This document shows, piece after piece, positions 1-64,000 of a DNA stretch of 64,000 nucleotides. The stretch is from Apostichopus japonicus (Eukaryota; Echinodermata; Holothuroidea; Aspidochirotida; Stichopodidae), in contig NC_092582.1 of the NCBI RefSeq assembly GCF_037975245.1, positions 16,084,077 through 16,148,076 on the forward strand. Direction: 5' to 3'. The notes under the pieces were generated by a model that saw only the letters and a program-made list of their open reading frames with translations, had not been told where the DNA came from and ran no database searches. Both the position numbers and the translations under genes were made by a program. Every line of letters starts with the position of its first letter. The stretch's first letter is position 1.

Positions 1-110
1 AGTTTAGCAAACAAATTGTTGAAAATACCCTTAGTAATCCATCTTTCTTATGTTTGAACACATTTTATGTTGAATACATTTTAATCAAGTTCATTTTTTC
101 TCAACTTCAG

Positions 111-295
111 GGACTTGGCTGCACGAAACTGCCTGCTTGGAGAAAACCACCTGGTCAAGGTCGCCGACTTTGGGCTGGCCCGAATAACACAGGGTGAAGT
201 CTACACGGCGCAAGCGGGTGCAAAGTTCCCCATCAAGTGGACGGCACCTGAAAGCTTGGCGTTTAACAAATTTTCCAACAAATCTGACATCTGGG
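111..295 (+). CDS. ABL1: ABL-type tyrosine kinase, internal exon (catalytic and activation loops)
   Basis: This is the first of three visible coding exons of an Abelson-family non-receptor tyrosine kinase, a cytoplasmic/nuclear signalling enzyme that phosphorylates tyrosines and remodels actin. The exon opens in phase after an acceptor (cttcag, ending at 110) and encodes the catalytic-loop residues DLAARN, the Mg-binding DFG in VADFGLAR, an activation-loop tyrosine in [15 protein letters not shown], and the APE motif in [12 protein letters not shown]. It ends after the first base of a codon at donor g|gtgagg, and the base joins CT at 1744 to give Ala of the AFG motif. The SH3, SH2 and kinase N-lobe exons must lie left of the window. 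The run [21 protein letters not shown] is typical of ABL rather than SRC kinases. The family call is firm; ABL1 versus ABL2 is not meaningful in an invertebrate with one gene. Confidence 0.95.
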
Positions 296-1743
296 GTGAG
301 GATTAGAGACTGTAGTTAAACCTTAATTATGCAATGAATCTTGACTGATTAAGCAATTTTCTCTTGGGTTCATCGTGTGTAGAAAATAATCACATAATCA
401 TGAAGATGTCCTTGCTTGAGGGAGAAGTTAATTCCTGGGGAAAAGATGCACCTCATCATAAATATTGTTATTTTAGGGGGTCTGTCAAAAGTGAAGCAGT
501 TGATTTTCGGCTGTTATGGTATATATGCATCTGTTTGTGTGTGTTTATAATCGAATGCGTAACAGGGCTTGAGAGTAGGTTAAATGTCTTGAAAGTTCCT
601 TCAAGGCTAAACGAAGATGAAGCCTGTTTCTCAGTGCAGATCTCAATGTTTAAAGTCATTGGTTTGATAAAGGAAAACAAAGTTGTTCTTTTTGCTCCGT
701 ATGAACGGCAGAGTGGATGACATTCAATATCACAGTGTCTTTGACAAATTTGTTAAGTATTGTAGACGTGTTATTCTAGGTCATAAAAATCTTACGATTA
801 TGCTATTGAGCGTGGTGTTGCATCTGAGGAACTGACCAAATGGACTGACTAAGCAGTATGGTCTTTTGAATTGATAAACCTCAGTTTATTAGAGAAAACA
901 TTTCCCCTTTCCTCTCCCACCCCCCTCACCGAAGAAAAAAAAGTGGTATAATAATGCAACCTCTCCTGTCAAAAGTGAAAACGAACATTTTACAACGTAT
1001 CAAAATTAATTTTATGCCTGCCATCATTTCTTAAACTCTGCCTTGGAGAAGTTTGTGTTGGTCTGTTATCCCATAATACATCACTCCTTAATCAGCTGTC
1101 ATTAATCATTTGGATTTTCAAATGTTGATGTTGGAAAAAAAAAAAACAAGAAAAGAATAAAATGTAGCATACTGCTCTGTGGAAACACCATTTCAATACC
1201 TTGGTCATAGCTTTCCTTCTGTGAAGTGTTTGCGTCCAATCGACTCACAGCTTACTCCAAGAAGAGAAGCTTTGTCAGGGCAAGTTATCTGTACAAGCAA
1301 TCTTTAACCTTGTAATAATATCTCTGTTTATTCATAACCAATATGTGTAAATAGGTGGAATAATTGCCTAGAAGTTAATGCAAATTGGATTCAAGATTTT
1401 GGCAGAAGTGTTAAATTTTATTTTCAACTTTGGATGAACGATTTGTGTAATTTTTTTTTTACAATAAAAAACACAGATATTTCCCAGTTCCCTCTTGTTA
1501 CTTACTCTCCTCTGGAGTTGCAAGATATGTATTGATAACCAGTTCGCCCAATCTATAAAAAATGTTCATACCTCTGTAAAGAAACCAGCTATAATGATCA
1601 TCTTAGGTGTCAGATATTGACACAGTTTGGTCTTAAGTTAGCTACTGGCCAGTTTGATATAAAGAAGCTACAGATTTCTTAAATAGGTATATATAAGCTG
1701 TAATTTTCTCATGCTCAAATGACTTTTGATTTTGTTTCGGCAG
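296..1743 (+). other. ABL intron
   Basis: A 1448-bp AT-rich intron with GT-AG ends joins a phase-1 donor at 295 to an acceptor at 1743. I see no second exon or recognisable repeat in it. Open frames here lack splice support and family similarity. Confidence 0.8.
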
Positions 1744-2175
1744 CTTTCGGTATCCTCCTGTGGGAGATTGCTACGTACGGTAGTTCACCTTACCCCGGTC
1801 TAGATCTCCAGCATGTCTACGGCAAACTGGAGAAAGGGTACCGGATGGAGCGTCCCGAGGGGTGTCCGTTAGACGTCTACAACCTCATGCTGAACTGCTG
1901 GGAGTGGAAGTCTAGCGATAGGCCTAGCTTCAGGGAAATCCTAGACGAGATGAACACGATGTTTGCCAACTCCAGTATAAGCGAGGAAGTGGAAAAGTCA
2001 AGAAGGGAGCCTCCGATCATACCAGTCAAGAAGCGCAGCAGCAGGAAGGACGGCGTCAGAGGTGGGATGCCGGACGAGAAACCCAGGAGTCACGACGGTG
2101 GCAGCGGCACGAGGGTCGACGAGAGAGGAAGAAACGGGCGGGAAATTCACACCAGTAACGAGATCTCCGAACAAG
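1744..2175 (+). CDS. ABL1: ABL-type tyrosine kinase, C-lobe exon
   Basis: The exon continues the kinase C-lobe: [13 protein letters not shown], then the [10 protein letters not shown] segment, the [12 protein letters not shown] motif (the conserved Arg of the C-lobe), and the ABL-specific tail SSISEEVEK. The kinase domain ends around 2010. The remaining residues are basic and hydrophilic, including [11 protein letters not shown], which resembles a nuclear-localisation signal as found after the ABL kinase domain. The donor is caag|gtgaat. Its single leftover G joins TA at 3184 to form GTA (Val), so phase is kept. The frame stays open to 2351 beyond the donor, but that part is intron with a T-run and G-run and no family similarity. 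A skipped small exon in the 1-kb intron downstream cannot be excluded. Confidence 0.94.
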
Positions 2176-3183
2176 GTGAATTAACGAGTGATCTGTGGTT
2201 TGTGATCTTTAATGGTAAAGCAACAGGAAGGAACATCCCATCCCTCTCAAATACATGTGATCCACCAGATACTCTCTCTCCACCCCACCTCATCCATTTG
2301 TACTCTTTGTTTTTTTTAGGGGGGGGGAGGTTTGGTGCACCAAGTTCTTAAAGTACTTTAACCTGCAGCTGGGGTAGGCCTCGAGGCTTCAGGCTAATTA
2401 ATGGCTAAATTGATAGTAGACTTCTATAATTGCCTTTAGAAAAAGAAAAGAGGCACTCGCTTTTCTCTGCCAGTAGACATTCAGAACATAAACACATAAT
2501 AAGTTGGTAACAAAGGTCAGTCAAAACATTGGAAGTTCTCTACCTTGTTCCCTACCTAATGTAAGCCCCATATTATTGCTTATTATCAGCAAATATTATT
2601 GGGCTGCTCTCAAAAGCCTGCACAGTAACTGATCCACAGTATTCTATAATACAGGAAAATGTCAGCGGGAGTTTCATTTTAGTCAGATTTTTTTTTTAAT
2701 TTTTATGCCCTAGCATTTTTCTTAGTAAGTGGCTTAATATTGTGAAATTCTAAATTTGTAAGTCTCTGAGAAATAATATCCTTTTTTTTCAACAAAAAAC
2801 ATAAAATCACTTTTATTTTTTGACATTAATGTAAGAAAAGATAATTTTCAGGATTTTATGCTAGTTTTGTTCATGTTTACTCTCTAGTTGTCGTAGTAAT
2901 ATCTACATCAGATATATACTGGCAACCTTCTTACATAGCCTTCCATAGTGTTAGAGTTTGCCTGAGTAAAAGAGTCGGCATAGCTCTGGGATGAGGATGG
3001 GTCACCGTTCTTTCCAAGCTTCCCTTTTCTTGTGAGTGTAGGGTGAATGGTAGTTTCTTGATTTATGTCTCTATGAAGCCATTAAGACTGGTATGACCAC
3101 CCAGTGTCCTCTCCTACAAGTGCAACATCTTTTTCACCACCTTCATCCTCTATCCTTTGTCTTTTTTATCTTTCTTTCTACAG

Positions 3184-4478
3184 TACCTCATGAACCTCCA
3201 GACTTTCCGAAGAAGAAAGGCTTCATGAAAAACTTGGGAAAGAAGAAGCGATCTATGGACCAATCAATGGATAACGTGTCGGCGACCGCCGAGGAGAATA
3301 ACACCCGCCCCCAAATGTCAACCGTCCCTGGCAAAGAAAATGGAATCGACATGCATGCAATCACACAAGATATAAACGCCTTATTTGTTGGACAAAATAA
3401 CGCAAACTCTTCACTTCTGAAGCCTGGCGCCCCGCCACGTCCAGGCTTAACCGCGAGAGCGGCGCTGAAGCCGCCCCCCATTAACGACGCGAGAAGTAAA
3501 CCGTGGCGGGCCAAAGAGGATAGCACCAGCTCATTGACAGAGGGCGTAGATGTACAAAGTTATAAGACCTCGAGGTCATCCTCGACTCCCACCATAGAGA
3601 GGAGGCCAGTTGAACCGAGTCTGCAGCAACAGCAGCAGCAGGAGGAGAAAGACACACCCAGGGCAGCGTTAAAGCCCCCTGGAAGACCAACCGATAGGCC
3701 TCCTCCTTTACCCCCACCTGTCAATGTTGCCACAGACTCAGCTAAGGAACCTTTAAGTAAAACAAAATCACTGCCTTCTGTAAAGAAACCGCTACAAACA
3801 CAGGTGCCATCCGAGGGCATCCCCGAGAGCCCAGACGATCCCACGTCCCCGACGTCCGGCATGCGTAAGAAGAAGGACATCAGTCGACCCAAAGTGCCTC
3901 CGCCCGCTCCACCCCCTCTCAGTCCCAACTCGGATTCATCGTCTGCGTCTCCGATCCCCAGTCCCCGAAGCTCACCCTCCAGGACACCTCTGAGCCTTCC
4001 GAAGCCGCAGCGCTATGCCCACAAGCCACCTATACTCAGCCCCAAGCCGACGATAAGCAGCAACAAGCCAATCTTCCCTGCCACGAATCCCAACGTCAAG
4101 AGACACGACAGAAAGGGCTCGGCCAGGAGGCGGGTCGCGGCGCAGAACGAGAAGGCGGAGATGCAGGCCTCCAAGACAACCCTACTGCAGACCGCCGACA
4201 GCCTGTTCATGCAGAGTAACGTTATTATAAAAACGGGGGACTTCACTCTCTGCCATGAGTTCTCGTCCTCGTTAGAAGACTTCTTTCAGTCGTGCGAAAA
4301 GCACTTGGAAAATATGCCGGTCAGGCAGAAATTTTCGTTACGGGACGTTTTATCCAGATCTTCGAAAGACTTGCAGACGTTGAAAGTGAAACATTCATCG
4401 GTCAATACGGTGGAATTGGATACCATCGTAAACGGCCTGCATAACAGCATCAAAGAGATCCGGTCGCTTATACAGTGA
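3184..4478 (+). CDS. ABL1: ABL-type tyrosine kinase, terminal exon (proline-rich tail and F-actin-binding domain)
   Basis: This large last exon encodes 430 residues and ends at TGA 4476-4478. Its start is set by the acceptor tttctacag at 3183. It opens with VPHEPPDFPKKKGFMKNLG, close to the start of the ABL tail, followed by a basic KKKRS cluster. A long low-complexity stretch is rich in Pro, Ser and Lys with PxxP-type SH3 ligands (RPPPLPPPV; KVPPPAPPPLSP) and a short polyglutamine tract encoded by CAG/CAA near 3627-3645. The final ~110 residues, from about ADSLFMQSNVI to the end, look like the helical F-actin-binding domain that closes ABL proteins. The tail after the kinase is about 500 residues, shorter than in vertebrate ABL. 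Domain placement in the tail is inferred from order and helical character. Confidence 0.92.
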
Positions 4479-7400
4479 TTTTTATTTTCTCTTTTCCTTT
4501 CTGTTTTTTTTTTTTCCTTTTTCCTTTTCCTCTTTCTTTCTAACTAAGATATAAAAAAAGAAATATTTTATTAAAAGATGTTTGTATATTAGGCGTCATA
4601 TTTTCTATTTGCTCCATTTTTATCTAATTTTCTCTTTGCTTGAAAAAAATAGAGCAAAAATAAGAGAAATGAGTCGAGCGTCTGCTTTTAAAACGCAAGT
4701 TGCTTTCATTTATGGCAGCCGAGCAGCTGTGAGATTTAATGGGTGATGATGCAATAAATGCTGGTAATTAATCCAACCTCATTAATATGCATTTATGAAT
4801 CAAACACGGTTGGATTTATGAGCAGGGTATAACAACGTTACAGTTTTTTTTCCTCTATTACTCGGGGTAATAAAAGAAAATGTTGACATTTGAAAATAGA
4901 AATGGAATCATTCTAATAGACCTGGGGTATATTTTTGGGTGGTTGGGGCTTATTCACCCATTTTATAATTAAATAAGGAAACTTACCCTTTTTCATGTGT
5001 GTGTGTGTGAGTGTGTCTGTAGAAGGGTTCACCTCTGATAGAGGGCAGTTATACATTTTCTCCAATGAATGTCATACAGCTTTTTTTGTGAAGACATGCA
5101 AGAGAATGGACACAACACTCCCGCCCGTTGAACGTAACCATTTTGAAACGATAACAATAATATCAAACATTTGAAAGAAGCTTTGCAGAAGCTAACAAGC
5201 TGGTCTGATTGACATGCATTGTTCAAAATGTAGAGTCATTCTGTTAACAGAATCTGGATTCGGACATATGAGCAAGACTGGGTGGCAAAACACTTCTGTT
5301 CCCACCCCCCCTTCCCCCGACTCCCCTGATTAATGGCAATTAGATAGACACTTTTCTGTCAATTTGTCACATATGAAGTACTTTGTTTAAAGGGATGATA
5401 GACTCACAAGATGATTCAGAGTACAAGGGTGGACGAAAATATCATGTGATTTATAATCAAAATCTAAATTCAAGTCGTGTGAAATTACCATTCAGTCATT
5501 ACTTGATGGAGGCTATCGCAAAACGTGACTTTATGCTGTTTAGAATGAATAACATTGGTTATACCGTCTGTTTAAATTGCCATAGCAACCCTGGAGCTTG
5601 ATACTACCAAAGCCTTACATCTCCAGTGTGTATAGTATAATACCCAGTGTCAACACCAACATCAAAGTGCATCAAATTTGATACATATATACATGTCCCT
5701 CGTATTTTTAATATTTCATTGCCGATGAAGCTCATATCAAAACCATATATTTAATGCCTTTTAAATTGTCAATAGTTTACATAAATTGACGTAATGGCTA
5801 ATTAAAGTCTGTTAATTAATCAAAGTTGATTATGCTTGACAGCTTTAATTGAAAAAGTTCATCCTTAAATTAACAACCAAATAACTTTCCTCTTATTTAT
5901 GTAGAGCAGTGATGATATATTGAGGAGCAGTGATTAAACAGTATGTAACAATAACAGTAGACACCTTCGTTGATGGGAATTAAAGGCACTTTAGTTATCT
6001 ATTTTGCAGGACAAATTCACATTTGTGTTGAACATGTGACCACATCTGGAGTTTGTGCAAGGGTGAATGGTTGGTTGATGGGGGATGTGTTGGGTGGGCA
6101 GGAATATTTCTGTCCGTCGGAAAGTGAAGGTAGTTTACAAAGACAAAGTCTTCCAAAAGACATATCTCTCTCACATCTCTTGTTGTTAACTTTGGTGATT
6201 AACTTAAAACTGTCTATCATCTTAAGGGAGATAACATCATTCCACTACAGTTATTTCATCTTTTTGTAGGATTAAATTCCACATGTTGTACATCTCTCAC
6301 AGAGGGGGGGGGGGTGGAAGTAGGGGTGGGAGGACTTCCACATATAAGCACAGGGTCCTTTGAAAGTGGAAGGGGTTGGGGGGGGGGTTTGGAAGGATAT
6401 TATAAAGCCATTTGAATCAACACTCAACCACAGAAATACCTCAGCATATAGAATGGTCTCTTTTCACATAGTGTGTGGAGTAATGTTATCCATTACACCC
6501 TTCCTTTGATAAATCCCATGTAATGCCACCTGTCAATTGGTCATTGTCAAAGATTTGCTTGTATCAACACTGGTTTTGGTTTTAATAGTATTCAGCAGTT
6601 CACAGTATAGTATGACGCATGTAGCATTAATATCACAAGGTCAGCTGGAACTTGTTTTCATTTGTTTTCAAAGGGAAACATTAACAGTAATTGTCCTAGC
6701 TAGACGGTTTAAAGTATGTGAATTAAACAGGTGAAAAGTACTTAAATAAAACAGGTGTACCTACATGTACAGGAGCTATCTAGACCTGGCAAGTCTTGTA
6801 CTATGTCTAATGCAGTATCGATGCTGTCTCGTCAGAACAGCCTGTTGCACAATGTCCAGTCAATTGTGTAAGTAGGTCCTTGGTGGGCAGGAATAGGGGA
6901 AAGGTCAAAGGTCATTCCATTGTCGACAAAATGCTCTGCTGTATGGGGTGGGCTTTATTGAAGCCACAAGTTACATAATGCCACATTCTCTTGTTTCATT
7001 TATATTTATTAAATCTGAGTTGTCAATATTTCTTTTTAAATAATAACTCTGTAAAGGAAAATCCACATGAAATTTATTTCACTGATGAAAGGAATATATT
7101 TTAAGCACCCTGGTGAAATTTGCATGGCATCCCTATGAACCATCATCAAAATAACAACCTTTTCTAGTTTACACATTTCATAACAAAAGTGAACGTGAAG
7201 CAAAATTTTGTGATCTCCTAAAATCCTTTTTTAAAATTTTACTTCTACATTTTTCTACTTGAATACTGGGAAGAACTCTATGTGAGTACTACACCATATG
7301 TTTGTATTTATGTAATATTAAACTTCAAATCCCTTAGTTAAAGTTGGAACTCTATCCAATCCAAGCTCAAACAATAAAGGGACAAATAAAGCCCCGCCCC

Positions 7401-8133
7401 CCCCCCTCCCACCCAAAAAAATTGTAATAATAATTATGCTAAATAATAACATGCTGCAAGCAAAATGGAAAAAGAAAAACATTTTGATGTTATTATGCAA
7501 CCTCACACCTGTTTTCTCTAAGTTCACTTGTAGTACCAACTGTCACACTTTCGGTGTCTCTCAAATTCACTACTAGGATGCTTAGAATATGTATATATAA
7601 ATCAATTTTCCTTTGGACTGTCCTGTTTAATATTCATACTTTTTCATCTTCCAATGACATACATTATGGTTAGGTATCTAAAGTCTGACTCACTTTTAAA
7701 GTAAAACTTCTTGAAGAGAAAAACCCCAAAAGAAATCCCCTTGTAGCCTTGTAAGAAGCTGAAACACTTCATTGGGATAGAAGCACATAGGGGACTCCTT
7801 GCAAACCCCAGTTTTTCCTTGTTGTCCCTTGGCCATGCTCGGTTTGAGTTCAAAATGAGGAAGGTTATGAACCGTTAAATCCTTGCCCAAGTGTCCTGGA
7901 TAAAAAAATAAGCACTATCAAATTATTGGAAGCCTTGAATTAGGGCCTAGATCACATGTATCGAGAGATTAATGAATGCATGAGGATACCAGCAGCTCTT
8001 GATTTTCAAATATTAACTCTTTAATTTGCAATTGGTTGCTACAGTTGGTGGTAAATTAAGTAGGAAGGGGCGGAGGGGGGGGGAGGGGACAGCCAGTCGT
8101 AGGTGGAAAGAGGATAAAAGTGTGTGGCATGAA
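4479..8133. other. ABL 3' flank and intergenic DNA
   Basis: AT-rich sequence with short GT runs (near 4999) and G runs (6305-6313, 6378-6387). No exon, RNA gene or complete element was recognised. A short stretch near 7075-7130 resembles sequence near 32345-32410 (shared words such as CCTGGTGAAATTTG), so part of it is a dispersed repeat. Confidence 0.5.
4753..4758 (+). terminator. Candidate polyadenylation signal for ABL
   Basis: AATAAA lies 275 bp after the ABL stop. A second AATAAA is at 4869-4874. Which one is used cannot be told from the sequence. Confidence 0.35.
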
Positions 8134-8403
8134 ATGGTTGGAGCAGTGTAACTTAGGCTAAGTTAGTGGTTGGAGCAGAGTAACTTAGGCTAAGATTGGG
8201 GGTTGGAGCAGTGTAACTTAGGCTATTAAGTTTATGGTTGGAGCAGTGTTATTAGGCTAACTTTGTGGTTGGAGCAGTGTAACTTAGGCTAAGATTGGGG
8301 GTTGGAGCAGTGTAACTTTAAGGCTATCAAGTTTATGGTTGGAGCAGTGTCACTTAGGCTACGTTTGTGGTTGGAGCAGTGTCACTTTAATAGGCTAAGT
8401 TTG
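8134..8403 (+). repeat. Minisatellite, about 8 copies of a ~33-nt unit
   Basis: The unit carries the constant core GGTTGGAGCAGTGTAACTTA followed by GGCTAAG and a variable AT spacer. About eight copies run head to tail, with small indels and substitutions such as GTCACTT in the last two copies. No open frame is conserved, so this is a non-coding VNTR-type array. Confidence 0.9.
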
Positions 8404-9704
8404 AAACCGTTGGTTTGCTTTTCATTACTAGCCATTTTAAACCTCATCGTCTTAACTCTTAACCTTTGATATCGAAATTGAAAGGGTAAAAAAATCATGC
8501 GTCATTCTGATACTAAGTATGTTTGTGTGTGTGTGTGTGTGTTTTTTGTCTGTCTGTCTTCCTGAATGATATCAAGTTTGCCTCTCCCTTAAGGTATGTA
8601 CAATCTATCTCCAGTTATTTAGCTGCAACAATTACAGACAATATTAAGATTAAGCAAATTATAATATGCAAATGACAGTAATAATGTTGAGTTTCATTTT
8701 GAAGTTTGATAAGGAGATCCTTTCACTCCATCAATCATTTTTTTTTTCACCCAGCAGTATTAATTCTAAGTTATATGCAGCGCAAATGAAAAAAAGGTAA
8801 GAATTCAATTAACTCCTCTATGAATGTTGATGAAATTATAATGTGCTTGAAGTTTGTCCTCCTATACACTTCGGGTAAAGTAATGATTTTTCTCTCACTG
8901 TGGCATGAAACAACTTTGATCATGTTAATGTTACTTTTGTCACTTACTGATTCCATTGTTAGACCCCCATGCAAGATGAAAAACAAAGGATGAGGTGGGG
9001 TTTGGATGGGGAATGGGTAGGGGAATTGAAAATGTGTTTCATTTAGTTTGAAAGCTGTCGTCGAAAATGAAACATACACATTTTTCAGAATATTTTTTAC
9101 GTTTGTATTAATTTCAAATGGTTATGCAAATTGAATCTGGCAAATCATGCATATCGTGCTCTGTTTCTATTGCTGCTTTCACGATTGTCTGCAAACCTGA
9201 TAACTAAATCATGATAGCATTGATTGTTTGATTTATTATTATTGATTGATCATGGATAGATAACCTATTGATTATACGTATGTCAACACCTCTCCCACTC
9301 ACTGAATTAAGGACATATTGTACTTGTGCTGCATGCCAATTGGACTGTATTAGGTCTTCAAGGTGAAGAGAGGCCATGAGAATGATGGGCGTGGGGTGGA
9401 TTCCTATGCTTTTGGTGGTCGGTATTTTCTCTATATTTAACTACAGCAAAACCAAATTTAGTTCATGACAATTGTGATGTATTGATTTTTATCCAACATA
9501 CCAGCATATTAACAATGGTAAAGAGCAATGTTAACTGGGAGATGAGGGAGGAGGTATGAGGGAGGTAGAGATGTTAAACCAAAACCAAAGGTGTTCTTGT
9601 GGAGGTGTGTTGAGGACAGATGGAAAGCAGCAGACTTACATTCAATATCTAAGTATGGCTATTATTATTATCAGTGGGTTATGAAATTATATGTTTGTAA
9701 GAGG
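8404..9704. other. Intergenic DNA, no gene seen
   Basis: AT-rich with a short (TG)n at 8522-8541. Nothing else recognisable. Confidence 0.4.
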
Positions 9705-9945
9705 TGGTGAGGTTGTGGAGTTATCAGGGAGGGGAGAGAGGCATAAGGGATGGGGAAGGGGTATCTGGGAGGGGCAGGGGGAGGGGTATAAGGGAGAGGG
9801 GTATTAGGGAGAGGAGAGAGGCATCAGGGATGGGGAAGGGGTACCAGGGAAGGGGTATCAGGGGTGGGGATGGTGTATCAGGGAGGGAGAAGGGGTATCA
9901 AGGGTGGGGATGGTGTATCAGGGAGGGAGAAGGGGTATCAGGGAG
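9705..9945 (+). repeat. Purine-rich minisatellite (GGGGTATCAGGGA type)
   Basis: Irregular tandem copies of words such as GGGGTATCAGGGAGGG and GAGAGGCATCAGGGATGG. The strand is almost pure purine, so it could form triplex or G-rich structures. The frame that reads through it (Gly/Arg repeats) has no support as a protein. Confidence 0.8.
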
Positions 9946-10060
9946 TTAATTCATTATCTGTGAGAATAAAAGTTGCTTCTGCAAGGATAGGTTGGGGTGG
10001 GGTGAGAGAGACAGATGCAGCTTGCCATTTTAATGGAGTTGGTTAGTTGACTTAAGACTA

Positions 10061-10097
10061 TTATTATTATTATCATCATTATTATTATTATTATTAT
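10061..10097 (+). repeat. (ATT)n microsatellite
   Basis: Trinucleotide ATT repeats interrupted by ATC units. Confidence 0.85.
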
Positions 10098-10322
10098 AAA
10101 ATACTATACTGTATGATGACCTCGTTAGAGGTATAATATGGTTGGACATTACTACCATAGTACGTTGTGGTGCTTCGCTGTGGATGCTGGAGAGATTACT
10201 ATTGCATGATCATCATTTATATGCAAATATTTGAAGAAGGAAAAGAAAAAAGAAAATATTCTATGTTACTAAAGGTGACGTATTAAACAGAAAGAGATGA
10301 AACCGCTACACATGACTTGAAG

Positions 10323-10488
10323 TTTGTCTTGGCAGGGATAAGGGTGGAAGAGAGGGTAGGGTTTGGTGGAGAGGGGGTGAGATAAGGGATGGAAGGTGGG
10401 GAAGAGAGGGTTGGGTTTGGTATAAAGGGGTGAGATAATGGGTGGAAGGTGGGAAAGAGAGGAAAGGGTTTGGTGGAGAGGGGTGAGC
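10323..10488 (+). repeat. G-rich tandem repeat, 3 copies of ~54 nt
   Basis: Three head-to-tail units share GATAAGGGTGGAAG, GAGAGGG and TTTGGTGGAGAGGGGTGAG. Divergence between units is modest. Long open frames in the array reflect the lack of TAA/TAG words on the C-rich strand and are not coding evidence. Confidence 0.8.
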
Positions 10489-10489
10489 T

Positions 10490-13400
10490 ACTAATGTGCC
10501 CACCTGACATGAGTCAGAGTCTAATAAACTCTTTCTAAATTGCCCTTTATTTTCTGTACCACCCTTTATCCATGCACTGGGTATCATATGGTCTCCATTT
10601 TCCCCACACACCCCACCCCTTCCCCAATACCACCACCCCATCCCAGGTATTGTAAATCTATTCATTTTAGTCTTATCGTGCAAAGTTCTCTTGCCCTCCT
10701 TGGCGTTTGCAGGTATAAGGATACATTTAGGCACAAAATTAATTTTCGATATGTTCTAGATCATTTAACGTACACTGCTACTGGTCAGTGCAGGTGGTAA
10801 TTCAACACCACTTTAAATCTTTGAGATATGACCATTTAAACAAGTAAAATTCATTGCTTGATTTGACTTTGACAATAATATTCTTAATACAGTATTCCAA
10901 ATTGTCTCTGCTTGGTGATCCCGATTTTCACCTTTATCATCTTGGTGACTCTCCAGTGGCGAATATTGTGGCCCTGTGAAAGGGGCCCTACGAGAAGGAG
11001 GTACCCCCCTCCCTCCTGGGCCCTTACATTTGAAAAACAACTTTTAGATGATGAAAGATGCTTAGTTCCATAAATGTGTTGTACTTTCCGCTGTGTTTCT
11101 ACAACTATTTTTGTTTCCCGAATTTTTAGCGGGTTTGAATAAACAGATTATTAGGTTAGCCCCTCAGGTGTAACACAAACCTACCTTAAAAGACATGACA
11201 CTACTATGGTCACGAATGAGAATATTTACAATGCTTTACAACTATAGAAACATTTAAAAAAACAAGTGTTGGATATCATCCAAAGGGTGCATGCCCTGCT
11301 GTTATATCAAGTTATTAAGAGTATAATTTGATGGAGTTATTCAACTGTTTAAAGCAATGGATTAATATTAACAAAGAGCGTTGCACAGAGGAGCCGACGT
11401 CGTCATTTAGATTATAGCCTTAAAGGAGCATTCCGTGTCAATTCACAAGCACGCCTTGTGCAGCACGCCCTCAACAAACTACACAACAAACACAAATACG
11501 TTCAATGTTACACTGTTATACGACTACGCCCTCTTTCGCCATATCTCATCATACATCCATCCTTTCGGCCTCTACAGTGCTGTCAATAGTAGATAAACTT
11601 CTAAACCACGATAGAGACTGCTTAGAACCGTCATCTCTATTTTTTATTTTTAAGAGTAAATCCTGACAACTTTATTATTCGTTGCAGATATGTTCAGTTT
11701 TCACCATGTTCGATCCCGGGATGCTGGGAGCCTTCTCCCACCCCACCACTGCAATTGTCACAGTGAAAGAATGTTAAAACTAAGCGTACGTATATGTAAA
11801 ATAACGTAGGTTCACGGGGGCCCTGCCGTTTATCGGAATGTGAATATATATTTGTTATGCAAAGCTCAGAACTCTTGCCTTTTGTTTCTCAAACTTAAGG
11901 ACATATTTTGTTGTCGTACCATTATATAAGCTTTTGTCTGTTCGAGAGTTAAACAATTCCAGTCATGAAGTAACGCAAACTGCAGAGAAAACACACGTCC
12001 CTAATATTCAGCGCCATGTTATACGATCGATCATACAGAGGTTTGCATGCGCAAGTACCATTTAACGTTGGAAATGTGACTCCAGGCAAAAATCGCCAAC
12101 TAGTGACTGCCGTGACAAAAAACACTAATGGGAACAAAAAGAATTCAAATGCATCATATTTCGAAAAAGAGGTAAGTTCGTTTTGTTTCTGAATTGTTGA
12201 GCAGTAATATTTAAAGTTACTTGCTGTATCTGTCATCCAAGCGTGTCGCCATGTTGGGGGTGGGGGAGGGCGGGGTGGAGGAGGTCGCCCTACCAAAATG
12301 AGAGGAAGAGAAAGGGGACCATGAGCAAGGAACAACGTAGAAAGATCTCACACAAAATTGCAGAAGTGTGGAAATTGGAATATCTTATTCTCATTTATGC
12401 CGCTTTAAATATATTTCACAGTCATAGCGATATATTTAAGCGTTTGCCCCCCCCCCCCCTTCCCGTAGCCTACATAGAGTCACCCTATCGAAAGGGAATG
12501 CAAATCACCAAATTGTAGGCTACCAATGTATAGAGGCAGAAAACGAACAAATGTTTCTGGCCTTTGATTCACTCCGAGTCGATTTGGCCGGTAAAAAAAT
12601 AACAACTTCAAACCTTGTATCACACCTAGCCTTGGCATTATCGTATTGTTTGTTTTGTATCACTGCCTAACTGCCACACTGCCACGGATTTGACTAGGCC
12701 ATCTTAGAGGTAGCTTCTAATTTGGAATAATTCCTACCCAGCGTAATCAATATGCTAACCATATCCAGTATTTTGAACATTTTAATATAGGCTATAAGTT
12801 TGCATGGCTTAAATCTAGACCGATTGGATAAAATCTGAAAGCACCGAAGCCGCTAAAGTCCGCCATAAAGTATAGCCTCCGTGGGCGTCGCCCCTGAACA
12901 AACTCCAGGATCCCACACAGATAGCGCAAACTTTCCCGTTCACAAGGCAATAGTGTAAAATTCCCCGCGATTTCACCCGACTGATGATGAAGATGGGGGA
13001 GGGTAGGTGGGGGGGGGGCAGCTATGGTACTACCCTCGGGCTTCCTCAGCGATACAGTAATACATTTTGAAATTCTTTTTCAGTACAAATATTTGAGAAG
13101 TGTTTACATATTCAACGGTATGGGTAATTGATCCCGTCCGAAACTTGGAAGAGATATTGTAGGGGCGGATACAGATAATTTAAGAATTCCTCCACAGAAT
13201 TAGACGTGATGGGCATGGTGGGGCATATATTGTATATACATGATGCGTATAGTTAGGTATGTACACCTCGACATCCCATGGATCCGGGCCTGAGACTGTT
13301 GTGGCAGGGGTAAATATCGCTTGTATTGCACTCCTTGTCGATGCATGATAAGGTGGATGATGTTTGCTACAATAAACATCTGCTCTATAGGTCCGCCCTC

Positions 13401-13650
13401 CATCTTACCCCCCCCCGTCCCCACACACCATCTACCCCGTCTTTCACCCCTCCCTCTACTGAAATATTTCCCCACTGGTTCAAGCATAAAGACAATTAAC
13501 TGATTATATGAATTGAAAAATAACGCAGCATGTGGAATTTGGAGTAAATTATATTCACCGATTATATTATAGATCTATTGAAACATTATGATTTCGTTTT
13601 CCCAGGTAATAATTCTAACAAATCAGGAATTTTAAATAATAAATTTGTCG
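10490..13650. other. Intergenic DNA, no gene seen
   Basis: Mixed AT-rich sequence with C or G homopolymer runs (12449-12459, 13010-13018). No convincing exon, RNA gene or complete mobile element was found. The word CAGTGGCGAA near 10956 resembles one hAT-type end but has no partner. Confidence 0.4.
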
Positions 13651-13651
13651 G

Positions 13652-13683
13652 AATATATATATATATATATATAAATGAAAATC

Positions 13684-13747
<64 letters not shown>
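13652..13747 (+). repeat. (TA)n microsatellite
   Basis: Two long TA runs separated by ATAAATGAAAATCGTA, a word that returns as the arm of the fold-back just downstream. Confidence 0.9.
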
Positions 13748-13750
<3 letters not shown>

Positions 13751-13778
13751 ATGGAGGTAAACGACAAAGGCAAATGAA

Positions 13779-13878
13779 TATATATAAATGAAAATCGTAA
13801 TGGGTTGGAAAATCAAGAACAGTGAAAAAACTTTCAGCCTCCACCGGGATTCGAACCACGGGCCTCATTACGATTTTC

Positions 13879-13889
<11 letters not shown>
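13779..13889 (+). mobile_element. Small fold-back element enclosing a tRNA-like segment
   Basis: A perfect 24-nt inverted repeat (13779-13802 and 13866-13889; core AAATGAAAATCGTAATG) encloses 63 nt. The spacer contains GGATTCGAACC at 13847-13857, the reverse complement of a tRNA T-arm/B-box (GGTTCGAATCC), within a tRNA-like 3' portion. TA repeats abut both sides and a third copy of the arm lies at 13673-13686. It resembles a TA-targeting MITE or a SINE fragment caught between arms. Confidence 0.65.
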
Positions 13890-13918
<29 letters not shown>

Positions 13919-13919
13919 C

Positions 13920-15300
13920 AGAAACATAAACATACCATGTACCGAAGGAATATTAAATAGAGAGAAATCCTTTGAAGTAGTTTGACTTGCATCCCCATTA
14001 TTTTAGTTTTTTATTTCTTTCTTTCTTTTCTTATTTTGTTCCTTTCCTTTATATTGCTGCGCGTATATATATATAGCTTCGGGTTAAATGTGTCACAATG
14101 GCATTTGCTAACAAGTAAGTATATTTGCAAGCTAAGTTTAAGGATGATGATCAAACGTGAAGGTAAAGAAAACCTAGACGTTTTAATCGGAGTGGGGGGA
14201 AAAACAGAAAGGAGAGAGGATATATGGAAAGAAATGAATAAACAATATACACTGGGGAAGAAAAACGCAACTTCTAACGGTTTCAAAGTCCTCCAGTGTT
14301 TCCGGTTATATAATGCGAAACGGCAATGCATAAAATCACAAAGTATCAACATATCTTTTATACAACGATTTATGACATCATTGCTTTCATATCATAGGCA
14401 CAGTTTTTAACGATAAATTCCTAAGGGCTATGTACGAAAGAAGCAACATGCACTAATGGACTTCCCTACTGGCGGGTTAGGTATATATTTATGATTATCA
14501 CTATCCCAGCCTATAAATTTACAAAGAGAGAGAGAGAGGTAATTAGTAACCAAAGGGTAAATAAATATATTTTTTACGAAAATGCTATATTTGCGTTAAG
14601 AATAACCGATGCTATGAAACTAGAAATCAAAGAGTTCGCTACAGTTCACTATTTATCACAATTATATTGGCTTAGAAAGTTTTGCAAAGGGATCATCAAG
14701 TCCTTGGCAGTGCGTTCTAATTTAACGATCACAAAATTTAAGAAGAAAGTCCAGTTTCTTCATTTCGGTCATGTCCACCTTTCTAAGTTAAGAGACCTTA
14801 AGTTGTCTGTATAGGTGTAGGTGTCAGCCAGAAGTGAAGGCACGAGTTGTTAACTTAGGATGTAGTTGGTCTATAATGGAAGGGCTTCGAGCCAAGGTCA
14901 ATTCCAATTAAAGTTGTTCTGTTTTTGTTGTTGCTATTACAACGTTCTTCCAGGATTTTCATAATGATGTTGAAATTTCAATATTCGGACAGCTTGAGCG
15001 TTGCTTGGACGTAACTTTGCGTTACTTTTCTAGGGCTTTACTTTTTGACGTTACTTTTCTTCGACAGCTTGCAAGGGCGTTACATTTCGTTTTCTGTTGG
15101 CTCAGAAGGAAATCTTTAGCTTATACCTTCTTGCAGTAAAATTACCAAATACATTAGTTTCTGTTCGTGTAGCCTGTATGTTGCAGACTCGCCAAAGTTA
15201 CCAAATAACTGCATTAAATTAGCATGTAATTACACATAATAGTCGCCATCTTTATTTCTCATCCTAATTACACCGATGTCATGTTTCCGTCTCAAATGTT
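13920..15300. other. Downstream flank of the secreted-precursor gene, nothing else seen
   Basis: AT-rich. An open frame of 107 codons at 14491-14814 has no recognisable motif and no splice or start support. TTTATT at 15251-15256 (AATAAA on -) lies 45 bp beyond the stop of the minus-strand gene and could be its polyadenylation signal. Confidence 0.4.
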
Positions 15301-15750
15301 CTAAAATCTCAACCCAACTGGTATTTCAACTCTACGGCCATTATAACCGAGTCTACGGAGAATTTCTCGCCTCGCCAATTCCTTATCGTTATCCGCTCGC
15401 TTTACCGGAAATTCTTGGTAATTTGTAAGATGTGGGTTGTCGTCTTGTTGTTGTTGTTGTTGTTGGTTTTCCAAAAAGTAGTTCCTTTGGCTTAGTTGGG
15501 TGAGAATGTTCCGTAGGGTACGAGTTATCAGTTCTCGATCGAAAGTAGATTTGGGACGAGGATTGTTATCTGTGAACATCTGTCGTTGTTTCGTTATCCT
15601 GTCTACCGAAGTATCTCCATTGAAAAATTCAATGTCCTTCCACGTCGAAAGCTCAGTATCATCAGACCCTGTAGAGTTGGCGACCACGCAACACGCCAAA
15701 CAGCTGAGGACTACTAGACTGATTATCATCGAAAACGATACTTCTGCCAT
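15301..15750 (-). CDS. Secreted precursor protein, candidate neuropeptide/peptide-hormone precursor
   Basis: A single-exon frame of 149 residues. The start is supported by an in-frame TAA 6 nt upstream of the ATG. Residues 1-25 form a classical signal peptide with hydrophobic core SMIISLVVLSCLACCVVA and likely cleavage after VVA. The remainder has no cysteine, so it would yield linear peptides. It contains a predicted helical stretch (FDRELITRTLRNILTQLSQRN), seven glutamines from CAA codons, and candidate dibasic cleavage sites: KR after EFPV, then RR sites around ILRRLGYNGRR. The C-terminus reads VEIPVGLRF and stops with no Gly, so it could not be amidated in the usual way. I do not recognise a family. 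The alternative is a non-peptide secreted protein. A TTAA-flanked transposon lies 250 bp upstream of the start. Confidence 0.6.
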   Translation of the reverse strand: MAEVSFSMIISLVVLSCLACCVVANSTGSDDTELSTWKDIEFFNGDTSVDRITKQRQMFTDNNPRPKSTFDRELITRTLRNILTQLSQRNYFLENQQQQQQQDDNPHLTNYQEFPVKRADNDKELARREILRRLGYNGRRVEIPVGLRF

Positions 15751-16001
15751 TTTTTTTTAAATTTACGGGCCGCGTAACGTCTTTGTAACCTCCTTTGGAC
15801 AGAACAAAAAAGAAAGAAAGATAAAAAAGAACGTGTTAATGTATATTATTTAATGAAAACTACTTTCTTATTAACATAAGTGTTGTAAAGTCGTGCGAGA
15901 AGGCCTTGCGTTACCTATACAGTAAAATTAATTTGAAAAAGAAAAACTTCTTTGGATCAAGTTCGGGTTATGATTGTGAGGTGATTGTGACGTGTTAGGA
16001 G

Positions 16002-16291
16002 CTAATCTGACCTAGTTTCGAATGAGGTGTAACAGAAGTGTTAGACACCACCATCGATCGCAGAAAATACACACATAGTACATACAGCTGCGGTCAATAC
16101 CCACAGCACAGTGTACAAACAATACAGCGATGGACATCTCAGGTCCAGCTAAAGATAACAAGGTATCACGTTTCATTACTGTACTGTCTGCATTTTGTAG
16201 CGACACGAACAAAACGTCACTTGCAAGCAACGGAAAGTTAACTCTTTTTTTCAGATGGCCGCACGCGGTTTAGGGCGAGTCTTCAATGCCT
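16002..16291 (-). mobile_element. TTAA-flanked MITE family, copy A (one end truncated)
   Basis: It matches the three other copies (28952-29307, 43348-43694, 56398-56759). It keeps the end GCGAGTCTTCAATGCCT followed by TTAA (16292-16295), but homology starts only at TAATCTGACCTAG, so about 45 nt of the other terminus is missing. It lies within 600 bp upstream of the minus-strand secreted-precursor gene and could affect its promoter. Strand is assigned arbitrarily by comparison with copies C and D, called +. Confidence 0.85.
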
Positions 16292-16295
16292 TTAA

Positions 16296-17796
16296 GCTTA
16301 AATATGTTATATTTTACAACATATGACAGAAAAAAATTATGTTCAAGATTTATTTTCCATTAGTTCTCTACAAAAATCGGCATTTTTTTCTCCCCGGGGA
16401 CCCTCTAAAAGGTTTGGACGATCCACCAAAACTGTTCCGACGCCCAGTTTGAATACCCGGGATGTAGGTGTAGATGAGAAACATTGTAACCAAGATAATA
16501 TTCCTCCTTTCTTGTCTCCCCCCCCCCCTGCCCCCACACCACACTCGATGAACCTCTTCTCAACTCTTCCGCGCCACTGAATGTTGATGCCCCCTCCTTT
16601 CCCCTGGCTACCGACAGTGAACTTTGACATATAGTTCAGTGTAAACCAGATTTCCATACTACGATATCACTTAGCTAATATTGCATCCTCATTGGTTGTC
16701 AGTTCTTCCCATCACGCTGTATATATGAATACACTTAAAAGGTCAAAAGTCTCGCTAATGAATGGAATAAAGAACTCCTAAGGGCTTAGGAGGGGGTGTT
16801 TAAAGCTGTGTTTGGAATCAAGCGAATGTAAAAATAGAACGGAGGAACGGAACCTTTGTTTTTTGGCAATGTGTTGGTATTTATTAAAAGAAACTCTGAA
16901 GAGAATGTCCTACAGGTAGTTAACTGTGTAATCTCTAAGGTAAACAATGCCACGCTGTCACTGGTTAGGATAAAAGCAACAAAACAAAGTAAAACGTATG
17001 GTTTAGGAGAAGATTGTTTAATTAAGATTTCAGGAAATATATTAAACGAATTGCCTATAAATTTATACAAGTAACTAAAACACATGGCGTATATGAGAAA
17101 GTGAATGGTCCATTATCTTAATTTGTTAAAGTAATTAATGTGACCTCATTAAACCAAGTGGTAGGGGAAGCTATAGTGTAATTATCGTATCTTTTGTGGA
17201 TCCATCTCTGGCCTACTAAATAGAAAACAAAGTCCTCCCGCAGGCTACACCCCAAGCAGAGCATTTGGAATAAGGTTGCACAACTTAATTCCTTAATTAC
17301 ATTATCATATATAGAAACGTCACATTTGATATTCCGTGCTATCCGGCAGGCCATAAAAGGACGTGGTTCAAAATGTGTGATGTCATTGGTAAGCGACTAT
17401 TTCCTGCAATTATTGTGATGTTTTTACTTTTGGGGCCCAGTTTCTGTTATTTGAAAGAGTTATATACCCAGTACCCAGCAACGCTAAAGACAGCAACTTT
17501 CATTGAGATTTCTTGCCGGACTGAGGGTTGAACATTAAAAATAAAATAATGTCGTTTGCCAACGGAGAATATCCTCACACCCACGATATTTCATGTTCTT
17601 GCCATACATACAATGCTCTTTCTTGGTCAATGCGAATGTGATTGCTTTGGAGCAAACGGGATTAGATTGGATATTTGTAAGCCTTACAACCATGTAAAAC
17701 CTGTGCCGATTGGTTAGGTAGTTTATCGAACTCGCCTGGTTTTTGTAACGAAGATCTAGTGACACATCACCATCAAATAGGTATTGATATGCAACA
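16296..17796. other. Intergenic DNA, no gene seen
   Basis: AT-rich with a C-run near 16520. Short open frames show no splice-supported or recognisable coding content. Confidence 0.4.
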
Positions 17797-17804
17797 GTTG
17801 TCAA

Positions 17805-18128
17805 CAGGCGCGTAGCCAAGGTGGGGGCGAAGGGGGCGACCACCTCCCCCCTCCCCCGGGCAATTTTTTTTGTATTTTTGTTATGATATCGCTAGCAAAA
17901 TGTCAAACTGTCAAAATAGAACTGCTTAGATGCAACTTACATGGCATGGGAAGTGTCATTTCCAGCGATCTGGGAGGCATTTTCTGCCAAAGTTTTTGGG
18001 GACGCTTCGCGCCAACTACATGGTGGCGCGACGCTTAGATAGTTTGCAGAGCCGTATCTAAATATACGGCTCTGATAGTTTGCCTACAGGCTTCGCCCTC
18101 CCTTGGCAAATTCCTCGCTGCGCGCCTG
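17805..18128 (+). mobile_element. Non-autonomous hAT-like element
   Basis: The 324-bp element has ends CAGGCGCG and CGCGCCTG in inverted orientation and is flanked by GTTGTCAA (17797-17804) and GTTGTCAC (18129-18136), a 7-of-8 match to an 8-bp target duplication, as expected for hAT. Internal sequence (TCATTTCCAGCGATCTGGGAGG; GCTTCGCGCCAAC; CGACGCTTAGATAGT) is homologous to the element at 62503-62891. No transposase is encoded. A 28-bp micro-element is nested at 18047-18074. Confidence 0.85.
18047..18074. mobile_element. 28-bp micro-element with perfect 8-bp duplication
   Basis: Eleven-nucleotide arms CAGAGCCGTAT and ATACGGCTCTG form a perfect inverted repeat around the 6-nt loop CTAAAT. The flanks are ATAGTTTG at 18039-18046 and again at 18075-18082, an exact 8-bp duplication. 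The CAG...CTG ends and duplication length fit hAT, but the element is only its termini. A second copy with the same arms and total length is at 38646-38673. Confidence 0.75.
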
Positions 18129-19716
18129 GTTGTCACCAAAGATCACGTGACCAATATCCTAGTTTTTTTCATTTCGTGTTTGTTTGATTACATAAGTATT
18201 GAAATGATTTAATATAACATAATGTTAGAAGTTCGTTCAGTTATAAACAAATCTATCATATGATTGTAATGAATAATGTAATGAATGTCACTGCGACACA
18301 CGGTCAGTGACCTTTTGTTTCAAACGATTTGGTATAGAAAGGTAGCTGTTGGTCAAGGCGAAGAATACATGTATCTAAGATGGTGCTTACGTAGCCTAGC
18401 CTATCAGTATAATACGTAGCTATAGACCTAACGCTAGGCTTATTAGTAGTGTAGTACCATAATTTTAGTCAACATATTAGTGAGATTAAATAGCTTCAAA
18501 TGAGTAGCTTGTTGTAAATTAGGTTGTACACGGAATGCAAATATTTTTGAATATCCACGGTTCCTTGACTGTGTGAAGATCGTACTGAGGTAAGATAGCC
18601 TATGTGCATAGAATGTAGTGTCTGTAAAAACATCATATATGCTAAGTCTCCTCGCGTGAATGGAATATTTTCGTATGAATTAGTTTATACGTAGAATCTT
18701 GATGTACAACGAGATTTTCGTAACACTATATGTGCTGGTCATTTTATATGTTCATTGCTTTCTAAACTTCTATTATGGAAAACATAAATATTCAGTAAAT
18801 CGATAATTTGATGTTGTTTTGAATATGTAACTGTTGGGGTGTATGTGTTGTAGGCCTAACTGTTTTTTGGTTGTAACTGCAACATGCAACTGTTGGTAAC
18901 ATGTAGGCCTAACTGTTGGTGTTAAAAATAACATTTCACGTAATGCTGATATTATTTTTAAGTACCGACAGTGTTTAATCGCACCATTAACATAGTAAAA
19001 GAATAAATATGAAAAAAAAAAATTGAAAGCAAACAGTATCATCCCCCACCTCCGTAATCCATTGAAATTGCTCTTTGAGAGTTTGATACGATTTTAAATT
19101 GCCAATTAGTTTGATTTCGGATAAAACTTTACAAATCATAACGAAACTTCTTTCAAAAGGAGAAAGAAAGAAAATTAATTAAAGTCACACAATATCATCA
19201 AAATTAAATCTTTACTTGTAAAAACTTACTACTTTTGTCCCGCACCTCGTATTGTTGGGAATCTACAAGCCATTCTGAAACGGTAATGAACTGTGACCAA
19301 ATAACTATCATGTAGGTTTATTTATGTTAACTTATTCTTCTCATTGGGAAGGAGGGAGTGTTGCAGTGGTAGGCTACCATATTTTAAGGTATCATAAAAG
19401 CCAGAGTTATGACATGCTGAAAAGCTTTCGTCTTTTTTCAATATTATCAAACAGGTTACTAGTCCTTAAAGTAAATTTATAAAAAGAAAAAACAAAACAA
19501 CGAGAGACATTAACTCAAACTTATACCTTTTCGATCTTAGTCCCTCAATCTATCAGAGAGAACTGGTTATGAGCGATATATATTGTCCAAACTTGGATTC
19601 CTCTTAGAATATAGAAAAAACAACTTAGAAGTTGCAGACATTCAAAAACTTTAATCTATTTCAAATATGCATCTATATATCTCTGAACACACGAATTTTT
19701 TAAAACCCATGCTATT
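18129..19716. other. Intergenic DNA, no gene seen
   Basis: AT-rich. Short repeated phrases such as TAGGCCTAACTGTT (18851 and 18905) suggest local duplication. Nothing else recognised. Confidence 0.4.
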
Positions 19717-19940
19717 TGGAGTGTTAGCTCAGTGGTTAACACCGGTGCCTTTCAATCATAAGGTCCCCGGTTCGAGTCATTCCCAGATTAATGTATGTCG
19801 TCCAGTTACAGAGTTGTTGACAATTAACAATTCATAATCATGGATGTTAAATATGAATGTGAGAGACTGACTTCGGTCAGCTTGCGGCTTTGATAAGCCA
19901 ATTAGGCTTCTTCGCGAGTTCCTGCTTGCAGGAGGATCTA
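19717..19940 (+). mobile_element. tRNA-derived SINE ending in an ATAC microsatellite
   Basis: The 5' part is tRNA-like: an A-box region TTAGCTCAGTGGTTAAC at 19724-19740 and a B box GGTTCGAGTC at 19769-19778 at tRNA-like spacing. The anticodon stem is imperfect, so it is not a good functional tRNA. A tRNA-unrelated body of about 150 nt follows and runs into the (ATAC)n tract, which would be the SINE tail. Confidence 0.7.
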
Positions 19941-19941
19941 A

Positions 19942-20032
19942 TATACATACATACATACATACATACATACATACATACATACATACATACATACATACAT
20001 ACATACATACATACATACATACATACATACAT

Positions 20033-20087
<55 letters not shown>

Positions 20088-20384
20088 TACATACATACAT
20101 ACATACATACATACATACATACATACATACATACATACATACATACATACATACATACATACATACATACATACATACATACATACATACATACATACAT
20201 ACATACATACATACATACATACATACATACATACATACATACATACATACATACATACATACATACATACATACATACATACATACATACATACATACAT
20301 ACATACATACATACATACACACACACATACATACATACATACATACATACATACATACATACATACATACATACATACATACAT
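19942..20384 (+). repeat. (ATAC)n microsatellite with an (AC)n block
   Basis: About 110 tetranucleotide units with a pure AC block near 20048-20082 and a small AC interruption near 20318. The long open frames of Met-Tyr-Val-Cys or Tyr-Ile-His-Thr periodicity are translation artefacts of the 4-nt repeat. Confidence 0.97.
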
Positions 20385-20609
20385 TTAGCAAACTACTATC
20401 ACCTACCCAGTCCTCACCCCCCCCCCAACCCTCACATTGTAACATAAGTTTTTTTGATATTTATTTTGTGCCAATACGTCGGTCACTTTATGTATATGTA
20501 TATTGTGCTTTTTTTACTAATAAAGAGCTAGTATGCACTGATCAAAATCAAGTATTGTTTTCCTGAGAAAATATTTATTCATTACTCGCTTTTTCCTAAT
20601 TTTTGGTGA

Positions 20610-21310
20610 TAAAGGATGAGTCAGGATTTGACTCACCTTAATAACATGACAAAGAAAACGGTTTTGTAATTCATAACTATGTTGATTCCTTTTTTCATTC
20701 TTGTAACGAAACAGGAATTAAGGTCTGACTCACCTTGATGACGTTACTGAGCTAGGGGATATGTTTATTCATTATTATGTTTATGACGTTACCGAGCTAG
20801 AGGATATGTTTATTCATTATTATGTTTATTCGCCATAAATTTTCTAACCAAACCAAAATCAGGTGTGACTCACCTTGATGGAATTAGCAAGCAAGAATTT
20901 ATGTTTATTCATTTGTTACGCTTACTCATTTTTTTCATTCTTGTAACAATGCAAGAATCAGAGTTTGACCAATTTGTGGTATTACCAACCAAGATATGTT
21001 TATTCATTATTAGATTAATTCATTTTTAGTTTTGTGACAAAGAAATAGTCAGCGTTTCGTTTGACCCACATTACCGAGCAAGTAGAAATTATATGTTTAT
21101 CCATTATTACAACAAATAAGACTTGACTCACCATGATGAAATAATCACGTAAGCAGATATGGTTATTTACTTCATTTTTATCTTTGTGACAAAGCAAGAA
21201 TGAGGGCTTTGACGCACTTGGATGAAAAATTGCTAAGATTAATAAGATATGTTTATTCATTATTTGTCTGACTAAAGCAGGAATCGAAGCTTGTCCCAAC
21301 TTACTGACTT
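20610..21310 (+). repeat. Degenerate tandem repeat with recurring TGACTCA words
   Basis: About eight diverged units of 65-130 nt share TTGACTCACCTTGATGA, TTACCGAGC and ATATGTTTATTCATTATT. Exact TGA(C/G)TCA words occur at 20617, 20629, 20726, 20866 and 21124. That is the AP-1 consensus, but occupancy is pure inference. Confidence 0.7.
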
Positions 21311-22723
21311 AATTACCAATTAGCAACAAACTCTTTATTTCGATAACAGGAATTCGCAAACAACATATGAAAACTAAGATAGAGTTTAGACGATACATTA
21401 CAGCTTTGTCTTTGCGCGATACTGTTTATTTTGGTAATGTCGTAAAATAAGTCGTAATATAAAAATAAAATAATAATAACTATAATAAAGATAAAAAGCT
21501 GGTTCTTACATTTTCTCAACAACAACAACAACAAAAGTGAAAAAGGAAAGACATTTCGATGATCTCCGCTTGCTACTTTTAATTTTATAAATAATATAGA
21601 CAACGTCTTAATCCTTGGGACATTAAGGATTCTAACCTAAATCCTGCCTACATGCAACTGTAAAATATGGACAGAATTTGATAATTCAGTTTCAGTGCAA
21701 CGATGTTCAATAGACTCTGAAACAAGAGTACTAAAATCACAGAGTGTAACAAAAAATATCAGTTTTGCAAAGTAGAAAAGACAAAACAAAAAAGCACTTA
21801 CCCCGAAATATCTTGTGAGTTGCGGTTCCTTCTCAAGTTGTGTCGTTCCTGTTTGCTTTGCTCTTTCTCTCTCTATCTTTCTATCTCCTGAAAAGTTAAA
21901 ACACTTGAATTCGTTCTCCTTTCTCAGCATCAAAATTACAGTTGACGATAACCGAACGAATTCGCAAGCTTAAGTTCAATGTACCGGCGCTAAGTGATCT
22001 GTTGTCCTAGGTAGAAGGCTATATTTATAGGGAGAAAGTTTATTCTTTGAATATCCATGAGTTTGCTCTCTTAAGAATTAAAACAAAAGGGTGGAGTCAA
22101 TCGGGTCAATATACAGTGGCTTTGTGACGTAATCAAAACAAATCGCTTATAGATTTGCGTGTTCAAAGAAGAGATAAACAGCCTCGAATTTTGTTTGTTT
22201 CACATTGATTTCTATTTCTTGATATACTTAGCCTATTTCAATTTCTGGCATATTTTTTGTTCTTTTTATTCTCATGTTAATCAAACAGATTTAGTAAACA
22301 GTTTATGTGGGAAGTTATTTTATATGCGTATATGCAAATTAGGTTGTCTCAAAATAGGGAAAATTTTGTTAGTTTGGAGAAGAGTGAGCTAGTCACAACG
22401 TTATTTGTTTCCTCACGAAATAAAAAGGGAACAGTTATATCCAAAGTAAATAAGTAGATTTAATTCATCTATGTGTTATATAATAAATTTCATCGGCAAA
22501 AAAATTGATTGTTTTTTATAATCGTTTACAATACAACACACTACATCCTATATAACTTATTGATTGTTTTCGATGCAATTGATATATAAGCTATATAGTT
22601 CTCATTACCGAAGAGAAGTTTCCTTTAAATTAATTTTCATTTATTTGTCAAATATAATCTAACAGACAACTGCATAGCGTATACTACTTTATTTCAAATG
22701 TGCGTGTGCGTTTGTTTTTCTAT
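21311..22723. other. Intergenic DNA, no gene seen
   Basis: AT-rich, with an (AAC)n-like run near 21520. Short open frames have no recognised motif. Confidence 0.4.
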
Positions 22724-22876
22724 CCGACCGAGGACTTGAACAAAAGAATTTCAGGTCCTCGGTTGTGATTTCTAAAGAATCACCACGTCCTCGGAAGAAT
22801 TCTATTGTATGGGGTATTGTTAAGTTTAGGGTACGTGGATTTGAACAATGGAAAACACAATGGGGTCCTCGGTCTG
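22724..22876. repeat. Short inverted-repeat element with four CCGAGGAC words
   Basis: GACCGAGGAC at the left and GTCCTCGGTC at the right form a 10-nt inverted terminal repeat. Two further GTCCTCGG words lie between. It is followed by a (TG)n-like run. It could be a small MITE; no target duplication was recognised. Confidence 0.45.
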
Positions 22877-22889
22877 AATGAAACACAAA

Positions 22890-23980
22890 CATGTGTGTGT
22901 GGGTGTGTGTGTATGTGCGGAAATTGGGAAACAAACCTAGCTCAAAAATTTAAAACAAAATTCTATGACAAATGTAGTACTTTAAAGTTTTGCCTAAATA
23001 TTCAATAAACGTATTTATGTTAAGAGAAAACTGTAAACGTTCTATCGTTTTAGTTCACTTTTTGTTTGCTTTTTTTTTAGTTAGAAGATCATGATACGTT
23101 AACAGGCAACGGATTTCTATAGTCTTTCACACGTTACGTCAAAATGAGCTCTACGGCTCACATACCTAATTGCATAATCAAACGAAGAAAAGAAAGATTG
23201 AGAAAGAATAATAATAAGAAGAAGAAGAAGAAAAAGAAACGACTACTAAATAAGACAGATGACGATATATGGTGAAGATTAACATGTGATGATTAAACAG
23301 GTAAAGGCTACAGCCCTAATTAAAAATGGAGCAAAGTAAAAAGCTTTTAATGCCTTCTTACTTCCACAACAACGTCAATTCATCATCATATTTATAGAAA
23401 GCTATGTATAATACAAAGTACAATACAATAAATAATAATTCTAATAATAATAATAATGATAAGAAAAGGACGAAAGAAAAATAGGAATTGGAAAAACAAT
23501 GGCATACAACAACAGAATTACAAAGGAAAGAACGCAATAAAATTATATTTGCATAAATTTAAGGTTAACGTTTTCAAACAGCTATAGTCACTATTTCTGT
23601 ATAAGCATCATATGAAAAAGATAGGATATGCGCGATAAGTTATACAGTAATAATCATAATGGGTTCAGCGCAAGTTTAGTGTGACCATGAAACCTCGCTT
23701 AATTTAAAGAAAATGAATTATGAGAATTTGGCTGTCAGCTAATTCCGAAGCTTTTAAGTTATTTTTTTCAAATATTACAGTTTGTTAAGTTAATTCACTT
23801 TTTGCTTCTTTTATTTAGTCCTTTTTTTTTCTCTGGCTATATTTTCCTCATATAACCTTCTTATCTGTGCTTTGTAAATAAATACGGAAACCTGGGAATT
23901 GTAGGTGAATTTTTAAATGCGCAAAACAGTATTGGTGAGATTGTGAATTGTAAACAATCTATCGGTGACCTTTGACATAA
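22890..23980. other. AT-rich intergenic DNA
   Basis: It contains (AAT)n and (GAA)n-like runs at 23206-23235 and 23430-23460. No gene or complete element was seen. Confidence 0.4.
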
Positions 23981-23984
23981 TAAA

Positions 23985-25110
23985 TGACGTTTCACTATAT
24001 ATTACTGACAATTTAATTTCAGTCAAAAGCCCTTTTTGCTCTATCAGTGACGTTTCACTTAATATAAGTTACGTTTTAATGCATAAAATTAGACGTATCA
24101 GTGACGCCACACAATCTAAGTGACGTTTCACTCTTTAAAGGATTGGTTTAGGTGTTTGACATGTCTATTTTGTATGAAAGAGCACAAAAAGACAAAAAGA
24201 ACAGTGAAGAACTATCATGATAGCATGCTCTGCTAAGGAGATATGACACTTTGAAGATATCAAAATATCTTTGAAAACGACTGGTGTAGAAAGACTTACT
24301 GTGAGGGTGTTATGTCGCATCCTCACTTCCTTAACATTTGTGAATATATTTCTTTAAAAATTATTTACATTTTTTAACACATTTGAAAATAATATAATCA
24401 AAAATTCTTCAGATGTTTAATCTCAAAGTTGAAAGTCATGAAATCTCACAAAATAGTTAGAGAAAAAACAAAGACTTTTCATGAATGTGAGGATGTGACA
24501 TCACAGCTAGTCAGATTTCAGCAGTTTTTACATAATCTGATAAAACTTTACCCTTGAATATCTCTTTAACCGAAAAAGATATTTGAACAGTTTTTTTCAC
24601 CATTGTGTTTCTTTTATTGTCCTCTTTCATATAACATAAACATGTATGACAACTGAACCAATACTTTAAGTGACGTTTGACCAGGGAGGTGTTATTTAGA
24701 GGTGTTACAAAGGGTCACTTTTTATAGATCCAGTGTTATCAATACGTCATAATTCACATTATGTACATCAAAAGAAATTACGAATAAGGGATATGACTTT
24801 GGGGTGACTTTGGGGTGCGGCTCCTATGCAGGGATGTCTGGGGTCCTCACTCATAGAAATGTCAAAGTTAAGATGTCAAATGGTGCAAGGTTGTTTTAAT
24901 ACCTATAGCCTATATATGTAACAGAAAATCCCTGACTGAACGTTTTCCACCTACTGGATATGGAAGAGGGATGGGAAGGGAGGGCATCTCCCCTCCCCTT
25001 GCGCACGCCACTGGTTTACACTTTACAAGTGACGTCCCACTCTATAATGGACATTCACTATGTGACGTTTCAATATAGATAAAGCCACGCTGTATGAGTG
25101 ACGTCTCACT
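23985..25110 (+). repeat. Cluster of GTGACGTTTCACT-type motifs
   Basis: TGACGT followed by a CAC-containing half occurs at 23985, 24048, 24121, 24671, 25030, 25063 and 25099, with degenerate copies between (for example near 24101). The consensus AGTGACGTYYCACT is quasi-palindromic (AGTGA and TCACT). The array is split by the fold-back element at 24139-24665. Confidence 0.65.
24139..24665. mobile_element. TTAA-flanked fold-back (long hairpin) MITE
   Basis: The left end AGGATTGGTTTAGGTGT and the reverse complement of the right end, AGTATTGGTTCAGTTGT, match along at least 44 nt, and pairing resumes near the centre (TATGTCGCATCCTCA against TGAGGATGTGACATCA). TTAA flanks both ends (24135-24138 and 24666-24669). 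The insertion splits the TGACGTTTCAC array. A transcript through it would fold into an imperfect hairpin of more than 200 bp. Confidence 0.8.
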
Positions 25111-25706
25111 CTATATAGGCATAAGTGTCGTTTAACATTCCTTAAGTCTCTCCATACAGGGCGTGTTTCTTGGTGTATTTATAAATTATTTTGTTATAAA
25201 TATAGTATTTAGAAATATTATTAATTTGTCGAAAAAACGGTATCCTGTTTTATTCTTTTGTTTATTCATTAGTAACTTTTTATCAACATCGGACTTTATG
25301 TTTCGCTTGAGGTTGTATGATCTGGTCTGTTACCAATTAAGCGTTGAGTTACAAAGATTTTTAGCCAGCTCTCAGACCCACCTCCCCACACCATCCCTGC
25401 ACCTTCCTCTTTAAACCTGTCGATTCTTCTTGACCGCCTATGGCGGATTTGGTAACCGATTCTAATCTCTGCGGCTTAAGTTTAAATCCAGAACAGTTAC
25501 ATTATAACACAACTTACGCTATAAGTCTGATTTATTCAAGACACCAATGAATTCACCCCCATGACAGAAACATGTTTATGTACAAATCTTTTATATTTGA
25601 ACACGGTGACTATATACTTAGTATATTACGTGGATGTGCAAGTTCAATCTATCTCTTTCTCTCTCCCTGTCTCTCTGTCGCCAAAAGCAAACACGTCCGG
25701 GCACAT

Positions 25707-25955
25707 TTAAATAAATAAATCCTCTTTCAGTTGCTTGATCAATGTTTGCTCAGATTGGTCAACAATATGATTATCCTCAGCATCATCGCTAACGAGGTTT
25801 GTTGGCCCGATTGATCGAACTCGAAATAGCTTTCTCGTTAATTTGTTATTCTTACTGCTTCTCCTCCCTCTCTTTCTTCGTTTTGAGTTTTTTCGCCGTT
25901 TTCTGTCATTACTTGAGTGATCCGACTTGCTGTTTGCGATATTACCATCCAATGA
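25707..25955 (-). CDS. Unassigned basic (probably nuclear) protein, terminal exon
   Basis: This is the last exon of a minus-strand gene whose other exons are at 26567-26749, 29369-29584 and 32883-33008. An acceptor after a T-run (ttttttccag) precedes TCATTGGATGG, and the frame runs 82 codons to a stop at 25707-25709. It is dominated by a dense Lys/Arg block (RKRRKNSKRRKRGRRSSK), a strong bipartite-like nuclear or nucleolar signal. An acidic segment (SDDAEDNHIVDQSEQ) and a hydrophobic end, LIKQLKEDLFI, follow. No catalytic domain is visible. I do not recognise the family. Confidence 0.7.
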   Translation of the reverse strand, partial: SLDGNIANSKSDHSSNDRKRRKNSKRRKRGRRSSKNNKLTRKLFRVRSIGPTNLVSDDAEDNHIVDQSEQTLIKQLKEDLFI

Positions 25956-26566
25956 CTGGAAAAAAAATGATAAATCAAGAAAAGAGAAAAAGGAGAAGAC
26001 AAAACAAGGAGAATAATTAATGAGAAATTCATGATAATTGACGCATTATATTATACTTGGATATATTTGAGGTGGATTCATTCAGAAAGCAAAAAAAAAA
26101 AAAGGGAGGGAGGGAATTTGCTTAAATTCCAAACCCTTTTATTTATGATTGATTTCTACCGAGTATTTTTTAAAATCTTCGGTAGAAAAAGAAAAATCAG
26201 GCTGGATGATGAAAGAGAAGGTTTTAAGCCCAAATTCTAGTTTTAATTATTCCTCGATTTCAACACAATCTAGCGAATAAAGCCATAGATATGCGAGATT
26301 AATGAGATAAATTCCAAAGAAATTTCTGAGTAACAACTCCTGCAAATCCAAAGTAGGAAAATACCTCTTTGAAAATGGGGTTAACCGGTTCATTTTTTTA
26401 GGGCCAACTGATTAATTCTTTTGACGTTTTAACTGGCTATTGACAACTTGATGTTTGCTTGCCCATTCCCGTCGCCTTTCCCCTTTTTGGCGGACGTCCA
26501 TGAAGGGCGTTCCTATATATATCTTGCGTATTTCATGGTCACGTGTCAATGACGTTGATAACTTAC

Positions 26567-26749
26567 CTTAGAAGGTGTTCGTTGGTAACAGACGGGACTC
26601 TCCTTTTGAGATGGTCTAACCGTCCATTGTGACGTCAGCCTTTGAAACACGTCACCAAAAGTCGACGTATTAAACGTCCTCTTATGGAGCTGTGATGCAT
26701 GGCCTCGGAGATTTCCGTCCTCAAAAGATTGCTGCGACTTACTCGGCCC
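26567..26749 (-). CDS. Unassigned basic protein, penultimate exon
   Basis: This 61-codon exon has no stop and is bounded by acceptor tttcttggttag and the strong donor AAG|gtaagt. Both joins are phase 0, so it links the exons at 29369-29584 and 25707-25955 in one frame. It opens with GPSKSQQSFEDGN and is rich in Ser, Thr, Gln and Arg (TFNTSTFGDVFQRLTSQW), with no known motif. It is identified only by open frame, splice sites and exact phase agreement. Confidence 0.68.
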
Positions 26750-28951
26750 CTAACCAAGAAATATTATACAATTAAAAGCACTTGAACTTTCCTTAAAGCA
26801 TTCTAAATTTAGACAACAAAATCATGGGATATCTTGGTTGTGCAATTCAGTACCATGTAGTTATATACAGAGCGAATCAAGACAGTCATACAAATAATCC
26901 AATTGATACCCTGATAACAAAACTTAAGGAATAAAAGCCAAAACATCTTGACTGTAATTCGTGGATACCGAGGAGACTTATGGCGAATATTAAGTCAAAT
27001 TAATTGATTGTGAGAGGGTGTGAAGTGTTTATAGGATTTCTTCGCAGAAAAGGAGATAATAAGGTCATGCCTATTTATTCATTGGATGAATATGCATGAC
27101 CTAATTGTAATATCTAACAGTATGATACACTGTATCCAACGGACTTGGTTAAATAGACTAAGTAATTAAAAGGATAACTATATAAACTGCTCAGTCCTGG
27201 TCGACTTGAAAGAGAATGGGAGGGAGAGGGAGAGAGGGGGGGGGAGGGGGAAAATGGGCTACCTTATTGAATATTTCTGAGCACTGATGTTTTTTTATAA
27301 TCGCAAAAGTCTACTACTAGAATACGATATTAAGGTACCTACTTGGGAGGGTGTTAATTTAAGCCAATTAATAAGTATAACCCTATAGATACATATTCGG
27401 TGTTCCAGGAATGGCTTATACCTTAACTAAAGAGATCTTCCTGTGGTCAAAGCTGATTGCTTAGCAAAACGTTTGTTCATTTCTGCATATTTTAGGTCAA
27501 AACAATATATCTCATATCCCAGCATTTTGTACCGCGAAAGTACGGATTTTTGTAAATTTGGTATATTTTTTTAATGCATTTGGCAACATTAGACTAAATG
27601 ATTTCATCGGAGCAATTGAAATAAAGATGTCTTTTGCTTTTCTTTTCTGTTTTAGATATCTCAAAGATTTATCCAAAGAGAAAAGCATTATTTCTATCTA
27701 AAGTATAGTTTCAATTCGTATGGGTTTTTTTCAAGTACACTATACAGAAAAAGAAATGTCAGTTTAGTAAACATTTCTAACATGAAATCTGATATCAGAT
27801 TCCACTGATAAATATCAACAAGAATACGATAATTAATCAAGCTTCTGCAAAACAAAACCATCCATTGAAGGACAACACATGTCAACCACTGTGATCCATT
27901 TTCATGAAGTAACGAAAGGTCATAAGCCAGTCAAATTATGATACTTTAAATCAACCATATACCTTGAGTTAGGAACAAGTTATTGAGATGGAAATTCAGT
28001 TATTATAACAGTTTGGAATATATATCTCTTCAATATTAGTTTTACATTGTCACCAGAAGATCACCTATACATCCATCACGTCGGGGGGGGGGGGGGCTAT
28101 CCGATTAACAGTTTCATCTCATTTTAGATTCTACGTAATCCTGCCTTGTTTTTCCACTTCCCGTACTTCCATTAGATTGTTTTAGAGATGATTAATTACA
28201 AGAAGCAAGTACTAATTTTGATGTTTCATCTTGGACCACTAAAACTCCGTCAATATTATTTATCGACAAATTTACATTTTTCTTTCATGATGCTGAACAA
28301 AAAAGGAAACTAAGTGGATGGCTCAATTTGACGTCATCTTTTGCCCTGTTTTTCTTCTTCGGTGCTCCGTTTAGATTGTTGGAGAGATGATTAATTACAT
28401 GAAGTAATTACTAATTATTTATCAAGATGATAACCAGCCGCAAAGAATCATAACCAAGGTGTGTTCATCTTGGATCACGTCAATATTAACCATCGACAAA
28501 TTAACATATTCTCATGTTGCTATCAAAAAAAAAGGAAAATAAATGGATGGTTCACTTACTTATTGAAATATGGAGTCCAATTATTAGGTTAATCGGCATA
28601 AACGCAAACACGTTGACACAATTGGTTAAGTGGGCATGGTTAAAAGGATTTTCTGGTGGCTAAAAAGTTGATTGCTTAGCAAAATTGCAGCAAATCTGCT
28701 GATCCTTTTGCTAAAAACCCCAATTTCTTTCGACGAATTTTTGTGATATTTTATTAATACATCTGACGGCAGCAGAATGGATGAAGTAATCATGAAATTC
28801 AGCTGAAATTGTCTTTTTTATCTTCTTAATAATATATCAATCATTTATCCACAGAGGAAAATTATAACATATCTATACCAAAAAAGAAAACGTTTCATTT
28901 TGGTGAAGTTCTAATCACAGAGAACATTGACAGCTATGCAAATATTCTTAA

Positions 28952-29307
28952 AGGCATTGAAGACTCGCGCACAAAGAAAGGTCTGATGCCGGTAATCTGA
29001 CCTAGTTTCGAATGAGGTGTAACAGAAGTGTTAGACACCACCATCGATCCCAGAAAGTACACACAGCTTGCTACCGTCGGTAATTAGACACTAGTGTACA
29101 GTCAATACATGCAGCAACGGTCAATGCCCACAACACAGTGTACATAGCAGCGATGGACATCTCAGGTCGGCAGATAAAAGATAACAAGGTATCACGTTTC
29201 ATTACTGTCTGCATTTTGTAGCGAAAAGAAAACCACTTCACTTGCAAGCTACGGAAAGTTAACTTGTTCAAAGGGCGGCACGCGGTTTGGGCGAGTCTTC
29301 AATGCCT
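28952..29307 (-). mobile_element. TTAA-flanked MITE family, copy B (complete)
   Basis: The 356-bp element has inverted termini AGGCATTGAAGACTCGC and GCGAGTCTTCAATGCCT and is flanked by TTAA at 28948-28951 and 29308-29311. It sits in an intron of the basic-protein gene, only 62 bp from the donor of the 29369-29584 exon. It has the same orientation as copy A and is opposite to copies C and D. It encodes no protein. Confidence 0.9.
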
Positions 29308-29368
29308 TTAAGGTCTCAGGTATCAAGGATTCCTCAAGAAACAGATTATAAAATGATACTTTACTAAC

Positions 29369-29584
29369 CTTGTCTGCGCTGTTTCGCCCTTTCTTGCGTA
29401 CTGATTTGCAAGCCGGTTTAGTCTGGCTTCTCTTCCGGGGCTGGTTACCGGTCATTACCTGTTTCGTCACAGGGTGTCGTTTTCTGGGTTGATAAGGGGT
29501 GTCTAAGATACCCTTTAATACCAGCTCCTTTTCTCTTCGTATTTCACCTAGAGCCAGTTCTTCCTCTCTTTTCGCTAAGTCGTG
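29369..29584 (-). CDS. Unassigned basic protein, internal exon (helical/charged segment)
   Basis: This 72-codon exon lies between acceptor ttttgatacag and donor AAG|gttagt, phase 0 on both sides. It starts HDLAKREEELALGEIRREK, a charged heptad-like helix that continues the helix ending KVKEEYE in the preceding exon. It then has basic PYQPRKRHPVTKQ, NQPRKRSQTK and KSVRKKGR clusters. The segment suggests a short coiled coil followed by nucleic-acid-binding or nuclear-localisation tracts. Function is unknown. Confidence 0.7.
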
Positions 29585-29639
29585 CTGTATCAAAATAAGA
29601 TCAATCAATAAATTTACAAATGTAAAAATTTAAAGAAAG

Positions 29640-32600
29640 AGTAAAAGTAAAGAAACTGGAAAGAATAATGAGACAGTGTAAGACTTATCTAAAAGAAAAG
29701 AGAATATTCCACACTGTGAGTTTATACAAACTCCATCTATATGTTTGTCCCTGTAACTCGAGATATGATTGTTTGAATGGAAGCTATTTTGGCTGGGTAC
29801 ACCCTCGATTACTCCAAGGCGTGGATCATAGAATAGGCAGTCTGTGATGTTACATTCAGACGGCAGATATTATTTAAAATATTTCCCTTTTCTACTATAA
29901 CATTCTTGTTGATTTATCTTTTAATATTTGATACATTTTAAATGTTTGTTGAGATGTCAATGTTCTCTATATTAAGAATTACATAAAAATGCAACTTTCT
30001 TGGTAAAAATATTACTTTCCTCTGTAGATAAGTGGTTTTATATTCAGATAATTTGTTTTCTTGATGAACGACATCACTAAACAGCGGAAGAAATATTCCG
30101 CTTCAGTTTGGGAGATAGCAAAGTGTATGTTTAATCACACCAACAGATTTAAGCAACTTGAATTTTGTTGCTTCACTTCCGTTACAATGTTTATTTCGTG
30201 TAACCGGGATGTGTTTGTTGGTGCTGTATCCTAAGTTCTTAACACCACACTGTCAATGGTACCATGCGCGCAGTAACAATACTGTTTGGAATCAACTTGA
30301 AATTGTATAAAACAAGAGCATCAATGACGCAGTATCTCAATACTGGAAGTTTTAATTTTGATTCCTAATTTCAAATCTTTGCTCTGTCTCTACAATTATC
30401 AATATCAATCATGGTACAACAAATATATAACTTGCATTTTTGTTACTTTGCCACGAATAGTCTCTGCAGGTTACACTTTATCCTGCTAGTCTTGCCTTTA
30501 GCGCTCATTGCCTGTTAGTCGAAAGAACGACGTTGCAAGGTTTAGTAATGTCATAGAATATTTAAGAACTTGTTTTTTAAGTGGTATCCTTCATCTTGGG
30601 TCAGTCTCTGTTGGACTTTTTGGTCATATAGTTTGACGTCAATGACAACGGCCAAATTAGAAGAGGAGAACAACTCGACCATATTCTTGATGCCTGCCTT
30701 GAGAGCTAGGCCTATTGACCTACTGTATGTTACTGTAGACTGTAGTGGTGACTACCATCAAAACTGTGTCCACTTCTAGATATCAAAACAACCCACGTTT
30801 TTCCATCTCAATTTTTCTGACATGAAGATTTCATGGATTTATGACTTGGAAAAAATAATGTAAAAGAAGATTACAAGTTTTTATATGCAAGTGATGGGTG
30901 GCCTCCTCCTCCCCTAATAGCCACCTCAGTTCCTCTCCATTTTGTTATTTTATTTTAATTCTTTGTACATTTGATATCAAACATTACAGGTTCAAAAGAA
31001 AGCTAAACATACTTCTTATAACCTTATACATCTTATATCCTTATAAATAAAACATAACCTTATACAATTTTTATAGTCTTATAAAAGTTGTGATGCTATG
31101 GCCGGCTCCTCTTTTATACGTACCCATCAACAAACTTACCCTGGTCCTTCCTAGGAAAAGCTGTCTGAACACCAGTACAATGCTAATGTGGCTATCACTG
31201 AAAGCCTAATAGACCTAGGGGGCCTAGGCCTATATATATATATTTTTTAAATGCACTAGGCCTACAGTAAGTAGCCTTCAGAAATACAAGAATGTGTATA
31301 CGTAATTATACAAAATACATGAAGGGCAATCAAACAAACTTATCATGGCCCTTGCTCTGAAAAGCTACCTGAACACCAGTACTATCCTTAAATGGATGTT
31401 ACAAAAACGAAGGCCTAATATAAATTAAATGCACTACGTAGAATTCAGCAGTACAGAATTTGTATATGTAATTAGCATGCAATACACTACACCTGGCGTA
31501 CCTAACTACAATACAGAAAATTAGTCGCGAGGGTAGCCATTTTCGTATATCTAACAATAGCTGCCATGAGTCATAGCCAATCTGCTACAAAACAGACTTG
31601 GGGGCGGGGCTTAATCATCAAAAACGGACCTTTTTACTAAAAGTAGGGGCGGCAGCTCAGTGTTGTTTTAAGAAAGAAAAATCATTTAAACATCAAATAA
31701 AGCAAATAAAAGCAATAAAATGTCATATACAGTTGGTAAAATTCTTATTAATACCTACCTGTAAACAACAAATGAAAGTTTAAAATGTTAATAAAATATA
31801 TAATACATAGGACCCTATCTTAGACGATACCACTGTTGACAGACAATTCTATTCTATTCTCTTTCATAAAACATAAGTTTCGGAGCGTGTGCAAAAATGG
31901 GTTGTTTAAACTGTATTTCAGACCAATTTGCCCGATTTGGACATAAATCGGTGAAAAAGTCATAGAATGAGATAAAATTCTCGAATAAAAAATAGTAACT
32001 TTTGTTGGCCTATATGGTATATGCTTGCTCTGAAAATTCCAGAGAAAAAGAACTTTATATGAAGACGCTGAAAAATTTTTAAGAGAGGAGAGAGTCCCAC
32101 TTACTGTAACAATATCTCTATACATGTAATGTATTGAGATAACAAAACCAAGGAGAAAGTACACGGGTTTAACCAACATCAGCCCTCATGACACGACGTT
32201 TTAGCTCTAAGATTTTCTAACCGGAGCCAGATAATCCTAACTTGTATTTTATGCAGATTTAGTTCACAATGACCTCTATTACATACGATTAATGTGATTG
32301 TTGAATTATATTATAATTAAAAGAATCGTCCAGAGAAATATTTAAACAAATTATTGATGAAAGGAAAACATATTGTTAGCATCCTGGTGAAATTTGAATG
32401 CAATACCTTCATGACGGTTCTCGAGATATTAATAGTTGAAAATTGTCATAGTTTTTACCATTATTTAACCTAAAGCGAACACGTGTGTGATGTCATAGTT
32501 GCACAATGCCAAAATATGAAGTTAATAATATATGCAAATGTATTGATATCGAAATGCATCCTAATTTTTTTATGGAGGAAATTGTAATAATTGTAATTCG

Positions 32601-32880
32601 TAGATGATACTTTGGCCCAGACCACATTGGGACATTGAAAACTTGTACTATTTTATTTCAACAATTCGACTCTTTCGAAACTGTACTAAATGCAGTGTTC
32701 CATCAAAAGTTTTACTTTGACGTTCACATTTTCCACTTTTTTTGGTCCAAATTTCGAGATAAAATTCTATCATTTGATTGCCTGGCACACCTTTTGCTAT
32801 TTACAAATTGGATACAGTTGAATGATTTATCACTCGAGATGTATTATAGTCTACAGCTGTAAGATGAAATACACGGATTT
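29640..32880 (-). other. Intron of the basic-protein gene
   Basis: About 3.3 kb of AT-rich intron. No further exon was recognised. Part of 32345-32410 resembles 7075-7130 and is a dispersed repeat. Confidence 0.5.
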
Positions 32881-32882
32881 AC

Positions 32883-33008
32883 CTCATATTCCTCTTTAAC
32901 CTTCAAGGCTAATTTATCCATAAACTTTCCATTGGTAAGCTTGACCCCCTCGGAGCCCATCAAACGCCGAATTCTTTGTTTGCAGGGGGACCAGAAACTC
33001 ATGTCCAA
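32883..33008 (-). CDS. Unassigned basic protein, upstream exon
   Basis: This 42-codon exon is bounded by acceptor ttttctttcag and donor GAG|gtaaat, phase 0 at both ends. It begins LDMSFWSPCKQRIRRLMG and continues with an amphipathic helix (FMDKLALKVKEEYE) that runs into the next exon. It is the most protein-like part of the gene, with Trp, Cys and alternating hydrophobic/basic residues, and so the best query for identifying the family. With the downstream exons it gives 257 residues. Confidence 0.7.
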
Positions 33009-33059
33009 CTGAAAGAAAATGAAATAATAAACAACAAATTAACAGTCTAATGTTGGATC

Positions 33060-33112
33060 ATAATAATGATGGTGACGACAATGACGATGATAATAACGAT
33101 GACGGTGACGAT
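33060..33112 (+). repeat. GAT/GAC-rich imperfect microsatellite
   Basis: Trinucleotide-like run of GATGATGGTGACGAC type, imperfect. Confidence 0.7.
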
Positions 33113-33114
33113 GC

Positions 33115-35064
33115 ATGCTCTATGTAGTTTCCTCATGGACTAACACGCTAAACTCATCAAACCTAACATGGCCTCAAATCCCACGCAGAGTGCGTATATA
33201 CGTGAACGCCATACCGCCCTCACTAATTAACCGGTTACCAAAAAAAACAAAAAAAATCCTATACGCTGTTCTTTGAATGTCTTTAAAGTGTTCTAATATT
33301 GCTTCAATGTTGACCCAATATTTGCTCAAATGTACTTTATTTTCATTCATGCTCTTTATATTGTTTCCCTGATGATTTTACACACTTTTGGCACTCTGCC
33401 ACTCGGGCGGATTAATTTAATATCGATTCCAGATGGATTATCTATATATATGCCATGCTCAACGGTCATGTGGATGTTATTAAAGTTGATAGTCCAGGAG
33501 ATAATTAACATATTGATATATGGAACAGGGACATATCCTACGCATCCTGAAGGTGATATAATTTGTATTCAATTCCTATACGTACTGTTTTCGAGACAAC
33601 AGCATCTGAACCTGTCACGGTTTGCTGCAGCTTGAAGCAAACAGGTATGACAGCTAGCCTACAAAGTGCATTTCCTCAAACTAAAATTACAATTACCTAC
33701 TTCAAAATTGTTATGCACCTTAGTATGAATATACATACTAGACTCACGTGTATATTATTAACTTTACATATCCTTACATCATAGGTGTGTAGTTGAAACC
33801 TATATCTAATCCAAGGTCAAAACAAGAAAGTGAAAAATTAAAAGCAAACCATGGCGTCACACAAGTAAGGTTTTCTTACTAATAACCTTCGGTGTATATG
33901 TGTGGAAATACATCCCCCCTCTCCACCCCCACCCCAACCTTTTTTGGCATCGGCCCGGAACCGGAATTAACCAAATCTTACACATTACGTATACGGGTTT
34001 TTCCGTGAAATCATTAAACATATAGAATTAATTAAGGATAAACTTCGAAAAACTTAGGTGAGGTTTTCCCAGTTGCTATAAAGATCGTGGGTCTAAGTGA
34101 AGACCCTGGACTCTTTTTTCCTAATAGATCTGTCTTTTCTATGAAATAGACAATATTTTTGTAATCAGAGTCGTGCTTTCCTATTTGTATACCTTAAATT
34201 GGGGATAAATATTATCTTCTATCATCAACAACTTGTGAAAAGATGCTTAATATTTATAGTGAAAGAGAGTTTTTAGGATTTCTTATTGTTGTTATATACG
34301 TAGCAACAAGTGTCTATTTGTTATTTAGCAACAAATTATACAGATAAATAGAAACAATACTCAACGAGAGGCTTTTTGTGACATGTTGTGACATTTTTTG
34401 TGACATTTTGTGACATTTGTAACATGTTATAAAGTACAGGAATAACAAATTATGAGGCATTCAAGAGACGCTTTGGAATATGGAATGAGATTTAGGCGAT
34501 TCGGAAGTAGCAAAACGAAATTATATCTAGAATAAGATTACTACAACGAGCTTTAGTGTTCATACATCAGAAGCATGCCTAATATAAGAAAATATTATAG
34601 AATAATGATAAACGTAAGGAATACCTATAAGTTTGTTTAAGAAATTATTTAACATGTGTTTCCACTTTAAATTGTAGTAGTTGACTATACTATACAAAAC
34701 ACTTCATTGTATTACAGTATAGTCAAAATGACTATACTAACAGCTTTCTTATAACTAAGAGATAATTCCGCCGGCATATGTTGATATTTTATTTTGTAGG
34801 TCATCCGGCCAGAACCCGATATCCGGTGAATTCCAAAAGGATGAATTCAACGCTTTTTAATAATCTTGCAAATTATACATGTTGGCAACATATATAGTCT
34901 CCGAATTCAAAATTAATATAAAAAGAAAACGGCGATAAAAAACATTCAAATGATCTAACCATTGGTTTTTTTATTAAAACAAAGAATAATATAATTTGAT
35001 ATTTTGACAAGAAATAATCTTATAGCATTTACGTAATATGACAAAGTTTGCAAATCTACTTTAC
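33115..35064. other. Intron or upstream DNA, no exon seen
   Basis: AT-rich. A short TGTGACATTT repeat lies at 34375-34425, and copies of TGACTATACT in both orientations lie near 34693-34737. No splice-supported coding sequence was found. Confidence 0.4.
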
Positions 35065-35121
35065 CTGTGTGTCTAAAAAATGGTTACGAAAACTCGCGAG
35101 AGATGTACGTACAGTATAGGC
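35065..35121 (-). CDS. Tentative upstream exon of the basic-protein gene
   Basis: A good donor (ACACACAG|gtaaag) closes a 19-codon open stretch ending FRNHFLDTQ, which joins LDMSFWSP of the next exon in phase 0. The acceptor (tatatag|GCC) has a poor pyrimidine tract and TAG is the codon just before it, so the exon start is doubtful. The start codon of the gene was not found. Confidence 0.35.
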
Positions 35122-36589
35122 CTATATATGTGTTGGTATAGTAGCTTATAGTCCGAACTTTATTCTTCGCTCGTTCTTGACCGTGTTGTATATATAGGTT
35201 ATCCGCAGGTGAGATAAATTTCAGTGTAACTAAACCGCCACTTTATACTAAAGAGAAGTAGCCGTGTTTGTATAAGCCTATAGTCTGTATCAATACTGAC
35301 CCCGGATACCTTCGTACGGATGGTTCGGACATTTGAGCTGTTGGTCATTGTTTCATGGTCTATTAGACTGAAAGACTAACTCTTTTGTCGAAAGTTAAAA
35401 AAGGCTCACATTGTTTTCAATGTTACCATGGACAGGCGAGTTTCAGTGACCACGTTGTCAGGGTATCTGATTCTCATTAAAGCCGCTAGTTTGTAACAAA
35501 TAATTTTGCCCTTCTCGACAGGATAAGTAATTTGTCAAGTTACGATTCGCCTGTTTTCTGTTTTGTTTCTTTGTGTCACCGAAGAGAAAGTCAATTATTT
35601 TAGATTAAGTAAGTAAATACATATAGGCCTAACATCGTTACGATCATACGGTTACAGGAGGTCCTCCCCGCCCCCCTCCCCCACTCCCTCCTCTCCCCCG
35701 TCCCTCAGAAAATAAACGTCAAATGGTCCATACAGAGGCATATTTAGACTATGAACTAGGTCTATAATTAGCTCTAAACGCAAGGTTGTGCTACTAAATA
35801 ATAATGATTGTGTATAAGGCTGAATTGTATAAGGCTGAATAGGGGGTGTACACCAGTACTATATATAGTGGTATAATTCTTCTCTAGCTGAATGAAAATT
35901 AACAAATCCACTGGCAGAACCAATTTTTCCCCACGGAATGTGTGTGACGTGCCACCCCCCCCCCCTGACGCACGGCACTGATTTTGTAATAGTAGTGTGT
36001 GGGCAGGGGAGGGGCCGATGGTAAAAGGCGTATTCATCACTGATAGCTTTCTAACGAAGTAAAGGAATTAATAAAGTAGGATATCAATTTCATGGAAGAT
36101 TAAGAGTACTTCGTCTTTCTGACATTTACATTTCTGCTTGAGCATCACTATACACTACTAGTGGAACTTAGGCAGCCTACATAATCATTGCCGAACTCAT
36201 GTATAGGCATATAGGTCTATACATTGCTAAATTTACAGCATAACGCTTACCTTATATACGTGTGATCCATGTTTATTCTGTTTCAAGACCCCTTACCATA
36301 TATATACTTCGTCATCACCACAGTGACACATCAACGACGATCGAACGATCGAGGAACGGTTTATTTTGAGAATTAGGAATTACTATATCCCCACCCTCAT
36401 CGTGCAAGCAAGTGGCAAACGAAGTGTTCAGACACGCATTTATTATTTTTATGCTATCGTAAACCTCACTCTGTTACATCACATAGCTCTTTATAAGGCT
36501 GGATCAATCGACGCACTTATAGCCTTGCAACACGAAATACGGTTGCACTGCACTTTACAAACAATTCGAGACTCAATTGCGCAAAATAG

Positions 36590-37090
36590 TGGACTCGAGC
36601 GTTAAAGCGCGCGCCAGCGGATTAGGCCGAGCCAAGGATCTGTTGTTGCGCGTTGACGCCTTCGTACGTGGCGCGATGCGATAGGCCTACGGTATATCTT
36701 TGGCTCGAGTACAGGTTTGTAATAGCGCTGCACCATTTATCGGGATCCGAGCGCTGATGCGCTATATCTTTACTATTGCAAAACAGACAACACCTGAGTA
36801 AACAAGTACAAAAATAAATGAAGGAAAAAAAGTAATCGTATCACAACAAGAGTGTGTTGCAAGGCTATATATAACCGTATCTTGTGTTGCGGTCGTTCTA
36901 GGGTTGAAAAAACTTCGAGCTAATGGTGTGTTCGCTCTCTTGTCCTTTTGGTGAGTCGCGTGCCGCATTATGACGCTCTGCGGCAGGCGTTGATATGCAT
37001 AAGTTGTTCAACATCTCATACTGCATTGTACATTGTTGGTAAGCAGGCACAATTATGCATCATATTATCGCGCGCGCGCAGTGGAAGGTC
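36590..37090. promoter_or_regulatory. CpG-rich island, possible promoter region
   Basis: CpG density is locally high (GCGCGCGCC at 36608-36616, several CGTACG/GCGCGA words, CGCGCGCGC at 37070-37078) in otherwise CpG-poor DNA. It could be the start region of the minus-strand basic-protein gene. No initiator or exon is demonstrable. Confidence 0.3.
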
Positions 37091-37296
37091 AAGCGTCATG
37101 GATACTGACAGCACACTATAAACAAATTGACATTTATAACATCCATCTTCACCCTCAAAATCCATAATATATATAATGTTATATATCCATAGAAATAAAT
37201 AGAGGGGTTTGAATATATCATTTATATTCAAGTTCTGATATAGTACCCTACATCAACGTTTCGAGATCATGAAGCCGAAATATTGATATAACATGA

Positions 37297-37376
37297 ACGT
37301 CGAAATTTTGAGATAAAACATCAAAATGTTGAGATAAAACGTCAAACATGAGATAAAACGTTGGAATTTTGAGATG
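37297..37376 (+). repeat. Short tandem repeat, GAGATAAAACGTC type
   Basis: Four diverged copies of TTTTGAGATAAAACATCAAA, about 22 nt each. Confidence 0.75.
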
Positions 37377-37541
37377 ACCATCAATCTTCTCGGCAGAATT
37401 GGTGAATCCTGTACCGTGATGACATGTTAGAAGTTCGTTACTATTCCTGACAAATCTGAAAATTTCCCCGACGTCCGTCACTGTAGCCCGATCGAAATAA
37501 TTTCGGTGGGGGCGGGGGGGGGGGAGGACCACCTCATTAAT

Positions 37542-37623
37542 GATGTTAGTGCAAAGGGTACTATTCGTTATTGGTTACATCCCTGATTGTACCGTAACGA
37601 ATAGTATCTCATGCACTGACATC
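37542..37623. repeat. Imperfect palindrome, ~35-nt arms
   Basis: GATGTTAGTGCA ... TACTATTCGTTA pairs with TAACGAATAGTA ... TGCACTGACATC around a loop of about 10 nt. It could be a very small fold-back element or a structured RNA. No target duplication was seen. Confidence 0.7.
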
Positions 37624-38109
37624 GTTAGTAGCAATTTAAAAGTTGCCGAGTCTATAGCGACTTTGTAGTAAGCACATAATGGGATTCTCTCCAAAAATAT
37701 GTAGTGATTTGGATAAGGAGAAGAAGAGAACAACTTAATCTATAAATGTCAAAGTTGAACTAGCATCTGAGATCCTAAAAATATATCATCGGTTTTCATT
37801 GTCGTAGACTGATAACATCACAACGAAAGGTCTAGGCGAGGGACCTGCTATGGCCCGCTTACGGAAATTTCATGATTTTACCATTATTGCCTAGTAGCGA
37901 AAAGTAAACCAAACTTGAGTGTGCTACCCAAGCCTCCCAATGTGTTTTCAGGAAAGTAAAGTCAAACGATGATGTCTATTTGCAAAGCTATATCCACATC
38001 ATTGTGTCCAATGTAAAGAACGAAAGAAATGCTTCCTTTCTAAAACTTTCTCATTGCAATTGAGGGTTACTTTTAGTAAAAGAAGATAATATTTTTACGG
38101 CTGAGCGGG

Positions 38110-38602
38110 CAGGGGCGTAGCGAAGGTTTTTTTGTTGGGGGGGGGGTGGAGAATTTGATTTGCCGACGGATCTGGAAGTGGTGACTGAATTGGGGTCGGG
38201 GTTTAATGGGAGGGGGTGTCCCCCTCCCCTTTGGCAATTTTTTAGTTTTGAAACGTCCTTAGATGCAATCTGGTGCATATTTTAAGTCAAATTTGATTTG
38301 CCGACGGATCTGGAAGTGGTGACTGAAATGGGGGAGGGGTCTAAGGGTAGGGGGTCTACCCCTCCCCTTTGGAAAAATTAGTTTGAACGTCCTTAGATGC
38401 AATCTGGTGCATATTTTAAGTCAAATTTGGCACGGAAGAAGCTCCCGTTCTCCTTTTTCTATTCAGCTTTCCTTCTTTCTTCCCCTTCCGCTCTCTTCAC
38501 CTTTTCTCCTTTTGCCGACAGACCCAAAATTTGCCGACAGCGACCAAATTATTGGGGGGGTGTGACACCCCCACACCCCCCCCCCCGCTCGCTACGCCCC
38601 TG
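38110..38602 (+). mobile_element. Non-autonomous hAT-like element with internal tandem duplication
   Basis: Termini CAGGGGCGTAGCG and CGCTACGCCCCTG are inverted repeats. The flanks TGAGCGGG (38102-38109) and TGAGTGGG (38603-38610) match at 7 of 8 bases. Inside, a unit of roughly 140 nt with ATTTGATTTGCCGACGGATC and TTAGATGCAATCTGGTGCAT is duplicated. TTGCCGACAG words recur near the right end. No transposase is present. Confidence 0.85.
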
Positions 38603-38645
38603 TGAGTGGGCCAGCAACCTACGGTAACGTATTGCGCGGCTATAG

Positions 38646-38673
38646 CAGAGCCGTATATAGACATACGGCTCTG
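38646..38673. mobile_element. 28-bp micro-element, second copy
   Basis: It has the same arms CAGAGCCGTAT and ATACGGCTCTG as 18047-18074 and the same total length, but a different 6-nt loop (ATAGAC). The flanks (GGCTATAG and GCGGCTGG) do not form a duplication. Confidence 0.65.
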
Positions 38674-38831
38674 GCGGCTGGTAGAGTTCCTTTATAGTCT
38701 AGCGGCTGGTTCTATTGAACCGCCCTCTATTTTCATATTAAATTTTTACGGCGTTGTAGGTTTTCAGGCCTGGCCTTCATATGTTCGGAATTGAGTGTGA
38801 ACTGTGACTGATCGAGAAAGAATCAGCGCCG

Positions 38832-39026
38832 ATGGGCCAGGCGACAAAAAAGAAGTTAGATTCATTACCCAACCTTGGATTTCGAACAACCGAAAGTTTA
38901 TGGTATCTTCCAAAATGTAAGGATGTGTTGGAAATTAATAGTAACGAAAAACCCAAACCTTCTCGGTTTATACGAATATTCTCATGTCCATTTCGCCCAG
39001 TGTCAATAATTCTGGGACTAAGTTAG
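38832..39026 (+). other. Unassigned short open frame upstream of CK2 beta
   Basis: A 64-codon frame starting MGQATKKKLDSLPNLGF in a good start context. A consensus donor (AAAAT|gtaagg) occurs within it near 38918, so it may be a first exon rather than a complete small protein. No family was recognised. Confidence 0.2.
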
Positions 39027-39448
39027 GTCTTACGTTAGGCTACTGTAGGTCATGCTTAAAACTCGTTGGAAGTGCATAAGACATAGGCTAGGTATATTAC
39101 TAATCAGGCTAGTGTAAATAATTGACCCCTATCAAAACCGTGTGCAGTTACTACCCAACGTTCAGCAAAGAGATATAGGAAAACAATATTGTTGTGGCTT
39201 GAGTATCATTTACAAAATGGTTTTCATTCCGTAAAGAGCAAAGAAATATTCCAATCCCGAACGGTTAAGCTAGGTCAGTTTAGCAGACTGATCATCAATT
39301 CACCATTAATGGAGGTTTCCAGCTGAATATGTCAATGGTACTTTTTAATTTCATTTATTTGATGGATAATCTCACATCAATTGACTGCAAAAGCTTTGAA
39401 ATTGCATGTCCCTTTCTTTAAATGAGAGCTATCGATTTATATAGTCAA

Positions 39449-40032
39449 GGCATCATAATTGACGCACCCCCGTAATTGACGCACCTTCAATTATTACTAG
39501 CAACGATACAGCAGGCCACCTAAACTTTTTGCAGTTAAGCAGAATTACATATTTCATGAGTTTGAATCCATTTCAGCTATTTGCTGACCAAATTGTGGTA
39601 TTTCTTAAGCTTTTAACACCCTCCCCCCAGTTTTGAACATTTTTTGGGCATTTGGAAATCTGACACTCTAAAAATAACCAACATTACCTCAATATGATAC
39701 AAACACTCTCTGGGACCTAACCTGTCTGAGCGTAGAGGCTCAGAGCATAGAAAACAGCATCTAAAGTCAATGGATGTTTAATAAGGCCTACACTTCAGTT
39801 AGCTTACTGACGAATGTCTCAATTTAGGGGTATGAAAGAACTTGACGCGGCAGACATTTTGTGGTCAAATTCTGCTCATTTGTACGGTGCATAAGCACAG
39901 AACCTTAAATATTTTGAGATCATAACATTTCTGAGGAACTACACATATGAAAAACACATACAGTTGAGTGATTTGTTTTTTTCCTTGATAGACATCGTTG
40001 ATCAAAACCTTAAGTGCGTCAATTATGAGCCC
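39449..40032. mobile_element. Putative MITE with 15-bp perfect terminal inverted repeats
   Basis: TCATAATTGACGCAC at 39453-39467 and GTGCGTCAATTATGA at 40014-40028 are perfect inverted copies 546 bp apart. The extended ends GGC/GCC also pair. A third TAATTGACGCACC lies at 39472. The interior has no coding capacity, and the target duplication is unclear. Confidence 0.6.
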
Positions 40033-40632
40033 ACCATGCTATATATATTTTTTTGTAGAATGCAATAGAAATGTGAAGTGTCAGTTGTTCAAAGGATCGT
40101 AAAGATGATTTGTGCACACGTGAAGGAAATAGTGAAAGTGCAAACCAAAAAATTAAATTTAAATTAGCAAATTGTGTACCTTTTGGAAATATTGTACTAT
40201 AAGGAAAATTGCAATTGATGCTATACCTGTTATGAATGTTGACATGTTTCATATCATGGAAAGGAAGTAGAAAATAAAGTGCGAATAGACTAAGTGTCAT
40301 GGAAATATTGGAAACAAGACGTCCGTTAACCTCAAGGTCCAAAATAAGTCTTGTTCCGTCAACGTCTGTCAAGTCAGTCTTTTAATTCTTTGTTTGGACG
40401 ATTTGGTCACTGAATTTAGCTTAGATCCATATAATACTTATAGGTTAACTCATACTGTAACAAATGACCTGAAAGGCAGCGATTTTTATGATGCTAAACA
40501 GTCACATGTGTACAGTATGTGGGATGAACCTTCTGTTATGCATTAATTAATCATCAGTGTTTCTGCCAACTCTGTCTCTTTTCATATAATATGTCTCTAA
40601 TTATGTAAATTCTCCTGTTGTTCTTCTGTCAG

Positions 40633-40692
40633 ACATACAATACACACTGCACAATTTTCCATAGCGGTAATCTGTGGTCCTAAGATATCAGG
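40633..40692 (+). other. CSNK2B: 5' untranslated part of the CK2 beta start exon
   Basis: A pyrimidine-rich acceptor (cctgttgttcttctgtcag) ends at 40632, so the start codon probably lies in an exon that begins with 60 nt of leader, fed by an unseen non-coding exon further left. This is inferred; a transcription start within this region is the alternative. Confidence 0.45.
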
Positions 40693-40764
40693 ATGAGTAG
40701 CTCGGAGGAGGTTTCGTGGATCTCATGGTTCTGCGGACTCAGGGGCAATGAATTCTTCTGTGAG
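40693..40764 (+). CDS. CSNK2B: Casein kinase 2 regulatory subunit beta, coding exon 1
   Basis: It encodes [20 protein letters not shown] and four more residues, the invariant N-terminus of the CK2 regulatory subunit, including the N-terminal serines that CK2 autophosphorylates. CK2 is a constitutive Ser/Thr kinase tetramer of two catalytic alpha and two beta subunits, and beta dimers set substrate choice and stability. The exon ends in phase 0 at GAG|gtaaag. All six coding exons join without frameshift to 222 residues, close to the 215 of vertebrates, so the gene looks intact. Confidence 0.97.
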
Positions 40765-43347
40765 GTAAAGAGCAACTTGTTGTTTTCCAGGGCTGATTTT
40801 TTATGGGTTTTCAGGGGAAAATGGTTATATTTATGTGGTATGACATGCAAAATTGGCACAATTGCTGCACAGACACATAGTTGTCTACGGGTGATACTCT
40901 GTCTGTGCACAGAACTATATCACTTTTGAAGTCGTTCGTGAGAAACAGATTTCATAGACTTTCAAAGCCGTTACACAGAGTTTGAACACAGAAATCATCC
41001 TCTGTTTGACAGGGATCTGATGTTTACTGTTTTCTTTCTCCTGACATTCATTCTGACCATCTCTTAGGTAGTCAGGGTGACACTTTTGGTTAGTAAACGC
41101 AGCTATAAGTGATGTTTTTCGATTAATGTGGACTTCATTAGCTGACATCGCTTGACTGGTTAAAAAGTAATTACTCATCAGGGCTTGACGTAACGCTATC
41201 CCACTGGCCCGAGGCCGGTGGATTTTGCATGGGGATAGTTAAATTACTGAATTACTAGTCCTCCGGGCCAGTTGAATTTTGCCACGGCACGAAAAACATA
41301 AATTGTGAAAATGCAACTTGAAATTGTTTTTGTGAAAAACTGATGTTCGTGAGTAACTATTTTTTTGTGCAAATTCCATACTGCCTGATCAACACACAAA
41401 CATCTATGCTGTGACTTCCATTAGTCACCAACAACTCCAGTTCCGCGATATGAGCGTCACTCATCCGGCCGCAAGATTCAAACGAACGAAAGTATAATTT
41501 TGCGTGATATGAATAACGTCATATCTACTGTATCTTACACCAACGAGATAAAAATAATCGTCATACACAATTTCATTATTGGGATATAGGGTTAGATCTG
41601 TTGTGAACAGTTTCCGTAACTAAATTCCATGAAATTAATGCAGATTGAATCAGACCTTGCACCCAAATCTCCATACAGTTAACTGCGTCGCTAGGAATCT
41701 GAAGCTGTGTGTACATAGCAAAGTATGTGAATACACAAAGTGTGTGAATGTTGCACCATATATATTTGTTGCATGCTGGATGAATCAACTGTTTTTAACT
41801 TTGATTTTTTTCACCGGTTAATTATTCCGTGCCCTTTGTTGAAGTGAATTGATTCACATATGAAAAATACCTGTAAAAGATGCATTTGGCGGCAAAATCA
41901 AATTTTGTGCTTTTCCGTTTTTATGGGTTCCGCAAATTTCCGCTATCGCGGAAAATCGCTGGACCTACAGTATGTATAAGCTTGTACTTACAATCACCTA
42001 AGAATTTCCGTTAACTAAGGAAGGGTTTGCTCGGTCAGTTGTTTACTGTTTAATGTGCTCATGACGATAAAATAGCATTCGTTTGTTAACACAAAATTTC
42101 TGTTGCGCAATATGGATAATCTTCCTGAAACGTAGATGTTATTGTAATACCCCCTTCCGAGAAAATATGATCCATTGCTCTACGCCCACTCCATTCTTTT
42201 AAGCCAATTATTATTATTCCAGAGAGAGGTAGGTTTACTGTGTAGCTGGGTGAAAACAGATTACAGATTCACAGGTGTGCAAAAACTGATGCGCGATGAA
42301 CCAATTTTTATTTTTTGGGCTAGGGAGCAAAGGTGCTCTCCTTCATGAGTAGGCTGGTATTTTCGGAGACTTGGGCGGAGGGTAAACTTGATCATGACCA
42401 ATTGGAGATCGTAAAAGATTGCTTTACACTATGATTGGTTCAATAAATTCACTAGTGGCTGACAAGGTGTTCCAAGGTACCAAATTAAAGGAGGCTCGGT
42501 TAGTTCAATACTGAGAGGTCCCCTAACTGATGCATGCATATAAGGGCTGCATAGCCTTATGTTAGGCCTAGCTATCCAGACTAACGCACTGGTGTATGGC
42601 GTGTGCAGATCGTAGCTGACAATGTCGTCTAGCAGAAAACCTTTCTTCTTGCAATTTACTTTCATATTGCAAAAAGAACCCTAAATACAGTAGGAGAAAC
42701 AAAAGTGAACAAATTATGAATGGAGCTGCATCCTTGTTTTTTTCTTTATATACAAATGAATTTTCGTTTTTTTTTTCTCGGTTTTTTGGGTTTTCTTAAA
42801 ATAAAATAGTACCGAAATTTGGTTGGCAGAAACCGGCCAAAAACGGTTTCAGTAAAACTAAAACAGGTTTCCCGTGCAGACTATGTATAATACTAATGAT
42901 TATGAACATAGTGCCATTGATTCTGTATTGTTCTTTAAATCTAGATGCAATACCGAAACATGGAGTTCTTTCATTTCAATCCAAAGTTTGTTATCAGTTG
43001 TAAAAGCTTTTTAACTGCAGTTACCAGTTTCGAGGATTTTCATGATTTGCATTAAAACTGTGTCATGTCTCTCTCATACTTTATTTAATTTGCTTGACAA
43101 AAACCGCCCCAAAAACCAACCTCAAGGTGTGGCTGTAAGGCCTGATAAAGTCAAACCAACATTTACAGTATTTTAATCAATATGATTCTCAATTTTCTTG
43201 TTTTATCTTGTAAATCCATGGCATGTAAACTTTTTTGCTGGGTGACCCCAATCCCACCCAGTTTTGGATAATTTGTTCTTGCCCTGGGGAGGCGTATACC
43301 AGGAGGAGGTATACTCCATATCTTTGAGAATGTTTAATGTGATTTAA

Positions 43348-43694
43348 AGGCATTGAAGACTCGCCCCAAACTGCGTGCCGCGCTCTGAAAAAGTTAACTT
43401 TCCGTTGCTTGCAAGTGAAGTTTTCTGCTTGTCGCTAAAAAATGCAGATAGTAATGAAACGTGATACCTTGTTATCTTTAGCTGGACCTGAGATGTACAT
43501 CGCTGTATCGTTTATTCACTGTGCTGTGGGGATTGACCGCAGCTGTATGTACTGACTGTACACTAGTGTCTAATTACCGAAGGTAGCAAGCTGTGTGTGC
43601 GTATTTTCGGGGATCGATGGTGGTGTCTTACACTTCTGTTACACCTCATTCGAAACTAGGTCATAAGACGTTTCTTTTTGAGTCTTCACACCCT
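43348..43694 (+). mobile_element. TTAA-flanked MITE family, copy C (complete)
   Basis: The 347-bp element lies in CK2 beta intron 1, ending 110 bp before exon 2. It begins AGGCATTGAAGACTCGC after TTAA (43344-43347) and ends with GAGTCTTCACACCCT before TTAA (43695-43698). It is inverted relative to copies A and B. The right terminus has diverged (CACACCC for CAATGCC). Confidence 0.9.
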
Positions 43695-43804
43695 TTAAGT
43701 TTGCTTTGTTTGCCATTTCTGAAAGTTATTCATGTTCGAGATTTCTTCAGTTATTTTTCTGCAATTTATTTTTCCTTCTTTCTATTCTTTTTTTCTTTAT
43801 GCAG

Positions 43805-43907
43805 GTTGATGAAGACTATATACAGGATAAATTTAATTTGACTGGATTGAATGAACAAGTACCTCACTACAGACAAGCATTGGACATGATATTAGACCTT
43901 GAACCAG
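43805..43907 (+). CDS. CSNK2B: Casein kinase 2 regulatory subunit beta, coding exon 2
   Basis: It encodes [20 protein letters not shown], then the [12 protein letters not shown] region, which includes the destruction-box-like segment and the start of the acidic loop. The acceptor is tttatgcag. The exon ends in phase 1 at CCAG|gtaaaa, and the G joins AT at 44866 to form Asp. Confidence 0.97.
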
Positions 43908-44865
43908 GTAAAAATTAAATTTGTGCTGGAAGCCAATGCTTTACGATCGAGATCAGCTTCTTACAAAAGATTTTCTGTTGGGTGAGGTTGATTGGGTGGC
44001 CTACATGTGAACGTGCCAACATCAGCCTGATAGCATTATGTCCTGCAAAGATATGAATTTTACTTTAGGGTCATTCCGTGTCAAATCACTGAATGCTGTT
44101 GCTGCACCCTCTCCAAAAATTCCCAAAATTTCTGTATGATTGGAACACCATGAAATGAGCATATTCTGAAAATTTCAGTTGCATTGCTTCACAATTGGCC
44201 GATTTATCACACTTTGAAATTCCGCAATTTGTCGCCACCATGGCATTTTGGCATTTTCTTGACTTTTGAGGTCTCATTTCTCAGCAATTAAACATCCTAC
44301 TACCTTTCTATTACAGATGCATAGAGTCTACAGTATCCCATAGAACAGGAAAATAAAAAATTAGGCTACAAAAACATTGTTTTGTTGAGTTACAGTAGGT
44401 GAACTTAAAAGTGTCAAAATATTTGATTTTTGTATTTTTCACTCAAAAATGTGCTATTTTTAGTGATTAATTGCTCCTAAACCATTGCTTCAGGGTACTT
44501 CATTCTTTCAGAGGTTATTATGTCTAATACAATACAATGCTTCAGAGTTCTTCATATTTATCATAGATAATTCATTAAATTCAATTAAATTACAAAGCTA
44601 CACTAGATGGAAAGTATATGCCCATCCGACCTACAGGTTGCAAGGACAATTGTTGTTAATTAGTAAATGTTATATTTTGCAACTTTTGGAGAATTTCTAC
44701 ATAAGGTTTTGCAATAAGTTTGCAAAAGACTCGGATAAACTAAACAGTTTGGCATACTGTATTGTCGTTGAGCATGTTTCGGATAAATATTTGAAGTCAA
44801 AGAGAGTAAAAGTCACTCAGAAGTTGTTCTTTTGATGTTGTCCCCGATATGTTTGATATCCTCAG

Positions 44866-44981
44866 ATGATGATATGGAGGAGAACCCTAACCAGAACGAT
44901 CTCATAGAGCAGGCAGCCGAGATGTTGTACGGGTTAATCCATGCTCGATTTATAATGACAAACAGAGGCATTGCTCTTATG
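44866..44981 (+). CDS. CSNK2B: Casein kinase 2 regulatory subunit beta, coding exon 3
   Basis: It completes the acidic loop ([10 protein letters not shown]; vertebrates have DEELEDNPNQ), the negatively charged surface that binds polyamines and modulates the kinase. It continues with [18 protein letters not shown]-type helices (here [19 protein letters not shown]). It ends in phase 0 after RGIALM at donor ATG|gtgagt. Confidence 0.97.
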
Positions 44982-45589
44982 GTGAGTCCTTCCCTAATTA
45001 TCATCTCAGTCTGCACCTGAGGAACCTACGTACTCATCAATGTAACGTCAATGGAACGGTTCCAGAGATTATTTAGTCTGCTTTCATCGTGAATATCTTG
45101 AAAAGTCGGAATAGCTAAAGAAACATAGCTACCGCTCAATGTTTACGTTTGTTTTTTTTCTTCGGGGGCTGTGATTTGTCAATGCTAAAAAATACTGTGT
45201 GTCAGATTTCTGAGGTTTGTCTACAGTGTCACCAAGTTATCACTATTTGTTCACAATAAGAATTCTTCAAGGGGCTGAGGCAATCATGTGGAGAATTTCA
45301 TGGAGGGAACATTAATTTGAAAGTAATGGCTTCCTTTCTGAAAGTGAAAATTTGATTGTTTGGACACTTTTGTTTATAGTGATATTCACGCACAAAGAGC
45401 ATCGAAACACACTACTTAAAATTAAGAGGTTTTCAGCGATTTCCATTGTGTCTACGTTATAATAGCAAACCTAAAAGCTGTTATGATCCGTCTCTGCTCC
45501 TGTTTTTTGTATTGTTTGAAGAGAAATAAGCATTGACTTGAAGGGAATGATAGTTTGAGGGTAAAATACTGTCTGTAAAGAGAAATTTG

Positions 45590-46030
45590 GTGGCCCTTCC
45601 CCCATTGCAATAGACAACACATAATGGTGAATGTTCAGTTTTTTACGGTAACTTCAATCTGAGAGGTCACCTAGGTGAATCTTTCTGGCTTCCAAAACGG
45701 CTCAAGACATAGTTAAAAAAAAAGAAAAGAAAAGGGTGCCAAGGCATTTTTAACCCAATGTTTTAAAGAGTCATTTGAGTTCAAAAACAGGGTAAACATT
45801 CTGCCAAAGGAATGGGATGGAATTTGCTGACAAGTTTCCATAAATGTCAGAGGGAACAGTTATGTGAAGAGTGAAGATATGTGTAAAATTTCTGTCTTTA
45901 TGCAATAGACAACACAAAATAGTGAATGTCCAGGTTTTTAGGAAAGTGGGGATAGGTGGTCGCTTTGCAAAACATCTTGGTCTAATTTCTAGTTCGTTTC
46001 TCCATTGTTCTGGTTAGTTTTGTGCATTTA
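45590..46030 (+). repeat. Intronic repeat, CK2 beta intron 3 copy
   Basis: A segment sharing GGTCACCTAGGT, TTGAGTTCAAAAACAGGG, TAAACATTCTGCCAAAGG, AATGGGATGGAA and GATAGGTGGTCGCT in the same order with 47915-48260 in intron 5. Within this copy, CAATAGACAACACA occurs twice (45608 and 45903), so it is itself partly duplicated. Confidence 0.8.
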
Positions 46031-46622
46031 TGAAAGAAAAAAAGGTCTGCTTGCTTTTCCATTCTTAAAAGAATATTTACATTGATAAAGTCTTCTTGCA
46101 GTAAGAAAAAGTCTCCAAGGTGAATATTGTATGAAATGAAGTCAGTAAATTAAGCGACCCATATCCCATCCTCATAAAAACAGAAAAAACAATTGAAGTA
46201 ACAAAAACTTTGAGAAAATTGAAATTTCTTGAGTGGTGATTTTGGAAAAAGTGGTTCCTAACAAGAGCTGTGAATGCCAAATATGAGAGAATCAACTGAG
46301 AACTGTGGTTGATTCTATGCAGATTGACTCGCTCGCAAGGTGTTTGTGCGAATTCGTAGTCAGTCGTCTTAAAGAGGATACTTCACTTTACAGGCACTAT
46401 GATCATCAATACATGCATGCATGGTTCAACTGTTGTTGAAGATGAGAGTGCATTAGTTCGCAATGTTTGATTGGTCAGCTTGTCCAGCCACGGTATGGAA
46501 TGTTTCCAGTGCCGGTCTGTTGTTATCACATATGCCTGCCTCCCCTCCCCTCCGCCCCCCTCCCCCCACGTCTTTCAAGTTTCAGTAATAATTTGTTCAA
46601 ATCTCTGTTTTGTCATTCACAG

Positions 46623-46698
46623 TTAGAAAAATACCAACAGGGGGATTTTGGACATTGTCCGAGAGTCTATTGTGAGAATCAGTTGGTTTTACCTATAG
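46623..46698 (+). CDS. CSNK2B: Casein kinase 2 regulatory subunit beta, coding exon 4
   Basis: It encodes [20 protein letters not shown] and then LVLPIG. The CPRVYC pair supplies the first two cysteines of the four-Cys zinc finger that mediates beta-beta dimerisation. The exon ends in phase 1 at ATAG|gtgagt. Confidence 0.97.
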
Positions 46699-47481
46699 GT
46701 GAGTTTTTCCTTTTTTTCCCCCTTTTTTTTCGATGGCCAGTTCTTGTTACAGAAATCATCACATGAAGCAAGGCTGTACAAGCTGTATGGTGTTTTGCAA
46801 ACAATGACCTTTGGCAGTCTGTGGTGGGTAGATTGTGGAGAAAATCGTTGGTTGAAAATTGTCAATATTACCGTGTGTGAGGACTTCCTTAGATGTCATA
46901 CCTTATTAATTCTCTTGTTGTGCTGAGGTCATCTGCGGACATGCAATAACACTGTAGGGTAAATGAGGGGGTATCCAGCATTGCTTGGGTTTCTAGGCAC
47001 AAAATGTTATAATATTTGTAAAAGGTATGTAAATTTTTTTCCATAGATGAAAACTACAGACTAGAAAGAGAAGGATAACAAATTTCCCATCATGCAGTGC
47101 TGGAAACCTCAGTTGTGCTGGAAACCCAAATTATCTGATTAAGTTTTTTCCATAATTGGAAAACCCCAAAGTTGAATGTACAATCAAGATGATTCCATGG
47201 TCTACTGAGATTACAAGAAAGCAATATATGTAATGGTGGTGTAGTTTGATGAATTTTGAAATTTCATCTTAAAATCGCTAATACCTGCTTATTTACCCTA
47301 GTAAACATAATTCCCCAAGTGTATTTTAGTGGCCCTGGAAACCCCCATCTTTTTGCATAGCTAGGATGGCATCGAAATGCTTGCAAATTGTGTGATCATC
47401 GAATAGCGCAGTCAGCCCTCTATAGAAAATCTTTCTCGTTTCTGAGAACGTGAAGAAATTTTGCATTTTTTCAATTTTCAG

Positions 47482-47671
47482 GATTATCTGATGTCCCAGG
47501 CGAGGCTATGGTTAAACTTTACTGTCCTAAATGTCAGGATGTGTACACCCCCAAGTCATCCAGACACCACCACACAGATGGTGCTTACTTTGGCACCGGG
47601 TTTCCCCACATGTTCTTTATGGTGCATCCAGAATACCGTCCCAAACGTCCACCAAACCAGTTTGTACCCAG
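47482..47671 (+). CDS. CSNK2B: Casein kinase 2 regulatory subunit beta, coding exon 5
   Basis: It starts [24 protein letters not shown] gives the second zinc-binding cysteine pair. [20 protein letters not shown] and [14 protein letters not shown] follow, nearly identical to the vertebrate protein. This part forms the dimer interface and begins the segment that docks CK2 alpha. It ends in phase 2 (CCCAG|gtgagt). Confidence 0.97.
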
Positions 47672-47914
47672 GTGAGTAGGATGTACGATGGCAAAGATGC
47701 TTCACTTCAGTACAGTGTACTTTAAGTTTGCCGTGTTGGCGGGGCAAGATTAGCTGCTACTGAGCACTGGCATGCCTGCTTATCACTGCTTCTACAGTTG
47801 TATTTTGATTTGAGTCGAACCTTAGTATCACTCAAATCGAGCTGTTTGATATTCACATGTGACTCCCCCCCACCCACCAGGGTTCAAATTTATGATTTGG
47901 GAGGGGCAGGGCAA

Positions 47915-48260
47915 CTCTTTGAGGGTAATTTAGATTTTCATTAAAACTGACAGGTCACCTAGGTTATCTTTTCTTTCTTTCAAAAATGCTCAATATTTAA
48001 AGTCTCTTTTTGAGTTCAAAAACAGGGTAAACATTCTGCCAAAGGAATGGGATGGAAATTACTGACAAGTAATTCCATAATTTCAGATGGGAAGAGACAA
48101 GGAATGTGTTAATTTCTGCTACATGCAATAGTAAACACAAAATTGTGAATGTTCAGGTTTACGTTCAGGTTATTTAGGGAAGTGTGATAGGTGGTCGCTG
48201 TACAAAAAGTCTTATTTTCTAGTTTGTCTCTTCTTTCCTTCTGGTTGGATTGTGTACTTA
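47915..48260 (+). repeat. Intronic repeat, CK2 beta intron 5 copy
   Basis: Colinear homologue of the intron-3 segment at 45590-46030, with small indels. Because exon 4 is not duplicated, this is a dispersed element or a local duplication of intron sequence, not an exon-shuffling product. Confidence 0.8.
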
Positions 48261-48409
48261 CAAAACTTGAAGCAGTAGTAAAAATTAAGAAATTGCTGTT
48301 TTCCTCTCACGTAGTCCGAACCTAATGATTCTCTATTTCTATAAGACTATCTTATTTATCAATTAAACTCGTCCTCAGCTATCCTGTCTGTTTATTTCCG
48401 TCCCTCCAG

Positions 48410-48521
48410 GCTCTACGGGTTTAAAATTCACGCCCTGGCTTATGAATATCAGTACCAAGCTGCTTCTAGGAATCGTTACAATAGCGGACGACCACCCAGC
48501 CAGCACAAACCGAAACCATGA
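48410..48521 (+). CDS. CSNK2B: Casein kinase 2 regulatory subunit beta, terminal coding exon
   Basis: It encodes LYGFKIHALAYEYQYQAASR, which continues the alpha-docking tail, then a divergent end NRYNSGRPPSQHKPKP before TGA. Vertebrate CK2 beta ends in a short SPVKTIR-type tail that carries a CDK site; here that site is not conserved and the tail is seven residues longer. The acceptor is ccctccag. Confidence 0.96.
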
Positions 48522-49373
48522 GATGACGCGAGCAGTGCAGGACTTGTAAATGATATATGTGTACACCAAACAACTGTCGGGAGCAGGGGATATACCTAAC
48601 CACACTCTTAGTCTCCCACCTACCTTGCTTCTTCGTTCGTGGTTTGTGATGTCCGCAGTCGGGGAATTGGCGACCAGAAGCGTGGACAATTTCGACGGTG
48701 TTAACAATTAATGCAGTGTTAGACCTCGTGTAAAAATAGGAGGGCAGTCTTTTGGACACTTCCCTTCCTTTTTTCTTTCTCTTTATTTGCAGTATTTTAT
48801 TTCTACTGAATAGTGCAAAGGTTCTTGTGAATATAGTTAGGTGTGGTAGTATATAAAAAAAAATAACAACAAAAAAACAGCACTGTATGCAAATTGCAGT
48901 TTCAAAATTTTAAACGGTTTGAAAAAGCTTTTCTGGCAGTCGGTCATTTCGGTTCTTTAAAATAGCATGTTTTGTAGCAGACACCTGTAACGGCATGCTG
49001 CAAGGATACGTTAAGATGTGTAATTGTGAATTTGGTTGCTTTTAATCCCGAGACTGCTGCTCTAATAACCCTCATTGGGTTATTTGTTTTGATAACATAT
49101 CAAAAACTGTTTACGCTACATAGTGTTGTAAAGGTCAGTGACTTCAACATTTTTTTAAACAATACAGTAACTCGAGTCAGGATGCGGGCTTGTACCGATT
49201 CCATTAAATAATGATAGGACTCGTTACAATCCTGACCTTACACATTAGTAGAGCTTTCATCGTGCAGTTTATTACTCCCAGACCAATACCGAGTGCTTTT
49301 AAGAAAAGCATGGCAATTGCCTTTTAATGTAACACAGAGTCGAAACAAAGTGTGATTCATCCCAAATTGCAAG

Positions 49374-49379
49374 AATAAA
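49374..49379 (+). terminator. Candidate polyadenylation signal for CK2 beta
   Basis: AATAAA in AAGAATAAAAGG, 850 bp beyond the stop codon. Usage cannot be shown here. Confidence 0.35.
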
Positions 49380-49639
49380 AGGAATTCTTGATCATGTATT
49401 TAATATATAAACCTATTTTATGAGAGATTGATGTCACTTTTGTTAATACTTGAATAAGATATTTGATAGGAAAAGGATTACAGCTATGCCCCCACCCACA
49501 AAAAAAAAGGTTTTTTTTATTAACACATCCTTCAGGTTCAAATGGTAAAACTCCTTTTCATGAATCTCTTTTGAGTTAGTTTTGCAAACAAGGGGAGGAG
49601 GAGGGGTGGGTGGGGGGGGGGGGTGTTGTTTTCTTTGAA

Positions 49640-51629
49640 GACGGGGGTTCATTTAAAGCTTGTGAATATGTCGCTTTATCTGTCAGTACCCAATTATTAC
49701 TTTAACATATGATTTTTAATTTTTTTTTAACCCACCCAAGAATTGTTTTTCATTTTCTTTGGAAACTTTTTTTCTTCTCAGTCTCTCCGTGACTATTTGA
49801 GGTAAAAGATGAAAAAATAAACCTGGAGATCACCACAGACTTTCTCTCTGGACACTTTCTTTGCCTTAAATAAATCAACATCTTTTTGGAAGTTACACAT
49901 CTAATGGAATCCCTAGGAAGGATTTTACTATGTCCAACATATTTACTCCAAAGTTGACAGTAAGGCAACGACTAATTTGTTATCTTACCGTTTGCGAGTG
50001 TTCGCAATGCAATCTGAATTTGACGTGAACATCTATACGTGCGAAGGACGACCATCAAGGCCCATTTTGGACATCTTGACAGAAATATGGTTGTCTCGTT
50101 ACAAAATGTGGAACAACTTCTTGTTTTTACATAAACGTAATACATTCTGTTCTGTTACTTTCATAGCATTAAAGTGCAATCTGTGCAGTTAGTATGTGTT
50201 GTCGTTATTTACATTGTAGTTATAGTATAGGTCGACATGAGCTAACCATGAAACACGTTGGGGTACACGTTGGGATTATTAAAGGATTTTCAAGCCCTTC
50301 ACAACGAAGACAAAAATCTGACAAACTTTGTGACTGGTTTTGTTTCCGTATAATCAGTCCAAATGAAAAAGTAAACACATTTAGACATGAAGACTTTACA
50401 AAAGAAAAAAAAGTATAAAAATGGAAAGAAAATGCTGAGATGATAGCAACACTATCATTTCTTAGAAATGAGAGAGTGAGACTTCAAAAGTTAAATACAG
50501 ATATTAAATTACACATGTAACATCAATGACAACTGTAGATTTGCAAGACTTTACACAGTTTGCAAGATTTCTAGCTTAAAACAGACCATACAATGATTAG
50601 TGATTTTTGGATGCAATTTATGTATGTGAAAAATTGAATATAGACTTTGCGCACAAGGGCAATGTCATTCCAGGTGTGAAGTTCAAGATTTCACACACAC
50701 ATACATACATACACATACATTAGCACACACACACCATCACCTACACCACAAAAGTTGCTTTTGCCCATCAGCAAGAAATTGATAAACCTGGTTGCACATA
50801 ATAGGGGTGGCGAGGGCTAGGAAGAGTGTTATTTTGAGGGATTTACAAAACCCACATACACACATTGCCACTTATCGCGAGATAAAGAAAATGTAGAAAA
50901 TGAATGTTTCCTTTAATCCCATATCCTGTAAACAAGCAAAACTGGTTTGAGCTTTGAGATATTTTACAATTCATGTACAATTTAACCCTTTCTCGTTGGT
51001 ACGAACCTCAAGGAAAGTACTGTTGAAGACTATCAGCACATCTAGCTAAAACCTAGAGGCAAAAATATTAAATGACTTTACAGTAACGAAGTATTAATGA
51101 CTTGAAGTTTGAACAAATCAACAAGTATTGGCAATATACAGAGGTCTGTCTGACTTACAAAGAGGATAAGATCTCCTAAAACCAATTTGACAAAGTGAGA
51201 ACCAAGGATTTCACACGGCATACTCTGCTGATCTTCCACAAAAGATAATGGCAAACTGTGTACCCCCTGCCCCCAAAATAATGTGGGGGGGGGAGAATTA
51301 TAGGCAAACACACTATCTGCATGCCAGCAAGTTAAACATTTGAAGTGGATTAAGTTTAATATGCTCAAGTGCTGTTCTCATTTTTATTCATTTTTTAGTA
51401 AGGAGAAAACAAGAGTGATCCATCTAGTTAACTGATTTTGGTAAAGGAGGAGCAAATGCAAACAACCATCCTTCATTTTTGTGATGGGAAACCACGAAGA
51501 TTAAATTCATTCACTCTGGTAGAAACCAGGCTTTTTATTATTCCACCATATACTGAGCCACTCGTTATTCAATTTCAATTCTTTGTTTGGTAGAGGTGGT
51601 ACGTGCAAATTCTTTTTACTTTTCATTAA
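49640..51629. other. Intergenic DNA between CK2 beta and PIN1
   Basis: AT-rich with a CA-rich run near 50693-50735 (mixed ACAC/ACAT). Open frames of 60-95 codons show no recognised content. Confidence 0.4.
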
Positions 51630-51930
51630 TTAAGAACAGATTTATTAAAGCGCAGAAATATCCACCGATAACGGTGCTAAAATAGCATCACAATATTACC
51701 CTGGTCAACGATAACCTGTCAAACTTAGAGACAATCCCTCCACATGACAGCAGCTAAACCGCGCCCAGCTGACAATTTATCTCACAGGAACCCATTTATA
51801 CACCTGGGTGAAGAGAGGCAATGGAGATAAAGTGTCTTGCCCAAGGAAACAACATAATGATCTGGCCAGGACTCGAACCTGCAATCCTTAGATCACATGT
51901 CCACTGCCTCGACCACTTGACCACAACAGC
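51630..51930 (-). mobile_element. tRNA-derived SINE, minus orientation
   Basis: Read on the minus strand, the head has an A box TGGTCAAGTGG (51913-51923) and a B box AGGTTCGAGT (51871-51880) at tRNA-like spacing. The body contains TTGGGCAAGACACTTTATCT and CACCCAGGTGTATAAATGGG, words that resemble the conserved central regions of widespread metazoan SINEs, and then a 3' part ending AATAAATCTG. The exact ends are approximate. Confidence 0.75.
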
Positions 51931-52825
51931 AAACATTGTGACTTTTCTTCGTTTCTTTCCGAAATCGTGCGTGGGATAGGTGGCGCTGTCCTGATCACCT
52001 ACCAGTCAACAGTAGTCTCATAATACGTCCATATTTCGAAGGATAGACCAATTTTGTGAGAAAGACTCCAAATATCTTTTCTAATATTAAGAGGATAAAA
52101 CTTCCATAGAATGCCCATTGCCAATGCTTAGACAATGATTAAATTCCTAAAACTACCTTTACATGCTAGCAATGGTAAAGGCTATAAGCAACGACACCAT
52201 TTACTCCTACGATGCAAATGAGAGTTAAAAACAAAAGGAACCAAACAGATTTCACATCACAGTGGCATGCATGGATCCATGGTGCTGTAGAGTCTGCACC
52301 TTTTTAAACTTTGCAAAAAAATTAATTCAAAAAATCTGTTTTTTTTGGGGTTATTTTTTTAGAGGGAGGAGTATGATCTCAGTGCCCTCCTCTTTGAAGT
52401 CCTGGATCTGCCCCTGAGAGACACTATGACATCACACATTGACCAAATGGTCAAACTTATTTGACCTGATTATAGAACCAGTACAGCTCTTTTAAGCATA
52501 TTCAGATTTTTCTCAGTGGTTTGAGGCTATTGCTAACTACTTAAATTATATCAGATATAGATGATTGTTTGGGTTTGCTACTCCCTTTCTAACGCACTGT
52601 TCCGCCGATCAATAATCAATAATCGCAAATCAATAATGTTGGCAAAGAACGGAAGAGGTGCTTCTATAGTGGAGTTGGGAGTGGTAGATTTTGGTTTTGC
52701 ATGACAAGAGTATGAAGCACAGTATGAAGCTCTGGGCATTGAAGGAAAAAATCTTGATGGTTTAATCTATCAGACCCCTTTGATCAATAAGAGACATACA
52801 AGATTAAATGCTTCCAGGGCCAACT

Positions 52826-53046
52826 TTATGCCGTCCTCAAGATGAGATGAATTCCAGAATCTGTGAAGACGGGCTCGCTCATTTCACCCACTTGTAGCTG
52901 GAAAGAGGCATCTTCAAACGGCTTCTGCATCTGTCCACGACCAAACAATCCCAAGTCGCCGCCATTCCTAGCCGAGCTGCAATCGCTCTCTGTGACAGCC
53001 AGTTCTTGTAATGTGATTTCTCCCTGTTTGATCCGACTGTGAAATC
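52826..53046 (-). CDS. PIN1: PIN1-type peptidyl-prolyl isomerase, terminal exon
   Basis: The last exon of a parvulin isomerase that flips phospho-Ser/Thr-Pro bonds in nuclear and cytosolic targets. After the acceptor (catgacag) it encodes [16 protein letters not shown], then [13 protein letters not shown] with the active-site cysteine. [14 protein letters not shown] supplies the Met/Gln/Phe proline pocket, and [20 protein letters not shown] the C-terminal strands with the catalytic Ser and His. It is 73 codons including the stop and joins the 54801-54983 exon in phase 1. All hallmark catalytic residues visible here are kept, so it is probably functional. Confidence 0.95.
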
Positions 53047-53205
53047 CTGTCATGGGGGAGGAGGAAAAAAAAAGGCGATGAGAAAAATTGGCCACTAAAA
53101 ATCACGAGAATCTGAATTCGTTGCAGTGTGCATTGCCCTTGTATTGATCAATACTCAACAATAAAGTGAGAGTTTACTAACTTGAGCCTATTGTTTTCAG
53201 TGGAG

Positions 53206-53643
53206 TAGGGATGCACTGGATATCCGGTCCGGCCGGACTATCCGGCCGGATAGTGAGCAATTATCTGGTTCCAGCCGGATATTTTTCAAAATCCGGCCGG
53301 ATCTTTTGCAAAAACCTGCCGGATTTTTGTCAAAATCTGGCCTGAATTATTCCTTAAAAAGGTGTTGGTATTAACTTAAATCAATATAAACTATTTCCAA
53401 AAATTAATAAAAACATTCAAAGTAAGGAAAAATTAGGTGTAACATGTTTAATTTAATTTTGTCAATGGTCTGATGGTTTGCGTCTACCTCACCTAAGATT
53501 TGCTCCTTGTTTCATACTTCTACTTCTTATTAATGATTTTTTTTTTGTGTAATGAAAAAATCCGGTTCCGGCCGAATTTCATGGACTATCCAGCAAAATC
53601 CGGTTCCGGCCGGATGAAAAAATTTGGGTCCGGTGCATCCCTA
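53206..53643 (+). mobile_element. Non-autonomous hAT-like element in the PIN1 intron, copy 1
   Basis: The ends TAGGGATGCACTGGATATCC and CCGGTGCATCCCTA are inverted repeats. The body is full of CCGGCCGGAT palindromic words and is colinear with 54082-54531. No 8-bp duplication remains (CAGTGGAG against AACTTGAC), so the insertion is old, recombined or transferred by duplication. Confidence 0.85.
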
Positions 53644-54081
53644 AACTTGACCCTATGGTACAGCGGACGAAAGGAAAGGCAGAAGGCTCTTGTCATCTTT
53701 GCCCTTCATCATTTCGGAAAGATTTGAGGTTCTGGTATCGCCAGGACTAACTTTCCTAGTCATTGATCACGTTTGTCAGGAATGATGATGAACTACCTGC
53801 CCTTTGGAGTTATTGACTTGTTTTCGAGACAGGTGAACCTCTTTACAAGGAGGAGGTATCAAAGGACATCGATACAATGATGGCAGGGACATGCAATCTC
53901 TGTGAAACCATCTCTGTCATCCATTACTATTCGGCGCACATATTTAAAAGTGCCGGTCTTTCTGGATTATCACTCGAATAAGCAGGGTGTCATAATTCGT
54001 CGCTAACATGCCAGCTGGATAATTTAAATCGCTCAATTGAACTTCACTATTTTTCACGTCATCATTGGGCAGCATTCACGG

Positions 54082-54531
54082 TAGGGATGCACCGGATATC
54101 CGGTCCGGCCGGACTATCCGGCCGGATAGTGAGCAATTATCCGGTTCCGGCCGGATATTTTTCAAAATCCGGCCGGATCTTTTTCAAAATCTGGCCTGAA
54201 TTATTCCTTAAAAAGGTGTTGGTATTAACTTAAATCAATGTAAACTATTTCCAAAAATTAATAAAAACCTTCAAAGTAAGGAAAAAATTAGGTTTAACAT
54301 GTTTAATTTATATTTCTCAATGGTCTGACCCACTAAATGGGGTCTTAATTTCACCTTCTTTATAATATGGGTATACATCACCTAACATTTGCTCCTTGTT
54401 TCATACTTCTACTTCTTTTTAATGATTTTCTTTTGTGTAATGAAAAAATCCGGTTCCGGCCGGATTTCATGTACTATCCGGCAAAATCCGGTTCCGGCCG
54501 GATCCAAAGATTTGGATCCGGTGCATCTCTA
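54082..54531 (+). mobile_element. Non-autonomous hAT-like element in the PIN1 intron, copy 2
   Basis: The 450-bp element has inverted ends TAGGGATGCACCGGATATCC and GGATCCGGTGCATCTCTA and a perfect 8-bp target duplication ATTCACGG at 54074-54081 and 54532-54539, the hAT signature. It has the same orientation as copy 1, 440 bp away. Together the two make up about half of the intron between the two PIN1 exons. Confidence 0.93.
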
Positions 54532-54800
54532 ATTCACGGTGTTGAAGAAGAAGACGAGACTATAATCATCACCGATTCACTTGGAAACTTTTAATCATTT
54601 AACCAATCGTTGAATTTACAGGCTTTCTTTGTGTAGCTTGACTTTCTTATCAAACCCCAGGGCAAGATCCATTTTAGTCCCCACCCCAACCCTCCCCCAC
54701 CACCACAAGAAAACTTGACACTACTTCCGAGAGTCATCAATTTGAATCAACGTTGAATTTTCCTACCGAAAGGGAATATCTGATTATCTATATACTGTAC

Positions 54801-54983
54801 CTTTGAGAATCTCTAGAGCCTCGTCTTTACTTCGAGTTATAGTGTCTTCTTTCCAAGATGACGGTCTTCTGGATTCGTTGTGTTTCACCAACAGGTGGGC
54901 ACATCTGACTTTGTCCGTGTCTGCTCCAGTCGGCATTTCCCATTGGCTTTCTCCGGTTTTCGCATTGAAATAATAATCTTTTC
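54801..54983 (-). CDS. PIN1: PIN1-type peptidyl-prolyl isomerase, internal exon
   Basis: It starts in phase 1 after the acceptor ttttggcag with GKDYYFNAKTGESQWEMPTG, the second half of the WW domain with its phosphopeptide-binding Tyr and Trp. It continues into the PPIase domain: VRCAHLLVKHNESRRPSSW contains the catalytic His, the basic Lys and the Arg pair that reads the phosphate. It ends TRSKDEALEILK with donor AAAG|gtacag. The exon carrying the start and the first WW strand (a PxGW motif) was looked for on the minus strand up to 64000 and not found. It may lie beyond the window or be too diverged. Confidence 0.95.
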
Positions 54984-55414
54984 CTGCCAAAAGTAAAAAA
55001 GTAAAGTTTCTATTGGATGCAACGAGACAGCAAATTTTTCTCATTTCTCAAGCTTTAGGGCGAGAGGGCATTACTGCCTGGTTATAAGCCCCCCCCCCCC
55101 ACCCCCTGTTTAAACGTAAAAGGACACTGGAAGACCGAATTCACCTAAAACAACACAGGGAACCAATGAAATCCAGGAGACCATTTAGAATGTTTGATTG
55201 GCTTTATTCTCATGATTTCAATTAATATGTTAATAACCATGTTTTTTTTGTTTGTTGTAGGATGATTGAGATTAGTAAAATATTCTGCAAACAATGCCAG
55301 ATAAACTGCCAAACATGCCTAAGAGATATATATTAACCAAGTATCATCACATGTTCTGTGACAAAAAAGTGACAGTGTCCAAACATTTCATGATTTGAAC
55401 ACATTTACCATATA

Positions 55415-56075
55415 TGGTAAGCCCCACCCCCCTTATAAATATGCATAATATCAACTTGAACATATGTTACCATGTACCCACTATCTACCAGCACATTAAT
55501 ACCAAGTATGAATAAATTTTGGTTGCAGAGTTATTCGCATTTGGACATTTTCACGTTTGACCCGTGACCTCACTATTATTAATGAGATGAGCACCAAATC
55601 AATAGGGTTCATCTATCTACTCACTATGGCGCATCTATGTACTACATATGACTTCAATCCAACTTGTCGTTGTTCAGTTACCGTGTTTACAAGCTATTTT
55701 AGTGAAAATCAACTTAAGCCCCGCCCCCTTATAAATATGCATCATATCAACTTGAAAATATATCACCAGGTACCTGCTATCTACCATCATACTAATACCA
55801 CGTATATATAAATTCTGATTTTTGGTTGCTGAGTTATTAGCATTTCAAGATTTTTACATTTGACCACGTGACCTCATTAATATTCATGAGATGAGCACCA
55901 AAATTAATAGGGTTCTTCTGCTCAGTATGGCCCATTTACGTACCAAGTATAAGCCTTCGGCAAGGACTCAAAAACAATCCCAAACTTGTTATACCTAAAG
56001 GGCACCTTCATACCAAATATGAAATGTATCCCAATTATCATTCTGAACTAAGTGTCATACACACACACATAATCA
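55415..56075 (+). repeat. Diverged tandem repeat, ~2 units of ~295 nt
   Basis: Two units begin GCCCCGCCCCCTTATAAATA (55422 and 55719 forms) and share ATATCAACTTGAA, TACCAAGTAT, TGACCTCA and AATAGGGTTC phrases in order. The block ends in a CA run (near 56057). Layout and phrases (conserved gene-like sentences ending in CA) resemble the family at 57536-59765. Confidence 0.75.
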
Positions 56076-56397
56076 CCATTATCATCCCATACATTCCTTC
56101 TGCAAATTTGTATTAAAAAATGTCCATAGCAAAAGAAAATACAGTTCAGTTAGGGTAAGAATTAAGACAATTTTATTATTATTGTCATCTCTAATGAGGG
56201 TGGTCCTGCTCAGTGCAGAAGCCCTGCTTTTCAGAGGAGCCCTCAAAACACTGTTGTAAAAGTTGTACTAACTGGTGTTAATCAAATGCATTAAACAAAC
56301 ACAAAAACTTTCAATGTCCCATGTGAACCAAGAACTGACAAACACATGTACATGATAATAAACATGTACAGTAATAAAAAATTTTGGAGTAATTTAA

Positions 56398-56759
56398 AGG
56401 CATTGAAGACTCGCCCCAAACCGTGTGCCCCGCTCTGAAAAAGTTAACTTTCCGTTGCTTGCAAGTGAAGTTTTCTTCTTGTTGTTACAAAATGTAGACA
56501 GTAATGAAACGTGATACCTTGTTATCTTTAGCTGGACCTGAGATGTCCATCGCTGTATTGTTTGTACACTGTGCTGTGTGTATTGACCGCAGCTGTAATG
56601 TACTGACTGTACACTAGTGTCTAATTACCGACGATAGCAAGCTGTGTGTGTATTTCTGGGATCCATGGTAGTGTCTAACACTTCTGGTACACCTCATATG
56701 AAACTAGGTCAGATTACCGGCATGAGACGTTTCTTTGTGCGCAAGCCTTCACACCCATT
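56398..56759 (+). mobile_element. TTAA-flanked MITE family, copy D (complete)
   Basis: The 362-bp element begins AGGCATTGAAGACTCGC after TTAA (56394-56397) and ends CTTCACACCCATT before TTAA (56760-56763). It has the same orientation and terminal divergence as copy C, so C and D share a source lineage. It lies upstream of the visible PIN1 exons, possibly in the first intron. Confidence 0.9.
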
Positions 56760-57535
56760 TTAATACCCTGCACTCTTCTACTGGCTTCTGTTCAGTGGAA
56801 GTCGATTGTAATGGGATGTTGATGAATTTCATTTCCTGCTTACGCCCTCTATAAAAATATATAGTTTGTTGGTATGGATGGCAAATGTGAAAGAAACTTT
56901 TGAGTTCTGACAGTTGGGAAATCATTTATCTTTTTTGGAGAAATCTTTATCTGACACATTACTTCCTTGATTCATGCTATCCTAACAGGGAGTTTTCCCT
57001 CTGGAGTTGGAGTAGCTGTGGGGAAATCCCTATTTAGACACATTACTTCATAAATGCCTCTGAAACACATCTTCCTAACAGGATATTTGTTGCTGAAGAA
57101 GTCAGAGTCACTTTAGGGATATCATTATTAGATTAATCACTTCATAAAGTTATGCCTTTGAGAAGGACACATCTTCCAAACAGCATAGTACTGTAGTTAC
57201 TTTGGTTTTGCTGGAGTGGAGTAACAATGGGGAAAATCATTATAAGACCTGATGGGTAAACAGTAACATCACAACACTGAGGACATTAATGTCCTTTTCA
57301 AGGATAGCAGTGCAGTGACTATAACGATTTTGCTCTTTGGTTTTAAAGTTCTATACTTAATCTATGTGATTCACCAAAAATGGAAGGAACTACTTGTAAC
57401 TGTCAGGAACTGCTTGAAGCAAAGAGAAATTGAACCAGAATGAAAAAATGCATTGTGGTTTAGATTATGTAACATCAGCAGTTTTCTTCATGAATCTGAC
57501 GTAATGTATCTATATAGTGAGGGTGTACATTTTTT

Positions 57536-57890
57536 TAAGTATTTCACGATTTGACCTCTGGTGACCCCAAATGACCTTTGACCTCCACCAAAAACGATAG
57601 GCTTCTTTAACTCAATGTGGTACTTCTACACACTAAATATGAGGTCTGCCCATTATTCTCTTCTTGAGATATCGTGTTTACAAGGTTTTCACAATTTCAC
57701 CCCTGGTGACCCCAAATTACCTTTGACCTCCACCAAAACGATAGACTTTTTGTACTCAATGTGGTACTTTTACACACTACATATGAAGTCTGCCCATGCT
57801 TCCCATCTTGAGATATCATGTTTACAAGGTTTTCACATTTTGACCCCTGGTGACACCAAATAACCTTGACTTCCACCAAAAACAATAGGC
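57536..57890 (+). repeat. Diverged tandem repeat carrying DR1-like words, first block
   Basis: About 2.5 units of ~145-155 nt. Each reads through TTTGACCCCTGGTGACCCC, AAATGACCTTTGACCTCCAC, CAATAGGCTT, GTACTCAATGTGGTAC, AATATGAGGTCTGCCCATG and TTGAGATATCGTGTTTACAA. TGACCTTTGACCT is exact at 57572-57584; TTACCTTTGACCT lies at 57717-57729. Open frames through it follow the repeat and are not genes. Confidence 0.85.
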
Positions 57891-57899
57891 TACTTTCAC

Positions 57900-58740
57900 T
57901 ACAGTTCTAACTGTGCATTTCAAATAAATCGATGCTGATGACTGAGAGTGGTATGTAATACAGAACCTGTTTAAAGTCTCAATACGTGTTTGCTGATGAA
58001 TTTCGGAAAACAAACTTCCAAAGTAGATTCAATGTTTCTTACATTCTAAATGCACTCTGACCAGGTGGGTTCAATGGAGACTAGCTGTCACAATCGAAAG
58101 AAAGAAATTTATTTTTCTGTTGCTCTTACTGTACGGCGCAAACGATTTACTGTAAACCACTGCTACCGCCCATGACAGCATGTTCATTACACAAATTTTG
58201 TAAACAAAATTGTCTACACATGCAGCCCCATCAAGACTTTAATGCAGTCCTTTAGCCTACTCATATCATCCACTTTTAACAATTCCACAGAGGAACGTCT
58301 GAAAACACCTGTTTGTCCATTGCAATCATAATGGAAGGAATTGACACAATTTCACAAGCTACATCAGTAAGAACGAGAGGAAGAAACGAGAGCAGGGACC
58401 TGAGACAGACTAGTTACGAAGTAAAAGTAAGCTTAGGCCTTACGATCGCAAACAAAATGGAGAGATTGATTGGCGCATGATCTGTTGGGCGGGGCTTGCA
58501 AATTTTAATTGAAGTTTGTAGAATCTACGGACTCGTTAATAAATCTGGCGAATCACCCTAACGTTTTTAACGACAGATACAGTAACTCAATAAAATGAAT
58601 CTTCATCTGAAAATTGCATAGAACAGTGTTATTTTCACTGAACTGTAAAGTGCAGTAAGCTGGAAACACATTCTGAGACTACAATATATGACTTTTGAGT
58701 GATCTGAAATTAAAGTATTAATTACTCTTTATGTTTCAGG
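57900..58740. other. Unique spacer between repeat blocks
   Basis: It contains a GC-box-like TGGGCGGGGC at 58488-58497 and no recognised exon. It was checked for the missing PIN1 first exon without success. Confidence 0.4.
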
Positions 58741-58744
58741 CCAT

Positions 58745-59765
58745 GACAGATTTACAGACACAAGGTTTTAAAAATTTGACCTCGGGTGATCCCAACAGAC
58801 CTTTGACCTCCACCAAGAACAATAGGCTTGATGTACTCATTGGGGTTCGTCTAAACACTAAATATGAGGTCTGCCCATGCTTCCCTTCTTGAGATATCGG
58901 GTTTACAATGTTTTCACAATTTTACTTCTGGTGGCCCTAAATGACCTTAAGCCTCCACCGAAAACGAAAGGCTGCATGTACTTAATGTGGTACTGCGTCA
59001 AAACAATATGAGGTCTGCACAAGCTTCCTTTCTTGAGCTATTGTGTTTACAAGGTTTTGACAATTTGACCCCTAGTGACCCGAAATGACCTTCACAGAAA
59101 ACAATAGGCTTCCTATACTCAATGCACATGGTTCTTCTACACACTAATATGAGGTCTGCCCAAGCTTCCTTTCTTGAGATATCGTGTTTTACAAGGTTTT
59201 CACAATTTGCCCCTAGTGACCCTAAATGACCTTTCATCTCAACAGAAAGCAATAGGCTTCTTGTGCTCAATCTACACATAAAATATGAGGTTTGCCCAAG
59301 CTTCCCTTCTTATGATATATTGTTTACAAGGTTTTCACAATTTGACCCCTGGTGACCCCAAATGACCCCTGACAGCCACAGAGAACAATAGGCTTTTTGT
59401 ACTCGATGTGGTACATCTACACACTAAACATGAGGTTTGCCCAAGCTTCCTTTCTTGAGATATCGTGTTTACAAGGTTTTGACAGTTTGACCCCTAGTAA
59501 CCCTAACTGACCTTTTACCTCCATAGTAAACAATAGGGTTCTTGTGCTCAATACGGTACGTTGTCACACCAAATATGAGGTCTGCCCATGCTTCCTTTCT
59601 TGAGATATTGTGTTTACAAGGTTTCCACATTTTGACCCCTGGTGACCCCAAATGACCTTTGACCCCCACAGAAAACAATAGGCTTCTTGTACTCAATATG
59701 GTACATCTACACACCAAACATGAACTTGGTCCAACTTTCACTTCTTGACATATCGTGTTTACAAG
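58745..59765 (+). repeat. Diverged tandem repeat carrying DR1-like words, second block
   Basis: About seven units of ~145 nt of the same family as 57536-57890. It ends at TTTACAAGCTGGGCAGCAC, followed by a CA-rich run to 59805. Unit divergence is considerable. A near-DR1 word lies at 59653-59665 (TGACCTTTGACCC) and at 58797-58809 (AGACCTTTGACCT); the others are degraded. Confidence 0.88.
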
Positions 59766-61270
59766 CTGGGCAGCACAAACGCACACACACATGCACACCC
59801 ACATACTGTACATACGCCATCATGAATGCAAAGGTTACAACATTCATCAAAACCAAAAAGCAAAAGTTAGGGACAGCTTTTACAACTGGTATTATAACAA
59901 TGATCAGTGTTGCAACTCCAATGTAAATAAAGTGAAAAGTATATCGCACAGAAATAAAATATTCGTTATTTTGTTAGCTGATATCGAAATATATAATCTC
60001 ATATGAAAAATGTGTAAAACCAAGTTAGCCTGATGTTTCGATCCTAGCAGGATCAAAAGGTCAGGCCAACTTACTTTTACACATATTCTTACACCTGGAT
60101 CTTCAGTTGATAAGCAGTTTGCTAACAGTTTATTTTATTATGAAAAATAAAACAATCCCAAACGTTTGCTTCAAGATTTCCATGACTACCATCTGCGAGG
60201 GAAAATTTCCGATCGTACGTTGTTTCAAACGATGATACACAGTATATAAGTCAATGGCGCTTCTCCATTGACTTAACTACATGGGGGGGAAATCACACAC
60301 TAAAGTCCCATTGACTTTATTGTGCGTGTCGCTGGAAATCAGACTTGCTTTTTGTGGGTTGCGGTAAGGAGTTTAGTTATTGCAAAGGGGTTATTTTAGC
60401 ACGTATGGTACATGCGGTCAGGGAAAAAACAGTTGCTTGGGTTTTTTTGCAAAAATATGCATAAGAATGTTTGCCTAACCACAAAATACTGTAATGCAGT
60501 AGGACTACTTAGGACTGTCGTCAAACATTTTTAGGTATTTTTAAAAGTATTTGGTGCCTTGATTTCATCATTTTATGGCATTTGTAAAATCTTGGGCGCA
60601 TTTTCAAACTGAACAGTTATGAAGCTCAACCCTTCTCTAGCCAGAAAAGTCTAAATGTACGTAGAACTCACAATGAACAAAGCCTAATGTTATTGTTTTC
60701 ACTTTCCAGTTTTCACCTACGCTGAAACCTCCACAGTGGTTCAAAAGATGCCAATTATCAAACAGATTATCGGTCAAACACTTACGTAAATGTCTATGAA
60801 CGAAACTTTCAGTTACTAGAACTGTTGTACAGAAACAAAGGGGTGGTGAAATTTACTTGTCTGGGTACTTCAGTGCTAGGCAATTTCTTTCAAAGCAATA
60901 TATGCGGATCAGGATCTTTGTTCTGTGCGTAGCCCAAAAAACATTTGGAGAGAGCCTGTAAAAAATTTTCAAACACTGTTGAATCGTCAGTCCCCATATA
61001 GCAAGAAAATACAGTTCTCAGATTTGCTTCCAGACGGCCTTACTATAAGTATGCATCCAGCGCAACGTGACTGTTCACACATCAAAACGTGAAGGCCTCT
61101 TCGTCCCAAAAACTTATTTTGCAGTAGGATTGTTCATTTTTTTAAATGAACAATCACAATCCCCTCCCCCCAGTAATTGATATGCATGTATCTGTTTGCT
61201 AGCAAATTTGTTTTGAAAAACACAAGCCGAGTCTATTCTTCCTGTTACCTTTATATATCCTTCCTGTTGT

Positions 61271-61711
61271 ATGATGTATTACTCTTTTTTAACTGTTTTT
61301 AAACCTCTTGAAGAATTTAACATTAACCTATACAAAAACAACCTCGAAGACCCATTAATTAAAGATCTCCTCCTGAAATACCAAGTCGTAACCACACACT
61401 TCCCGAATAAACGAAACCAATCTGTCTTCTCATTCCTTAGAACTTACATCCCATTCAATAGAAATCTCTCCCTCACTGGCTCTTTGTCTCCTTTGTCCAG
61501 GGCTGACTTTGGGTTCTTATCTTCATTCACCCATGGCTTTCTATTGAATGATATTGTAACGATAGTTCACTTACAGTATCAACAATTCATGGCTCAACAA
61601 GACAACAAAAAAACTTGTCTTTTCTTTGATACCAAATCTATTATCCCCCACAGGACCTCTTGCGAGGTCGATCAGGGGTTAAACTTCTTTACCACTTTAG
61701 GAAAAATGTAG
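61271..61711 (+). other. Unassigned open frame, 146 codons
   Basis: A frame with fairly protein-like composition (for example FKPLEEFNINLYKNNLEDPL, RADFGFLSSFTHGFLL) but no recognised domain, no clear start context and no neighbouring exon. It could be a remnant of a transposon or retroelement or a chance frame. It is listed so that it can be searched. Confidence 0.2.
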
Positions 61712-62204
61712 TACTCTGTTTGACCAACTATGCTCAACACTTAGACTGCAAGTCTTATGAAAACTGTCACCAAACAAAGTCGCAACTTTCTTAGCAGGAA
61801 TGTTAGAGGTGTGCTATGAATAAAACTGATTCCACGTAGAAAAGACAATTAGCAACTGCGATTGTGCAAAAAGCACAAGACACTATGTAGGCTAAGCACA
61901 AGACACTGCGTCAGTAGGGTATGTTCAGTTTTAATTGTGCTGTGTCCACTTGTAAGTTGTACAAAACAGAACTAGCCTAGGCTAGTGAAATGTACTTTAC
62001 CATGCAGCACCAGAAAACCTGACAATTTTTAATGTTGGTTACCTGACAGAGTTACAGCAATGAAGTTTGGTAGCCCGAACAGGCCTAGCCTAGGCCTATG
62101 TAAAATTATAGCGTTCTTATTTTATTGAAGGAATTGTCTGGTGGAAGATTTTGATACATTGTCCTTGTACATAGGCGTAGGAGGCTGCAGCCCCCCCAAC
62201 CATA

Positions 62205-62502
62205 ATTTTTGGTGAAAATTCGGGCAATATGCTGAGAATTTTTCGGGCACCTACTGGAAGAATAATAATTTGCAGTGTGTTTTTCATTTTTTGGGGGTAA
62301 AATTCGGCAATATGCTGAGAATTTTTCTGGCATCTACTGAAAGAATAATAATTTGCAATGTGTTTTTCAAATTTTTGGTGAAAATTCGGGCAATATGCTG
62401 AGAATTTTCCAGCACCTACTGAAAGAAAATAATTTGCAATGTGTTTTTCAAGTTTTTTGGTGAAAATTCGGGCAATAAGCTGAGAATTTTTTGGGCACCT
62501 AC
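62205..62502 (+). repeat. Internal tandem array, ~4 units of ~82 nt
   Basis: Units share GGTGAAAATTCGGGCAATAT, GCTGAGAATTTT, GGGCACCTACTGAAAGAA and TTTGCAATGTGTTTTTCA. The fourth unit is interrupted after GGGCACCTAC by the nested element and resumes at 62892. Confidence 0.88.
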
Positions 62503-62891
62503 CAGTGGCGGAGCGTCCATACAGTCAGAGGGGGCGGATGCCCCTCTGACGGACTCAAATGGACTGCTGGTGCCCTATTCAGCCTTTTACCACTCTTTAC
62601 TTATTCGCGATTATTGACTTTTTTATTGCGCTCTCAAATACCTTTGACATTTGTCACATTTTGTTGGTGCAATTTTCTGACAAATGGCGATGGCACCTAT
62701 TTATTCTTCGTTTATCTTGAAATTAGCAAGGCCTGGAAAGGGTCATTTCCGGCGATCTAGGGAGTATCTTTACTCAAACAATTTACGCTCCGCGCCAACC
62801 TGTGGTGGCGATCCGCTTAGATAGTGTCGAAAAAGCGCCCCTACAGACCATTCTCTCCCCCCTGACCACTACCCCTATAGCTCCGCCACTG
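62503..62891 (+). mobile_element. Nested non-autonomous hAT-like element
   Basis: The 389-bp element has ends CAGTGGCGGAGC and GCTCCGCCACTG and a perfect 8-bp duplication GCACCTAC (62495-62502 and 62892-62899) taken from the host's 82-nt repeat. Its interior (TCATTTCCGGCGATCTAGGGAG, CGCGCCAAC, CGCTTAGATAGT) is homologous to the element at 17805-18128, though the outermost ends differ. Confidence 0.93.
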
Positions 62892-63634
62892 GCACCTACT
62901 GAAAAGAAGAAGAATTTGCAATGTGTTTTTCAATGGTTAAACTGATATTATTATCATTATTGTTGTAACGACTTGCCCAATAATTCTAACCAATATGGAA
63001 GGGTAAAAACACGGAAAATGATTGTTTGTTATTGGCATGTGATGTAATAACCGAAGAATGCCTACTGTATATGATAAGCACAATAACATGTGAAACGCGC
63101 GCGGAGCGCGTGAAAAATTTTGGTCATATTTTTCGGGCAAGTGGTTACAGCCCCCCCAAATCAAATGAGGCTCCTACGCCTATGTCCTTGTAGTTATTAT
63201 TTTTCTCTTTCTAACCATGTAAAAATTGTCCCCATTTGATGTTTCTTCTTGTAGAAATCTGGTTTTCAAATTCACCAGTTTCTCACCAAAAGTACCGTTT
63301 GTTCGAACGCTTCAATATGGTGATTGACGTGGTGCTTGCAAATACGCAAAACAGACGACTTGAAGTTAGCACTCCCATTTCCGCAGCAAATGAGCTCTCA
63401 CGTGTAAGCACACTGGATTGCCTAATATATATAATGTACATACTCGCGAACGTATATCCTACGATGCCCAGTTGGTGTACTTTTATAGCGTTGCAAATAG
63501 TAAACTCACACTCAAACCACAGTTCATAAACTGTTCTTCGAAATCGCTGTTCAAAATAAAATTCACAGATCAAATTAACAGTAAAAGGAAACTTGTAAAG
63601 TATTCGTAACATCGAAAGATGAAACTTGGCGGAA

Positions 63635-64000
63635 TCGATGTCAGAGCAGAATGTAGCACCGAGAAGCTTATGCTTCGCAGAACTGTCCGTTGTAATTGTA
63701 AACGTTAGAGTTGCCTACACATGCGAACATTCTTCGCGCTGGAGCTGGATAGCGCTATGTATAAACAACGAAGAGTCTGCTGTTAAAACTTATCTTGTGT
63801 TCAACAAGGACCACGAAACCACCGATCTACTACATATATGGCGGCTTAAGGAGTTTTTTAAATCACATCTAATTAACAAGAAATTTCACTGGAAATTATG
63901 GAAGAAATTTATCGGAATCGTTGTCTGAGCAGAATGTAGCACTGAGAAGCTTAGGCTTCGCAGAACTGTCCAATTGTCAGCGTTAGTATAGCCTACATGC
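63635..64000 (+). repeat. Direct repeat at the right edge
   Basis: Two copies of about 88 nt (63635-63722 and 63912-64000) share GAGCAGAATGTAGCAC, GAGAAGCTTA, GCTTCGCAGAACTGTCC and GCCTACA. They are 277 bp apart with AT-rich sequence between, and the second copy runs off the window. This could be the start of a tandem array or the ends of an element. Confidence 0.75.

Follow-up and report, generated by a model that had tools for sequence, protein, structure and literature searches.

A 28-bp unit in the genome of Apostichopus japonicus is probably the excision scar of a long, motif-guided DNA transposon, which would cut in the manner of a P element, about 17 nt inside its ends, and whose overhangs would then be rejoined. 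Among the origins suggested for the unit in a first-pass annotation, we favour the footprint of a larger element, because long elements with the same ends and the same target geometry exist. The units probably do not represent a novel type of minimal mobile element.

The 28-bp unit in the window

In the window (the whole stretch of 64,000 nucleotides that was analysed), CAGAGCCGTATCTAAATATACGGCTCTG is found at 18047-18074 and is flanked on either side by exact copies of ATAGTTTG (18039-18046 and 18075-18082), exactly as the first-pass annotation had described a 28-bp unit with an 8-bp duplication. The second copy that it had noted, with the same arms and total length at 38646-38673, was confirmed as exact, and these were the only two places in the window at which the arm-loop-arm pattern was found with up to three mismatches (0 in 100 shuffles). 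The first unit is located within a MITE, which we take to be of hAT type from its ends and near-matching flanks and which has relatives in loci L035 and L040. The features at the two places, together with one related unit from another locus, are as follows.

17805-18128, plus strand: host MITE, 324 bp, presumed hAT-type by its ends CAGGCGCGTAGCC and GCGCGCCTG; near-matching flanks GTTGTCAA and GTTGTCAC
18022-18030, plus strand: motif GGTGGCGCG on the target side, its first base 25 nt from the edge of the unit, as with the EM motif in 40 places elsewhere
18039-18046, plus strand: left copy of the 8-bp duplication ATAGTTTG
18047-18074, no strand assigned: 28-bp unit, interpreted as an excision scar
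18075-18082, plus strand: right copy of the 8-bp duplication ATAGTTTG
38646-38673, no strand assigned: exact 28-bp unit (second copy) with the loop ATAGAC, the array member farther from the motif
38674-38681, plus strand: GCGGCTGG, the duplication copy separating the two units
38682-38701, no strand assigned: 20-bp decayed unit TAGAGTTCCTTTATAGTCTA with TAGAG ends, second end family
38702-38709, plus strand: GCGGCTGG, the duplication copy adjoining the motif
38720-38727, minus strand: motif GAGGGCGG, at most one base off the usual distance
L057:1037-1064: second-family unit, for comparison with 38682-38701

The array at the second place is decayed and reads, in order, 28-mer, GCGGCTGG, 20-bp remnant, GCGGCTGG and minus-strand motif GAGGGCGG. 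The 28-mer itself is flanked by GGCTATAG and GCGGCTGG and is one of the seven of 40 exact copies whose duplication has three or more mismatches or is shifted. The second end family, TAGAGTTCCTTTATA (pattern TAGAGTTCC...GGAACTCTA), gives rise to similar units, which stand at roughly the usual distance from the motif and occur in arrays together with those of the first; the family is known here from short units, and the one in L057, TAGACTTCCTTTATATAAAGGAACTCTA, could be read as a pair of 17-nt ends that overlap by six, one mismatch allowed.

Four other features of the window were recorded. A 389-bp hAT-like element at 62495 has CAGTGGCGGAGC ends, 12-nt arms and an exact 8-bp duplication, GCACCTAC. 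On the plus strand, two open frames at 1704-4478 contain a kinase domain (PF07714) and an F-actin binding domain (PF08919) and resemble what we take to be exons of an Abl-type tyrosine kinase. A 151-amino acid open frame on the minus strand (15301-15756), with a signal-like start, a tail ending GLRF and no Pfam match, is by its sequence possibly a peptide precursor. The open frames of a long simple repeat at 19863-20460 are runs of YIHT and MYVC.

Copy number, loops and lengths of the units

We searched the genome (671.6 Mb) with reversed patterns as the control. The arm-loop-arm pattern occurred 40 times exactly and 111 times with up to three arm mismatches, compared with 0 in either control, which contradicts the case allowed for in the first-pass annotation that there are no further copies. 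Flanks were fetched for all 40 exact copies and for 10 of the other 71, two copies being within the window. The 8-bp duplication was exact in 28 of the 40 exact copies and carried one mismatch in five; in the other seven, it had three or more mismatches or was shifted. The loops of the 40 copies were ATAGAG (23 copies), ATTTAG (eight copies), ATTTAT (two copies) and seven singletons. The earlier view that the length is selected and the loop free was thus not borne out on either point: a free loop was rejected because two types dominate, and a single fixed length was rejected because both a compilation of examined loci and a length-open search returned units of many lengths, from 17 to 34 bp.

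In the length-open search, CAGAGCC-N(0-30)-GGCTCTG matched 577 places genome-wide, which include copies multiplied inside the host MITE and are not all independent, compared with 14 in the reversed control. The 28-bp unit is therefore one length of a series bounded by CAGAGCC and GGCTCTG. The 50 matches listed of the 577 were 18-34 bp long; five were of 28 bp, and none fell at 35-44 bp although 44 bp was allowed. Of these, 14 came from loci already examined, and the 36 new ones were taken on ends and length. The ceiling of 34 bp had been predicted ahead of this search. The compilation of examined loci held 55 duplication-flanked units, namely 40 of 28 bp (the length towards which the search was biased), 13 that measured otherwise, between 17 and 33 bp, and two read as compounds, of 40 and 41 bp. 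Further, 20 stretches were selected on the motif, irrespective of unit length, from the listed matches to GGCGCT-N16-CAGAGCC (every one outside the MITE up to C3:11573714, except two already examined); their 21 places comprised five long-element ends and 16 short units or decayed arrays, the latter measuring 19 to 33 bp where the end was readable. In the commonest 28-mer, 17-18 nt from the start of the long elements described below are followed by 11 nt of the other end, and the 26-, 30- and 33-bp forms (L065, L073 and L077) consist of the same 18 nt and 9, 13 and 15 nt, respectively.

These lengths bear on two alternatives to a scar. First, the 28-bp unit could itself be mobile, as a minimal substrate for the transposase of the long elements. 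The 40 exact copies of one length, the 111 with up to three mismatches, the two dominant loop types and the many exact duplications are what such a unit would produce, but 28 bp accounts for only five of the 50 matches listed of the 577 within a range of 18-34 bp, the variants look like differing joins of two ends, and two ends 28 bp apart on a stiff duplex would be hard to pair. We consider a mobile 28-bp unit rather improbable. Second, the units could be internal deletions, made by incomplete gap repair after excision and not by joining of cut ends. Internal deletions are usual for DNA transposons, and a 118-bp member with the same ends (L029) is in keeping with this; however, gap repair should yield a broad size range, and none of the 50 matches listed of the 577 exceeded 34 bp when 44 bp was allowed, so that we think this origin unlikely.

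The 118-bp element is located inside an array at L029:1875-1992 and is intermediate between long elements and scars. Separately, a 22-bp palindrome at L038:421-458, CACTGATCTACACAGATCAGTG, has an exact 8-bp duplication, TGTAGCCC; it was set aside from the series because it is without the motif and is perhaps the scar of another element.

Long elements with the same ends

The first-pass annotation had proposed looking for longer elements with the same termini, and such elements were found. CAGAGCCKTATATAGAGAGAGTT ends occurred 204 + 213 times genome-wide (control, 0), and 90 of the 100 ends listed of these 417 formed 45 inverted pairs, with 10 unpaired. Among the ends listed, the pairs were 2407-5719 bp apart, 21 of the 45 at 4150-4260 bp. 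Two versions are represented by the following.

C3:7792847-7797074: example of the 4.2-kb element
2.4-3.3 kb: long-element version with CAGAGCCTT ends

The long elements start with CAGAGCC(G/T)TATATAGAGAGAGTT. Their two end types are identical over exactly the first 31 bp, the approximate length of inverted ends in the P superfamily, and unrelated beyond; copies of the same type are 97-98% identical to one another across some 500 bp. The two types are presumably both ends of one 4.2-kb element. The ATTTAG loop was absent from every long-element end examined.

Insertion at a fixed distance from a motif

When both flanks of the 40 copies, including those in the MITE, were considered, [AG][GT]GGCG[CG] occurred 19 times at 24 nt from the unit edge and at most twice at any other distance within 120 nt. 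EM over 40 places (exact and one-mismatch copies, without nine copies in a MITE module and one duplicated locus) placed G[AG][GT]GGCGCTAT between 25 and 15 nt from the edge of the unit; the procedure chooses the better of two sides per place and is thereby inclined to find a motif. By eye, some 11 of these 40 places lacked a clear one, in certain cases owing to an intervening neighbour unit. The last 8 nt before the unit are the duplication, which leaves a 6-nt spacer between motif and duplication. Genome-wide, GGCGCT-N16-CAGAGCC occurred 228 + 278 times (control, 0), with many of the 100 matches listed in the MITE module. The long elements gave the same picture: in the range common to the listed motif matches and the listed element ends, exact GGCGCT stood at the fixed distance from one end in 19 of 37 paired long elements and from both ends in none of the 37, with about 0.006 ends expected. 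We conclude that scars and long elements have a common target rule, under which 6 nt separate the motif from the duplication. The motif G[AG][GT]GGCGCTAT resembles what we take to be the CTCF core, AGRKGGCGCTA, and on this resemblance is a candidate CTCF-like site.

Repeated use of target sites

Nine of the 40 exact copies are found in one hAT-MITE module, with the unit at the identical place in each, so that part of the copy number is passive. Together with the many listed motif matches in the same module, this is what could be said for chance palindromes or a site amplified solely within the host MITE. The other 31 copies, however, are outside the module. Within it, the duplications differ between copies yet agree on both sides (with a one-base shift in L025), indicating that several insertions were independent, and 10 of the 19 exact-motif long elements were, by eye, at the module's site, so that the same module position carries long elements in some MITE copies and scars in others. 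Chance palindromes were rejected, as shuffles and reversed controls gave 0 for the window pattern, the 40 copies and GGCGCT-N16-CAGAGCC. We regard chance or amplification within the MITE as a negligible prospect.

Five pairs of long elements were exactly 8 bp apart, as expected if the second enters the duplication left by the first; this spacing and the 28 of 40 copies with exact duplications correspond to the 8-bp target duplication of the P superfamily. In L033, a 28-mer shares its array, and its 8-mer, with a long element and a partial unit. The motif side could be assigned by eye in 14 arrays, and the exact 28-mer adjoined the motif in 10 of them (L018, L019, L022, L024, L027, L029, L032, L035, L039 and L041), where the distal unit was shorter or altered or, in L041, the outer duplication was mismatched. 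An exact or one-mismatch 28-mer did not adjoin the motif in the other four (L033, L054, L057 and window 38646). Further, L077 consists of 100-bp satellite monomers, of which one contains a 33-bp unit together with 8 additional bp, and four have the undivided site; the undivided monomers are a natural empty site.

Search for a transposase

None of the P-domain matches was inside the 45 paired elements (C1-C6), either with PF21788 (40 genome matches, 58 of 58 candidates scored) or with PF21787 (45 genome matches, 71 of 71 candidates scored). A weak PF21788 match (28.9 bits) at C4:22126120 was 2.2 kb from an unpaired end at C4:22128589. The KDZ domain of Zisupton and its kin (PF18758; 41 genome matches, 72 of 72 candidates scored) had no match on C1-C6, and none of the 10 open frames submitted to Pfam, of 18 in the initial 2 kb of a long element (L033), had a match. 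The first-pass annotation had likened the unit to hAT elements; the ends and the 8-bp duplication do fit, but of the 35 matches to the hAT domain PF05699 listed on C1-C6, from the 150 of 633 candidates that were scored, none was inside the 45 paired elements, so that a hAT identity may still hold. As no transposase was found in the elements, we assign them to neither hAT nor P. The 4.2-kb elements may be non-autonomous or may have a transposase missed by these models. The 45 PF21787 matches were mainly on contigs C16 and C17, and also on C3, C13, C19, C21 and C22, several in frames of 487-789 amino acids; P transposases thus exist in the genome and could act in trans.

Discussion

If the units are excision scars, a long DNA transposon would insert at a fixed distance from the motif GRKGGCGCTAT and make an 8-bp duplication. 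On exit, one strand would be cut at the junction and the other, judging from the scar lengths, about 17 nt inside the element end, and overhangs of up to 17 nt from each end would be left on the donor flanks. Rejoining of these overhangs, presumably with trimming or short annealing, would leave the two duplication copies separated by at most 17 nt from each end of the element; the element sequence enclosed by them would not exceed 34 bp (17 + 17), and the 34-bp limit among the 50 matches listed of the 577, like the 17-18 nt that one end contributes to the common form, would agree with a 17-nt staggered cut. The 22-bp form may reflect annealing of TATATA, which is present within both overhangs. 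The motif-side copy of the duplication would remain a valid target, and later visits would add units on that side and build arrays, whose spacing is as seen here and whose order is seen in part. The lengths of the listed units, their composition, the target geometry, the long elements, the tandem spacing and the empty site are observations; the staggered cut, the end-joining route and the order within arrays are what we infer.

Several observations stand against scars. The 28-mer with one end trimmed to 11 nt recurs too often for random trimming alone, and the dominance of the 17 + 11 join and the ATTTAG variant are unaccounted for. The 118-bp member in L029 would have arisen differently, for instance by incomplete gap repair. 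No P-transposase domain is found in the 45 paired elements. Lastly, the 28-mer is not motif-adjacent in four of 14 arrays, and about 11 of the 40 EM places are without a clear motif.

The hAT elements (hobo, Ac and Tol2) make 8-bp duplications and have the end consensus YARNG, which the ends here fit. Excision of hAT elements leaves altered flanks and not 17 nt of each end, whereas the units described here, if scars, retain up to 17-18 nt of the ends. Like the units, MITEs are short and have inverted ends and a target duplication; unlike them, the units are without an interior and do not exceed 34 bp among the 50 matches listed of the 577. Strict target choice is shared with a kind of targeted DNA transposon that we take to be the Dada elements. 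In the excerpts of PMC3706591, targeted DNA transposons aim at multicopy small RNA genes, whereas the target here is a short motif dispersed in the genome.

The evidence supports a transposon that behaves like a P element, and we do not claim membership of the P superfamily, no P transposase having been found in the long elements. Drosophila P-element ends start with CATG. Zebrafish Pdre2 has CATAC ends and 13-bp repeats in the excerpts of PMC10983969, where a 17-nt extension is also given. The ends here differ from both in starting with CAGAG or TAGAG. In the excerpts of PMC7776569, the duplications made by P transposase are of 8 bp, its cuts fall 17 nt within repeats of 31 bp, and homologous repair or end joining closes the break at the donor site; here, likewise, the duplication is of 8 bp, 31 bp are common to the ends, and the scars keep at most 17 + 17 nt in the listed sample. 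The same excerpts describe P transposition as not site-specific, in contrast to the motif-spaced insertion seen here. No P-element scar sequences were found in the excerpts of PMC8230255, and titles and abstract openings in the open-access literature yielded no tiny palindromic insertions, CTCF-directed DNA transposons or P-element scars of this kind.

It is possible, and we suggest it tentatively, that a DNA transposon of an unrecognised transposase type docks on CTCF-core-like sites, inserts 6 nt beyond them, revisits them and leaves scars of up to 34 bp. If so, ordered scar arrays would allow past visits, and germ-line end joining, to be read off. If the units are excision scars, present on this scale alongside surviving long elements, the search for a motif at a fixed distance by a cut-and-paste transposon, possibly via a bound architectural protein, would become testable, as would germ-line repair of 17-nt overhangs, with each independent scar representing one outcome and arrays ordering the events. 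Such scars would further account for a class of very small palindromes resembling mobile units without content.
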